IMG/VR virus record: IMGVR_UViG_3300050121_000303
Coordinates: 1-49,743 of that record
Reading direction: 5' to 3' (one strand)
Length of the DNA: 49,743 bases
Origin: a virus
The notes below the pieces were generated by a model. The model worked only from the letters and a program-made list of their open reading frames with translations, was not told where the DNA came from and searched no databases. The stretch's first letter is position 1. Each line of letters begins with the position of its first letter. Positions 1-49,743 of this stretch are shown here, one piece after another. Made by a program: the position numbers and the translations under genes.

Positions 1-1164
1 TTATTCGCCAATCAGCTCATCAAATTTTTCTGCAAGGCTCTGATCACGTCCAGGAAGAACATGACCGTAAACTGAAAGTGTGATACTAGGATCGGCATGG
101 CCTAACCGTTCAGACACTTCATTTATATTTGCTCCGCTGGAAAGTAGGATCGTAGCATGGGTATGGCGCAGGTGGTGGAAGGTCATTCCTGTATATCCGA
201 ATTTAGTTGCGAGATTAATATATCTATGGTATAGGTTATCTCGTTTGACCGGATTGCCTTTATCATCCGTAAACACTAAATCATTTGGCCCGGTAGGTAA
301 CCCTTTGGCTTCCTGCTGCTTTTTATATTCATCCAGTACACTCATTGCCCGCTCGGTCACTTTGACGCTCCTGGTGCTTGTCAGGTTCTTTGTGCGTGGC
401 CGCTTCTCATATTCGTCAGTTTTAATTTTATGCAGGGTCTGGTCTATTCTGATTATTTTATCGTCCCGCCATATCTTACTCCAGGTGAGGCCCAGTAACT
501 CTGACTGCCTGGCTCCGGTATAGGCAGCGACATAAATAATTGCATAGTCATGGTGATAGATTATGTCTTGTAAATATTTATTTAATTGCTTTCCATCCAG
601 TACGACCCATTTTTCTTTATCCTTGGACTTGGAAGCGGCGGGGGTTAAACCCTTGGCTGGATTAGCAGGGATTTTCCCCATGGTTACAGCATGATTAAGG
701 GCTTGATTGAGAATTGTATGGACATAGCGTACAGTGCGGGGTGCAAGCTTTTTTTGCGGCGCATTTGCGGTCGATAGTTTTGAATACAAGCCCATAACGT
801 CCTCTGGTGTTAAATCGACCAACAACTTTTTCCCGATATGTGGTTTAATATTTATCTCAATAATTCTTTTAGCTCTATCAAGTGTATTCCGCTCCCAACT
901 AAGCAACACTATAGCGTCCTTGTCTATCCAGTTATTCAACCAATCTTCAACCGTATCCGTCGGCTTAACTTCTTCCGGATGCTCCAGTTCATATACCCAA
1001 TTTACAGCGTAAGTTATAGCGTCTTTTTGGGTGCCGTAAAACGTGCGATATTTACGCGGGTATGCCGCTTCGTTTGGATTATCGCTTTTACCCATGTTAG
1101 CAACAATTTCATACTTTTGACTTTTTATAATTTCTATTATTTTATATGTAATTTGCTTCTTCAT
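1..1164 (-). CDS. int: Phage tyrosine integrase
   Basis: Site-specific recombinase that integrates and excises the phage between attP and attB. The 387-aa length, an N-terminal arm-binding region, a SAM-like core-binding domain (about residues 70-175) and a C-terminal catalytic domain match phage integrases. Catalytic residues are visible: Arg in TGARQSE, the HxxR box in HHLRHTH, the LGH box, and the nucleophile Tyr in SVYGHV. I prefer the ATG at 1164 because it lies about 8 bases after AAAGGTG; an in-frame GTG at 1173 overlaps that site. It points away from the early region and forms the left edge, so the attachment site probably lies just beyond position 1. Family assignment is secure. Confidence 0.95.
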   Translation of the reverse strand: MKKQITYKIIEIIKSQKYEIVANMGKSDNPNEAAYPRKYRTFYGTQKDAITYAVNWVYELEHPEEVKPTDTVEDWLNNWIDKDAIVLLSWERNTLDRAKRIIEINIKPHIGKKLLVDLTPEDVMGLYSKLSTANAPQKKLAPRTVRYVHTILNQALNHAVTMGKIPANPAKGLTPAASKSKDKEKWVVLDGKQLNKYLQDIIYHHDYAIIYVAAYTGARQSELLGLTWSKIWRDDKIIRIDQTLHKIKTDEYEKRPRTKNLTSTRSVKVTERAMSVLDEYKKQQEAKGLPTGPNDLVFTDDKGNPVKRDNLYHRYINLATKFGYTGMTFHHLRHTHATILLSSGANINEVSERLGHADPSITLSVYGHVLPGRDQSLAEKFDELIGE

Positions 1165-1246
1165 TTGCTGCACACCTTTCTAATATAGCTTAAGCGACCC
1201 CTTTCAGGATATCGCCTCCGTGAGCAAAGTAATAGCATAGTTTATT

Positions 1247-1273
1247 GCAAAAATAAACCCGGCCGAAGCCGGG
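1247..1273 (-). terminator. Rho-independent terminator of the leftward cargo genes
   Basis: Read on the minus strand, a 6-bp GC stem (CCCGGC/GCCGGG, tetraloop TTCG) is followed by TTTATTTTT. It sits just after the stop of the membrane protein gene at 1282 and before the integrase start, so it would separate the leftward accessory unit from int. Confidence 0.75.
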
Positions 1274-1281
1274 CATCTAAA

Positions 1282-1725
1282 TCACAAATTCTCGTTGGCC
1301 ACTGATTTTAATAAGGTAGCTGATCGGGTTATTGCTCTATGGATTTGCAGCAAGGCATAGGTGCCCAGGAAAACCCACAAATAAGAGACCCACGTCTTAT
1401 TCACTTCAAGGACGGGATATACTTCCAGCAAAATACTGTAAAAAACAAATATAAAGGCTATATGCAACGATCTCCAAATATAGCTCATCAACACGGATAA
1501 TTTATCAATGCTTTTCATAAAAGCAATAGCCTTACCGTTGCTCGAAAGTATAATTCCGGCCAAGGTTCCAACGAAACCAATGAATATTGATATAATTATT
1601 AGAATATTAGACATTAAATTGGGGTTACTTAATAAAGAAAAGTTTATGTTCGTAGAAATAAAAGTGACGATTAAAGCCGTTGCCAAAGGATAATACTTTT
1701 CCAACCACAGTGCTGCACCTGACAT
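1282..1725 (-). CDS. Small multi-pass membrane protein, RexB-like in size and position
   Basis: A 147-aa protein with about four hydrophobic segments (roughly residues 10-28, 38-60, 80-100 and 112-128), so it should sit in the cytoplasmic membrane. I recognise no family. The start is the ATG at 1725, eight bases after GGAGG; a GTG at 1734 overlaps that site. It lies about 20 bases downstream of the 292-aa gene on the same strand, and the two probably form one transcript read from the lysogenic side near the repressor. Lambda RexB (144 aa, four membrane segments) and KwaA-type proteins have similar size and context. A role in superinfection exclusion is inference from context only. Confidence 0.6.
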   Translation of the reverse strand: MSGAALWLEKYYPLATALIVTFISTNINFSLLSNPNLMSNILIIISIFIGFVGTLAGIILSSNGKAIAFMKSIDKLSVLMSYIWRSLHIAFIFVFYSILLEVYPVLEVNKTWVSYLWVFLGTYALLQIHRAITRSATLLKSVANENL

Positions 1726-1744
1726 TTTCCGCACCTCCTAGCCT

Positions 1745-2623
1745 CTAAAGCGATTTATAGGCACTTATTTCTTTTCTTTTATCATTATAAACCTTATATA
1801 CAGCTTGCATCAAATCTTCCGGAGGTATAAATCTGTGTTTTAACTCCATTTTCTCTTCTTGTGTTAGTTTACGTTGAATAAGTTCTAATGGTTCAAGTGT
1901 ATCGTCATCAGTTTCCTTGCCCTTAATATAAATACTTTGCACTAACTGGTCGTTTGAAGATTTTAATTTTAATAGATTGCGTACTGATTCTATTATTTTT
2001 TGGAAGGCCATTGTTCCCTCGCCGGCAAACTGCCCCATACTAAGTTCAACTGCAACCGTTCGTGATTGATAGTGATTTGCCAAAGTTGCAGCTTCTTTGA
2101 CGGATTTTTCAGCATAATTTGAAGCATCAGTTGGGTTTGCTATTTTGTATTTAAACGTGGTAAATTTTTTCATTTTGTTTAATCGCCTCAACGCATCACT
2201 GTCAATCATAATGCTGAGTTCTAAGTCATTAATACCGGTGATTATGCCGAGTAGGTATAAAAATGAGCCCGCCTTTACTCCGTTTGCATTGCGCTGCAGT
2301 ATAAGCGTTTTATAACCAGGGATCAGGGCGAATGCTGTGACGCTTGCAGTACCTTCGTGGTCTGCAAGTCCAAGTTCCGTAAGATCCCGGTCAGTAAGAC
2401 TTCCTTTTAGTGGTAATTCCTTAGTGTTGAGTTTGCTGCAATAACCTATATAAATATTATCTTGCTCTTTATACTCCCAGCTTTCTAATCTTACGTTTTG
2501 GTATTTATATTTATACCATTTGCCTAAAAGCGATGATTTATCCTTTTCCAACTGTTTGTTTAGTCTTTTATAATCATCATAATCCAGGGAGTAAAAGTCG
2601 AATGTTACAGGTTTTTTTGCCAT
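1745..2623 (-). CDS. Uncharacterised soluble protein paired with a membrane protein; possible exclusion system
   Basis: A 292-aa protein without signal peptide or membrane segment; start ATG at 2623 after GAGGAGGG. The N-terminus (VTFDFYSLDY) looks like a beta-strand start. A central ILQRNANGVKAG segment is followed by a mixed alpha/beta region and a charged helical C-terminus. I cannot assign a family with certainty. Size, order and lysogenic strand recall RexA (279 aa) upstream of RexB, and also KwaB paired with membrane KwaA. The resemblance is architectural; I see no clear residue-level match to lambda RexA. A phage-defence or superinfection-immunity role is therefore a hypothesis. Confidence 0.55.
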   Translation of the reverse strand: MAKKPVTFDFYSLDYDDYKRLNKQLEKDKSSLLGKWYKYKYQNVRLESWEYKEQDNIYIGYCSKLNTKELPLKGSLTDRDLTELGLADHEGTASVTAFALIPGYKTLILQRNANGVKAGSFLYLLGIITGINDLELSIMIDSDALRRLNKMKKFTTFKYKIANPTDASNYAEKSVKEAATLANHYQSRTVAVELSMGQFAGEGTMAFQKIIESVRNLLKLKSSNDQLVQSIYIKGKETDDDTLEPLELIQRKLTQEEKMELKHRFIPPEDLMQAVYKVYNDKRKEISAYKSL

Positions 2624-2704
2624 TAGTAACCCTCCTCATTAATTTGAATCTCATCCTAAAATTTATTTTCATGATTGATCAAAATATTATCCCCAATTGG
2701 TGTT

Positions 2705-3895
2705 TTAGGCACCAACTGCAGCGGCGTTTTTCTCCATGAGAAGTTTTGCTTTTTCTAAACGTTCAAAAAATTTCGCTAGTTTAACGTCCCTATCCACCCG
2801 ATCCGGGGAAACGATATTTTCAAATACCCAGATTGCATGAGATATTACTCGAACCTCATTGTTATAATCTTTCCTCTTGCGATATATAATTGCTAACCGA
2901 TCATAGGGATAGTTGCCTTCAAAGTTACTTTCGATCAACAATTCATACAGCCTGACAGCCTCATCCATGTTGCCTTCTTTTTCAGCCGCATGGGCTATCG
3001 ACATACGATTTTCTATTAGATACTGCTCACGGCAACTAAGATATACTTCATAAGTAACCATACAATCGTTTAATGCTCTATGATAACCGTCTGATATAAT
3101 ACTCAGATTACGGCAAACGGTTTCAAGTTTATGATTTTCAAATTCCGGATAATAATGTCTGCAAAACCTCAGAGTATCAGCGACAATTAAATCTAAAGAG
3201 GCGCTTGAATTTGCTTTTAGGAAATTCGCATCAAATGAAGCGTTATGAGCAACAATAGGTAAATCTTTAATAAAACTAATGAACGCAGGCATTATTTGAT
3301 CAATGAACGGAGCGTCTTTAACCATTTGGTCATTTATACCGTTGATTTTTGTGATTGATTTAGGAATCGACTGCCTGGGATTAACATATGAATTAAAGGT
3401 ATCGATAACAGTCCCGCCAATTACTTTTACTGCTCCTATCTCAATAATTTTATCATTTGCAGGGGAAAAACCAGTGGTTTCAAAATCAATCACAACAAAA
3501 TCGGAATATAACGGTTCGTAAGCATAATTATATAAAAATCGTGTGTCAACAATCGGACGCTTTACGGTATTAATCTCACATTCAGTTTCTGGGATCTCGA
3601 CAAGAGTTTTTACATAGGTTAATACTTCTTCATCCGAATATTTATGTATTTTTTTCTCGTCATCAGTGTTATCAGGAATATTCTTGACCGCGACCGGCTT
3701 AGCCCGATATGGAAAATGCTTTTTATAATCTCTGACAAAACTGATCAAAACGGGAACACCAATACACAGACCTATCATTGCAAGGACAAGATTGGTACCA
3801 TCAAAATTTGTGATCGTTTCGATAAAACCAACAATGCCTAAGGGCAAAAACAATAATATAAGAATAAACTTAACAACCATTTTGACAATTTTCAA
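2705..3895 (-). CDS. Membrane-anchored DnaQ-like 3'-5' exonuclease with helical C-terminal repeats
   Basis: A 396-aa protein with three parts. Two N-terminal membrane segments (about residues 6-26 and 36-54) come first. A DEDDh exonuclease domain (about 130-285) follows, with Asp137 and Glu139 in DFETTG, Asp222 in NASFD, and His272 and Asp277 in HRALND, so all catalytic positions are present. A C-terminal region (about 300-375) reads as TPR-like helical hairpins. The start is TTG at 3895, after GGGGGAGG. DnaQ-type domains degrade DNA or RNA from the 3' end; tethering one at the membrane beside a prophage repressor suggests attack on incoming nucleic acid, but that is inference. It is transcribed with the lysogenic genes. 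Confidence 0.8.
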   Translation of the reverse strand: MKIVKMVVKFILILLFLPLGIVGFIETITNFDGTNLVLAMIGLCIGVPVLISFVRDYKKHFPYRAKPVAVKNIPDNTDDEKKIHKYSDEEVLTYVKTLVEIPETECEINTVKRPIVDTRFLYNYAYEPLYSDFVVIDFETTGFSPANDKIIEIGAVKVIGGTVIDTFNSYVNPRQSIPKSITKINGINDQMVKDAPFIDQIMPAFISFIKDLPIVAHNASFDANFLKANSSASLDLIVADTLRFCRHYYPEFENHKLETVCRNLSIISDGYHRALNDCMVTYEVYLSCREQYLIENRMSIAHAAEKEGNMDEAVRLYELLIESNFEGNYPYDRLAIIYRKRKDYNNEVRVISHAIWVFENIVSPDRVDRDVKLAKFFERLEKAKLLMEKNAAAVGA

Positions 3896-4001
3896 CGACT
3901 AAGCCTCCCCCGAATAGCACAAAAACCGCCACATTCGTAGCAGTTTATATTAGTGCAAATATAATAAAAAAATTAATTAAACGTTTTATAGTATTTTAAT
4001 A
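3896..4001 (-). promoter_or_regulatory. Intergenic gap upstream of the exonuclease gene
   Basis: A short AT-rich stretch between the repressor stop and the exonuclease start, containing the GGGGGAGG ribosome binding site for the latter. No clear -35/-10 pair stands out, so the exonuclease could be read from the repressor promoter or from a weak local one. Confidence 0.3.
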
Positions 4002-4778
4002 TTAACCTCTGAGCTTTTTAGCAATCGCCACCTGGCCAGCAAGAATTTCCTTTACCTGTCCCACTTTTAACCCAGCCTGATTAGCAAGTTCAATCACTTC
4101 CGTCCATTCTTCATGCTCTGGCACCGCGATATAGTTCTTATATATCTGATAGCCAGGAGCATCTTCACGCACCAGGGCAACCATTACGCCACCGATCCGG
4201 TACCCGTCACTCATATTAATTTCCGAGTAGTTTGGATTTGCCGGCCGCAATACAGCTCCATGGCCATTGGCGTCATAGTAATATTTCAGCGTAGCATCGC
4301 TGAAGCCAGCGGACTGATCCTGCAATGCTACAACTATCTGACCCGATTGGGCAGCATCAGCCTTTTTACAGATGACCAGGTCGCCATCCAAAATACCGGC
4401 TCCGGTCATGGAGTCGCCCTTCACCCTCAATACGAAATCCGCCTGCATTGAATCGGGTACGTCCAGATAGCCTTCAATATTTTCATCGGCCAGGATCGGG
4501 AGGCCGGCGCGGATAGTGCCGAGGATGGGAATGCTCCCGGATTCAACTGCCTCAATACGATTAATCCTGCCCCTTCTTTGCATAGTTGACAAACCAAAAT
4601 AATCACGCAATGCATTTTCAAGCTTTGAAGTTAGGTTATCCCTTTCTCCTCGCTCTATCATGCTTAAATATGCAGAAGATAGACGCACGTTATATTTCTC
4701 TCTAATCTCTTTGGCGGCTACTTCTTGACTTAATCCCTTATCTTCTCGGAATATTTTTATTTGATCGCCAAAATTCAC
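4002..4778 (-). CDS. CI/LexA-like repressor (HTH plus S24 peptidase)
   Basis: A 258-aa prophage repressor maintaining lysogeny. The N-terminal XRE-type HTH spans about residues 5-62 (GLSQEVAA..., AYLSMIERGE). The C-terminal S24 self-cleavage domain shows the likely scissile Ala91-Gly92, the nucleophile Ser123 in GDSMTGAGI and the general base Lys165 in ATLKYYY. It should therefore lose repression when RecA is activated by DNA damage. The start is GTG at 4778, after AGAGGTG. It is divergent from the Cro-like gene at 4921, with the operator cluster between them, the standard genetic switch layout. A GRINRIE linker joins the domains. Confidence 0.92.
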   Translation of the reverse strand: MNFGDQIKIFREDKGLSQEVAAKEIREKYNVRLSSAYLSMIERGERDNLTSKLENALRDYFGLSTMQRRGRINRIEAVESGSIPILGTIRAGLPILADENIEGYLDVPDSMQADFVLRVKGDSMTGAGILDGDLVICKKADAAQSGQIVVALQDQSAGFSDATLKYYYDANGHGAVLRPANPNYSEINMSDGYRIGGVMVALVREDAPGYQIYKNYIAVPEHEEWTEVIELANQAGLKVGQVKEILAGQVAIAKKLRG

Positions 4779-4802
4779 AAATATACACCTCTAAATATAG
4801 TA

Positions 4803-4897
4803 TTAACCCATAGTTAAATATTTCCTCTAAACTGACAGTAAAAATTTAATTAATAATTAACTGATAGTTATTGACAATAACTAAACTGATAGTTTAG
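4803..4897. promoter_or_regulatory. Operator cluster of the lysogeny switch
   Basis: Four related sites lie in the divergent intergenic region: 4803-4817 (TTAACCCATAGTTAA), about 4827-4841 (CTAAACTGACAGT, mainly one half), 4858-4870 (TAACTGATAGTTA) and 4881-4897 (CTAAACTGATAGTTTAG). Sites one, three and four are imperfect palindromes around GAT or CAT. Centres are about 25, 29 and 25 bases apart, which places them roughly on the same DNA face in pairs. They are the likely binding sites for the repressor at 4002 and the Cro-like protein at 4921. Confidence 0.75.
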
Positions 4898-4900
4898 AAT
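4871..4900 (+). promoter_or_regulatory. Early rightward promoter (PR-like)
   Basis: A consensus -35 TTGACA (4871-4876) and a -10 TAGAAT (4895-4900) are separated by 18 bases. The operator at 4881-4897 fills the spacer and -10, and the one at 4858-4870 abuts the -35, so repressor binding would block RNA polymerase. Transcription would begin just before the ribosome binding site of the Cro-like gene. Confidence 0.8.
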
Positions 4901-4920
4901 GCTCTCAGGAGGTGATACAA

Positions 4921-5196
4921 ATGCGAATTGGCAAATACAAAAATAAAGTAAAAGAATACCGCGAAGCTATCCCGATTACACAAGAAGAACTAGCTGAACG
5001 ATTGAGGAAACGGGGGCTTAAAGCCACCGGAGCATATATAAGCCAAATTGAATCGGGTCTAAAAAATGTTCCCTATGGATTAGCCGTGGCTATCTGCGAA
5101 GAGTTAGGGCTTGATTGCTATCAGGTTACTGAAATTTTTTTGCCCCAATATTTCACTGGTAGTTTAGGAGACGAGCCCACCGGAACCGACTCATAA
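4921..5196 (+). CDS. Cro-like XRE-family regulator
   Basis: A 91-aa helix-turn-helix protein (HTH about residues 18-65; ITQEELAERL and AYISQIESGL). It is the first gene of the rightward early operon and faces the repressor across the operator cluster, so it probably acts as the Cro-like switch partner. The ATG at 4921 lies seven bases after AGGAGGTG; a GTG at 4912 falls inside that site and is not the start. The C-terminal tail after residue 75 looks disordered. Confidence 0.85.
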   Translation: MRIGKYKNKVKEYREAIPITQEELAERLRKRGLKATGAYISQIESGLKNVPYGLAVAICEELGLDCYQVTEIFLPQYFTGSLGDEPTGTDS

Positions 5197-5250
5197 CCAG
5201 TATTGCCAGGGACTGGTTGAGATAAACAATAAGAGAGGGGAGAGATAAGC

Positions 5251-5667
5251 GTGAGACAGTATTTGATTATTGGAAATGGCGAAGTTAAGGACAACCTTAC
5301 ACTCAAAAAACGGATTGTAACAAACCATATTCACTCAGTCTACGACACAGAGGAAGAAGCATTACGCTTAGCCCACTGGATAAACCAACTTCAAACAGGC
5401 TTAAATTACCACGTTGAAGAAAAAGTATACGCTTTTCCCACCGCAGACATTGCCGACGGATGGACCGTTGGTACCCTGGTAATCGAAGACCAGCAAGCTT
5501 ATCTGCAGTTGGAAGATGATTCAATAATTCCTGCAACTGGAATTATTGAGATTAAAAACGGTGACTTCTGGGAACGGCCTGATTATCCTTTTTGGCTTGC
5601 AACGACCAAAGAAGGCTGGCCGGCTTACGCTGGCATGCGTGCCCGGATCCGCCCGCAGCAAAATTAA
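5251..5667 (+). CDS. Phage early protein of unknown function
   Basis: A 138-aa soluble protein; GTG start after GAGGGGAGAG. It reads as mixed alpha/beta, with Trp- and Pro-rich C-terminal motifs (FWERPDYPFW, GWPAYAG). No catalytic motif or membrane segment is recognisable. It lies in the early operon between two DNA-binding proteins, so a regulatory or host-takeover role is possible but unsupported. Confidence 0.6.
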   Translation: MRQYLIIGNGEVKDNLTLKKRIVTNHIHSVYDTEEEALRLAHWINQLQTGLNYHVEEKVYAFPTADIADGWTVGTLVIEDQQAYLQLEDDSIIPATGIIEIKNGDFWERPDYPFWLATTKEGWPAYAGMRARIRPQQN

Positions 5668-5718
5668 TTTTGGCAAATCGCCCACCAAACGAGTGGGGTA
5701 GGAAAGGGTTGAGAAATT

Positions 5719-5979
5719 TTGGAATCATTATGGAACTCAAAAATGATCATTACTTACTTAGATATCGATTATTCAACCTTCTTAAATATTATCCACGACG
5801 ATGTTACCTGCCCGGTTCGAAAAGTGGGCGGCCAATGGAAAGCTGATCCGGCAGAACTTAAAGAATGGTTCAGATCTCAGGGCAAACAGACTAACACCGG
5901 AAATGTAGTCGAAATCAACAGGTCTCGCCGTGGTAGGCCCCCACTTAGCGGTACCAGTCCGAGAACAAAAGCCAAATAG
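5719..5979 (+). CDS. Small excisionase/MerR-like DNA-binding protein
   Basis: An 86-aa protein whose middle (about residues 17-52, ending CPVRKVGGQWKADPAELKEW) fits the helix-turn-helix of excisionase-type HTH_17 domains, where a GG.W turn precedes a helix with a conserved Trp. The C-terminus is basic (RSRRGRPPLSG) like an AT-hook. The start is uncertain: TTG at 5719 has a weak site further upstream, and ATG at 5743 is in frame. It could be an excisionase or a transcription factor; the distance from int leaves this open. Confidence 0.6.
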   Translation: MESLWNSKMIITYLDIDYSTFLNIIHDDVTCPVRKVGGQWKADPAELKEWFRSQGKQTNTGNVVEINRSRRGRPPLSGTSPRTKAK

Positions 5980-6099
5980 GGGAAGGAGGTAGCTACCCAG
6001 CCCAGAGGGGAGATCAGAACCGGGTAGCCGGACTAAATTTTCAAAGAGCGGTAGGGCAAGTTCTATCTAATACATTACAGCGAAGGGAGGTGAAAAGAA

Positions 6100-6645
6100 A
6101 TGTATAAGGATGCGAGAAAGGCAGCGGGTTTGAGCATAGATGAGGCTGCATTTAGGGTGAATGTTGCATCAAGAACTCTATGTAATTATGAATCTGGAAA
6201 GAATACACCAGAGCCCGATGTCGTATTGGGAATGAGCAGGGAATATCGGAAGCCTGAAATGATTCAAGAGTATTGCCGCGAGAACTGTGCCATTGGTAGG
6301 ACTTATGGATATGAAGTGCTGAACGCCATTGACACTAACCCCAGTGCAGTTTTAATGAAGCTGCTGAATAAGCTCGAGGATTCCCACCCGGAGCTTAAAT
6401 CCCTGGCCAGGATCTTGGTCAACAAGCGGACCCGGGATGATTTTACCGACTGCGAATGGGTGGATCTTTCAGGGGCAGCTCAGAAGCTATTTGACATTGA
6501 ACACAATATATCAATATTAAGGATGGTTTTTGTTGCGCTTGATCAGAAGGCGGCTGAGGAGTTAGTGGCCGAACACAACCAGAAGTGCTGGCAGAAGGGA
6601 TATGCCAGAAAAGAAACAAGACCGCTTGTCACAGCGGCCCGATAA
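6100..6645 (+). CDS. XRE-family HTH protein
   Basis: A 181-aa protein with an N-terminal HTH (about residues 2-45; GLSIDEAAFRVNVASRTLCNYESG) and a longer helical C-terminal part of unknown role. The ATG follows GAAGGGAGGTG. It probably regulates early phage genes. Two closely spaced cysteines (EYCRENCAIG) lie after the HTH. An imperfect inverted repeat (GCTACCC at about 5992, GGGTAGC at about 6022) lies in its leader. Confidence 0.75.
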   Translation: MYKDARKAAGLSIDEAAFRVNVASRTLCNYESGKNTPEPDVVLGMSREYRKPEMIQEYCRENCAIGRTYGYEVLNAIDTNPSAVLMKLLNKLEDSHPELKSLARILVNKRTRDDFTDCEWVDLSGAAQKLFDIEHNISILRMVFVALDQKAAEELVAEHNQKCWQKGYARKETRPLVTAAR

Positions 6646-6651
6646 AAAATA

Positions 6652-6669
6652 ACTTAACGATAGTTTAAC
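6652..6669. promoter_or_regulatory. Possible outlying repressor operator
   Basis: The 15-base core TTAACGATAGTTTAA in the gap between 6645 and 6712 carries the same GATAGTTTA half as the main operator at 4881-4897. It could allow repressor or Cro control of the genes starting at 6712. The left half fits less well, so this is tentative. Confidence 0.4.
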
Positions 6670-6711
6670 ACAATCTTATTTAGTTAGGCAAGGCAAAAGG
6701 AGGCCGAATAA

Positions 6712-7077
6712 GTGAATATAAACGCGACATTTGATCGCCTACATGGGCTCATTACAGAAATAATAGGACAATATAATCACCTGATAACTCAGAACATGCA
6801 ACTTGAAGCCCAACTAGCAATTACAGAGAATGCGTTGGAGCTGTCCTGCCAGATGGTTCACGGCAATGGATGCCCAATGTTTCATGAATTGTGGATGCTT
6901 CCTCACAAAGAAAAACCGTACAGAAATATCGAATGTGATAAATGTACGGAAACTTACGGCGATAAACCACCTATAGCTAAATGCTGGCGCGACTATTACC
7001 TCCAGCAAGCCAAGGAAAACATCGAGAAGGGAGCGGAAAAGCAATGCATAAATATCCACGCTGTAATGAGATTGTAA
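6712..7077 (+). CDS. Phage early protein with cysteine-rich C-terminal half
   Basis: A 121-aa protein; GTG start after AAAGGAGG. The first 50 residues are predicted coiled coil. The second half holds Cys/His pairs (CQMVHGNGC, CDKCTE, KCW) that could bind zinc. No known family is recognised. Its 3' end overlaps the next gene by 34 bases, indicating translational coupling. Confidence 0.6.
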   Translation: MNINATFDRLHGLITEIIGQYNHLITQNMQLEAQLAITENALELSCQMVHGNGCPMFHELWMLPHKEKPYRNIECDKCTETYGDKPPIAKCWRDYYLQQAKENIEKGAEKQCINIHAVMRL

Positions 7078-7391
7078 CCGTCCTGGCCGGAACTCCACCC
7101 GGATCATTATTTGCATATGCCTGTAAGCCATGCGCCAAGTTCATGTGGGCGATGTACGATCGGGAGCAGGGCCTGGATTTGGACAACCTAACCAAAGCGC
7201 GTGCCAGTTATGTTCCTAACAGACAGCCGACTAACAGACACGCTATAATCGCGGGAATCGCACGAGATCTGGGGGCCAACGTTAACGAAAATGACGTAAA
7301 GCTAGTATTCGCAGCAGAGCGGATTGAGTATGAAGAACGGACCGGGAAATTTGCATCCGGTGGAGTGGCCAGGGCAAAAGCCATGATATAA
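7044..7391 (+). CDS. Phage early protein of unknown function
   Basis: A 115-aa protein; the chosen ATG at 7044 follows GGGAGCGG and overlaps the previous gene. The N-terminal part has CNE...CKPCAKF cysteines resembling a short zinc knuckle; the rest is helical and ends in AKAMI. Function is unknown. The longer upstream extension in this frame lies inside the previous gene and has no ribosome binding site. Confidence 0.6.
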   Translation: MHKYPRCNEIVTVLAGTPPGSLFAYACKPCAKFMWAMYDREQGLDLDNLTKARASYVPNRQPTNRHAIIAGIARDLGANVNENDVKLVFAAERIEYEERTGKFASGGVARAKAMI

Positions 7392-7445
7392 AAATTTTTA
7401 CCTATCAACCATGGTAAATCATACCAACAGAGGGGAGCGGAGGGA

Positions 7446-7646
7446 ATGAAACAGCAGGCGATAACTCAGCATTATTACAAAGAGACGGACTATTATATCC
7501 AGTTGGTGACCGAGGACAAGGAAGCCGCCGAAGTGGCTAAGCTGAACCGCTGGATGGATCAGGTCGGATGGACGTTTGCCATTATAACCGGGCTGGCTTT
7601 CCTGACGGTAGTGGTTGCCCAGTTGGGCATAAGGTTCGGGTGGTAA
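7446..7646 (+). CDS. Single-pass membrane protein
   Basis: A 66-aa protein with a soluble N-terminus (about 38 residues) and one C-terminal membrane segment (about residues 40-62, WTFAIITGLAFLTVVVAQLG). Start ATG after GAGGGGAGCGGAGGG. Small membrane proteins of this type are common in early phage operons; no function can be given. Confidence 0.6.
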   Translation: MKQQAITQHYYKETDYYIQLVTEDKEAAEVAKLNRWMDQVGWTFAIITGLAFLTVVVAQLGIRFGW

Positions 7647-7650
7647 CGCT

Positions 7651-8214
7651 GTGGAACCATATCAATTCAGGCAAAAACAAAGCCTGCCATATGAACAGAA
7701 GATAGCTCATGCGGAAAGAATGGCTCGTGAGTTTTTCGATCACATGGACGGAGACGTATTTTGCAGTGTCGGTGGGCTTGATAGTATCACCTTACTTATA
7801 TTCCTAAGAAAGTATGTTAGCAAGGACATTCCTGGGGTGTCAATATCTACGCTTGAGGATAAGACTATCCAGCGGGTCCACCGGCAATTGGACAATATCA
7901 CCTATTTGAAACCGCTAAAAAGCAAAGTCCATGTCATTCGGGAATTTGGCTACCCTGTCATAAGCAAAATGAAGGCCCGAAAAATCGAACATTTACAAAA
8001 GCCTGATAATCCCAAACAGACATATATTCACGCCATAATGACTGGAGATATGGGGGAGCAAGGCAAGTTTGAACATAGCGACAAAATAAAACTTCCGGAT
8101 AAATGGCTGAGGTTATTTGCAGGCTTATACAACGAACACAGACCTGATCTGGAATGCCAAATTGCCCCCTTCAAAGTTTCCGACAGATGTTGTCCATATG
8201 GGTGCCAGTCCTGA
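7651..8214 (+). pseudogene. PAPS-reductase-like protein, 3' end lost
   Basis: A member of the phosphoadenosine-phosphosulfate reductase/ATP-pyrophosphatase family. The nucleotide-binding loop SVGGLDSITLL (about residues 39-49) replaces the usual SGGxDS, and the family's FKVSDRCC motif appears near the end. Phage members are usually longer (about 250-300 aa); this one stops at 187 aa, five residues after FKVSDRCC. From about 8190 the sequence continues in another frame as a cytosine methyltransferase. The simplest reading is one deletion that removed the end of this gene and the start of the next. Whether the truncated protein still works is unknown. Start GTG at 7651. Confidence 0.75.
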
Positions 8215-8773
8215 GAATAATACACCGTTTGGTCTGTATAACAAAGCAGTTGGTTCCGGTTTTGCTGGCAGCGGCCATATAAAGCACCATCCCGAGCAGG
8301 CACCGGTGCGTAATTTTTGGTTTGGAGATGTACGAAAACTAAAGGGCAAAGACATTCTGAATGCACTCGGAATGAAAGAAGGGGACATTGACTGTGTTTG
8401 CGGTGGACCTCCCTGCCAGGGATTCAGCGTGGCCGGAAAACAAAACATAGCAGACCCACGCAATAATCTTGTCTATGAGTTTGGCAGAATGATTGTCGAG
8501 CTTCAGCCTAAAACGTTTGTTATGGAGGAAGTGCCCGCAATCTTAAATTTTTTCGATCCGGATGGCATACCCGTTCTTGATAAATTCGCCATGATTATAT
8601 CAGAAGGTGGGTACGGAAAATGGGAAAACATCAAAAAGGGAATGCTCATGCAAGCTGGATGCGCTGCAGGGATGAAAAGCATGCGCGGAAACGCCAAACT
8701 TAAAAGAACTTCGGCCAACCGGAAGAAAAAAGATAAGACCACAGAACGGGAACAAATATCATTATTCGAATAA
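8198..8773 (+). pseudogene. DNA cytosine-5 methyltransferase, 5' end lost
   Basis: C5-cytosine methyltransferase sequence carrying motif IV GGPPCQGFSVAG with the catalytic Cys, and motif VI MEEVPAIL. The C-terminus ends in ISLFE, as is common for small phage enzymes. The N-terminal SAM-binding motif I (DLFxGxGG) is absent, and the frame is continuous with PAPS-reductase DNA just upstream of 8198. An ATG at 8198 could give a 191-aa product, but without motif I it should not bind SAM normally. I read it as a remnant produced by the same deletion. Confidence 0.75.
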
Positions 8774-8867
8774 TTATGGGGTGGTGATTGCCCGTGATGG
8801 TTAAAATACACACTTCCGCTGGATGGCAACCAGCAGAGTAGATTGAGCTTTTTCGGGGGGGTTACTT

Positions 8868-9077
8868 ATGACTGATATAGATAAATGCTGCGGTACTTGC
8901 GCTAGGTGGCAACAGGACAAGCAAGAGAACAGGCCTAAAAAGATTCGGACGATGTTTGTAGGTATCTGTGGACTTGACGGTAAGAGCAGGGATTTCGGCG
9001 CAATGACAGGGTGTTTTGGCTGGAAGGAAGCTGATCCGTGGGTCATAGAGGCCAGGGGAAAAGACGGGATTATTTAG
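8868..9077 (+). CDS. Small cysteine-rich phage protein
   Basis: A 69-aa protein with CCGTCARW near the start and CGLDG...GCFGW later, suggesting a zinc-binding fold of the kind found in many small phage early proteins. Start ATG after a G-rich site (GGGGGGGTTACTT). Function unknown. Confidence 0.55.
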   Translation: MTDIDKCCGTCARWQQDKQENRPKKIRTMFVGICGLDGKSRDFGAMTGCFGWKEADPWVIEARGKDGII

Positions 9078-9131
9078 CAGGGGGACAAGCCCAAAGGGGC
9101 TTTAAATAAACAAATGAAGGGAGAGGGTACC

Positions 9132-9458
9132 ATGCCAGGTTGGGAAATGAACGATCAGCTGGACCTGAAAGCCGTAGGGCTTGAAGCAGATTTTCAGCGG
9201 GAGTACAAGCGTGTTATTGCAGCTCTTGATAAAGGAGAAAAAGGCAGTATCACTATCAAGATGGAGATCAAACGCTCCAAAGAAATGGATACCATGGTAG
9301 AGCTGGCTTCATCTATAGCATCTACGGTTCCGGCCAGGAAAAGAAAAACCATGGGTCGGTTGGGTGAGAATTGCATCTGCATCGAGGCCGAAACAGAACC
9401 CCAGAACAATGTTCTTACTTTATTTGATGGAAAGGCAGGTATACCAAATGAAGGATAA
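9132..9458 (+). CDS. Phage early protein of unknown function
   Basis: A 108-aa protein; ATG at 9132 follows AGGGAGAGG, and an ATG at 9114 lies upstream of that site. Lys-rich, with an N-terminal helix and a central strand region (GSITIKMEIKRS). It overlaps the DUF2303-like gene by 11 bases, and the pair is a likely functional unit ahead of the replication genes. Confidence 0.6.
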   Translation: MPGWEMNDQLDLKAVGLEADFQREYKRVIAALDKGEKGSITIKMEIKRSKEMDTMVELASSIASTVPARKRKTMGRLGENCICIEAETEPQNNVLTLFDGKAGIPNEG

Positions 9459-10182
9459 TATTAAAATCGACGTTAACTCGGCCCCAGGAACTGAGACAAT
9501 ATTTATTAAATATCAAGAGCCCCGGGAATATATTCTTCAGGGCACTAGGTACCAACTACGCAGCACCCAGGCTGTAATAGATCTCATTAATAAACGTGGA
9601 TCGGCTGAGAGCACACAGATATTCTATGTCGATTCAGATATTCCCAAAGTGCAGGTAATACTGAATGATACTATTTCAGATCGGGATAAAGATCTGGCTG
9701 TTTATTCGTTTGAACACTCCGGAGATTTAGCAGAATGGGAAGAAATTCTTAATGATTGGATCGACCAGAAGACCTTTATAAATTTCTTGAAGCGCCGTGA
9801 TGTTTTGGTAGAGTTTCCGGAAGTTATGGGCATTCAAGCGGCAGTTCAACAATTGAAAATGGCAACTCAAATAACCGGAGATTACAGTTACGATGATCGT
9901 AACAATTATACCTTTGCAATAAAGGTAAACGATATGGAAGGCACCACCAGGATGCCCAATATTTTTGAAATTCACATCCCTATTCTTAATGAATCCGATT
10001 TAATCATGGATGTTGATATTGAGTTGGAGATCGGCAAACCGAAAGAACCAGGTCAGAAGCCAGCATTCCTCCTAACCTGTCCAAAGCTGTCCAGATACAT
10101 CAAAGAATCCGTAACCCATGAAATCGACAAAATTAAGGCCGCGCTGCCTGATTATAACATCATGGCTGGAAGTATTAACTAA
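9448..10182 (+). CDS. DUF2303-family phage protein
   Basis: A 244-aa protein whose C-terminal part (YTFAIKVNDMEGTT... IFEIHIPIL) matches my recollection of DUF2303, a family found beside phage recombination and replication genes. No catalytic motif is visible. ATG at 9448 lies within the end of the previous gene, so translation is probably coupled. Upstream in-frame ATG codons lie inside the preceding gene and lack a ribosome binding site. Confidence 0.65.
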   Translation: MKDNIKIDVNSAPGTETIFIKYQEPREYILQGTRYQLRSTQAVIDLINKRGSAESTQIFYVDSDIPKVQVILNDTISDRDKDLAVYSFEHSGDLAEWEEILNDWIDQKTFINFLKRRDVLVEFPEVMGIQAAVQQLKMATQITGDYSYDDRNNYTFAIKVNDMEGTTRMPNIFEIHIPILNESDLIMDVDIELEIGKPKEPGQKPAFLLTCPKLSRYIKESVTHEIDKIKAALPDYNIMAGSIN

Positions 10183-10257
10183 ATCAAATTAGGGGAGCCG
10201 GGGGATCCCGGTTCCCCTAATACATACAGTAAGAATCCAAGGTGAGGGGGGAAGTGG

Positions 10258-11085
10258 ATGCCAGTTGGTGATAGGGATAGTCTTAAAGCTGACCTGGATG
10301 ACGGTTATACAAAGATATCCAACTTAATTTTGGAAGCCCTGGCCATGTGCAAGATCAGTAGCGTCCAGAAAGGTATCTGTTTATTCCTCATGAGGCGTAC
10401 ATATGGATGGGGTAAGACAGAGGATGCTATTTCATTAAAGGATTTTTCTTTGGCTTGTGGTACGAGTCAGCCATATATTTCCCGGCAACTAAAAGAACTT
10501 CTCAAAAAAAACATTATCCTCCGGATTAATTATGAGCCAGGCAAGACACCAGTTTATTCATTTAATACAAGGGTTGCACAATGGGACAAGGGTTGCATAA
10601 ATGTGCAAGGGTTGCACGAATGTGCAAGACAAGGGTTATACGAATGTGCAAGGGTACCCTTGCACGAATGTGCAAGGGTTAACCAGGAGTCGACCTTAGA
10701 GCCATCGGAGACAGAAGCACCCCTAAAGAAAGAGTTAAAGAAAAAGAAAGAAATTAAGATATATACTCCCGACTTAAATGAATTTATTTTATCGAGTTTT
10801 TTGTTGGAAAAGATTCTCGATCATTTGCCTAGCTTCAAGCAGCCGGATATGCAAAAATGGGCCGCCCACATGGATGCCGTTTTAAGAATTGACGGGCGTG
10901 ATCCTCCTGAGGTAAAAGCGGTTATTATCTTCGCCCATGTCGATCCATTTTGGAAAAATAATATCCTGAGCGTGGATAAACTACGCAAACAGTATGACCA
11001 GCTTAATGCCAAAAGACTGTCGCAAGCAAGAAAGGTGGTGAATATGGATGCTAACCGATACAAGAACGATGACTACACTGGATGA
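10258..11085 (+). CDS. Replication protein O-like initiator
   Basis: A 275-aa replication initiator. Its N-terminal 100 residues (DGYTKISNLILEAL, RTYGWGK, SQPYISRQLKELLKK) form the winged-helix DNA-binding domain of the phage replication protein O family. A low-complexity linker follows (about residues 104-142) and is encoded by the iteron array. The C-terminal domain (about 160-275) would bind the helicase-loader complex. It is followed, with overlap, by the DnaC-like loader, as in lambda O-P. Start ATG after GGTGAGGGGGGAAGTGG. Confidence 0.85.
   Translation: MPVGDRDSLKADLDDGYTKISNLILEALAMCKISSVQKGICLFLMRRTYGWGKTEDAISLKDFSLACGTSQPYISRQLKELLKKNIILRINYEPGKTPVYSFNTRVAQWDKGCINVQGLHECARQGLYECARVPLHECARVNQESTLEPSETEAPLKKELKKKKEIKIYTPDLNEFILSSFLLEKILDHLPSFKQPDMQKWAAHMDAVLRIDGRDPPEVKAVIIFAHVDPFWKNNILSVDKLRKQYDQLNAKRLSQARKVVNMDANRYKNDDYTG
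10568..10684. repeat. Iteron array inside the initiator gene; likely replication origin
   Basis: Six CAAGGG-containing repeats (consensus about GCAAGGGTTGCACGAATGT) start at 10568, 10587, 10606, 10630, 10649 and 10673, with spacings 19, 19, 24, 19 and 24 bases. A perfect 20-bp palindrome, GTGCAAGGGTACCCTTGCAC, lies at 10646-10665. The 19-base spacing is not a codon multiple, so the repeats are conserved as DNA, not as protein. Lambda has its origin iterons at the same place in gene O, making this the best origin candidate. Confidence 0.8.
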
Positions 11086-11914
11086 CAATATTCCTTTCCG
11101 GGAACCTCTGCAGCGCGGATATATCCAGGTAGGCGGAATCGAAGAGTGCATATGTGATCATGATTTTTATAACACTGGCGATCCCGATCGGGGGCACGGC
11201 TGCGGCGGTGTATATTATCAGAGATATTATATCGATTATCAACAGACTCTGCATTGTGAGCGCACTCCGTGCAGCTGCATGATACCTATATTGCAAATAA
11301 AGGAGAACGAAAGGCAGCGCGAGAGTGTTCAGTCTCAAAAGGATCTTTTATTCCAAATGTGCCAATTCTATTTCGGCCAAAACAATCTGCTTTACGATGA
11401 GTCGCACAAACATATGACTCTGGAAAGCTTTAGGCCTGGAGATCCCAGCCAGGCGGAAGCGCTCGTAGCACTTAAAGGGTTTGAAGTTGGCAAAGATGGT
11501 ATTTGTCTATACGGCGATTCAGGCCGAGGCAAGACGCACCTCGCTTTGGGAGTGGCTCATCAAGCGACTAAAAAAGGCCATATCGCTTTGGCGATTAAAA
11601 GCATCGATTTGCTCAACCGGATCAAACGGACGTATGACAAAAAAGACGATGCTTCGGAGGCGGACATCATGTTTGCCCTGAAAAACGTAGATTTATTAGT
11701 GATTGATGAGGTAGGCATAGAAAAAACCACCGAATGGGTTACTGCTAAGTTTTACGAGGTGATCGACAGCCGACATAAACGTCGATCAACCATTTTCACC
11801 ACTAATTTCACCGGCAACCAGCTAAAAGAGAAAGAGGGCATGGCCTTGGTGTCGCGGATGTGGGGAACTGGAATGCGGTTCGAAATCCAAGGCAAGGATT
11901 GGAGGGTTGCGTGA
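11048..11914 (+). CDS. DnaC/IstB-like helicase loader ATPase
   Basis: A 288-aa AAA+ ATPase that would load the host replicative helicase at the phage origin. Walker A is GDSGRGKT (about residues 156-163), Walker B LLVIDEVG (about 215-222), and an FTTNF sensor-like stretch follows. The first 80 residues contain Cys/His groups (CICDHD, HGCGG, HCERTPCSC) that could form a zinc-binding helicase-interaction region. ATG at 11048 follows AAGGTGGTG and overlaps the initiator gene by 38 bases, so the two are coupled. Confidence 0.88.
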   Translation: MLTDTRTMTTLDDNIPFREPLQRGYIQVGGIEECICDHDFYNTGDPDRGHGCGGVYYQRYYIDYQQTLHCERTPCSCMIPILQIKENERQRESVQSQKDLLFQMCQFYFGQNNLLYDESHKHMTLESFRPGDPSQAEALVALKGFEVGKDGICLYGDSGRGKTHLALGVAHQATKKGHIALAIKSIDLLNRIKRTYDKKDDASEADIMFALKNVDLLVIDEVGIEKTTEWVTAKFYEVIDSRHKRRSTIFTTNFTGNQLKEKEGMALVSRMWGTGMRFEIQGKDWRVA

Positions 11915-12087
11915 TGGCAGGGGTAATCAAGCCGCCTTATCCATATCCAGTCGCGTTCTGTTGGTACTGGGGGAGCGAACTGTCACGGAAAGATGTTATT
12001 AAAAAAGGGTGTATGGATTCGGCCAAACAAATTGATGGCAAATGCAAGCATTACCAGGCCTACGGGCGCAAAGCTCAGGCCAATTAA
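11914..12087 (+). CDS. Small phage protein with C-terminal cysteines
   Basis: A 57-aa product starting at an ATG that overlaps the stop of the loader gene (TGATG), behind GGAGGG. Aromatic-rich N-terminus (YPYPVAFCWYWG) and CMDSAK...CKHY cysteines. No family recognised; the tight coupling suggests it is real. Confidence 0.5.
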   Translation: MAGVIKPPYPYPVAFCWYWGSELSRKDVIKKGCMDSAKQIDGKCKHYQAYGRKAQAN

Positions 12088-12107
12088 AAAACGGGGGAGG
12101 GTACAGA

Positions 12108-12632
12108 GTGAGGCAAAAGCAGAATGGGTGGTACAAAGCAACTGAAAAGCTGCTATATACATACAAAAGCTTCCCGATCAGGATCATGTCTTTGATGCAG
12201 CAGATCGAAATGGTCCGGCAGCGTTTGGAACCCAGCATGATAGCCAGCTATGAATTGCATGAAGGCGCTACCTACTCTGTATCAAATCCAGTTGAAAAAT
12301 CCGTAATCGACCGGATCGAAGGCGATGCAATTTTGAAACTTCAATGCAAAATTAAAAATCTCGAAGTTTTAAAACAGATAGTCGAAGTGTCGGTCGACAC
12401 CATGCTCGATTCGGAACAAAAACGCCTAGTTGAAAAAATTTATTATAAAAAGCATACCTGGCAAGAAATAACCATCGATATGAGCATCGATAAAAATACT
12501 TATTATGATAGCAAAAATGAGATCGTAAAAGTATTGGGATGGTGTTTCGGGTACCTGCCTGATGAAGAGGTTGAATCGGTGCTCGGAATGTTTATGGATC
12601 AGGCGCTGTGGAAAAAAGCGAAAGCGATATAG
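12108..12632 (+). CDS. ArpU/RinA-like phage transcription regulator
   Basis: A 174-aa protein; GTG at 12108 follows GGGGGAGGG. The C-terminal part has a sigma-70-region-4-like HTH (RLVEKIYYKKHTWQEITIDM, then DKNTYYDSKNEIVKVLGW). Proteins of the ArpU/RinA type activate late phage genes and usually lie at the end of the early region, as here. It probably controls the packaging and structural operon starting near 19.7 kb. Confidence 0.75.
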   Translation: MRQKQNGWYKATEKLLYTYKSFPIRIMSLMQQIEMVRQRLEPSMIASYELHEGATYSVSNPVEKSVIDRIEGDAILKLQCKIKNLEVLKQIVEVSVDTMLDSEQKRLVEKIYYKKHTWQEITIDMSIDKNTYYDSKNEIVKVLGWCFGYLPDEEVESVLGMFMDQALWKKAKAI

Positions 12633-12645
12633 GGGAGGTAATCGG

Positions 12646-13005
12646 ATGTTAAACGATGCTAGAACAAAGATACAAACCGAAATGGACCAGAATGCAAGCG
12701 ATCAGTATATACAAGTGATCGGAGATTTTATTTTGCAGCATCTCGAGGCTAATCCGGGTGATGCTAAAAAGATCATGCAACCGGATAAGACTATTGCTAA
12801 AAGCTTTAATAAGTTAGAGAAGGCAGCCTGGGCTAAGAAAAATAATAAAAATTATGCCATGATCCCGCCCCAAGAAGGCCTAACCATTGTCTTGAAATAT
12901 TTTGGAATACAAGGAGAGGCGATAGTCACTTCGCCAACTCCATTGACTCCGGTACCGGAAAAGAAGTCGGCTGATTTCGATATCCGGCTGGAAGATCTCT
13001 TGTAG
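12646..13005 (+). CDS. PcfK-like protein
   Basis: A 119-aa protein; ATG at 12646 follows GGGGAGG. The segment from IQVIGDFILQHL to GLTIVLKYFGIQ fits PcfK-like proteins (first named in the enterococcal plasmid pCF10), which occur in phages immediately before a PcfJ-like gene. The next gene fits PcfJ, which supports the call. Function is unknown in both plasmids and phages. Confidence 0.7.
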   Translation: MLNDARTKIQTEMDQNASDQYIQVIGDFILQHLEANPGDAKKIMQPDKTIAKSFNKLEKAAWAKKNNKNYAMIPPQEGLTIVLKYFGIQGEAIVTSPTPLTPVPEKKSADFDIRLEDLL

Positions 13006-13017
13006 GAGGTGCGCGAA

Positions 13018-14631
13018 TTGTTAAAAGCTGAATTAGTGATACCTCAAATGTTTTCGGCCTACGCTGAAAGCATCGAATATCTATCCAATGGCCTGCACCA
13101 CTACCAATACTTCTGCGAAGAGTGCAAACTAATATTCTCCGTAGCTTGGGGGAAGATACCTGGAAGCATGAGTTGGTATGAGCTTGGAAAATATATTACT
13201 TGCCCTAATTGTGGTATGCATCACGAAAAATACGTAGCTTACATCAAGCGCAATGAACTGGTCCCTTATAAACTGCGCCTAGCCGTTAAGGAATACAAAG
13301 AGTTTGTTGCCCTGGAAGTAACCGGAGATGCGTCATATTTCAGTGATTATTTACACTTTAAAGCGAGGAAGTACAAAGAAACATTCCGGTTTAATGTGTT
13401 CACCCAGACCGTTACTTTTACATCCACCGACGGTGAAACTATGGAGCTTGGCAGCCCCTTCAAACTGGATCTACTTGACGGCAAGAAAAGCATTCTTAGA
13501 TTTTTCAAACTCAACTGTTTGGCCAACGCAGAACATAAATCAGAGCTGAACAATATTTTAAAAGTCCTTCGGGAAACCGTACAAAATAAACTCGACAAAC
13601 GCATTGGACATAAAGTCCCGTCAATGTTTATAAACTGCGGTAGTTATTGCGGAATATTCCTGTTGCCAATCTTGAACATTGCGTATCGGGTTGCATGCCC
13701 TGATGCACCCAATCTTCCTGCTGTGTACCGCGAAGATAAAGCAAGGATTGAAACCTTTTGGCGGGATAGGATGATCAATGACTTTGATTATTTTAACAGC
13801 GTAATGGAGCAGACCCGTAATAAAAAAGACTTTGTCACAGCGCTGATCAACGCCCAAGAACTGCCAAACAAACCGGCCGTAAGACGGATCCTGACAGATG
13901 ATCCATTTAGGGTTAAGCTGCTCGCTGAAGCTTTTCCCCTTTGTAAAAATTATGACTGTGCAATCAACCTCTACCAAGCGTTATTAGATTTCCCCAAAGA
14001 CTATTCTTCAACCTACCTCAACGAAGAGCTGTTTCAATTCCTGCATAAAATGCGGCCTTTATATGGCGAAGATGGAGTCATCCGTTTAGTCGCAGAGGCA
14101 CAGGAACTAAAAACAAAAGACTGTGCCAATCTATACAGCCAGCTGATCGCAGAAAATAAAAAAGCTATCAAAACTGAAGGGATAAAACTCAGAGATTTGC
14201 ATGATTGGATGGCGCTGAGACATAAGATTCAAACTCATACGAATATTAAGTTTGACGTTCCGGAACACATTATCAAAAGGCTTTCAATGCAGACTGATAG
14301 ATTGAAATTCTTCTTACCGAAAGAGTCATTGGAATTACTGACAGCCGGCCATGAGCTACATAATTGTGTTGCTTCGTACGGAAAAAACATGAAGGACAAT
14401 AATCTATGGATAGTTCTAGTGGCTGATGATAAAGGCAAACTGGCCGCATGTTTAGAGATTAACAACAAGGAACTGGTTCAGGCCGAGATCGGCAGAAATA
14501 AAAAGGTTTCAAGCGACCCTGAATTAAATGCAGCGATATTTGCCTGGGCTAAGGCAACCGGCATCAAAATCAAGACCTCAGATGTAAAATTGCCTGCCAA
14601 AAAGGGAACCAAAATAGCAATACCGGCTTAG
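13018..14631 (+). CDS. PcfJ-like protein with N-terminal zinc ribbon
   Basis: A 537-aa protein; I choose TTG at 13018, seven bases after GGAGGT, over the GTG at 13009 inside that site. A zinc-ribbon candidate lies near the N-terminus (CEEC then CPNC). The C-terminal region contains the PcfJ-type block AGHELHNCVASYGKNM followed by LAACLEI and VQAEIGRNKKVS. The long middle is helical. It forms an operon with the PcfK-like gene. No enzymatic function is established. Confidence 0.75.
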   Translation: MLKAELVIPQMFSAYAESIEYLSNGLHHYQYFCEECKLIFSVAWGKIPGSMSWYELGKYITCPNCGMHHEKYVAYIKRNELVPYKLRLAVKEYKEFVALEVTGDASYFSDYLHFKARKYKETFRFNVFTQTVTFTSTDGETMELGSPFKLDLLDGKKSILRFFKLNCLANAEHKSELNNILKVLRETVQNKLDKRIGHKVPSMFINCGSYCGIFLLPILNIAYRVACPDAPNLPAVYREDKARIETFWRDRMINDFDYFNSVMEQTRNKKDFVTALINAQELPNKPAVRRILTDDPFRVKLLAEAFPLCKNYDCAINLYQALLDFPKDYSSTYLNEELFQFLHKMRPLYGEDGVIRLVAEAQELKTKDCANLYSQLIAENKKAIKTEGIKLRDLHDWMALRHKIQTHTNIKFDVPEHIIKRLSMQTDRLKFFLPKESLELLTAGHELHNCVASYGKNMKDNNLWIVLVADDKGKLAACLEINNKELVQAEIGRNKKVSSDPELNAAIFAWAKATGIKIKTSDVKLPAKKGTKIAIPA

Positions 14632-14647
14632 CCGGGGAAGGAGATAA

Positions 14648-15595
14648 ATGATGGAAACAGCGATAGCGATTAGAACCCCGGATTTAATTGCAGCAGAAAT
14701 AAACAGCATTAAATCGCAGACTAGGACCATGGTCCTATGTAACAGCATCGAAATAGGCCGCTGTCTGGTGGAGGGCAAATCGGTTATACCTCATGGCGAG
14801 TGGGGAAAATGGCTTGAAGCGTCAGTTGATTATTCTCAGTCCACCGCAAACAACCTGATGAGGATATTTGATGAGTACGGAGCCAACCAATTAGCCCTTT
14901 TTGGAGCAGAAGCAAAATCCCAAGCGCTTGGCAGTTTGTCCTACACACAGGCAGTTGCAATGCTCGGAGTGCCAGCAGAAGAGCGGGAAGATTTCATTAA
15001 AGAAAATGATATCGACAATATGAGCACCCGGGAACTGCAGCAAGCAATCAAGGATAGGGATCAGGCTAAGGAAGATCTTGAAGCAGCGCAAAAGATTATC
15101 GATGAAAAGAACGAGAAAGCACGGTTATTACAGAAACAAAAAGACGATGCCGAGGCTGACCTACTCCGGGCTCAGGAAATACAGACTGGTCTTAACGCTA
15201 GGCTGTTTGAAACTCAAAAACAGCTTACGGAAGCTGAAAAAAATGGCAATGCGGAAGAAGTCGAGCGCCTAAAGTCGGAATTGGAACAGGCCGATCAACT
15301 GCTGGTCAGTGCCAATGAGGAAATAGCTGAATTAAAGGCAAAGCCGCTTGATATCCAGGCCACCACTACTATTGAAAAGATTCCGGAAGAAGTGGAAAAA
15401 GAACTGGCCCACTTAAGGCAGCAAAACAAGAGCGTAGCCATCCTTAAATATACGCTCCATTTCAACAATTTGGTCAAAGGCTTCCAAGATCTGCTCGGCT
15501 CCCTGGCCGAGATCCAACAGGATGATCCAACAGTGCATGAGAAATATCAGCATGCAACCCTGGAGCTGATCAGCAAGATGTCAGCCAGGCTGTAG
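14648..15595 (+). CDS. DUF3102-family protein with long coiled coil
   Basis: A 315-aa protein. Residues 1-110 match the DUF3102 pattern (RCLVEGKSVIPHGEWGKWL, YTQAVAMLGVP), and residues 120-240 form a Glu/Lys-rich coiled coil. The C-terminal 40 residues, from about 15470, are duplicated downstream at 16460. ATG at 14648 or 14651 follows AAGGAG. DUF3102 proteins are common in Gram-positive phages and resemble ParB-like or DNA-modifying-accessory proteins in context; function is unproven. Its 3' end is the left boundary of an inserted cassette. Confidence 0.75.
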   Translation: MMETAIAIRTPDLIAAEINSIKSQTRTMVLCNSIEIGRCLVEGKSVIPHGEWGKWLEASVDYSQSTANNLMRIFDEYGANQLALFGAEAKSQALGSLSYTQAVAMLGVPAEEREDFIKENDIDNMSTRELQQAIKDRDQAKEDLEAAQKIIDEKNEKARLLQKQKDDAEADLLRAQEIQTGLNARLFETQKQLTEAEKNGNAEEVERLKSELEQADQLLVSANEEIAELKAKPLDIQATTTIEKIPEEVEKELAHLRQQNKSVAILKYTLHFNNLVKGFQDLLGSLAEIQQDDPTVHEKYQHATLELISKMSARL

Positions 15596-15597
15596 TG
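15488..15597. repeat. Direct repeat, left copy (3' end of the DUF3102 gene)
   Basis: A 98-base block (15488-15585) is identical to 16481-16578. Similarity continues with a few substitutions to the stop codon and four bases beyond. It encodes the natural C-terminus of the intact DUF3102 gene and bounds the cassette 15600-16459 on the left. Confidence 0.95.
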
Positions 15598-15599
15598 CA

Positions 15600-15947
15600 A
15601 TGAACTATTGCTATGACAAAAAATGCTTTGCAAATGACGCGCGGAACAACATTTGTAGATTAAAAAATGAAGATTTAGAGGGATGGCTTAATAAATTAAC
15701 ATACTTAGAAATATTTAAACACTGCGGATTCGCGCGAGTAAATGACAAGTTATTGCTATTTTTGTTTGGAGTAACTTATAAGGATCATGTATGTAAAAAC
15801 TGTATTTCTTACCAAGGCAAGGATATGTGGGGCATTTGTAACAAAAAGAATGGCAAAAGATATTGTGAATGTAGAGCAACAGAATGTTTTGAACTTAGAC
15901 CCCGATCCAGAAATAATACTGGTTTCTTTATTTTTATATATTACTGA
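15600..15947 (+). CDS. Cysteine-rich protein of the inserted cassette
   Basis: A 115-aa protein with about ten cysteines in pairs (CYDKKC, CKNC, CNKKNGKRYCEC, ATEC), which suggests metal binding. The ATG overlaps the end of the repeat, and no strong ribosome binding site is seen, so translation may depend on the preceding gene. Composition is more AT-rich than neighbours. No family is recognised; it is carried with the GNAT gene between direct repeats. Confidence 0.55.
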   Translation: MNYCYDKKCFANDARNNICRLKNEDLEGWLNKLTYLEIFKHCGFARVNDKLLLFLFGVTYKDHVCKNCISYQGKDMWGICNKKNGKRYCECRATECFELRPRSRNNTGFFIFIYY

Positions 15948-15961
15948 AAGGAGTTGATAAA

Positions 15962-16459
15962 TTGCTTGCTCCAGCAACTTTACATGAAGACCAGCTAACA
16001 AGGCAATACAAAGAAGCAGTATGCGATGATCATTTCAAATTTTACATGGGTACGTCATACCGAAACTACAATCTTGAAATACAAAGAAATGATTGGAACG
16101 TAATTCAGCGTGTATCAATCGACAAGGGTGGAAAGTTAATTGGATTTATGAGTGCCAGTATTGACAGGGAAAGTAGAGTTGTAGGTAGTTTTGGGATACT
16201 TAACTTTACCAAGAAAACAAATATCATATGGTCGATGGATATCGTCAAATTCATAAGGGAGTTAAGGGATCAGTATGACGCAAGTAAGTTTGAATTTGTC
16301 GGGTTCGTTGGTAGTGATGCAGAACGCATGTATCGAAGGTTTATTGAAAAGCATGGTGGCAACATCGCCGGGACATTAAGGCGCACGGCGCTATTAATTG
16401 ATGGTAACTATTATGACTCTACCTTATTTGAAATAATGAGAGAAGACATGAATTTCTAA
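15962..16459 (+). CDS. GNAT-like acetyltransferase of the inserted cassette
   Basis: A 165-aa protein, TTG start five bases after AAAGGAG. The fold pattern (strand GKLIGFMSASIDR, strand VVGSFGILNF, helix IVKFIRELRDQY, FEFVGFVGSDAERMYRRFIEKHGG) fits GCN5-type acetyltransferases, with the helix after VGSDAER in the place of the acetyl-CoA loop. Small GNAT-like proteins occur in many phages as morons. The substrate is unknown. Its stop codon directly abuts the repeated DUF3102 fragment. Confidence 0.55.
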   Translation: MLAPATLHEDQLTRQYKEAVCDDHFKFYMGTSYRNYNLEIQRNDWNVIQRVSIDKGGKLIGFMSASIDRESRVVGSFGILNFTKKTNIIWSMDIVKFIRELRDQYDASKFEFVGFVGSDAERMYRRFIEKHGGNIAGTLRRTALLIDGNYYDSTLFEIMREDMNF

Positions 16460-16588
16460 GATCTGGTTAAAGGTTTTAATGATCTGCTCGGCTCCCTGGC
16501 CGAGATCCAACAGGATGATCCAACAGTGCATGAGAAATATCAGCATGCAACCCTGGAGCTGATCAGCAAGATGTCAGCAAAGCTGTAG
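16460..16588 (+). pseudogene. Duplicated 3' fragment of a DUF3102 gene (right direct repeat)
   Basis: Forty-two codons plus stop, in frame with the C-terminus of the gene at 14648 and starting immediately after the GNAT stop. The core 16481-16578 is identical to 15488-15585. The flanks differ mainly by silent or conservative changes (VKGFN versus VKGFQ, SAKL versus SARL). Divergent flanks around an identical core indicate that the fragment came from a related allele rather than from a simple local duplication. Confidence 0.9.
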
Positions 16589-16629
16589 TGTGCAGTATGT
16601 TAAGAAAGCGATATAGAGGGGGTGGAAAG

Positions 16630-17442
16630 TTGAACACGGTTTTAAAGTATCCGGGAAGTAAATGGAGTACCGCAGATTGGATTATTTTAAACTTCCCGGC
16701 CGGTTATGAAAAAATGACATATTTAGAACCTTTTTTTGGGTCAGGGGCCGTGTTCTTTAACAAGAACCGGTCATTAGTTGAAACTATAAATGACCTCGAC
16801 GGTAATGTGATAAATCTATTTAAACAGATTAGGGATAATCCGGAAGCATTGGCCCGGGCAGTAGAATACACACCATGGTCCAGAGAGGAATATAGTCTCA
16901 GTTATAAAAAATCAGGTGATGAATTAGAAGATGCCAGAAGATTCCTTGTCCGGATGTGGCAAGCCATAGGTGCTAAAAGCAGTGATATTACCGGATGGAG
17001 AAGCAATATAAAATCAATCAATGGCAATGTAACTCAGTGGGCAACCGTGCTGCCAAAGAACATAATAGATATCTCCAGCAGGCTTAAGCATTCCAATAAC
17101 CGACTGGTGCAGATTGAAAATCAAACAGCTGTAAAAGTTATTGAACGCTATGCCCGTAAAAATGTTTTTATATATGCGGATCCTCCATATGTCTTAAGCA
17201 CTCGAAGTAAAAGAATTTATGCTTGCGAGATGAAAGACGCAGATCATATAGAACTATTGCATCTGCTTTTGAAGCATCCTGGGCCAGCGATGATATCCGG
17301 ATACATGAATGATATTTACATGGATATTCTTAAGGACTGGAAGATACAACAAAGAATGTCCAATTGCGAAGGCGGGTTAAAAAGGGAAGAAATAATCTGG
17401 ATGAATTACGATCCGCCGATCAAACAAATGCAAATGTTTTAG
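16630..17442 (+). CDS. DNA adenine N6-methyltransferase (D12 class, Dam-like)
   Basis: A 270-aa enzyme that methylates adenine N6 using SAM. The order is that of D12/alpha class enzymes: motif X KYPGSKW (about residues 6-12), motif I EPFFGSGAVFF (33-43) and motif IV DPPY (184-187). No partner restriction gene is seen, so it is probably an orphan that protects phage DNA or alters regulation. I prefer the TTG at 16630 after AGGGGGTGG; the frame extends upstream without a better start. It follows directly after the cassette's right repeat. Confidence 0.9.
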   Translation: MNTVLKYPGSKWSTADWIILNFPAGYEKMTYLEPFFGSGAVFFNKNRSLVETINDLDGNVINLFKQIRDNPEALARAVEYTPWSREEYSLSYKKSGDELEDARRFLVRMWQAIGAKSSDITGWRSNIKSINGNVTQWATVLPKNIIDISSRLKHSNNRLVQIENQTAVKVIERYARKNVFIYADPPYVLSTRSKRIYACEMKDADHIELLHLLLKHPGPAMISGYMNDIYMDILKDWKIQQRMSNCEGGLKREEIIWMNYDPPIKQMQMF

Positions 17443-17479
17443 TGAACATAACAAAGATTAAGCGAAGGAGGGTAATTTG

Positions 17480-17851
17480 ATGTCGTGTAAATGTGCAAAA
17501 CCAACAGACGAATACCATGGTTGGGAATGTGATATCACTGACGGAGCATGTGCTTTTTTGTTTCCGGATTCCAAGGCATGCGCTATTAAATACGGAGAAG
17601 GCCCAGACGTAGATAAATTAGGATTTTTAGAGGGAATGGAGGAGAAATTTATTGTAATCAAATTGGATGATTCTGATAAATATTTATCCACCACAAAATT
17701 AAGAGAATTGGGGCTTTGTTTAGAAAGTATTACAGCAGGCAGACGGTCAGAAGGAAAAGTAACCTACAACAGATACCTGGTTATCAATGTTGATGAAACT
17801 TATGCGCCGGAGATAGTAGAAATCCTTAAAAGAAACGGGCATTGGGGATAA
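17480..17851 (+). CDS. Phage protein with N-terminal cysteine motif
   Basis: A 123-aa protein; ATG at 17480 follows GGAGGG, with an alternative TTG just before it. The first 35 residues contain CKCAKPTDEYHGWEC and CAFLFPDSKAC, typical of small zinc-binding phage proteins. The C-terminal part (FIVIKLDDSDKYLS..., YLVINVDETYAPEIVEIL) reads as an alpha/beta domain. Function unknown. Confidence 0.6.
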   Translation: MSCKCAKPTDEYHGWECDITDGACAFLFPDSKACAIKYGEGPDVDKLGFLEGMEEKFIVIKLDDSDKYLSTTKLRELGLCLESITAGRRSEGKVTYNRYLVINVDETYAPEIVEILKRNGHWG

Positions 17852-17980
17852 ATATTTAACAAGTAATCATATTTGCCGGCGATACCACACCGGCAGATCC
17901 ACTATATGGGGAATATATACTAGAGGAAGTGGCTGACATGCCCTAATCCCAGTAAAACTCAAACACAATATAATATGATC

Positions 17981-17997
17981 CGGGGTTAATAGCCCCG
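17981..17997. other. Hairpin in the 17852-18198 gap
   Basis: A compact stem CGGGGTT/AGCCCCG with an AAT loop, not followed by a T run, so it is probably an RNA structure and not a terminator. The 17852-18198 gap otherwise holds the purine-rich repeats (18015-18085), a terminator (18142-18178) and no convincing gene. Confidence 0.45.
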
Positions 17998-18014
17998 AAT
18001 CAATCTATTAAGTG

Positions 18015-18085
18015 TCAGGAATAAATCGGGAATAGAAAAGGAATAGAACGGGAAGAAATCGGGAAAAAGTAGGGAATAAAATAGC
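18015..18085 (+). repeat. Purine-rich degenerate GGGAATA repeats
   Basis: A strand-biased stretch in which GGGAATA, GGAATAGA, GGGAAGAAA or GGGAAAAAG recurs about seven times at roughly 8-13-base steps. It codes for nothing obvious. It lies between the end of the early operon and a strong terminator. Confidence 0.6.
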
Positions 18086-18141
18086 AATAATAAGAGTTAC
18101 AATTAAATCGTTATATTACGCCCTGGGCGACCGGGGCACAC

Positions 18142-18178
18142 AAGGATAGCCGGCTGGTAGTGCTGGCTATCCTTTTAT
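18142..18178 (+). terminator. Strong Rho-independent terminator
   Basis: A 10-bp perfect stem (AAGGATAGCC at 18142-18151, GGCTATCCTT at 18165-18174) with a 13-base loop, followed by a T-rich tail. It closes the long early transcript. Confidence 0.85.
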
Positions 18179-18198
18179 TATGCCAAAACGGGGGTGAA

Positions 18199-18552
18199 AT
18201 GTTGTCAGAACAAAAACAACTATTAATATACGTATCAGGGCCAATGTCAGCACCATCCGGCAGAGAGGTCAAGGACAACGTTGACAGAGCTACCGCCGCT
18301 GGAATCGACATCATGCAAAAAGGACATGGGGCATTAATACCACATTTATATTATTATCTGCACCGGCAGGCTTTACAGGAGGACATTGAATATACCTGGC
18401 AACAATGTATGAACATTGACTTGAATATATTGAGCCGCTGCGACGCAATGCTATATCTCGGGCCATCGCCTGGCGCTGATATTGAACTAGAATACGCCAA
18501 AAGATGCGGGATAAAAATTTTCATGTCATTATCGGAGATACATAATATATAG
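18199..18552 (+). CDS. DUF4406/nucleoside 2-deoxyribosyltransferase-like protein
   Basis: A 117-aa protein; ATG at 18199 follows GGGGGTG. The motifs YVSGPMSAP near the start, a central WQQCMNIDLNILSRCDAMLYL and then GADIELEYAKRCGIKIF are those of DUF4406-like and nucleoside 2-deoxyribosyltransferase-like proteins; the Glu in ADIELE occupies the family's catalytic position. Such proteins may act on nucleosides or nucleotides during infection; the substrate is unknown. It lies after the strong terminator, so it probably belongs to a separate transcript. Confidence 0.75.
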   Translation: MLSEQKQLLIYVSGPMSAPSGREVKDNVDRATAAGIDIMQKGHGALIPHLYYYLHRQALQEDIEYTWQQCMNIDLNILSRCDAMLYLGPSPGADIELEYAKRCGIKIFMSLSEIHNI

Positions 18553-18742
18553 CAAAATACTATGGCACGGTTGCAGTGTAAAGCTGGGCGATAAACCAGA
18601 GATCGAGCCAGTCAGCCCTGAGATTGAGGGTATATTCTGGAAGAAAAAGCAAGCAAGATCATTACAGAAGCCATTAGATACTAAGTCGGATAAGCCCGAT
18701 AATCTGAAACAAATATTAGAAGTATGGCGCTTTACTCATTAA
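18551..18742 (+). pseudogene. Possible ORF remnant without a start codon
   Basis: An open frame of about 63 codons ending at TAA 18740-18742 (it includes KLGDKPEIEPVSPEIEGIFW) has no ATG, GTG or TTG and no ribosome binding site. It may be a decayed gene or may be chance. The rest of the 18553-18783 gap shows no other feature beyond the GGTGGAGG leader of the next gene. Confidence 0.25.
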
Positions 18743-18783
18743 GGGCGGGTAGGTGGAGGAACGTAGTGGGGTGAGATTAAAAG

Positions 18784-19392
18784 ATGGCCAAAAAAGAACC
18801 GGCAAAACCCATAAAAGACAGAGAAAATGTCTTAGATATCCAGGACTATTTAAAAGCTGAAAATGAAAGAGATTATATATTATTTATTCTTGGAATATCT
18901 ACGGGATACAGAGCCGGGGATCTTGTGTGCCAAAGGGTCCGTGATGTTAAGATTGCCCTGGATAAAGGGTACTTTGAGATACTCGAAGGCAAAAAAATAA
19001 ACAGCAAGAACATAAGAAAAGAAAACATGAAGCCCAGGGTAGTAAAGGTGATAACGAATCTGGACGTACTCCTAACGCAGTACATTAAGGGTAAAAAAGA
19101 CTATGAATATCTATTCCAATCCAGAAAAGGCAAAAACAAATATATCGGTGTCAGCCATGTAAGCAGGATCTTAAAAGCAGCTGGTAACGAGTTTGGCCTC
19201 AAAAACATTTCGGCACATACAATGCGGAAAACTTTTGCTTATAAAATATACGTTGAAAGCAGCTTTAACATTACTTTAGTTAAGGAAATGTTGGGCCACA
19301 GCAGCGAGGAAGAGACCAAACGATATATCGGTCTGGACAGAGATACTTATGATAAATATAGCGATTCACTTAATAATCTGATCAGGATATAA
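18784..19392 (+). CDS. Second tyrosine recombinase (phage integrase family)
   Basis: A 202-aa recombinase catalytic domain without an N-terminal DNA-binding arm. Conserved residues are visible: Arg in STGYRAGDLV, HxxR in SAHTMRKTF, LGH, and a Tyr in KRYIGL that occupies the nucleophile region. Short recombinases of this type are often found just before terminase genes in Gram-positive phages; their role there (for example resolution of replication or packaging substrates) is not settled. It is rightward and distant from int, so it is unlikely to be the lysogeny integrase. Confidence 0.85.
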   Translation: MAKKEPAKPIKDRENVLDIQDYLKAENERDYILFILGISTGYRAGDLVCQRVRDVKIALDKGYFEILEGKKINSKNIRKENMKPRVVKVITNLDVLLTQYIKGKKDYEYLFQSRKGKNKYIGVSHVSRILKAAGNEFGLKNISAHTMRKTFAYKIYVESSFNITLVKEMLGHSSEEETKRYIGLDRDTYDKYSDSLNNLIRI

Positions 19393-19741
19393 ATTTATTA
19401 TTTTCCTATGAATGTCTTATTTTTTACTATATATACATTCGAAAGGCAAAAATAAGGGATTAATAAGGAAGGAAAAATTTATTTTGAATGTGTGGTTCTC
19501 CATACAAATAGCACATTCAGAAAGTCAGTTAAAAATAGCTTCAAATACCGAATAAATCGAGCCCGGAACGATATTGTTTAAATATTATCAACCCGCCAGC
19601 TCAAAAGACGCAAAAGGAAAATGAGATAAAAACCGAGTTGTTTCAACTCAATTATTTTGATTAACCATTATCAATTCAATATTTAATAGTTGTGAATGAG
19701 ATATATTTATATCTCATTTTTTTGTTGGGGGAGGGGGTTGA
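19393..19741. promoter_or_regulatory. Leader before the packaging and structural operon
   Basis: A 349-base AT-rich non-coding region. It contains a hairpin GAGTTG-TTT-CAACTC (19635-19649), a terminator (19695-19723) and candidate -10 elements such as TATATATAC near 19429. It is the natural place for the late promoter controlled by the ArpU/RinA-like protein and possibly for a pac or cos element. No exact -35/-10 pair can be defended by eye. Confidence 0.4.
19695..19723 (+). terminator. Terminator just upstream of the TerS-like gene
   Basis: An 11-bp stem (AATGAGATATA/TATATCTCATT) with a two-base loop is followed by a run of T. It would stop readthrough from the recombinase, or act as an attenuator for the late operon that starts 20 bases downstream. 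Confidence 0.8.
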
Positions 19742-20530
19742 GTGGGTAAGCCAAGAAGTCCTAATAGGGACGCAGCATTTAATTTATATAAAGATAGCAA
19801 TAGCAGGTTAACCTCTGTTGAAATAGCAGTTCAACTAGGGGAAAAGATAAATAATATTAACTCCTGGAAAACGCAAGACAAATGGAAAGATAAAGTTAAT
19901 AAAGTCGGTGCTCCATTTGAAAATCAAAATGCAATAGGCAATTACGGAGGGGCTCCAAAGCTTAATAAAAATCATTATATCCATGGATTCTATTCTAAAT
20001 ACTTGCCAAAAGAAACCTATGACATCATGAAAGACACTGAGAATTGGGATCCAATAGATATCTTATGGCAAAACATTCATATGAAATTTGCTGCAATTAT
20101 CAGAGCCCAAAAGATTATGTTTGTTAAAGATCATGATGACCTGACCAGAGAAATAAAGAAGACCAAAAGGGAATTCGATATTAAAAATAAGGGGACTCGG
20201 GATGAGCCTGACTTTGAAGCATTAGAAACTTATGATGAAATTGAGTATGAATTACAGTTTGCTTGGGATAAACAGGGTAACTTCTTAAAAGCTCAATCGG
20301 TGGCTATGGGCCAGTTAACTAGTATGATAAAGCGCTATGATGAAATGCTGCATACTAATTGGGATACAGCAACAGAAGAACAAAAGCTAAGGGTTGAGAA
20401 GCTTAAGTTAAATGTTAAAACCACTAATGAAGAGATTCAAAGCAGACGAAGGATTGCGGAAGAAAAGCTACAGCTCTCTAAAGATCGCTTTGAACATCAA
20501 AAGCAAATGGATGAGTTGAAAAATTTCTAA
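19742..20530 (+). CDS. Terminase small subunit, PBSX/YqaS-like
   Basis: A 262-aa DNA-recognition subunit candidate. The N-terminal HTH (NRDAAFNLYKDSNSRLTSVE..., NINSWKTQDKW) is followed by the GAPFENQNAIGN and GGAPKLNKNHYIHGFYS motifs typical of PBSX-type TerS. The remainder is helical with a charged coiled-coil C-terminus that would mediate oligomerisation. GTG start after a G-rich site. A second, P27-like TerS candidate lies at 21377, so which one recognises the packaging site is open. Confidence 0.8.
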   Translation: MGKPRSPNRDAAFNLYKDSNSRLTSVEIAVQLGEKINNINSWKTQDKWKDKVNKVGAPFENQNAIGNYGGAPKLNKNHYIHGFYSKYLPKETYDIMKDTENWDPIDILWQNIHMKFAAIIRAQKIMFVKDHDDLTREIKKTKREFDIKNKGTRDEPDFEALETYDEIEYELQFAWDKQGNFLKAQSVAMGQLTSMIKRYDEMLHTNWDTATEEQKLRVEKLKLNVKTTNEEIQSRRRIAEEKLQLSKDRFEHQKQMDELKNF

Positions 20531-20567
20531 TTACAAAATCCTAAGTGCTTGGGAAAAAGGAGAAACA

Positions 20568-21254
20568 ATGGCTAAATACGCAATCTTAAAAAGCTTTTAT
20601 GCTTCAGGTGAGTGGCAAGCGTTCAGAGCAGTCATCATTGCAGAACGTGATCCGATATGCCAGGAGTGCGGAAAGATTATAGCAAATCCCCTTGATTGTC
20701 ACGTTCATCATATAAAGGAACTGACGCCTGAGAATGTCAACGATGTTATGATCTCGCTTAATCCGGAGAATGTCCTGGTTGTCTGCCATGATTGCCATGA
20801 TAAAGAACACCATCGCTTTGGTCACCAACAGTTGGAGCGAGGCGTTTACATTATATACGGTCCACCGCTGGCTGGGAAGAAAACATTTGTAAGACAGAAC
20901 TTAAAGCGCGGGGATTTGGTAGTTGATATGGATGCGCTTTATACAGCAGTGTCGATGCTGCCGTATTATGACAAGCCGGATAATCTATTGCCTAATGTCA
21001 GGGGAATTTATAACCAGTTGTTGGATAACATCAAGACCAGGTACGGTAAATGGAATAGCGCCTGGGTGGTTGGCGGATATGCAGACAAGTATAAGCGGGA
21101 GAAGTTGGCAGACGATCTGGGGGCTGAGTTAATCTTTTGCGACGTTAGCCAGGGGGAATGCCTGCGGCGCCTAGAGATCGATGAAGCAAGGCGGTACCGT
21201 AAAGATGAATGGGAAGGTTACATCAGCAAGTGGTTTGAGCAATATCAATGTTAA
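20568..21254 (+). CDS. HNH endonuclease fused to a P-loop NTPase/kinase domain
   Basis: A 228-aa fusion. Residues 1-88 form an HNH nuclease (two CxxC pairs, CQEC and CHDC, with HVHHIKEL and the LNPENVLVVCHDCH block). Residues 90-228 form a P-loop domain with Walker A YGPPLAGKKTF and a downstream VVDMDALY. HNH proteins beside terminase genes are needed for cos cleavage in HK97-like phages. The NTPase half resembles AAA_33-type kinases; its role is unknown. Start ATG after AAAAAGGAG. Confidence 0.85.
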   Translation: MAKYAILKSFYASGEWQAFRAVIIAERDPICQECGKIIANPLDCHVHHIKELTPENVNDVMISLNPENVLVVCHDCHDKEHHRFGHQQLERGVYIIYGPPLAGKKTFVRQNLKRGDLVVDMDALYTAVSMLPYYDKPDNLLPNVRGIYNQLLDNIKTRYGKWNSAWVVGGYADKYKREKLADDLGAELIFCDVSQGECLRRLEIDEARRYRKDEWEGYISKWFEQYQC

Positions 21255-21376
21255 TGGAGCCACCAAGGCCGAAGCCCCCCCGTCTTTGATTTCAAAAAAA
21301 CACTAAGGGACCGTGCGACGGTCAATACTTACACACAAACCGTGAATTTTGAAATTGGCTGGAGGTTTTCCGAAAC
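21255..21376. other. Candidate cos or packaging region
   Basis: Non-coding gap between the HNH gene and a TerS-like gene, with a C7 tract (in GAAGCCCCCCCGTC) and an inverted repeat GACCGT-GCG-ACGGTC (21309-21323). C-rich sequence between HNH and TerS genes is often part of cos in HK97-type phages. The assignment is positional only. Confidence 0.35.
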
Positions 21377-21703
21377 ATGACAAAACAGGACGTATATCAA
21401 AAAGAACTGGCTAAGCTGATCGAGATATTCACGGAGGTAGAGACGTCAAAGCGGAAACTAGTAGAGGGCCTGATCGAGGACGCGGCTTTCCTTTATGCCG
21501 AGAGTTACGATTTGCGTCAGTCGCTTGGGTTAACCGGCATGGTAAAGGTTCATCCCCAGCATCCCGATATACAAAAGTCGGTTGAATCGGCTCGTCAATA
21601 CCTTAAAAATGTTAACTCTTACGCCGTGATAATTAAGACTCTCAATGGTGTGCTGTCAAAGAACATGCTGGAAGAGGATGATGAGCTGGATGAGTTTGAA
21701 TAA
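21377..21703 (+). CDS. P27-like terminase small subunit candidate
   Basis: A 108-aa helical protein with ELAKLIEIFTEVETSKR, LIEDAAFLYAES and an acidic C-terminus. It resembles the small P27-type TerS proteins that precede a Terminase_1 large subunit in HK97-like phages. ATG follows CTGGAGG. Two genes upstream is a PBSX-like TerS; having both types in one packaging operon is unusual. Confidence 0.65.
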   Translation: MTKQDVYQKELAKLIEIFTEVETSKRKLVEGLIEDAAFLYAESYDLRQSLGLTGMVKVHPQHPDIQKSVESARQYLKNVNSYAVIIKTLNGVLSKNMLEEDDELDEFE

Positions 21704-21719
21704 AGGAGGTTTTATAGAT

Positions 21720-21968
21720 ATGGTTGATAAAAAATCATGGAAGGAATTCAGGGAAAGCGGTTTATTGTGGTGGGTTAATATGATTTTACATACTTTTGGA
21801 TGGGCCATTGTTGTTGTAATTAACGATGAGGGGGAAATAACAGAGGCATATCCAGCACGAGTAAAATACCGCGGATTTTCAGAGGCCGATAATACCGAAG
21901 GATACGCTAAAGTATCAGGGTATTTAAAAAGTAATATTGATGTTTTAGAAACTGAAAGCAGGGAATGA
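21720..21968 (+). CDS. Small conserved phage protein between TerS and TerL
   Basis: An 82-aa protein; ATG at 21720 follows AAAGGAGG. A Trp-rich start (LLWWVNMILHTFGWAIVV) is followed by a short soluble domain (GEITEAYPARVKYRGFS). Genes of this kind occur next to terminase genes in Firmicutes prophages, but I know of no function. Confidence 0.6.
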   Translation: MVDKKSWKEFRESGLLWWVNMILHTFGWAIVVVINDEGEITEAYPARVKYRGFSEADNTEGYAKVSGYLKSNIDVLETESRE

Positions 21969-21974
21969 TGCTGC

Positions 21975-23717
21975 GTGATTGATCTCAAAACCGGAATTTA
22001 TAATGCCGGGCCCCCGGTTACAGATGAACATTCATGGCTGCTTGAATATATCGGGAAATGTAAAAGTGGGGAAATAATTATCGGGCATGAGCTTATGCAA
22101 ATGCTCGATATTTTATTGGATAACTTTAACGATCCGGATATCAGGGTGGATTTCACTGAAGCCAGGAAGCGGATCAAGTTTATTGAATCGAAGTGCAAAC
22201 ATTTTGAGGCTCCTTTCGCCGGTAAACCGTTTATTATGGAGCTTTTTCAAAAGGCTTTTATTGAGGCCTTTTATAGTTTCAAGATTTACGATGACGAAAT
22301 CGGGCGATGGGTTCGCTTGTTTCTTGATTATCTACTAATGATTGGCCGTAAAAACGGCAAAACCCCGTTTGTTTCAGCGCAAGACCTTGCTGAGTTTTTT
22401 TGCGGACCGCTTGGGCTTAGAATACTTTGCTCCAGCAACGATTATGAACAAGCGGGACTTATGTTTGATGCCATTGATTCCATGCGTGAGCAGAGTCCGG
22501 CGCTTAACTGGGTAACCCGTAAGAATATTAAAGGGATATACTTCGGCAACCCAAAGAAGCCAAAACATACGGGTAAATTCTCATATAAAAACAAAGGTAA
22601 TATCCGTAAAATATCGGCCAAAACCGGCGCCAAAGAGGGTAAAAATATTGGCGTCGGGTCTGTTGATGAAAGTCATGAGCTTAAGGATGATTCATCAATC
22701 ATGCCGATCCGGCAAGCGTTGTCTACTCAAGATGAACCAATATACGGAGAGATCACCACGGAGGGTTTTACTAACGATGGTTATCTTGACGGCCGGTTAA
22801 AGGAAGCGCGGCAGGTTCTTAATGGAGAACTTGATCGCAGACGCTGGTTGATATGGCTATACACGCAGGATAATGAGGCCGAGATTTGGCAGGACGAGAA
22901 AAACTGGTATAAGAGTAATCCTGGCTTAGGACCGATAAAAAAATGGCGATATTTACGAGGCATGGTTGAGGAGGCCAAGACAAGCAAATCAACCCGGGCC
23001 TTTGTATTAGCTAAGGATTTTAATATTAAACAGAATAATGCCCAGGCGTGGCTTACTGAAGAAGAGATCAGGAATGAAGAAACCTTCGATCTGGAAATCT
23101 TACGGGGATGTGTAGGCATAGGGGCAGTTGATCTGGCCGAGACTACTGATTTGCTGTCGGCCAGGATGACGGTTATGCGTTGTGGAGATAAAAAGAAATA
23201 TACTATAACAAAATATTTTATTCCAGAAGTAAAACTTAGCAAGAGTCCTGATGGTGTTGATTATCTTGAATGGGCCCGACAGGGATTAATTGAAATATGC
23301 CCTGGCAATGATAACGATTTTAGTATGATAACTAGTTGGTTTCTATTTTTAGTTAAGCAGCTGGGAATCAGGCCTTATAAAATAGGCTACGATAATGCCC
23401 TTGCTAAGTATTGGGTGAAGGATATGGAAGATACCGGTTTTGATATGGAGAGGATACCGCAAAAGCGTGAAGTAATGTCCACACCCATGAAGCTTTTAGA
23501 AGCCGATTTGCGCGGCAAATTAGTGATCTATAATAATAATCCGATCGATAAATGGTGTCTGAGTAATACTGCTCTGGAGATGGATTCAAGAGGACTTATA
23601 ATGCCGATTAAAGTGCAAGGTAAACCTGAAAATAGAATTGATGGAACGGTGACAATGATCATTACAGATGCGGTATTAATGCAGTATCGAACAGAATTCA
23701 TGAAGATGGTGGGGTGA
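21975..23717 (+). CDS. terL: Terminase large subunit (Terminase_1 family)
   Basis: A 580-aa packaging motor with ATPase and nuclease domains. Walker A is GRKNGKT (about residues 124-130), Walker B ends in VDE (about 230-232), and the C-terminal nuclease begins at GIGAVDLAETTD with a metal-binding Asp; a further acidic site lies in GYDNALAKYW. Length and motif order fit the HK97-type Terminase_1 family. GTG start, four bases after the previous stop. It would dock on the portal at 24209. Confidence 0.95.
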   Translation: MIDLKTGIYNAGPPVTDEHSWLLEYIGKCKSGEIIIGHELMQMLDILLDNFNDPDIRVDFTEARKRIKFIESKCKHFEAPFAGKPFIMELFQKAFIEAFYSFKIYDDEIGRWVRLFLDYLLMIGRKNGKTPFVSAQDLAEFFCGPLGLRILCSSNDYEQAGLMFDAIDSMREQSPALNWVTRKNIKGIYFGNPKKPKHTGKFSYKNKGNIRKISAKTGAKEGKNIGVGSVDESHELKDDSSIMPIRQALSTQDEPIYGEITTEGFTNDGYLDGRLKEARQVLNGELDRRRWLIWLYTQDNEAEIWQDEKNWYKSNPGLGPIKKWRYLRGMVEEAKTSKSTRAFVLAKDFNIKQNNAQAWLTEEEIRNEETFDLEILRGCVGIGAVDLAETTDLLSARMTVMRCGDKKKYTITKYFIPEVKLSKSPDGVDYLEWARQGLIEICPGNDNDFSMITSWFLFLVKQLGIRPYKIGYDNALAKYWVKDMEDTGFDMERIPQKREVMSTPMKLLEADLRGKLVIYNNNPIDKWCLSNTALEMDSRGLIMPIKVQGKPENRIDGTVTMIITDAVLMQYRTEFMKMVG

Positions 23718-23721
23718 TGGC

Positions 23722-23970
23722 TTGAAAAACAATTTACCAAAAAGAATAGAAGGTATACCGGTTGAAAGTTTGTCAGTACTTAACTTAAAGTCTGACGAAA
23801 CCCTTTTGATAAAAGTAGCTGCAATAATCGACAGGGACCATTTGAAAAGGCTTGAAAAAGAAATATCGGAGAAAATCGGCGGCAAAGTATTAATTCTTGA
23901 CCCATGCTTTGAGCTACAAAGGATCATAAAGAGCGATAAATTAGGACAGGTGGAATCACATGAAGGATAA
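23722..23970 (+). CDS. Small phage protein of unknown function
   Basis: An 82-aa soluble protein, TTG start after GGTGGGGTGATGG. Predicted alpha/beta with a central charged helix (RDHLKRLEKEISEKIGG). It overlaps the next gene by 11 bases. It sits between terL and the portal gene; no family recognised. Confidence 0.55.
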   Translation: MKNNLPKRIEGIPVESLSVLNLKSDETLLIKVAAIIDRDHLKRLEKEISEKIGGKVLILDPCFELQRIIKSDKLGQVESHEG

Positions 23971-24202
23971 ATTACAGTTAGTCATCAAGGATTTGGCCAA
24001 ATGGCTGAGTGCTATTTTTTTGCACGCTGGGGATGTGGTATTTTTAATATTTGGATTTATATGTATATCAATAGGCGCGTTTATTATTTACATACCTGCT
24101 GGCTGGATCACTTTAGGCTTGTGCTTTTTAGCATTAGCTTTTTTTATTGGCAAAAAGCAAGTTGATATTGAAACACAGGAAGTAACAATGAAAAGGTGGT
24201 GA
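23960..24202 (+). CDS. Two-segment membrane protein
   Basis: An 80-aa protein with two hydrophobic helices (about residues 21-43 and 46-64) and a short charged C-terminus. The ATG overlaps the preceding gene. Its position before the portal gene is unusual for a membrane protein; an entry-exclusion or assembly role is possible but unsupported. Confidence 0.6.
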   Translation: MKDKLQLVIKDLAKWLSAIFLHAGDVVFLIFGFICISIGAFIIYIPAGWITLGLCFLALAFFIGKKQVDIETQEVTMKRW

Positions 24203-24208
24203 TAACTA

Positions 24209-25480
24209 ATGCTTCTTGATGCTTTATTTAAAAATAATCAGACACAGCCGCTGCAATTCGCAAAGTTTCTTGATAATACAGTGCCAGTATTCAGCCAATT
24301 TGGGCGTAACATTTATACTTCCGACATTGTTCAGACGTGTATTGATCGCATAGCGACAGACTGCAGCAAACTTAGTCCTCAGCATATTCGCCGCGATGAA
24401 AATGGTCTAATAAAAAAGGTGCCAAAGGGCGATACACTTAACCACCTTTTTAAATTTGGGCCGAATCCAATGATGTCAGTACATGATTTCCTTGAAAAGG
24501 TTGTTTGGACATTGTACTTCAACTACAATAGTTTCATTTATCCTCAATATGATATTGTGACTGATTCGAGAGGCAATATAAGTCGCAATTACACAGCCTT
24601 ATGGCCTTTGGATCCGACACAGGTAGACTTTATGCAGGATGAAACAGGAACGCTTTTTATACATTTCTTCTTTCGTACTGGCTATAACTATATATTGCCT
24701 TATGCGGATATAATTCATTTGCGGAAAAAGTTTTCTATAAACGATATCATGGGCGGTGGATTCAATGGAGAGCCGGATAATCAGGCATTGTTACAAACAC
24801 TGCAAATCAATGACACAGTATTGCAGGGAGTAGGAAAGGCTGTTAATACCAGCCTTAATATTAGAGGGATATTAAAAATTAACACTCTTATGGACGATGC
24901 CAAACAGCAAGCAGAGCGTACAAAGTTTGAAGAAAACCTGACAAAGGGTGTAGGTGGAATACTACCGCTTGACCTAAAAGGAGACTTCACGCCAATAACA
25001 ATTGATCCTAAAATTATTGATTCTGCTACACTTCAGTTTCTTGAAAGTAAGGTGCTTCGTTGGTATGGCGTGCCGCTCTGTATTCTAAATGGTGATTACA
25101 CAGACGATCAGTATGCAGCATTTTACGCTATGACGATTGAACCTATTGTCGTTAGCTTAGGCCAGGCATTTACAAACGCACTATTCACGCCAACTGAGCA
25201 ATCATTTGACAATGAGATTGTATTTTATGGTCAAAGCCTTGAATTAATGTCCGTAAAAAACAAACTCGCAATTGCTGATACCCTTGGTGGACGTGGTGCC
25301 TTAACAAATAATTTTTTGCTTAGCATGTTTGGAATTCCGCCATACGATGGAGGCGATGTGAGGATTGCAAGTCTCAATTATATAAATGCCAATATCATGG
25401 ATGCCTACCAAATGGCTAAAGCAAGTAAAGGCGCTGTGCCGCTGGATGAAGGAGGTGATAATAATAATGGGAGCAGTTAA
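24209..25480 (+). CDS. Portal protein (HK97 type)
   Basis: A 423-aa portal forming the dodecameric DNA channel at one head vertex. The order SDIVQTCIDRIATDC, LNHLFKFGPNPMMS, ALWPLDPTQVDF, DIIHLRKKFS and, later, RWYGVPLCILNGDYTDDQ is that of the Phage_portal family. ATG start after AAAAGGTGG. Followed, with overlap, by the prohead protease gene, as in HK97. Confidence 0.93.
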   Translation: MLLDALFKNNQTQPLQFAKFLDNTVPVFSQFGRNIYTSDIVQTCIDRIATDCSKLSPQHIRRDENGLIKKVPKGDTLNHLFKFGPNPMMSVHDFLEKVVWTLYFNYNSFIYPQYDIVTDSRGNISRNYTALWPLDPTQVDFMQDETGTLFIHFFFRTGYNYILPYADIIHLRKKFSINDIMGGGFNGEPDNQALLQTLQINDTVLQGVGKAVNTSLNIRGILKINTLMDDAKQQAERTKFEENLTKGVGGILPLDLKGDFTPITIDPKIIDSATLQFLESKVLRWYGVPLCILNGDYTDDQYAAFYAMTIEPIVVSLGQAFTNALFTPTEQSFDNEIVFYGQSLELMSVKNKLAIADTLGGRGALTNNFLLSMFGIPPYDGGDVRIASLNYINANIMDAYQMAKASKGAVPLDEGGDNNNGSS

Positions 25481-26498
25481 GTATCAAAAAACGCCAACCA
25501 GTGATGCTCCCTGGGATGCGGGAGCAAATGTAAAGAATCTTAAATCAGGACAGGAAGCGTCTTATTACGAAAAGATGTATGCGTGGGTTGACCCTGACGC
25601 CAATGAACAGACGAAGGGAGCATATAAGTTCCCTCATCATGAGGTAGGTACAAACGGTGATATTGGGGCGGCTAATGTTAAAGCCTGTCAGTCTATAATT
25701 GCTATTCTTAATGGCAGCATGGGCGGTACAAATATTCCTGCGGCTGACAAACAAACTGTTTATGATCATGCGGCTCAGCATCTCAAAGATGGTGGCGTTA
25801 CACCGGCAGAGTTTAAAAAAAGCTTCGTCCATCCACATGGAATTCGCAGCCTTGTGGCAACAGATTTTAACGTCCGCACTGAGGGTGAAGGCGATGTGGC
25901 TATACAGTTCATTGAAGGATATGCACTTAAATTCAATACACCGAGTGTGGATATTGGCTTTTGGGTGCCAATCATAGAAACCATTGATCCTCATGCTCTT
26001 GATAACTGTGACGTGTCAGATGTGAAATGCCTTTTCAACCATGATCCAAATAGTCCATTAGGTCGCAACACAATCCAAAGCGGTCCTGGGAGCTTGCAAC
26101 TGAGCATTGACAACATCGGGTTACATTTTAAGTGTCAGCCGACTAATACAACTTATGCAGCAGACCTTATTCAGAACATGCAGGCCGGTATTATAAACCA
26201 GTGCAGCTTTGCTTTCGACGAACCTGATGATGAGGATGCCGAAGAAGTTGTGTTTAATGACACCACGAAAACATATAACCGCACTATAAAAGAGATCAGT
26301 GTCTTATATGATGTATCCCCAGTTACTTACCCAGCATATCCGGACACCGATTGTGTTGTTGGCGAGAGAAGTTTAGAAAAGATTTATGCTTTAGAACAAC
26401 AACGGCAGGTACCAAAAATCCATAAAGACCAAGAGGATGATACGCAGATCTTCAGAAGACTTGCTCAAATTAATTTAATTTTAAGAAGGAAAGGGTAA
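25467..26498 (+). CDS. HK97-type prohead protease with an extra N-terminal domain
   Basis: A 343-aa protein; ATG at 25467 after GGAGGTG, overlapping the portal gene. About residues 130-310 form the S78 prohead protease (EGYALKFNTPS, CLFNHDPNSPLGR with the catalytic His, and a catalytic Ser in INQCSFAF), which trims the capsid scaffold. The first 110 residues (DAPWDAGANVKNL, AYKFPHHEVG, YDHAAQHLKDGG) form a separate domain seen in some phage proteases; its role is unclear. Confidence 0.9.
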   Translation: MGAVKYQKTPTSDAPWDAGANVKNLKSGQEASYYEKMYAWVDPDANEQTKGAYKFPHHEVGTNGDIGAANVKACQSIIAILNGSMGGTNIPAADKQTVYDHAAQHLKDGGVTPAEFKKSFVHPHGIRSLVATDFNVRTEGEGDVAIQFIEGYALKFNTPSVDIGFWVPIIETIDPHALDNCDVSDVKCLFNHDPNSPLGRNTIQSGPGSLQLSIDNIGLHFKCQPTNTTYAADLIQNMQAGIINQCSFAFDEPDDEDAEEVVFNDTTKTYNRTIKEISVLYDVSPVTYPAYPDTDCVVGERSLEKIYALEQQRQVPKIHKDQEDDTQIFRRLAQINLILRRKG

Positions 26499-26510
26499 AG
26501 GTGATTAACG

Positions 26511-27887
26511 ATGGATAAAAAAGAACTTTTAGATTCAATCAAAGAGAAAGAGATCAGGAAAAAAAGTCTCGATGCAAGAGTAGATGCAATTGTCGATATG
26601 GAGAGTCCGTCAAAAGAAAATATGAAAGAAATGAACTATATTAGCAAAGAAGTGAGAGCCCTTGACCTTGAAATAGCAAGGCTAACGAAGTGGGCAAACG
26701 ATTTACCCGATGACACTCCTTCTGGCGATGGCTCAGGACTTGACGAAGAGGGAAAAAGACAGCGCAGCAAAGATATTAAAGATGATGAACAACATAAAGA
26801 TCCGCAAGGTGGTTTAAAACCACTTGAAACATTTGGTGGCGTTAGAACCGCACCTGGCATTGTAACCGACGCAACACAGCAGAGAGCAATGCATGATATG
26901 TGGGATAAACGGGGCAAGGATTTAAGAGATGGGAAAGCAGTCCACTTTAATGCAAAGGAATTGCAACTTGCCCGGTCTGTTACTATTTCCGGTGGAACTC
27001 TTGTCGTGCCTAATCAGTATAGCAATACACTTAACCCGACTTTTAATCAGGTGTCTAGCTTGGTTGATTTGGTTCATGCTGTGCCTTTGCCTGGCGGTGA
27101 ATCCTATACGAAGGGCTTTCAGCTACCTGTTCCAAATTCGGCGGATTATACCACAGAGAATCCTGTAGTCTATGTTGATACTGAAAGCGCGTTTGATAAG
27201 GTTGCAATTAATAAAACCAAGATTACGGCCTACAGTGAGTTTTCAGAAGAAGTTCGCAAACTGCCTAATATTGATTATCAGGCGCTTATTGCCAACGATG
27301 TACGTCTTGCACTTCGCAGGAAGATAGCTCGGGAAATCATGGCAGGTGATGGTGCTGCTAATCACTTTATTGGAATATTTAAGGCTCCCGTAAATGTTAT
27401 ACCAGCTGGTTATAATGTCACTATTACCACGATTGATGAGTATACACTGGACAGTATAGTATTCGGCTTCGGCGGGGATGAGGATATAGAGGCTCCTACA
27501 TGGTTGGTATTGAGCAAAACAGATCTTGCGGCTTTTGCTAAACTGCGTAATGCTCTTGGGTTACCTGTTTACAAACTCACTCGTGATAGCATGAATGGCA
27601 ACCTCGGTACTATTACAAGTGGAGGAAGTTACGCAGTAAATTATGTAATCAATAGCGTTTGCTCGGCGGCTTCTGCTGAATCTACTGTTGTGGATACTCC
27701 TTGTATGGCATACGGCTTATTGCAGGATTATGAAATGCCTATATTCTCTGATATCGATATACAAATTAGCACTGATTTCAAATTCGGCTCAGGGATGATC
27801 TGCTACCGGGGCTCTGTATTTGCTGGTGGCAACGTAGCGGCATATAAGGGCATGATGCCTATTCTAGGTGGTACGAAATCGGCATAG
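26511..27887 (+). CDS. Major capsid protein (HK97 fold)
   Basis: A 458-aa capsid precursor. The N-terminal 110 residues are a charged coiled coil, the delta/scaffold domain removed by the upstream protease. The mature part, from about residue 120, shows HK97-fold features: TISGGTLVVPNQYSN, the E-loop region and YTTENPVVYVDTESAFDKV, ending in a typical DIQISTDFKFGSGMICYRG strand. Start ATG after AGGTG. It is the most highly expressed head gene and is followed by a strong hairpin. Confidence 0.93.
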   Translation: MDKKELLDSIKEKEIRKKSLDARVDAIVDMESPSKENMKEMNYISKEVRALDLEIARLTKWANDLPDDTPSGDGSGLDEEGKRQRSKDIKDDEQHKDPQGGLKPLETFGGVRTAPGIVTDATQQRAMHDMWDKRGKDLRDGKAVHFNAKELQLARSVTISGGTLVVPNQYSNTLNPTFNQVSSLVDLVHAVPLPGGESYTKGFQLPVPNSADYTTENPVVYVDTESAFDKVAINKTKITAYSEFSEEVRKLPNIDYQALIANDVRLALRRKIAREIMAGDGAANHFIGIFKAPVNVIPAGYNVTITTIDEYTLDSIVFGFGGDEDIEAPTWLVLSKTDLAAFAKLRNALGLPVYKLTRDSMNGNLGTITSGGSYAVNYVINSVCSAASAESTVVDTPCMAYGLLQDYEMPIFSDIDIQISTDFKFGSGMICYRGSVFAGGNVAAYKGMMPILGGTKSA

Positions 27888-27909
27888 TTCTAATTGGACA
27901 ATTGTTTTC

Positions 27910-27933
27910 ATGCCGCCCCTATTGGGGCGGCAT
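27910..27933 (+). terminator. Hairpin after the capsid gene
   Basis: A perfect 10-bp GC-rich stem (ATGCCGCCCC/GGGGCGGCAT, loop TATT), with CTTTT nearby. It probably acts as a partial terminator or mRNA stabiliser that lets capsid be made in excess over the downstream connector genes. Confidence 0.7.
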
Positions 27934-27956
27934 AGCCTTTTAAGGCGGTGATTTTA

Positions 27957-28238
27957 ATGGTAATAACACACATCTTAACCGATGATGAGGCGGTCGGTGC
28001 TTTACGGATGGCATCCGCTGATGACATCGCCAATAAGGAGATGCTTTTGACGGCGGTTGACGATGGAATTAAGACCGAGACCGGGCACGACTGGACGGCT
28101 GATAATCCAATAGACCCCACGGCAAAACTTACGGCGTCGTTACTTTTAATTAGTCTATATGATGGGACGGATGTACCAACTTTTTATACTTATAAGGTTG
28201 CCCAATTGCATGCCAAGGTATTGGAGATGGTAACATGA
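27957..28238 (+). CDS. Head-tail connector protein (gp6-like)
   Basis: A 93-aa helical protein; ATG at 27957 after AAGGCGGTG. The layout (DDEAVGALRMA, LTAVDDGIKTETGHDW, LTASLLLISLYD) fits the small gp6-like connectors that attach to the portal ring, and its place right after the capsid gene agrees. Confidence 0.75.
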   Translation: MVITHILTDDEAVGALRMASADDIANKEMLLTAVDDGIKTETGHDWTADNPIDPTAKLTASLLLISLYDGTDVPTFYTYKVAQLHAKVLEMVT

Positions 28239-28588
28239 TCAAAATCAAAGCTGGCGATCTACGCAGAAGAATCACCTTTCAGCAGATGGTGGAGTCCAAA
28301 AATTCGGTCGGTGAGGTCATACAAACACCAGAGGATTATTTGACCACCTATGCCAAAATTGAGCCGGTCAAACCGCTTATGGCAAAGGGAGGTCAGGAAT
28401 ATCTCGATGACCAAAAGGTGAGGCCTGAGATAACATACGCCGTAACAACACGGTACCGACCCGATATTTCAACTGATATGTTTGTGAAATATGGTGACCG
28501 AATCTTTCAGATCGTCGGCATCTTGAATTTGGAAGAGCGGGATCGATTGATGAATGTCATTTGTGTCGAGAAGGTGAAAGAACCATGA
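28235..28588 (+). CDS. Phage head-tail adaptor (head closure)
   Basis: A 117-aa protein beginning with the typical GDLRRRITFQ and containing a VTTRYRPDIS strand and RIFQIVGILNLEERDRLM, the signature of the Phage_H_T_join family (SPP1 gp16-like). It closes the head after packaging and joins the tail. It overlaps both neighbours by four bases. Confidence 0.88.
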   Translation: MIKIKAGDLRRRITFQQMVESKNSVGEVIQTPEDYLTTYAKIEPVKPLMAKGGQEYLDDQKVRPEITYAVTTRYRPDISTDMFVKYGDRIFQIVGILNLEERDRLMNVICVEKVKEP

Positions 28589-29001
28589 ACAGCGGAATGG
28601 AGATTCATGGACTTGATGAATTCACGGCTCAATTAGAAGAAGTGAAAAAGAAATATCCAGACGCAGCGATAACAGAGTTGCAACATCTTGGCAGTATGCT
28701 CAAGAAAAAGGCTATCGAAAAAAGTCCCGAAGGCAAGTCAAAAGATAAGTACAAACTCAAAAAGAGTTATCATCTCAGCCAGCCAAAGCAGATAAATGGA
28801 ACCGTTTTTCTTGAGTTCAGAAGTTCCAGTCCCCATTTCCACTTAATTGAACGGGGGCACAAAATGGTTGGCAAGGGTGGCAAAGAACTTGGATTTATTC
28901 CTGGCGTATTCATGGTGAAACACAGCGTTGACGAAATGGAAAAGGAAATTCCTGCAGAGTTAGAAGCCTGGCTTGACAAACTTACTAAGGAGTTGAGATG
29001 A
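28585..29001 (+). CDS. HK97 gp10-like tail-completion protein
   Basis: A 138-aa protein starting at ATG 28585, overlapping the adaptor stop. EIHGLDEFTAQLEEV, a basic middle (KKKAIEKSPEGKSKDKY) and HFHLIERGHKMVGKGGKELGFIPG match HK97 gp10 proteins, which act at the head-tail interface. Confidence 0.85.
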   Translation: MNSGMEIHGLDEFTAQLEEVKKKYPDAAITELQHLGSMLKKKAIEKSPEGKSKDKYKLKKSYHLSQPKQINGTVFLEFRSSSPHFHLIERGHKMVGKGGKELGFIPGVFMVKHSVDEMEKEIPAELEAWLDKLTKELR

Positions 29002-29454
29002 ATGATTGCATTATCAGACATTAAAAGTGCCGTCAACCAACTTCTTACGAGTAAGTTTGGTTATAAAGTTTACGGAAGAGAAGTTGTCAAAGGGTTTGCC
29101 CGCCCATCTTTTTTTATTGAGTTGTTGCCATCCGGTTCTGACACTGAAACGCAAAATTTTACCAGTAATAAATTGACGGTCATCATCACTTATTTTCAAC
29201 AGATGTCGCAATACAATAATTACAGCGACATTGACAATGTCAACATGTATGACACCATAAGCAAACTGTTCGGTATGAACTTGTCAGTCGGGACCAGAAC
29301 CCTGCACCCACAGAACATAAGAGCAGAGTACACAGGTGATAATCTCGACATTCTCCAGGCAAGTTTTGATCTTGATTATTTGGACGACACTGGCAGGGTG
29401 ATGAATACTGAAGAAACTGTGGCTTCATTGTCACTAAAACTTAAGGAGGTATAA
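29002..29454 (+). CDS. Tail terminator-like protein (DUF6838 type)
   Basis: A 150-aa protein placed where the tail terminator is expected, just before the sheath gene. The pattern VNQLLTSKFGYKVYG, RPSFFIELLPSG and ITYFQQMS fits the DUF6838 tail-terminator family of PBSX-like phages. It would cap the tail tube and stop its growth. ATG after AAGGAG. Confidence 0.7.
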   Translation: MIALSDIKSAVNQLLTSKFGYKVYGREVVKGFARPSFFIELLPSGSDTETQNFTSNKLTVIITYFQQMSQYNNYSDIDNVNMYDTISKLFGMNLSVGTRTLHPQNIRAEYTGDNLDILQASFDLDYLDDTGRVMNTEETVASLSLKLKEV

Positions 29455-29458
29455 ATTT

Positions 29459-30532
29459 ATGGGATTACCGAGTATTGAAATCATATTTAAATCTGTCGGA
29501 ATAACCGCCATACAGCGCGGTGAACGCGGCATTGTGGCACTGATTCTCAAAGATACAGTTCCCGCTACGAACCCGCTTGTTATGGATAGCCCAGATGATA
29601 TACCCACAAATCTGACACCTGATAACATCGCAGAGATTAATAGAGCATGGATAGGTTATGTCAATCCTCCAAAACGTGTAATTGCCTATGTCATAGCAGC
29701 TGATGCACCGGAGTACACAACGGCAGAAATCTATCTTGAAACAATCAAATGGGATTATGTCGCTGTGCCGGCTATTGCCTCTGGAGAGACAACCGCATTT
29801 GCGACGTGGATTAAATCTTGCCGCGACGATAAAGGACTAAAAGTTAAAGCCGTTCTGCCAGACACTGTAACAGATCACGAGGGCATTATCAACTTCGCTA
29901 CAGACGGCATTATTGTGGGTACAACCACTTATAACGCTGCACAGTATTGCAGTAGAATAGCCGGAATGTTGGCGGGCACACCGCTCTATATGAGTGCCAC
30001 ATATGCACCACTAGCTGAGGTTGACGATGTTGTGCCGCACAATACCAAAGCACAATTTGATACCCTGATTGATGCCGGAAAACTTGTCTTAATCAATGAC
30101 GGTGAAAAGGTTAAGATTGCAAGGGCTGTAAATAGCCTTACAACCACAACAGAGGACAAAGGTACTGATTTCCAGAAAATCAAGATCGTCGATATTCTAG
30201 ACCAGGTTTATGACGATATCACGACGACCGCAAATGATTCGTATATTGGCAAATATGCGAACAATTATGACAACAAATGTTTGCTGATTACCGCTATAAA
30301 TGCGTATCTGGCAAGCCTTGTTAGTAGCCAGTTGCTTGATTCGAACGAAACAAATGCTGTCAACATTGACACGGCGGCGAACATCCTGTATTTGCAAGGT
30401 GAGGGCACCGATACAAGTACTATGACCGCTAAGCAAATCAAGGAAGCAAACACTGGTTCAGAAGTTTTACTAACAGGTAATATCACCCCTTGCGATGCAA
30501 TGGAAGATATTACGCTGAATTTGTATATGTGA
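29459..30532 (+). CDS. Contractile tail sheath protein
   Basis: A 357-aa sheath protein (XkdK type). The N-terminus GLPSIEIIFKSVGITAIQRGERGIVALIL and the C-terminal LTGNITPCDAMEDITLNLYM are characteristic of PBSX-like sheaths. Its presence, followed by the tube gene, shows that the phage has a contractile (myovirus) tail. ATG after AAGGAGG. Confidence 0.92.
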   Translation: MGLPSIEIIFKSVGITAIQRGERGIVALILKDTVPATNPLVMDSPDDIPTNLTPDNIAEINRAWIGYVNPPKRVIAYVIAADAPEYTTAEIYLETIKWDYVAVPAIASGETTAFATWIKSCRDDKGLKVKAVLPDTVTDHEGIINFATDGIIVGTTTYNAAQYCSRIAGMLAGTPLYMSATYAPLAEVDDVVPHNTKAQFDTLIDAGKLVLINDGEKVKIARAVNSLTTTTEDKGTDFQKIKIVDILDQVYDDITTTANDSYIGKYANNYDNKCLLITAINAYLASLVSSQLLDSNETNAVNIDTAANILYLQGEGTDTSTMTAKQIKEANTGSEVLLTGNITPCDAMEDITLNLYM

Positions 30533-30545
30533 GGTGATAGTTTAA

Positions 30546-30980
30546 ATGAATAGTTATAATGCTGCACAAGTACTTAATGGCACATGGGGTGAATTATGGA
30601 TCGGTGGAGATTATCTCGCCGAAGTGACTGCATTTCAGGCAACAGTTACGCTTACTAAAGTTGACGTCAATATGACAAGGAAATTGGCAAAGTATTCTAA
30701 AGTTGTTGGCTATGAGGGCAAAGGCACAATCAAAATCAATCATGTTTCGAGTTATTTTGTTACTCTGATGAACGACAATATGAAAGTCGGCAAGCAAACA
30801 TCAGTTACCATTATATCAAAGGTGGACGATCCTGATGCACTCGGAGCTGAACGTATTGTCATCAAAGATGCAGTGTTCGACGAACTTTCATTGGCAAACT
30901 GGGAATCAAAGAAAAATGTCGAGGACTCCATTCCTTTCACATTTACTGATTGGGATGTGCTCGACTCGATTTTGGATTAA
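30546..30980 (+). CDS. Tail tube protein
   Basis: A 144-aa protein (XkdM type) beginning NAAQVLNGTWGELWIGGDYL and containing the EGKGTIKINHVSSYF strand. Polymerises inside the sheath to form the DNA-conducting tube. ATG after GAGGTGATAG; 13 bases after the sheath stop. Confidence 0.92.
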   Translation: MNSYNAAQVLNGTWGELWIGGDYLAEVTAFQATVTLTKVDVNMTRKLAKYSKVVGYEGKGTIKINHVSSYFVTLMNDNMKVGKQTSVTIISKVDDPDALGAERIVIKDAVFDELSLANWESKKNVEDSIPFTFTDWDVLDSILD

Positions 30981-30997
30981 AGAGTAAGGAGTAATTT

Positions 30998-31390
30998 ATG
31001 AACGCAATTGATAAACTGTTAAAAATGGACGCGGGCAAAATCAAGATGCCCGAAAAGGTTGTCACGCTGAAACTTGCAAAGCTAGGAACCGAGATTGAAT
31101 TCCCTTGTGTTGCTATCGGCAATGAGAAGTACGCAGAAATCCAAGAGGGTGCTTATGAACTCAGGAAGGGCGACATCAAGCGTATTAATATCGCAAAAAT
31201 GAAGAACATGACACTCATTGAGGGATGCCCATCAATCTTTAAATCCAAAGAGGTTATGGATCATTTTTCTTGCGTGACACCAAAAGACCTGGTTAACAAA
31301 TTGCTGTTGAGCGGCGAGATGGATGACCTTTATGCCGCTATTATTGAACTAAACGGATACGAGCAGGATGAGGAAGACCTAAAAAACTAA
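30998..31390 (+). CDS. Tail assembly chaperone, zero-frame product (XkdN-like)
   Basis: A 130-aa chaperone that coats the tape measure protein during tail assembly. Start ATG after AAGGAG. The sequence (AIDKLLKMDAGKIKMPEK, LSGEMDDLYAAIIELNG) fits the XkdN/gpG-like family. It ends in CTA AAA AAC TAA, where the in-phase slippery heptamer A AAA AAC directly precedes the stop; ribosomes slipping by -1 would continue to 31560 and make a longer fusion. Confidence 0.88.
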   Translation: MNAIDKLLKMDAGKIKMPEKVVTLKLAKLGTEIEFPCVAIGNEKYAEIQEGAYELRKGDIKRINIAKMKNMTLIEGCPSIFKSKEVMDHFSCVTPKDLVNKLLLSGEMDDLYAAIIELNGYEQDEEDLKN

Positions 31391-31426
31391 TTGATACGGA
31401 CGGGGAGGTGCATACAATGTACCTCC
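31381..31426 (+). promoter_or_regulatory. Programmed -1 frameshift signal
   Basis: The heptamer A AAA AAC (31381-31387) is in the chaperone's zero frame with the stop codon immediately after it. A 10-bp hairpin (GGAGGTGCAT/ATGTACCTCC, loop ACA) at 31404-31426 could stimulate slippage, although its distance of about 16 bases is longer than the usual 5-9. Confidence 0.75.
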
Positions 31427-31560
31427 TTTTTCGTTATCATCACATCATGCCGACTGACTATTACTGGCGAAAAACCGGCGAGAAGCGGATTGTCCAAGTT
31501 TTTGTGCAAAGGGAAATGGAAGACAGACAGAAAGAATTTGATGCGTTAGACGGGAGGTGA
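31387..31560 (+). CDS. Frameshift extension of the tail assembly chaperone
   Basis: The -1 frame is open from the slippery site to TGA at 31558-31560 and adds 57 residues (including TDYYWRKTGEKRIVQVFVQ) to about 130 residues of the zero-frame product. This reproduces the gpG/gpGT arrangement conserved in long-tailed phages, in which the T extension recruits tape measure protein. Its stop overlaps the GTG start of the tape measure gene (GTGA), so frameshifted ribosomes could reinitiate there. An ATG at 31417 lies in the same frame and inside the hairpin; independent translation from it is less likely. Confidence 0.75.
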   Translation, partial: LIDTDGEVHTMYLLFRYHHIMPTDYYWRKTGEKRIVQVFVQREMEDRQKEFDALDGR

Positions 31561-33545
31561 GCAAAACGGCGAAAGTAGTTGATGCGGTCATTTATCTTAA
31601 GGATAGTTTTACAGTCACTATGGATAACGCAACAAAAAGTTCAAAGCTGATGGCTAAGCAGATTAAAGAGACGGGGAAATCCATCGAAACTACAGGGAAA
31701 ACACTGAGTGGCATGGGCAGTACATTAACCAAAGGTTTAACGCTTCCTATTGTGGCGGCGGGTGTGGGATTGCTAAAAATCGCGCAGGACTTTGAAACCG
31801 CAAAGAATTCAATTCGCACATCAACAGGTGCAACAGGTGCGACACTTGACGCATTAGACCGTACCATGCAGTCGGTATACTCAAATACCGTTTCCTCTCT
31901 TTCTGATTCAAGCGCGGCGGTTGCGGGTGTTTATCAAAAACTCGGACTGACCGGCAAGTCTCTGGAGACCGTATCAACGCAGATGGCCAATTTGTCCCGC
32001 ATTACTAAAACTGACCTATCCACTAATTTGGCTCTGGCCAGTCAGGCGTTCCATGCCATGAACCTGAGTTCAAGCCAATACTCTGGCGCACTCGACCAGG
32101 TATATAAGGTATCACAGTCAACTGGTGTAGGCATCGATGATATGCTGGCCAATGTCCAGAAATATGCCCCTGCATTGAAGGATATGGGCATGAACTTCAA
32201 CGACGTTACAACGCTGATTGGGAGTTTTACAAAGTCCGGCGTGAATGTACAGCAGGTAATGACCGGTCTTAGGATAGGCATTGCCACGATGGCAAAGGGC
32301 GGAATCAAAGACGCAAGCCAAGCCGTTAAGGTACTTTTTAGCGAGATCCAAAAAGCACCGGACACCATGACTGCAACCGCAGAGGCGGTGAAGGTATTCG
32401 GAAGCCGGGCCGGACCAGCACTTGCAGTAGCAATCAGAGAAGGAAAACTGAGTTATACTGATCTGCTTAAAACAATAAGTGGAAGCAAAGATACGATCAA
32501 TAAGGCAGCAGATGCTACATTAACGCCTATGCAGCGATTAATTAAAATAGGCCATCAGTTACAAGTTGCATTGGAACCTGTAGCAGCAAGTTTAGTTACT
32601 GCGCTCGAAAAGTTTGAGCCAACGATTATAAAGATGGCTGACGGGGTAAAGAAATTTGCTGATTGGCTGTCCAAACTATCCCCACAACAGAAAGAAATGG
32701 CAATGAAGTTGTTACTTATTGCAGCGGCGGCGGGTCCAGTGTTGAAAGTAGTGGGGCCATTGGTTACCGGCGCTGGCAAGATGGTTACGGCTATTTCTGG
32801 TGTAAGAAAGGGCATAGACGGCTTACAAGGTGTGGCAAGAGGTGCGAAGATGTTTGAAAACCTGTTTGGTATGTCACCGCAGGTCCTTCTTGTAATCGCC
32901 GTTATTGCTGCTATTGCTTTTTTAGCTTATGTAATTATAAAAAATTGGAAGCCTATAACCGGTTTCTTTATAGGCATTTGGAATGGAATTAGAAGTGTAT
33001 TTGGTGCTGTAGGGAAATGGTTTACTGATATATTTAATGGTGCAGTAAAGGGCATACAGATCGTATGGGGCGGTATTGTTAACTTCTTTACCGGTGCTGT
33101 TAATGCAATAGAAAAAGCTTGGAGCGGAGTAGGAGCCTTTTTTAAGGGCCTTTGGAGTGGTGTTACTAGTATATTTAAAGGTGTAATCAATTTTTATATT
33201 ACTGGTATTGATACTATTCTCGGTGGTCTCAATGGTGTAATTGGGACCGTGGGAAAGGTTATTGGGTTAAAGGTTGCAATTCCCCTTATTCCCCATTTTG
33301 CAAGCGGCACTGATTATTTTCAAGGTGGTACGGCACTTGTCGGTGAGAAGGGCCCTGAGTTGATAAACATGCCAAAGGGGTCACAAGTTATTAACAATAA
33401 TAATACTAACAAGGCGCTGAACAGCCGGAGCATATCAATAGCAAAGCTTGCCGATACAATCGTTGTTCGTGAAGATGCCGACATTGACAAAATCGCTATA
33501 GCCATTGTGAAAAGAATTAAGATAGCAGAATTAAATTTGGCATGA
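31557..33545 (+). CDS. Tail tape measure protein
   Basis: A 662-aa tape measure setting tail length. The N-terminal region contains a long helical stretch and the TP901-like core (about residues 75-330, e.g. TSTGATGATLDAL, GVNVQQVMTGLRIGIA). Hydrophobic segments follow (about 385-470), and then a Gly/Trp-rich region (FNGAVKGIQIVWGGIVNFF) and VGEKGPELINMPKGSQVI near the end. It is short, implying a modest tail. GTG start overlapping the frameshift product's stop. Confidence 0.9.
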   Translation: MSKTAKVVDAVIYLKDSFTVTMDNATKSSKLMAKQIKETGKSIETTGKTLSGMGSTLTKGLTLPIVAAGVGLLKIAQDFETAKNSIRTSTGATGATLDALDRTMQSVYSNTVSSLSDSSAAVAGVYQKLGLTGKSLETVSTQMANLSRITKTDLSTNLALASQAFHAMNLSSSQYSGALDQVYKVSQSTGVGIDDMLANVQKYAPALKDMGMNFNDVTTLIGSFTKSGVNVQQVMTGLRIGIATMAKGGIKDASQAVKVLFSEIQKAPDTMTATAEAVKVFGSRAGPALAVAIREGKLSYTDLLKTISGSKDTINKAADATLTPMQRLIKIGHQLQVALEPVAASLVTALEKFEPTIIKMADGVKKFADWLSKLSPQQKEMAMKLLLIAAAAGPVLKVVGPLVTGAGKMVTAISGVRKGIDGLQGVARGAKMFENLFGMSPQVLLVIAVIAAIAFLAYVIIKNWKPITGFFIGIWNGIRSVFGAVGKWFTDIFNGAVKGIQIVWGGIVNFFTGAVNAIEKAWSGVGAFFKGLWSGVTSIFKGVINFYITGIDTILGGLNGVIGTVGKVIGLKVAIPLIPHFASGTDYFQGGTALVGEKGPELINMPKGSQVINNNNTNKALNSRSISIAKLADTIVVREDADIDKIAIAIVKRIKIAELNLA

Positions 33546-33560
33546 GGAGGCTTTTAAATA

Positions 33561-34187
33561 ATGGAATATTGGCTATCATACAACAATATGGCAGAGAGCC
33601 TCCAATTGCCGATTGCGCCGTCCAGTGATCAGATAGTGCGAGGCAACAACAACACGACGGTTAATATTACGGCCGCTGGAGAATTGGGGTTAATAGGCAA
33701 GTCAAAACTTGCAACTATCGCACTTGATTCATTCTTTCCAGCGCAAGAATATGACTTTTGCCAATACACTGGATTCCCTGCACCATATGATTGTGTGAAA
33801 ATGATTGAAAGGTGGCGGCAAAGTGGTCAACCGATACGTTTAATTATTACCGAAACAGATATTAATATGGCCGCGTCGATTGAAAGTTTTTCCTACGGCG
33901 AGCAGGACGGCACTGGAGATGTTTACTTCACGTTAGAGCTCAAGGAATATAGATTTATAACAGTTCCTATCGTGGCAACAACAGCAGTTGCAACAGCCAG
34001 CACGTCAGCTATAACAAGGCAGACTAAACCGGTACCAACAACCTATACCGTCAAAAAGGGCGATACGCTCTATGCAATAGCGAAAAAGCTGACCGGCAAC
34101 GGCTCAAATTACACAACTATTGCCACTAAAAACGGCATCAAAAATCCTAACCTTATTTCAGTCGGTCAAAAGTTGGTGATATCGTGA
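33561..34187 (+). CDS. LysM-containing tail protein (XkdP-like)
   Basis: A 208-aa protein with an XkdP-type N-terminal domain (about residues 1-135) and a C-terminal LysM repeat (about 160-207; YTVKKGDTLYAIAKKL, NPNLISVGQKLVIS). It connects the tube end to the baseplate hub and may touch peptidoglycan on infection. ATG after GAGGAGG; stop overlaps the next gene's GTG. Confidence 0.9.
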   Translation: MEYWLSYNNMAESLQLPIAPSSDQIVRGNNNTTVNITAAGELGLIGKSKLATIALDSFFPAQEYDFCQYTGFPAPYDCVKMIERWRQSGQPIRLIITETDINMAASIESFSYGEQDGTGDVYFTLELKEYRFITVPIVATTAVATASTSAITRQTKPVPTTYTVKKGDTLYAIAKKLTGNGSNYTTIATKNGIKNPNLISVGQKLVIS

Positions 34188-35257
34188 ATCTATTATTGAT
34201 GGACAAAGACATTACCCAACTCGTGACGCAGATCATCTGGAGCGGCGACTATCAGCAGGCAGCTCGCACATTAGCGTTTAATATTGCCGTGTCACCAACG
34301 GACTATTACCTTCCGACATTGGGCATGTCAATGGGGAACATGGTAAAACTATTTAAAGATGACGGGGATGAACTGTTTAGAGGGTATCTGTTCTCCAGGG
34401 ACAAATCAAACTCCAGCAATGAGATGACTGTCACGGCTTATGACGGTCTTATTTATTTGACGAAAAGCAAGGGAACCTACAACTTTAAGAATATGACCGC
34501 CGAGGCCATAACCAGTAAAGTGGCGGCTGACTTTAGAATATCCGTTGGCGAGATCGCCACAACGGGAATCTCACAAAGTTTTATTGCAGACGGACAAACC
34601 ATTTATGACATCATCATTCAAGCGTATTCGGGCGCATCAGTTCAAAACGGAAAAGTCTATATGCCACTGATGGATGCAGGGTTGCTGAATATTATTGAAA
34701 AAGGCAGCCTCGTGGCTGATTACGAGTTATCTGATGATACGAATATAATCGATAGCCAATATACAGAAAGTATTGAGAATGTGATTGACCGGGTAAAAAT
34801 ATATGATGATAAAGAAAATCAAGTAGGAATGGTTGAAAATGCTGACTGGGTGAAAAGTTATGGAATATTGCAGGAAATATACAAGGCTCAAACTGGAATA
34901 GACCCGAATACAGCCGCGAAAAGTATGCTAAAAAATATTGAACGTACGTCTACTATAACTGCACTTGGCAATGTGTGTTGTGTTACTGGTATGGCAATAT
35001 TTGTTAATGAGCCTTTTACAGGGCTGTCTGGCTTGTTTTACATTAACACCGACCAGCACACCTGGCAAAACGGGGAATACACCATGCAACTCACAATTGA
35101 TTTACAAGATGTTATGGACTGGAAAACCAAAAAATTATTTACCGAAACGGCAAAGGCAAATAAGAGGGCAAGTGCAAAGAGTAAAAAGAGTTCAAAGAAG
35201 AGTAGTAGTGGCACCAGTCTGTTGGCGCTTCTTGAGGCAGGTGGTTATACGCAATGA
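34184..35257 (+). CDS. Baseplate hub protein (XkdQ-like)
   Basis: A 357-aa hub component in the XkdQ position, with LFKDDGDELFRGYLFSRDKS near the N-terminus and a Lys/Ser-rich C-terminal tail (KRASAKSKKSSKKSSSG). The fold is that of gpD/gp27-like hub proteins that surround the spike. GTG start with four-base overlap at both ends, so the baseplate genes are translated together. Confidence 0.85.
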   Translation: MNLLLMDKDITQLVTQIIWSGDYQQAARTLAFNIAVSPTDYYLPTLGMSMGNMVKLFKDDGDELFRGYLFSRDKSNSSNEMTVTAYDGLIYLTKSKGTYNFKNMTAEAITSKVAADFRISVGEIATTGISQSFIADGQTIYDIIIQAYSGASVQNGKVYMPLMDAGLLNIIEKGSLVADYELSDDTNIIDSQYTESIENVIDRVKIYDDKENQVGMVENADWVKSYGILQEIYKAQTGIDPNTAAKSMLKNIERTSTITALGNVCCVTGMAIFVNEPFTGLSGLFYINTDQHTWQNGEYTMQLTIDLQDVMDWKTKKLFTETAKANKRASAKSKKSSKKSSSGTSLLALLEAGGYTQ

Positions 35258-35664
35258 GAGTAGACAACCCATATTCTGATATGTGCAAGGTAATGCAACG
35301 TCAGGGTGCAAAGGACAATCCACCCTCAATACAGATTGCGTCAGTCGTTGCACCACCTCCAAACCTGGTTATAAAAATCGGCGAGTTACAGGTAGATAAG
35401 AACAATATTTATATTGCTGATTACCTGCTGGCAGATTATCAGCGAGAAATTTCGATCCCTGAATCAGTAGCAACCGGCACTATGAACAACACCATTGTGG
35501 CCGACCATGGGGCTCATACACACACCATTAAAACGGTGGGAATTGCAGACGTAACAGTAAGATCTAAAGATACCTTGCTGGTCGGGGATTATTTAGCAGT
35601 TATGCCTACTCTTGGCGGCCAAACTTATATAATTCTAGCAAAGTTGGTGAGACTGGATGGCTGA
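35254..35664 (+). CDS. DUF2577 baseplate protein (XkdR-like)
   Basis: A 136-aa protein with an OB-like beta-rich fold (SVVAPPPNLVIKIGELQVDK, LLVGDYLAVMPTLGGQTYIILAKLVRL) characteristic of DUF2577, the XkdR-type hub or spike component. It overlaps XkdQ-like and XkdS-like genes. Confidence 0.85.
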   Translation: MRVDNPYSDMCKVMQRQGAKDNPPSIQIASVVAPPPNLVIKIGELQVDKNNIYIADYLLADYQREISIPESVATGTMNNTIVADHGAHTHTIKTVGIADVTVRSKDTLLVGDYLAVMPTLGGQTYIILAKLVRLDG

Positions 35665-36085
35665 TAGTTTATTTCCCTTCATTGACGCGACCGTAGCCGA
35701 TATAGCAACATCAACGGCGGCCACAATTCCACAGGAATATGACTGGGATTTTACCGCAAATGAATTTAAGCTGATGAATGGCAAGACAACTATTGCCACA
35801 GGTATTGATGCCCTTAAAATATGGATACTCAAAGCGCTTGCAACCCAGCGGTACATTTATCCGGCCTATACCTGGAATTATGGGCAGGAATTTGACGATC
35901 TTATTGGGCAGAACCCCAGCAAGGCAGTAATGCAGAGTGAAACTGAACGTTCCTTAAAAGAGACACTATTAGTCAACCCTCACATTACGGGCGTAAAGGA
36001 CGTTTCAATCACTATCGATGGCAGTAAATTAAGCGTTGACTTTACGGCGGTTACAGACCAGGGGGAGGCGGTTTTGAGTGTATAG
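35657..36085 (+). CDS. DUF2634 baseplate protein (XkdS-like)
   Basis: A 142-aa gp25-like/DUF2634 protein: EYDWDFTANEFKLMNGKT, a central IWILKALATQRYIYPAY and YGQEFDDLIGQ, typical of the wedge component with a lysozyme-like gp25 fold. Essential for sheath assembly in related systems. ATG at 35657. Confidence 0.88.
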   Translation: MADSLFPFIDATVADIATSTAATIPQEYDWDFTANEFKLMNGKTTIATGIDALKIWILKALATQRYIYPAYTWNYGQEFDDLIGQNPSKAVMQSETERSLKETLLVNPHITGVKDVSITIDGSKLSVDFTAVTDQGEAVLSV

Positions 36086-37172
36086 TGAAGATGAACTAGA
36101 TATATTAAATAGAATGATTGGCAATGTGCCTTCTGATGTTGATGCTTCGGAAGGCACATTTGTTTATGATGCCTTATCTCCCACAGCTTCGGAGATAGTG
36201 CAGCAGGAAATAAACCTTGACCAGGTGCTACTCCGCGTCTTTGCAACGACAGCCGCGGCAAATGGCTATTCCACCGAACTTGAAAATAGAACCACTGAAT
36301 TGGGGATAACCAGAAAATCTGGTACACATGCAACCGCAACAGTGCAGATAACTGGCACGGATGGAACATATACCGATGTGACTGTTCAGACGGTGGCAGG
36401 ATTGCAGTACACCATTGATAGTATAAACATATCCAGCGGAACAGGAACAGCCACAGCAATAGCGGCAGCCATTGGCACAGCCTACAATGTGGTGAGTGGT
36501 ACAATCACCGACTTTGCAGCACAAATATCTGGCCTCACTGGTGTAACAAATACTACAGCAGTAACAGGCGGTTCAGATGTTGAAACAGATGCAGATTTAC
36601 TTACAAGATACCTTACCAAAGTTCAGAGTTCAGGCAAGTCGGGTAACAAAGCAGATTATGAAAATTGGGCACTAGGAGTTGCCGGAGTGGGAGCTGTTCA
36701 GGTGATGCCACTTTGGAACGGAAACGGCACTGTCAAAGTGGTGCTTCTCGGAACGGATAAAACACCAGCTGGAGATGGTATTGTGACTACCGCCCAGAGT
36801 TTAATTTGTCCGGGGCAAAGTCCGACTGGTGGTGGATTGGCTCCTATTGGCGCAACTGTGACAGTTTGTGCTGCTACAGCAGTACCGATTAACGTATCAG
36901 CTACATTGGCCATGACGGGAACGCAGACAGCAACTGAAATACAGTCAGCATTTCAAGCAGCACTGGTTGCATATTTAGCTTCTCGGGCGTTTATCCCCGA
37001 TCCGGCGAATTCATCTCAAAATATATCGATCAAATTAGCACAGATCGGTGCTTTGCTGCTCAATCAGGCCGGTGTATCAGATTATAGCAATCTTAAAATT
37101 AACGGTGGAACATCTAACGTTGCGATTGCGATAGACCAGGTGCCAATAGTAGGAACGGTGGCGTTATCATGA
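36078..37172 (+). CDS. Baseplate J-like wedge protein (XkdT-like)
   Basis: A 364-aa baseplate J protein. Features are the N-terminal helical LNRMIGNVPSDVDASEGTF, the GITRKSGTHATATVQITG strand, TDADLLTRYL, and the GVGAVQVMPLWNGNGTVKV block. It builds the baseplate arms that trigger sheath contraction. GTG start overlapping the previous gene. Confidence 0.92.
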   Translation: MYSEDELDILNRMIGNVPSDVDASEGTFVYDALSPTASEIVQQEINLDQVLLRVFATTAAANGYSTELENRTTELGITRKSGTHATATVQITGTDGTYTDVTVQTVAGLQYTIDSINISSGTGTATAIAAAIGTAYNVVSGTITDFAAQISGLTGVTNTTAVTGGSDVETDADLLTRYLTKVQSSGKSGNKADYENWALGVAGVGAVQVMPLWNGNGTVKVVLLGTDKTPAGDGIVTTAQSLICPGQSPTGGGLAPIGATVTVCAATAVPINVSATLAMTGTQTATEIQSAFQAALVAYLASRAFIPDPANSSQNISIKLAQIGALLLNQAGVSDYSNLKINGGTSNVAIAIDQVPIVGTVALS

Positions 37173-37726
37173 GTGGAGCAGATACTTTAAAAACTTATGT
37201 TCCAGACTTTATAACACAGAGCAAAACATTCCAAGCCGTCTATAATTCGCAAGGGCCTGAGTTAGACAATCTTCAATCTATTGCAACTGATATTGTTAAT
37301 CAGTGCTTTGTTGGAACGGCTACTTGGGGACTGGATATATGGGAAAACACACTCGGAATACCAACCGTGCCCGGTAAACCGTATGACCAACGCAAAAGTC
37401 TAATTATATCAAAGCTTCGCGGCGTTGGCACAGTAAATGCTGCTTTAATTCAAAGCATATCCGATTCCTATTCTGATGGAAATGTCAGTGTAGCAGTAGA
37501 CACAACCAATTATACGGTCACAGTCACATTCAATGACATTCGAGGCATTCCCCAAAATGTTGACGATATACAGACAGTTCTTGCAAGTGTGCTACCTGCA
37601 CACCTATCATTGACATTTAAGTTTACCTATACCTTAGTAGGTGATCTGATAAATTGGAATACAAAGATCAGTGCTCTAATATCGGCCCGTGTGACAGTTG
37701 GACAACTGATGACTTGGCAGGCATAG
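37169..37726 (+). CDS. XkdU/DUF2313-like baseplate protein
   Basis: A 185-aa wedge-tip protein in the XkdU (YmfQ, gpI-like) position, with YDQRKSLIISKLRGVGTVNAALIQSI and VDDIQTVLASVLPAHL. Its C-terminus ends in VTVGQLMTW, a motif repeated twice in the fibre protein at 38080, which may mark an attachment interface. Confidence 0.85.
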   Translation: MSGADTLKTYVPDFITQSKTFQAVYNSQGPELDNLQSIATDIVNQCFVGTATWGLDIWENTLGIPTVPGKPYDQRKSLIISKLRGVGTVNAALIQSISDSYSDGNVSVAVDTTNYTVTVTFNDIRGIPQNVDDIQTVLASVLPAHLSLTFKFTYTLVGDLINWNTKISALISARVTVGQLMTWQA

Positions 37727-37737
37727 GAGGTATACTT

Positions 37738-38064
37738 GTGGATTTAACTATTTTTACGGGTGATAGCAAAAGCCTGTTAGTAACTGTTACTGACGGCAAT
37801 AGTAATCCTGTAGATTTGACAGGGGCGCAAAGCATAGTATGGGCGTTAATTCAAAATGATGAAATCATATTAAAAAAGACATTGAGTACAGGTATCAGCA
37901 TAACCAGCGCCACAACAGGACAATGCATAGTTGCAATTTCAGCATCTGACACAATCGCATTGACGCCCGGCACATATTCGCATGAATGTCGTGTGGTAAC
38001 ATCAAGCGGCCAATCGGGCATTGTGTTTACAGGAACATTAAGCGTAAATAAAGCGCATGTTTAG
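37738..38064 (+). CDS. BppU-like N-terminal domain protein
   Basis: A 108-aa beta-sandwich protein; GTG at 37738, six bases after AGGAGGT. The pattern (IFTGDSKSLLVTVTDGNSNP, ISASDTIALTPGTYSHECRV) resembles the N-terminal domain of phage baseplate upper proteins, which anchors receptor-binding parts. It lies between the wedge and fibre genes, consistent with a connector. Confidence 0.75.
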   Translation: MDLTIFTGDSKSLLVTVTDGNSNPVDLTGAQSIVWALIQNDEIILKKTLSTGISITSATTGQCIVAISASDTIALTPGTYSHECRVVTSSGQSGIVFTGTLSVNKAHV

Positions 38065-38079
38065 AAGTGAGGTAAGATA

Positions 38080-39489
38080 ATGGCTACAACGGTTGGCAAT
38101 CTATCTGCATGGGGTATTACAGTTGAAACTCTAATTCAAGATAGTGTTACCGTTGGTCAATTACCCACTTGGTCACCGGGGGTGACATTGGGTGGTAATA
38201 TCATTGCTACCGGAACCATAAGCGGCATGCTAGACAAGAATGTTGCCATTGGAGGCACAGTGTCAACGGCAGGCAATATCACTGGAGGTATTTATAAGAC
38301 CCTCTCTATAAGCGGCACCATTGCAGTCACAGCGAGCATAAACAGTAGCCTATATGAGCAGATGATTCTGTCCGGCACTGTTGCAGCTTTGGCAAGCCTT
38401 ACAGGTCAAGCTAATAAAAAAGTTTCACTATATGGGGCAATCGCTTCTACAGCAAATATAACCAGTAAATTAAATGCGTTTGTTCCTATTGCTAGCAACA
38501 TCACAGCAGCATCTTACATTAATGGCTACATTGATAAAAAAGTCGCGTTGATGGGTGCGATTCAGGCAACAGCAATACTTACAGGCGGTCTTAATGCACA
38601 AGATATTCTTTCCGGCACGGTTACAGCAACCGGCGGCATAAACAGTTATCTTGATGTATTGATGCCCTTGGCAGGTACGACAAAGCCAACAATCGAAAAC
38701 CTGATAGATTGGGGTATCACGGTCGGCACAGTAATATTCGACAACATTACTGTTGATGAATTGCCAACATGGGTTCCACCTGGAACACTGGCGTGCTGTA
38801 CTATTCACGCGCAAGGTATTATCACTGGTGGCATAAGCATGCCAATGCCTATCAGTGGAACAATAGTTGCTGTAGGCGCAGCAAATGGCATATTAGATAC
38901 ACTATTTATTTTAGGCGGCACCATTTTCGCGATCAGTAACGCAGTTGCGAACTTGGGCATTCAAGTTCCCCTAGCAACCGGCACTGTTGCAGCTCTGGCA
39001 AACCTTACAGGTCAAGTCAAAAAAACAGTTTCGCTGAACGGCACAATCGTTACTACAGGTAGGTTAACCGGATATCTTGATAAAAGATTAAAACTTAATG
39101 GTGTAATCGCTACTACAGCAACCATGACCGGCGAACTATTGCCCAATATATATGGGACACAGGTGTTAGGTATTTTAGCGGAAGATAAACTCTCGGGTGC
39201 CTTTATACCAGAGGTAAAGACCGCCGGAGAGTTTTCTTTAGAAAACATGGCAGGAATTTTGACAGCATCACCACCTGTTGCTGCTGTATTAGGGATGTCA
39301 GCAACCGGAACGTTAAATCAAGATCAAGTGACCGTTATATTGGGACTACCTAAAATACAAATTCAACTTCTATCAAGTACCAATATTCAATGTGCACTTG
39401 CAAATCAAACTATAAATGCAGTTATTGTCGGAAGTCAAGCTGTCTTTGGGGGACTTGACACCGTAATTATGGAAGGAGTATTAAAATGA
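38080..39489 (+). CDS. Repeat-rich tail fibre or baseplate appendage protein
   Basis: A 469-aa protein composed mainly of imperfect repeats of about 22-24 residues (patterns such as ISGTIAVTASINSSL, LSGTVAALASLTGQ and LNGVIATTATMTGEL), suggesting a beta-solenoid. Two copies of a W-G-I-T-V...TVGQLPTW/TVDELPTW module lie near residues 6-31 and 206-231 and divide it into two halves. No receptor-binding domain is identified. ATG after GAGGTAAG; it overlaps the next gene. Confidence 0.7.
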   Translation: MATTVGNLSAWGITVETLIQDSVTVGQLPTWSPGVTLGGNIIATGTISGMLDKNVAIGGTVSTAGNITGGIYKTLSISGTIAVTASINSSLYEQMILSGTVAALASLTGQANKKVSLYGAIASTANITSKLNAFVPIASNITAASYINGYIDKKVALMGAIQATAILTGGLNAQDILSGTVTATGGINSYLDVLMPLAGTTKPTIENLIDWGITVGTVIFDNITVDELPTWVPPGTLACCTIHAQGIITGGISMPMPISGTIVAVGAANGILDTLFILGGTIFAISNAVANLGIQVPLATGTVAALANLTGQVKKTVSLNGTIVTTGRLTGYLDKRLKLNGVIATTATMTGELLPNIYGTQVLGILAEDKLSGAFIPEVKTAGEFSLENMAGILTASPPVAAVLGMSATGTLNQDQVTVILGLPKIQIQLLSSTNIQCALANQTINAVIVGSQAVFGGLDTVIMEGVLK

Positions 39490-39890
39490 GTTGTTATACT
39501 ACGTTTTTAGACAACAAATTACTTGATGATTGGATTGGGGCTTCGGCATATTCAGTTCCGGCAACACTTTATATAGGATTATCAACTACAACACCAACGC
39601 AAGCCGGAACTTCTTTTACGGAACCGTCAGGGAATGGCTATGCTCGTGTCGCAGTAACAAATAACCTTACGAACTGGCCGGCAGCAGCAAGCGGAGCCAA
39701 AAGCAATGCAATACAAATAAACTTTCCGCAGGCAACGGGGAGTTGGGGAGCTACAACTTATTTCGGCATATTCGATGCTACAACAGGTGGAAATCTACTG
39801 GCATTCGCAGTGTTGGCCCAGTCGCAAACGATTGTAAATGGCGATACTCCATATTTCCCAGCAGGTTCTCTCGCGTTAAGCCTACAGTAA
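39486..39890 (+). CDS. Tail fibre-associated protein
   Basis: A 134-aa protein (LYIGLSTTTPTQAGTSFTEPSG, VNGDTPYFPAGSLALSL) of a type common in phage tail-fibre regions, with a small beta-sandwich look. Start ATG with four-base overlap after GGAAGGAG. Probably a fibre-associated structural protein. Confidence 0.75.
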   Translation: MSCYTTFLDNKLLDDWIGASAYSVPATLYIGLSTTTPTQAGTSFTEPSGNGYARVAVTNNLTNWPAAASGAKSNAIQINFPQATGSWGATTYFGIFDATTGGNLLAFAVLAQSQTIVNGDTPYFPAGSLALSLQ

Positions 39891-39903
39891 AGGAGGATAA
39901 TGT

Positions 39904-41745
39904 ATGTCCACATCTTCAACCAATTATAAATTTTTTGAATATCAGACAACCGACACAGCTGACCTAACACAGATCAACCCAAATTTTACTGCAATTGACG
40001 GTAGTCTCGGTCTTATTCCATATGCACTAGATACAGGCGCTGTCAATGCATATGTGGTAACTCTTACGCCTGCACCGACAGTACTAACAGATGGCATAGC
40101 AATGGCAGTCAAAATCGGCACTACAAGCACCGGAGCGTCAACGATTAACGCAAATGGTCTTGGGGCAAAACCCATTGTTGATTCGCTCGGCAATGCGATT
40201 GCCGGGGGGGCGTTGCTATCAGGAAGCACATACACATTCCGATACAGTTCTTCATTGGCAAAATGGGTTTTGCAGGGAACTATTCAAATCTCAAAATCCG
40301 TCCCCACAATGGACGGATCCGCAGCAGCAGGTTCAACTACGCTGGCGGCAGATGCGGGTCATGTTCATCCGGTGGATACGAGCCGGGCTACAGCCGCGCA
40401 AGGAACATTAGCGACTAACGCTTTACCGGCAGTCTCCTACACCGCCGCTGATGTATTGACAAAGATAAAAACTGTTGCTGGGACTGGTAGTGGTTTAGAT
40501 GCAGATAAATTAGACGGTCTAGATTCTACTGCCTTTGCTACAAATGCACAAGGAACACTAGCAGCAAACGCACTACCTTCTGCAAGTTATACTGCGGCTG
40601 ATGTTTTAGGGAAAATAAAGTCAGTAGACGGAGCAGGCAGCGGGCTAGATGCTGATTTGTTAGATGGACTTGCATCTACAGCTTACGCTACGGCAGCACA
40701 AGGAACACTGGCAGCAAATGCTGCTCCGGCAAGTGACCTTGCTGCGCATAAGGCTGATATTGCGTATCAAACCGCAGGGGGGACAGCCACAGCAATAACA
40801 TTAACTATTGGCGAGACACTTTCTGACGGGCTACCCGTTAATTTTAAGTGCGCTTCCAATAATTCGGCAGCGGCAACAACAATAAATAGTAAACCCTTGT
40901 ATAAACCAGGAGGTACATCAGCACCCAATCTTATAGCGGGAAAGTATTATACTGCAGTTTATAATTCGGCAGGTGCATGTTTTTTTCTCAAGGCTAGTGC
41001 AGAGGGAACTGCCGTTGCTGCAAATGTACTAGCAGGGACAACTTTCAGCAACGACAGTGATACCGGACTGGCGGGAGCCATGACCAATCAGGGGGTGGTG
41101 ACGATTACCCCAGGTGCAGTTAATCAATCCATAAGCAATTTCTATGCAAGTGGTTCAAAGGTTAGCGGAGATGCCAATTTGGTTGCGGCTAATATTCCAA
41201 TCGGTGTAAGTATCTTTGGTGTGGCAGGTAGTAGAAGTAATGTTAAAAGTCTGCAAAGGGGAACTGCAACTTTTGGATCATCTGCGACCACAGTAACAGC
41301 AACAATTTCTGCTGTTGATTTAACAAAAGCAATTGTAAGAATCTCAGGAATATGGACAAATAATAGTGGCTCAACTTCATATAGTGCTGGGAAAAGTTTG
41401 GCTAAGGTGGTATTAACTAATGCAACTACTGTAACTATAACCATAGGTGTTGCTAGTGCCTATGCGCCCACTGTTCAATGGGAAGTTGTAGAATTTAACA
41501 ATGTTAAAAGCTTACAATCAGGAACGCTTGCCATAAGTGCTTATGGGTTGGAAGGCATGAGTTTAGTAATATCAAGCGTGACGGCAAATAAAGTAATGGC
41601 CTTTGCATCTGGAAGCAGTACAGATGATACGACCGTCTTTTCAAAAATAAGAGATTTATCTTGCGCTGTAGTTGACTCAACACATATTACAATAACCACC
41701 CCTGTTGCTGAAAGCGTTAATTGGCAAGTTATTGAATTTAATTAA
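39904..41745 (+). CDS. Large tail fibre protein
   Basis: A 613-aa fibre. The N-terminus (KFFEYQTTDTADLTQINPNF) attaches to the baseplate. The middle (about residues 160-285) has repeats of the form AQGTLA.NALP.SYTAADVL.KIK and SGLDAD.LDGL. The C-terminal half is Ser/Thr-rich with two related FGSS/SLQSGT...VEFN domains (about residues 440-525 and 526-613). It probably forms a trimeric receptor-contact fibre. ATG after AAAGGAGG. Confidence 0.85.
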   Translation: MSTSSTNYKFFEYQTTDTADLTQINPNFTAIDGSLGLIPYALDTGAVNAYVVTLTPAPTVLTDGIAMAVKIGTTSTGASTINANGLGAKPIVDSLGNAIAGGALLSGSTYTFRYSSSLAKWVLQGTIQISKSVPTMDGSAAAGSTTLAADAGHVHPVDTSRATAAQGTLATNALPAVSYTAADVLTKIKTVAGTGSGLDADKLDGLDSTAFATNAQGTLAANALPSASYTAADVLGKIKSVDGAGSGLDADLLDGLASTAYATAAQGTLAANAAPASDLAAHKADIAYQTAGGTATAITLTIGETLSDGLPVNFKCASNNSAAATTINSKPLYKPGGTSAPNLIAGKYYTAVYNSAGACFFLKASAEGTAVAANVLAGTTFSNDSDTGLAGAMTNQGVVTITPGAVNQSISNFYASGSKVSGDANLVAANIPIGVSIFGVAGSRSNVKSLQRGTATFGSSATTVTATISAVDLTKAIVRISGIWTNNSGSTSYSAGKSLAKVVLTNATTVTITIGVASAYAPTVQWEVVEFNNVKSLQSGTLAISAYGLEGMSLVISSVTANKVMAFASGSSTDDTTVFSKIRDLSCAVVDSTHITITTPVAESVNWQVIEFN

Positions 41746-41759
41746 AAGGAGGAATATAA

Positions 41760-42002
41760 ATGTATTTTTATGCTCAATTAAATGATAACAATATTTGTAT
41801 TGGAGTATCTCAACTGTCTGGAGAGATTATAGACCCCAAAATGATAGCCATCGAATCTGTAGATACAGATAAGATATGGCGTAAATATGAGAATGGTACT
41901 TGGTCAACGGATAAGTACGAACCTACCAGTACAGCCCCCATTGATGAATTTACAGCGCTACAAGACACAGTAAACCAGCTTGTATTGAATGCTTTAGCAT
42001 AA
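41760..42002 (+). CDS. Small tail protein (fibre-linked)
   Basis: An 80-aa protein beginning FYAQLNDNNICIGVSQLSGE, a type often found after fibre genes in Firmicutes phages, sometimes as the N-terminal part of XkdW-like proteins. ATG after AAAAGGAGG. Exact role unknown; possibly fibre assembly. Confidence 0.65.
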   Translation: MYFYAQLNDNNICIGVSQLSGEIIDPKMIAIESVDTDKIWRKYENGTWSTDKYEPTSTAPIDEFTALQDTVNQLVLNALA

Positions 42003-42016
42003 GGGAGGAATAACTT

Positions 42017-42145
42017 ATGTATGAGACTTTATATGATCTTTGGACAAACAGAGCCATAAATGGAATGACAGAAGCAATGCTCGACAAGGCAATAACAAAA
42101 ACTTGGATTACAACAGATCAAAAGACTACGATTATGGCACAGTAA
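42017..42145 (+). CDS. XkdX-family protein
   Basis: A 42-aa protein (YETLYDLWTNRAINGMTEAM, then AITKTWITTDQKTTIM) matching the short XkdX family placed after fibre genes in PBSX-type phages. ATG after GGGAGGAA. Function unknown. Confidence 0.7.
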   Translation: MYETLYDLWTNRAINGMTEAMLDKAITKTWITTDQKTTIMAQ

Positions 42146-42284
42146 GACTAATTATGCGTCATAACTAGACGGGACTATCAAGTCAAGTTATACGCATAAA
42201 ACAGCTGTTTTTGTCAAGTAAAGAACCCAGTTGTGAAAAATCAATAAAATAGGCAATATGGTTGTAATGTAAATTCAGGTACCA

Positions 42285-42312
42285 GAGCCGCTCCGATTCG
42301 GGGGCGGCTTTT
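42285..42312 (+). terminator. Terminator ending the tail operon
   Basis: A stem AGCCGC/GCGGCT, with a loop TCCGATTCGGGG that can itself pair internally, followed by TTTTACTTT. It separates the tail genes from the following receptor and DGR module. The rest of the 42146-42334 gap shows no gene and no clear promoter. Confidence 0.7.
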
Positions 42313-42334
42313 ACTTTGGGAAGGAGTGAGATAT

Positions 42335-42820
42335 TTGAGTAACAATAATACTAAATTGACGCCGTACGGAACCTTATATTATGTGGACTCTGCCGGCAGT
42401 CTGGCGGTGCCAACCACTAATTATGTCTTAAAAAACAATTTGTTAGTCCCGACTCCGGTAGATGCAAATGGCAATCCGCTTGTCACGGTAGCTAGCAGAA
42501 GCACTACCGATATAACATTCCACGATGCAGCGGTGGCCCCGGTAGATGGCGCCGTCTTTGATGTGGGCGGCAACAAAACCCTAACCATAGAAATATCTGG
42601 CACGTCCACCAGTAGGACAATTGCTTTTATTGGTCGTGGCCCGAGCGGAGAAGATCGCTATATCGCGGGCGTGAAGTTATCTGACCTTTCAGTCGCGACA
42701 GGGTCAACCGGCGCTGGTGAGCTGTGGCAGTTCGATATAACTGGCTTAACATCTGTCCTGATGAAAGTGCCTGCCGTCGCCGGCGGCAACGTGACCGTAA
42801 AAGGAAGGGCGGTGGCATAG
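42335..42820 (+). CDS. Tail appendage protein upstream of the DGR target
   Basis: A 161-aa beta-rich protein (YGTLYYVDSAGSLAVPTTNY, VGGNKTLTIEISGTSTSRTI, GELWQFDITGLTSVLMKV), reading as one jelly-roll or Ig-like domain. It probably links the target protein to the baseplate. TTG at 42335 lies eight bases after AAGGAG; a GTG at 42326 overlaps that site. Its stop overlaps the next start (TAGTG). Confidence 0.65.
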   Translation: MSNNNTKLTPYGTLYYVDSAGSLAVPTTNYVLKNNLLVPTPVDANGNPLVTVASRSTTDITFHDAAVAPVDGAVFDVGGNKTLTIEISGTSTSRTIAFIGRGPSGEDRYIAGVKLSDLSVATGSTGAGELWQFDITGLTSVLMKVPAVAGGNVTVKGRAVA

Positions 42821-44253
42821 TGGACATTATCTCTTTGGCCTCTTCCATGCGCTATACAGATCAGCGAGTATTGAGCGTCGATAACCGTGCAATTAAAAAA
42901 TACACGGTTAATTTTAGTGGTTCCAATCCAGCCGGGACAAGGGCTGATGACGCAGTCGGCATGGTGGCTGGTGTGGCGGTAGGCTCTGGCGCGGCAGTAA
43001 ACAACTTCGACGCCGTGTCTTTTTTTAACCGCCCTATCTGCTGCGGTAATTTTGACGCAAACGGCGTAATGCACATCAATGCCTATCGAGGCGAACCCGG
43101 TTTTGCCTGGGACGGATCAAACGGAGAATTATGGCATGAGGAAACTCCTTTCTATTGGAAGGGTGATTTACTGACTACCGTCAGCGTCACGGGCACTCCC
43201 TGCGAGGGTTATGAATTGTCTCCGCGATTCCCGAATGGGACAGACAAGCAATACAGTCCGGTGTACTGGATGGCAAGCGTAAATAACGTCGCAACATCAC
43301 GCAGCGGGGTATTCCCAACCTACAACTCCTTAAACGGGCACATGACTGCGGCCAGAACCTACAATGCCACCAAAGCCCACACGGAGACGATGGCCGCTAG
43401 AATGTCTGACTATATTCTGCAGCTGGTCGAGTTCGCGACGAAAGACGTCCAAAACATAATGATGGGTGCGTGTAACTTATCTTACACCGCGTCCCATGTT
43501 GCCACCGTGGCCGAGAACGGCGTAAACCGCATCATTATTGCTAACGCATACGCCGACACATATGTGGTAGGACAGACGATAGCCATTGGCGCGTCCGCTG
43601 GCGACGGTGCTGTATGTGAAAATCGTGTTATAACGACCATTGCCGTTTATGATGCCAATAATAAAGCGATATCTTTTGACGGCGCCGCAGTAAATATTGC
43701 GCTCGGCAAAGTTATCTCCTCTCGTGCCTGGAAAAACGGTGCGACGGATATTATAACAGCCTCCAGCGGATCACCAGTGAGTAATACCAGCGGCAAATAT
43801 CCGTGCATCTGGCGGGGTAAGGTCGACCCCTGGGCAGATGCCTTTAGTGCCATATGCGATATCCTGATACAACAAACAGGGTCGGGTACAACAGGAGATC
43901 CTTATGTTTATACGCCGTATTATCTAAAAGATCCCAGAAAGTACAATGCGGGTACTATCACCGCGGATTACGTAAAGTTAGGGTATACGATCCCCGGAGC
44001 TGATGGGTACGCAGAGACTCTGGGATATGATGCCCGATATAAATTGGCCAGGCTGACTGATGCGATTGGAGCCAGCAGCACGACATATCTGGCAGCATAT
44101 TATTACTACCCGAGATATGCGGTCTGCGTGGCCTTTGTCGGCGGCGGCTGGATCAGCGGGCGTTATTGCTCCCCGGTGTACTTCTACTGCAACAACGCGC
44201 CGTCTTACTCGAACATCAACCGCCTCGCGCGTCATTTTTATAGAATAAAATAA
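42820..44253 (+). CDS. Probable DGR target (variable) protein, receptor-binding tail tip
   Basis: A 477-aa protein with an N-terminal beta-rich region (about residues 20-130) and a C-terminus of C-type-lectin form as in DGR variable proteins: VCVAFVGGGWISG, a run of variable-looking residues, then YCNNAPSYSNINRLARHFYRIK split over residues 456-477. The GG.W and NNAPS.SN blocks are hallmarks of Mtd/TvpA-type ends. It is followed immediately by a DGR-type reverse transcriptase. GTG at 42820 overlaps the previous stop. It probably contacts the host surface. Confidence 0.8.
   Translation: MDIISLASSMRYTDQRVLSVDNRAIKKYTVNFSGSNPAGTRADDAVGMVAGVAVGSGAAVNNFDAVSFFNRPICCGNFDANGVMHINAYRGEPGFAWDGSNGELWHEETPFYWKGDLLTTVSVTGTPCEGYELSPRFPNGTDKQYSPVYWMASVNNVATSRSGVFPTYNSLNGHMTAARTYNATKAHTETMAARMSDYILQLVEFATKDVQNIMMGACNLSYTASHVATVAENGVNRIIIANAYADTYVVGQTIAIGASAGDGAVCENRVITTIAVYDANNKAISFDGAAVNIALGKVISSRAWKNGATDIITASSGSPVSNTSGKYPCIWRGKVDPWADAFSAICDILIQQTGSGTTGDPYVYTPYYLKDPRKYNAGTITADYVKLGYTIPGADGYAETLGYDARYKLARLTDAIGASSTTYLAAYYYYPRYAVCVAFVGGGWISGRYCSPVYFYCNNAPSYSNINRLARHFYRIK
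44090..44253 (+). repeat. Putative variable region (VR) of the DGR
   Basis: The last 54 codons of the target gene. Many codons have the form NNC/NNT at positions flanked by constant GGC, TGG, GCG and CCG codons: ATC AGC, TAT TGC, TAC TTC TAC TGC AAC AAC, TAC, AAC ATC AAC. This is the pattern expected when AAC/AAT codons of a template are mutated. No matching template was found in this window. Confidence 0.6.
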
Positions 44254-44375
44254 AAGTCTTGCGTGCCTAGTTCCTTACCGCTTGGTAAAAATTGTCGTTA
44301 CGGCAGGGATTAGTAAGAGGATGGCCAGCCATCCTGCCCAATATCCTTGAGACTATAAAAAAGATGAGGTTATAT
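44254..44375 (+). ncRNA. Structured spacer between VR and reverse transcriptase
   Basis: A 122-base non-coding stretch where a template repeat would normally lie. It contains hairpins TTACC-GCTT-GGTAA (about 44275-44288) and AGGATGG-CCAG-CCATCCT (44320-44337), plus a distant CTTAC/GTAAG pairing. It does not resemble the VR. It could be the remaining structured part of the TR-spacer RNA that primes cDNA synthesis, or the hairpin required next to VR for homing. Confidence 0.45.
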
Positions 44376-45593
44376 ATGCACTCATTCAATGTAGATGATA
44401 AATTAAAAGACCGTACAATCATCAGGGAAGCTCTTATTAAGACATGTAAAGCCAAAAAGAAAAAGAGAGTTGGCCCCAATAGAAAATACAAACAAGCTCA
44501 ATGCATACTCGCACACCTGAACGAATACACGGAAAAGACACTGGGAATCGTGTTGGCATTTGAGGCCAAGAAGTTGGCCGAGGAACGCGGAGATACTGTC
44601 TCCCCGGAAGTATTAGAAAAATCCTTTGCTCCGCGCAAATGCGTTACTTTTACCACAAAAGATGGACCGGACAAAAAGACCAGGGAAATTAATAGCGTCC
44701 CTTTGTTCCCCGACCAAGTCATTCACCAGTTGGTCATTATAGCGGCGCAACCGGCGTTAATGCGCGGAATGTATGAATATTCCTGTGGCAGCATTCCTGG
44801 CCGGGGTATACATAAAGGAAAGCAATATCTGGAGAAATACATCAACCACCACCTGGAGAACAACAAGGCGGCCATTAAATACGGAGCACAGCTCGACGCC
44901 GAGAAATGCTATCGCAGCTTTGCCCACAGTTATTTAAAAGGGCTGTTAAGGAAGAAGTTCCGGGGCAAATTGTTTCTCTGGATAATCTTTAAAATTATCG
45001 ATAGTTATAATTATGAAATTAGAGATGGTGAAGCTTACGGACTGCCGATTGGGTTCGCAACGAGTCAATGGTTGTGTAATTTTGGAATGACCCCGCTGGA
45101 TCATTTTATTAAGGAGGTACTGGGAGTAGAGTTTTACCTGCGTTATATGGATGATATGATCATCTTTGCCCGTAACAAAAAGAAGCTCCGAGAAGCCGTA
45201 AAGGCTATAGCAGTGTTTCTTGAACCAGTAGGCCTACGAATAAAGCATACCTGGCAGGTTTTTAGGTTTGATTATATTGACCACCAAGGGAGGCGCAGAG
45301 GGCGACCGTTTGACACCCTTGGATTCCGGTTCTTCCGTGATAAATTAATTTTAAGGAAACGGTTGGCGCTGGCGATCAGGAGATCTGTGGCAAAAGTTGG
45401 TAAAACGGGAAAAGGCGTAACCGCCCATGCAGCAAGGTCGCTTATGTCGCGACTGGGTTGGTTGCGGCATTGCGATTCTTATAATTTTTATAACAAGTAT
45501 GTGAAACCGTTTATCGATATTAAATATTTAAAGGAGGTAATTAGAAGTGAAAGCCGAGAGCACAATTATGCCGGATGCCCCGTATACGCTTGA
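44376..45593 (+). CDS. DGR-type reverse transcriptase
   Basis: A 405-aa RNA-directed DNA polymerase. In order: RT motif A with Asp174 in QLDAEKCYRSF, motif B GLPIGFATSQW (about residues 222-232; the SQ form typical of DGR enzymes rather than the QG of group II introns), catalytic YMDD (257-260), WQVFRF and LGFRFFRDKLILRK, and a helical C-terminal thumb with LGWLRHCDSYN. No intron maturase or endonuclease domain. ATG at 44376 lies six bases after GAGG; the frame extends to TTG 44292 inside the spacer, which I do not accept as the start. It overlaps the next gene. Confidence 0.9.
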   Translation: MHSFNVDDKLKDRTIIREALIKTCKAKKKKRVGPNRKYKQAQCILAHLNEYTEKTLGIVLAFEAKKLAEERGDTVSPEVLEKSFAPRKCVTFTTKDGPDKKTREINSVPLFPDQVIHQLVIIAAQPALMRGMYEYSCGSIPGRGIHKGKQYLEKYINHHLENNKAAIKYGAQLDAEKCYRSFAHSYLKGLLRKKFRGKLFLWIIFKIIDSYNYEIRDGEAYGLPIGFATSQWLCNFGMTPLDHFIKEVLGVEFYLRYMDDMIIFARNKKKLREAVKAIAVFLEPVGLRIKHTWQVFRFDYIDHQGRRRGRPFDTLGFRFFRDKLILRKRLALAIRRSVAKVGKTGKGVTAHAARSLMSRLGWLRHCDSYNFYNKYVKPFIDIKYLKEVIRSESREHNYAGCPVYA

Positions 45594-45981
45594 GGATTTG
45601 GGTGGGGATATATGCGCACTTACATTCTACGAAAATATTACAGAGATGCCGGCTGATCCAGGAGTGGAAGACGCAACTAAGTACCAATACGATGAATATC
45701 GATTGGAAGTCAGCAACCGGGATGGCTTAATTGCCAATATTGAGAGCAACCAGTCCGCATGGCTGCAGGCGGCCAAAAATGCTGAGTTCGAAACGTTGGC
45801 CACAGAGGCAAGGGGCAAGCGCGACAAACTACTTACGAAATCAGATAAGTACGCGCTCTCAGACTATCCTATTACGGAGGATCAAAGAGATCTGGTCGCA
45901 ACATACCGGCAAGCCCTGCGCGATGTGCCGGAGCAGGAAGGGTTCCCGTATGAGATTGTTTGGCCTGTTTTAGTTATATAG
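45547..45981 (+). CDS. XkdW/tail fibre assembly chaperone-like protein
   Basis: A 144-aa protein ending with DYPITEDQRDLVATYRQALRDVP and EGFPYEIVWP (contiguous but quoted in parts), a C-terminus conserved in phage tail chaperones of the XkdW/DUF4376 group. GTG at 45547 after AAAGGAGG, overlapping the RT gene by 47 bases, so it is cotranscribed with the DGR. It may fold the target or fibre protein. Confidence 0.75.
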   Translation: MKAESTIMPDAPYTLEDLGGDICALTFYENITEMPADPGVEDATKYQYDEYRLEVSNRDGLIANIESNQSAWLQAAKNAEFETLATEARGKRDKLLTKSDKYALSDYPITEDQRDLVATYRQALRDVPEQEGFPYEIVWPVLVI

Positions 45982-45995
45982 GCCAGGAGGTAGTA

Positions 45996-46141
45996 GTGAA
46001 TATTAAAACTTGCTTAGAACTACTGGAGATAATCGACCAACAGAACAAGCTGATAGCAGAGTTGGCAAATGAGAATTTGGAGCAGGAGTCGATCATAAAA
46101 GCTTTGATGCAGAATGAGGAAAAACCGGAACCATTATTGTA
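45996..46141 (+). CDS. Short coiled-coil phage protein
   Basis: A 48-aa helical protein (NIKTCLELLEIIDQQNKLIA) of a type common just before lysis genes in Firmicutes phages. GTG at 45996 after AGGAGG. Function unknown; possibly a small assembly or lysis-timing factor. Confidence 0.65.
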
Positions 46142-46201
46142 GCCACAAAATATTTAGATCGCCAGTAAACGCCCAGTGAGGCGTTACTTTTATGGGGAGG
46201 G

Positions 46202-46480
46202 GTGTGGTGCAGGTTGGGTGGGATTGATTGGGCAAATGTGGGAATAGGGGTGGCGGCATTGCTGGTGATGGCGTATGTGCTGGTGCAAGTTTTGCCCAAC
46301 AAGCAGGAGGGCCGCCGCAACGAGGACGCGACGGAGGCCTTAACTCAGGCGCTGACGCAAGTGATTGAAAACAATACTAAGGCCATAGAACAGATGTCAA
46401 CCGTTTTTCAGGTCAGTTTTGCGCGTCAGGATGCTAAGCTGGATGAAGTTGTGGACTATGTTAGGAGGTGCCGGCAGTGA
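46202..46480 (+). CDS. Single-pass membrane protein with coiled-coil tail
   Basis: Up to 92 residues; the start is uncertain (GTG 46202, TTG 46214 or GTG 46238, all near GGGGAGGGG). One membrane segment (VGIGVAALLVMAYVLVQV) is followed by a helical tail (TEALTQALTQVIENNTKAIE). The layout recalls XhlA-type lysis accessory proteins in reverse orientation; a holin-related role is likely from context. Confidence 0.6.
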   Translation: MWCRLGGIDWANVGIGVAALLVMAYVLVQVLPNKQEGRRNEDATEALTQALTQVIENNTKAIEQMSTVFQVSFARQDAKLDEVVDYVRRCRQ

Positions 46481-46496
46481 TAAGAGGTGTTGATAA

Positions 46497-46964
46497 ATGA
46501 CTGTTTCGGCTCTGATTATCCCATGTATCGCGCTGTGCTTCCTGGCCATGCTGGTGGACCGATTTGTTAATTTCTTAGAGCAGGGAATTAAAAGAATTAA
46601 ATGGCTTCCTCTTAACCGGATTGACGGAACGATTGCTTACCTAATCGTCTTTGCTGCCGGTTTTTTTGTTTGTTGGCGCGGCCATTTTGATTTCTTCACC
46701 TTTCTAGGGTTCGCATTCAATCGTTCATGGGAAGGATGGTTGCTGACATCACTGGTTCTGAGTGGCGGTAGCAAGTTTGTACGAGAAAGCTTTGGCCTGA
46801 CAGGGTTCATACCGCAAGTGATTTCTGGTGTTTATAGCACATTCAGTTCTTTGGGGAATTCGACTGCTGTAGACGCGCCAGTTGCCGATCCAGTTGCACC
46901 GGCTACGCCCACAGCATCTACAGGTGATGACGTGGGCGTGAACACATCGGGTACGCCTCTATAG
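46497..46964 (+). CDS. Membrane protein of the lysis region
   Basis: A 155-aa protein with an N-terminal signal-anchor-like helix, a second segment (IAYLIVFAAGFFVCW) and a third around residues 70-90. A Pro/Ala/Thr-rich tail (ADPVAPATPTAST) follows. ATG after GAGGTG. Small proteins of this build near endolysins are often holin-like or pinholin partners; not proven. Confidence 0.6.
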   Translation: MTVSALIIPCIALCFLAMLVDRFVNFLEQGIKRIKWLPLNRIDGTIAYLIVFAAGFFVCWRGHFDFFTFLGFAFNRSWEGWLLTSLVLSGGSKFVRESFGLTGFIPQVISGVYSTFSSLGNSTAVDAPVADPVAPATPTASTGDDVGVNTSGTPL

Positions 46965-46984
46965 AGGCAGAAAGGAAATAAATT

Positions 46985-47755
46985 ATGAGTATCGAAATAC
47001 ATGACGCCCACTTAGATTTTAAGGGCACTTTAAAAGTTAGGGGAGTCACAACCCAAATTGTAGTACACCATTCAGCTGGCAACCCACTTCTCACAGTCCA
47101 GCAGATCCACGCTGAACACCAGGCAAAAGGCTGGGCAGGGATTGGTTACCATGATTACATTGATCATAACGGGATTATCTGGCTTGGCAGACCGGAGAAT
47201 ATGATTGGCGCCCACGCATACCAGGACGCTACCCACGAAGCCAATAGCAATGGCATAGGTATTTGTGTGGCCGGAGATTTTACCAGCATACAACCAAATG
47301 CACTGCAAATGGCATCTCTTGTGTCCTTAATAAAAGACAAAAAAACCAGATATCCAAATGCAGCAGTTCGCAAACATTCTGACGTAATGGCGACGCAATG
47401 CCCAGGGTTATCTTTCCCCTGGGCCGCTTTAATAGCGGCTTTAAATGGCACATCTGACAACGCCGCTTATTTCAGCGCCTTGGCAGAGTTGGTAAGGGAT
47501 AAGGTAATCAGTTCGCCTGACTACTGGCAAAATTGTGTAGTTAACAACTCGCCTGTTCGTGGCGATTGGATGGCTATAGCCATTTTGAAGATGACCAATA
47601 AGGGCGACCTGCAGTCAGCCTTAAACGTCTTAGTTGCGGTGGGTGCCATTAGCTCTCCCGACTACTGGCTGGCAAACTGCGCAGCGGGGAAAACGGTTGC
47701 TGCGAGTTATGTCAAAGTCCTGATCGTCAATGCTGTTACCAAATTAAAATTATAG
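46985..47755 (+). CDS. N-acetylmuramoyl-L-alanine amidase endolysin
   Basis: A 256-aa cell-wall hydrolase that cleaves the amide between muramic acid and the peptide stem. The amidase_2/PGRP domain (about residues 15-155) shows zinc ligands His in VVHHSAG, His in RKHSD and Cys in TQCPGL, with a GIGYHDYID block. The C-terminal 90 residues contain two repeats around SSPDYWxxN (about residues 178-186 and 224-232), probably wall-binding. No signal peptide, so it needs the holin. ATG after AAAGGAAA. Confidence 0.93.
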   Translation: MSIEIHDAHLDFKGTLKVRGVTTQIVVHHSAGNPLLTVQQIHAEHQAKGWAGIGYHDYIDHNGIIWLGRPENMIGAHAYQDATHEANSNGIGICVAGDFTSIQPNALQMASLVSLIKDKKTRYPNAAVRKHSDVMATQCPGLSFPWAALIAALNGTSDNAAYFSALAELVRDKVISSPDYWQNCVVNNSPVRGDWMAIAILKMTNKGDLQSALNVLVAVGAISSPDYWLANCAAGKTVAASYVKVLIVNAVTKLKL

Positions 47756-47767
47756 GAGGTATTTGGA

Positions 47768-48334
47768 ATGTTGAACACAATTGAAAGCATAGTACCTATA
47801 GCCATGTTGTATGCTCTGGCCTCGATCGTAGGTTTAATATTACTGGACTGGTTGATTGGTGTTTGTGCCGCGGTCAAGCAGGAAAAGTTTGATGTCCGAA
47901 AACTACCTCAGTTTATACCGTCGAATATTGTCCCGTATATCGGCGGTTTATTGGTCCTGGCAATTGCAGCTTTAATTGTTACCAGTTTTGCACCGGTATT
48001 TTATGCAGCAGCTGCAGCGGTGGCGGCTAAATTTGTTACTGATATAAAAGATAAAGCAATTGTGATCTTCGGTAAGACTGTTATTGAGGCCGCTGCAAGT
48101 TCCACAGTTGATACTAATGTTGCTTATTTAACCAAAATCGAAGCCATGTTTACTGATATTAAAAATATTATTGAGCCCACAAAATCGGCGGCTACTCCGG
48201 CGGACATTATTAATACTATAAAGACAGCACTGGGGACCTTGGAGAGCTTAACGGAAACGGTTGAGCCCGCAAGCACTTCGGATTCAACTCCGGCTGCAAT
48301 GGTCGCTGAACCTATAACTGCGCCAACGACATAG
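47768..48334 (+). CDS. Phage holin
   Basis: A 188-aa membrane protein with two or three helices (about residues 10-35 and 58-84), of the phage-holin/toxin-secretion type (LLDWLIGVCAAVKQEKFDVRKL). The charged FDVRKLPQFIPSNI loop between helices is characteristic. A long helical, Ala/Thr-rich C-terminus follows. It follows the endolysin by 12 bases and releases it to the wall at lysis. ATG after TAGGAGG. Confidence 0.85.
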   Translation: MLNTIESIVPIAMLYALASIVGLILLDWLIGVCAAVKQEKFDVRKLPQFIPSNIVPYIGGLLVLAIAALIVTSFAPVFYAAAAAVAAKFVTDIKDKAIVIFGKTVIEAAASSTVDTNVAYLTKIEAMFTDIKNIIEPTKSAATPADIINTIKTALGTLESLTETVEPASTSDSTPAAMVAEPITAPTT

Positions 48335-48358
48335 CGGGAGGGGATGATCCTCATCTGT

Positions 48359-48411
48359 GGGGGCCTAATCAGCCCCCAATCATTTTAGCCCGGCTTTGGC
48401 CGGGTCTTTTT
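48359..48411 (+). terminator. Double hairpin and terminator of the late operon
   Basis: Two consecutive hairpins lie here: GGGGGC-CTAATCA-GCCCCC (48359-48377), then CCCGGC-TTTG-GCCGGG (48389-48404) followed by TCTTTTT. The second is a standard terminator and ends the lysis and structural transcript. Its stem matches that of the leftward terminator near 1258. Confidence 0.88.
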
Positions 48412-48496
48412 GATTATCTTAACCTTTTGGAATTAAATTGAATAAATTGAATAAAAAATACTAAAGTTATTTCCAAAATGAGGTGGATGATATATT

Positions 48497-48709
48497 ATGA
48501 AAGAAAAAATAATAATACTAAAGACAAAGGAGGCGCAGAAGCAAATGGATCAAATCGAAAATGAAATAAAAAATATCTACCAAAAGCATCCTGAAATAGA
48601 AAAAGCGATGAATCTGTTTCGGATTTCTGAAGAAAAATACCAGATGTCAATTAATAGTTTATATAAGCCAGTTATTGTCACTAAAAATTCAACTACGTTA
48701 GGAGAATGA
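48497..48709 (+). CDS. Small coiled-coil protein of the 3' cargo
   Basis: A 70-aa Lys/Glu-rich helical protein (ILKTKEAQKQMDQIENEI). ATG after GAGGTGG; its stop overlaps the start of the protease gene, so the two are a unit. AT-richer than the phage genes before it. An AT-rich region (48412-48496) upstream may hold its own promoter, but no clear one is visible. It may be an adaptor or regulator of the protease; unknown. Confidence 0.6.
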   Translation: MKEKIIILKTKEAQKQMDQIENEIKNIYQKHPEIEKAMNLFRISEEKYQMSINSLYKPVIVTKNSTTLGE

Positions 48710-49743
48710 AAATGGTACCTACATGGACAAGAATTGGCAAGGAAATTGAAAAAGATAATAATGACTTTGATAAAGTGAGAAGACGTTTACTTAAAGCTTT
48801 AAGTGATTACACTGGAAGAAACACTATAATATATGCAACTGATTTTCTTGAACCAGAAAGAGGAAAACCACTTGCTGGGGTTAGTCTTGATTTAAATGAT
48901 AAAAGTGGATTTTTTGAAGTTACGGAAAATCTCGTTGGCCCTTCACTTGATATTATAATAGAAAGTCCAGGTGGATCGCCGGAAGCTGCCTTGGCTATTG
49001 TTAATATGTTAAGAAGTAAATTCACAGATATTAGATTTATTATACCTAATGTTGCTAAAAGTGCAGCAACTATGTTAGCTCTATCAGGTAATGCAATATT
49101 GATGGATGAGAAATCTGAACTAGGACCAACTGATCCTCAAATGGTATTTAAGCGAGATGGAGCAACAATGATGGCTCCAGCTCAAGCGATATTAGATCAA
49201 TTTCAAAAAGCCACAAAATCAATTAGTTCAGACCCAACATTACTTCCAGCATGGATACCAATTTTGAACCAATATGGACCTTCTTTGCTACAGGAATGCG
49301 AAAATGCAATAAGCTTAACAAAACAATGGACAGCCAATTGGTTACAACAATATATGTTTTCAGAGGATCCAGATAAAATTGTAAAATCCGAAGCTATAGC
49401 AAAAGAGTTTGCTGATAATACAATACATCTAAGTCATAAAAAAATGATTGGTATAAATGATGCTAAAAAAATGGGCTTAAAGATAATTGATATGCGTGAG
49501 GACAAGCTTTTACAAACAAAAGTTTGGGAACTATATCAGAGTATTAATATAACTTTTAGTGGAACTGGTGCAATAAAAATATTTGAAAATCAATTGAACG
49601 ATGCATACATACAAGTAGCGCAACAAATTCAAATACCGCTGGGAGCACTTCAAAATCAGGGACAAGCCCCTTTTCAAACTCCCAGTCCTCCCGCACTTAT
49701 GACCAGGCAACAGAAGCGACAAGCAGATCGACAAAACAGATAA
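48706..49743 (+). CDS. Serine dehydrogenase proteinase-like (SppA/ClpP-fold) protein
   Basis: A 345-aa protein of the SDH_sah family with a ClpP/crotonase fold. ESPGGSPEAALAIV (about residues 86-99) forms the oxyanion loop, and Ser119 in NVAKSAATML is the likely nucleophile; a GPTDPQ block follows. No signal peptide or membrane helix, so it should act in the cytoplasm. The basic C-terminus ends RQQKRQADRQNR. ATG at 48706 or 48712, behind AGGAG. It lies after the late terminator with different base composition, as expected for a moron or lysogenic cargo; a defence role is speculative. Confidence 0.75.
   Translation: MKMVPTWTRIGKEIEKDNNDFDKVRRRLLKALSDYTGRNTIIYATDFLEPERGKPLAGVSLDLNDKSGFFEVTENLVGPSLDIIIESPGGSPEAALAIVNMLRSKFTDIRFIIPNVAKSAATMLALSGNAILMDEKSELGPTDPQMVFKRDGATMMAPAQAILDQFQKATKSISSDPTLLPAWIPILNQYGPSLLQECENAISLTKQWTANWLQQYMFSEDPDKIVKSEAIAKEFADNTIHLSHKKMIGINDAKKMGLKIIDMREDKLLQTKVWELYQSINITFSGTGAIKIFENQLNDAYIQVAQQIQIPLGALQNQGQAPFQTPSPPALMTRQQKRQADRQNR

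Follow-up and report, generated by a model that had tools for sequence, protein, structure and literature searches.

The window considered here, a 49,743-bp viral record (IMG/VR IMGVR_UViG_3300050121_000303) taken at its full length, carries an integrase, an S24-type repressor, and replication genes, together with structural genes for terminase, portal, capsid, tail sheath, and baseplate J. From this complement of genes, the source of the record is a temperate phage of the contractile-tailed myovirus type. A gene for a ClpP-like SDH-type serine protease (PF01972) occupies the right end of the contig at 48706-49743, downstream of an amidase gene. No near-identical sibling contigs were returned by a search with a window-specific pattern.

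The locus of interest lies on the plus strand and begins with a gene at 42820-44253 for a DGR target, a phage tail or receptor-binding-type protein (phrog_17147; phrog_5302, "tail protein") of 477 amino acids with a GTG start. It is 63% identical to the target of the related locus L015, and further relatives are found in L156-L162. The open reading frame stops at 44253 after a run of variable AAY-derived codons, in agreement with the preliminary description, which had read the end of this protein as a variable repeat (VR). Two AlphaFold models, which bear on whether the C-terminal domain adopts a CLec fold, were of such low confidence (pLDDT 30 and 37) that they were set aside, and no PDB sequence match was found for the target.

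Downstream, an open reading frame at 44376-45593 encodes a DGR-type reverse transcriptase (RT) of 405 amino acids (PF00078, RVT_1, E 1.3e-15; phrog_1423) that contains the GLPIGFATSQ and YMDD motifs. A start at TTG 44292 was considered and rejected, as the ATG at 44376 is likelier and matches the relatives. In profile comparison the best match is the RT of the 8ub7 series (E 7.7e-50), with group II RTs behind it at 1.7e-29. As the nearest relatives also have adenine-biased pairs of variable and template repeats, the earlier assignment of this enzyme to the DGR type, made from its motifs, is borne out. The space between the target's repeat and the RT holds an RT-18 RNA (RF03021) at 44276-44363, scoring 52.8 bits against a gathering threshold of 41.3; this is the element that characterizes the lineage, and an Rfam search revealed no second one elsewhere in the record. 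Beyond the RT lies a conserved neighbor, a gene for a tail-fibre assembly chaperone (45547-45981, plus strand; PF16778, phrog_4912), found at the same position in L015 and in L016.

Canonical organization of the related loci

Relatives of the RT and target were collected from viral and genome collections; surveys with RF03021 of about 700 genomes yielded few loci. Repeats were identified with a detector in which mismatches at template adenines do not count. Almost every relative is arranged as target with VR, GC hairpin, a stem clasping the template repeat (TR), TR, RT-18 RNA, and RT. Where the flanks are long enough, the TR is with few exceptions found about 200 bp 3' of the VR and immediately 5' of the RT, and most VR/TR mismatches fall at TR adenines. 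The loci most informative for the window, L015 (68% RT identity) and L016/L002 (57%), have its gene order and a TR. An Avd open reading frame between target and RT was not seen in any of the relatives read, including L015 and L016/L002. The preliminary description had remarked on the lack of an Avd gene; no Avd-like open reading frame was seen at the locus, but its absence appears usual for the RT-18 RNA-associated DGR lineage to which the window belongs.

Three structured elements recur around these repeats. A strong GC hairpin follows the VR directly in 41 of 66 intact loci, as compared with 1 of 76 shuffled sequences; in the BPP-1 system, a hairpin downstream of the VR is required for target recognition (PMC3240598). 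On the other side, the hairpin-bearing element that lies 3' of the TR in almost all loci is the RT-18 RNA itself, for which no paper was found in the open-access literature. Between these is the clasp stem, a covarying stem of 10-14 bp that encloses the TR in L015 and in about 40 other RT-18-associated DGR loci. In L015, the 14 nucleotides just 5' of the TR (GGGATTAGGTGTGC, 7724-7737) pair with 7882-7895, and in the relatives the 3' strand consists of the 14 nucleotides immediately preceding the RT-18 RNA. The stem lies outside the Rfam model, whose match starts just after the 3' strand.

The pairing was evaluated in 29 loci in which the 5' strand was anchored by its GGGATT-like start rather than by complementarity. 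Partners from the same locus pair at 11.5 of 14 positions, compared with 9.4 of 14 for swapped partners. Within a subset of 22 of these loci, from which visibly mis-anchored rows had been removed by hand, 91.9% of cells pair, both sides have changed in 10 of the 14 pairs, and none of 500 shuffles attained the observed values. A best-match search gave z of at least 2 in 84% of 56 intact loci, a figure to be read with the caveat that such a search selects for complementarity. The stem may already have been described for other DGRs. With its strong covariation, it is a testable structural element for template presentation in this Avd-less DGR family.

Departures from the canonical arrangement also occur. 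L032, L048, and L086 were considered as loci without a TR and rejected, as the TR adjoins the RT in each and it is the VR that is not found nearby; for L032 and L048 no VR lies within about 3 kb, so that the target is either remote or absent. In L030 (upstream of 2794), TR and RT-18 RNA are present and the target seems to be without its VR. The TR itself seems to have been depleted of adenines in L127 (minus strand, upstream of 3865) and in L031 (2636-2739), where the 5' half shows it best, as if mutagenized cDNA had overwritten it.

A single repeat of mixed ancestry

The variable repeat at the 3' end of the window's target gene is a 118-bp segment at 44122-44239, homologous both to the VR (7521-7638) and to the TR (7738-7855) of L015 and alignable with the VR of L016 as well. 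It is the only copy. An ungapped, adenine-tolerant scan of both strands of the 49,743 bp found no second one, and the best matches of 54 to 61 bases each still carry at least 11 mismatches at positions other than adenine; a TR near-identical to the VR and differing from it mainly at adenines is thus absent from the record, as the preliminary description had reported. The RT-18 RNA, which follows the TR in the relatives, here lies directly 3' of the target gene's own repeat.

The two flanks of this repeat have different affinities. On the 5' side, identity is 68% to the flank of the L015 VR and 51% to that of its TR; on the 3' side, it is 79% to the TR flank and 50% to the VR flank. The C terminus of the target protein (HFYRIK*) is accordingly encoded by the repeat together with TR-type 3' flank. 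Comparison of AAY codons with the L015 TR shows the same polarity, as all of the first five are changed but only one of the last five. By comparison, 86% of AAY codons are changed in intact VRs, without polarity, and none of 65 intact VRs has fewer than two changes among the last five. Flanks and codons together argue that the 5' part of the repeat is VR-derived and the 3' part TR-derived, the order necessarily left by any deletion that joins an upstream VR to a TR downstream of it. The switch falls after the codon at 44185-44187 and before 44240; its exact place is uncertain because one 3' codon, TAC at 44206-44208, is changed.

Elements that normally lie between the two repeats are missing as well. 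The GC hairpin downstream of the VR was looked for in the window and is absent. Of the clasp stem, only the 3' strand is present, as an orphan at 44261-44274 (GCGTGCCTAGTTCC, plus strand) identified by the covarying stem of the relatives; a search of the record for its 5' partner returns only 44261-44274 itself, read on the other strand.

The same anatomy recurs in L053 (RT-18 RNA at 2778-2853) and L125 (minus strand, RT-18 RNA at 1086-1159), in both of which the target open reading frame reads into TR 3' flank, no TR is present, and the 5' clasp strand is missing. Since the window, L053, and L125 occupy different parts of the RT tree, the event, or an artefact resembling it, has recurred. Other kinds of loss are seen within the window's fibre family. 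L157 and L158 retain VR and hairpin without TR, RT-18 RNA, or RT, and L156 retains VR and TR while its RT is gone; all that L160 keeps resembles a vestige of the TR 5' element. In L157 (5356-5440) and L158 (1464-1545), a tail-fibre assembly gene directly follows the target with its VR and hairpin. The corresponding region of L156 (5405-5800) holds a truncated RT-18 RNA and, in place of the RT, a short fragment followed by the tail-fibre assembly gene; this fragment resembles the N-terminal part of L156's own target gene (VVQNDFDNVSYFNRPLCC).

The condition of the window's RT is less easily read. Neither its frame nor its catalytic Asp residues are disrupted, but motif A is altered (LDAEKCYRSF). 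Among 118 conserved columns tested in about 80 RTs, it has seven residues absent from all others, including I175A and I182F in motif A. The enzyme evolves faster than the L015 RT with each of four outgroups (nominal p 0.004 to 0.047), whereas the window's target is not faster than that of L015 (37 versus 55 unique changes). The RTs of L053 and L125 show no comparable residue changes. A further candidate, F314T, ceased to be unique to the window once L159 was added, which weakened the argument for decay, and the branch of the canonical L161 RT is longer than that of the window's RT; the case for decay of this enzyme is thus suggestive only. Synonymous sites are saturated, making dN/dS unusable.

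Origin of the fused repeat

These features are probably best explained by a deletion that occurred in the phage itself and removed the hairpin and a clasp strand, leaving the receptor frozen. The locus would have started as a canonical DGR, with target and VR, hairpin, clasp, TR, RT-18 RNA, and RT in that order. Loss of about 220 bp between the direct repeats, from inside the VR to inside the TR, would have left one hybrid repeat that closes the tail-protein gene and at the same time immediately precedes the RT-18 RNA, and would have taken the VR-side hairpin and the 5' clasp strand with it. Most likely, the direct repeats would have recombined, or replication would have slipped from one to the other; alternatively, a mutagenized cDNA may have recombined into the flank on the TR side rather than the VR side, with a product that would look alike. 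The RT would then be left idle, deprived of a proper template and of a proper target, and the receptor-binding protein would stay fixed at its last variant.

Were the phage itself to carry a normal TR, with VR and TR joined during assembly through the sequence they share and the loop between them dropped, the resulting artefact would show the same polarity as a real deletion. The record is a metagenome-type viral contig, and L053 and L125 are likewise metagenome contigs, with RTs that are apparently unimpaired. Exact identity between VR and TR is short, however, with a median of 19 and a maximum of 42 bp over 67 pairs, and assemblies of the same kinds resolve both repeats in nearly all relatives. 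The unusual motif-A residues of the window's RT and its raised rate relative to L015 would also be unexpected in a working DGR. An artefact therefore seems unlikely, though it is the alternative to be taken most seriously.

Two further explanations would keep the locus active. Under one, which appears quite improbable, the hybrid repeat and RT-18 RNA are transcribed together and an adenine-mutated copy homes back to the same place, making the locus a one-copy DGR that acts as its own template. In its favor, an intact RT-18 RNA follows the repeat directly, the RT retains an open frame, adenines remain in the repeat's 3' half, and the apparent adenine depletion of the L031 and L127 TRs suggests that a template can be rewritten; but the 5' clasp strand and VR hairpin are missing and motif A of the RT is altered. 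Such a repeat, were it real, would be a self-consuming hypermutator, exhausting its adenines as it operates. The other, which the preliminary description had raised and which now has very little to recommend it, supposes that a TR on the host chromosome, in another prophage, or in a missing part of the genome serves target and RT in trans. The TR search covered the viral record alone, and remote targets do exist, as L032 and L048 indicate. Against this, the flanks show that the locus once had its own TR and lost it by fusion, the target copy is without the hairpin expected for recognition, and the record holds neither a TR nor a second RT-18 RNA.

Deletion in the phage thus remains the preferred reading, and strong support for the earlier suggestion of a VR and TR collapsed into one copy comes from the VR flank on the 5' side, the TR flank on the 3' side, and the RT-18 RNA that follows the repeat. 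With the VR hairpin and 5' clasp strand lost, the locus probably can neither template nor receive mutagenesis and, to judge from its sequence, is presumably inactive, with an RT that may be decaying. The accompanying claim that the receptor is frozen is a reasonable inference, given that the cis elements for both the template and target roles are gone; the receptor-binding tail protein is probably held in one form. Because the TR that defines a DGR is absent from the record, this DGR-derived locus with DGR parts is classified as an inactivated (frozen) DGR and not as a working member.

Comparison with known systems

No description of a VR::TR fusion was found in the open-access literature, which weakly suggests that such a fusion is new. 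Deletion between VR and TR would offer a phage a simple route to switch off receptor diversification permanently, fixing one variant. Fossils of this type can be diagnosed by an RT-18 RNA without a preceding TR, an orphan clasp strand, and the polarity of the fusion; DGR finders that need a TR/VR pair would miss them.

The nearest systems are the Avd-less phage DGRs with RF03021 represented by L015 (from a Desulfotomaculum MAG), L016, and L159, which have in common with the window a target family, an RT subfamily (57-68% identity), the RT-18 RNA, the gene order, and the downstream tail-fibre assembly gene. They have separate VR and TR, a VR hairpin, and both clasp strands, whereas the window has one fused repeat and the 3' clasp strand only. 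The DGR of Bordetella phage BPP-1 resembles the window in that an error-prone RT, akin to the window's in profile comparison (8ub7 series, E 7.7e-50), stands beside a gene for a phage tail receptor whose variable repeat is 3'-terminal; it differs in having Avd, a separate TR, and a hairpin downstream of the VR (PMC3240598). Loss of the DGR core is itself already known from Treponema denticola isolates, in which orphan DGR targets occur without RT and TR (PMC4891356). In these orphans, as in L157, L158, and the window, the target gene outlasts the loss of the DGR core; in Treponema denticola both RT and TR are gone, whereas in the window the RT and the RNA remain and the TR is fused with the VR.
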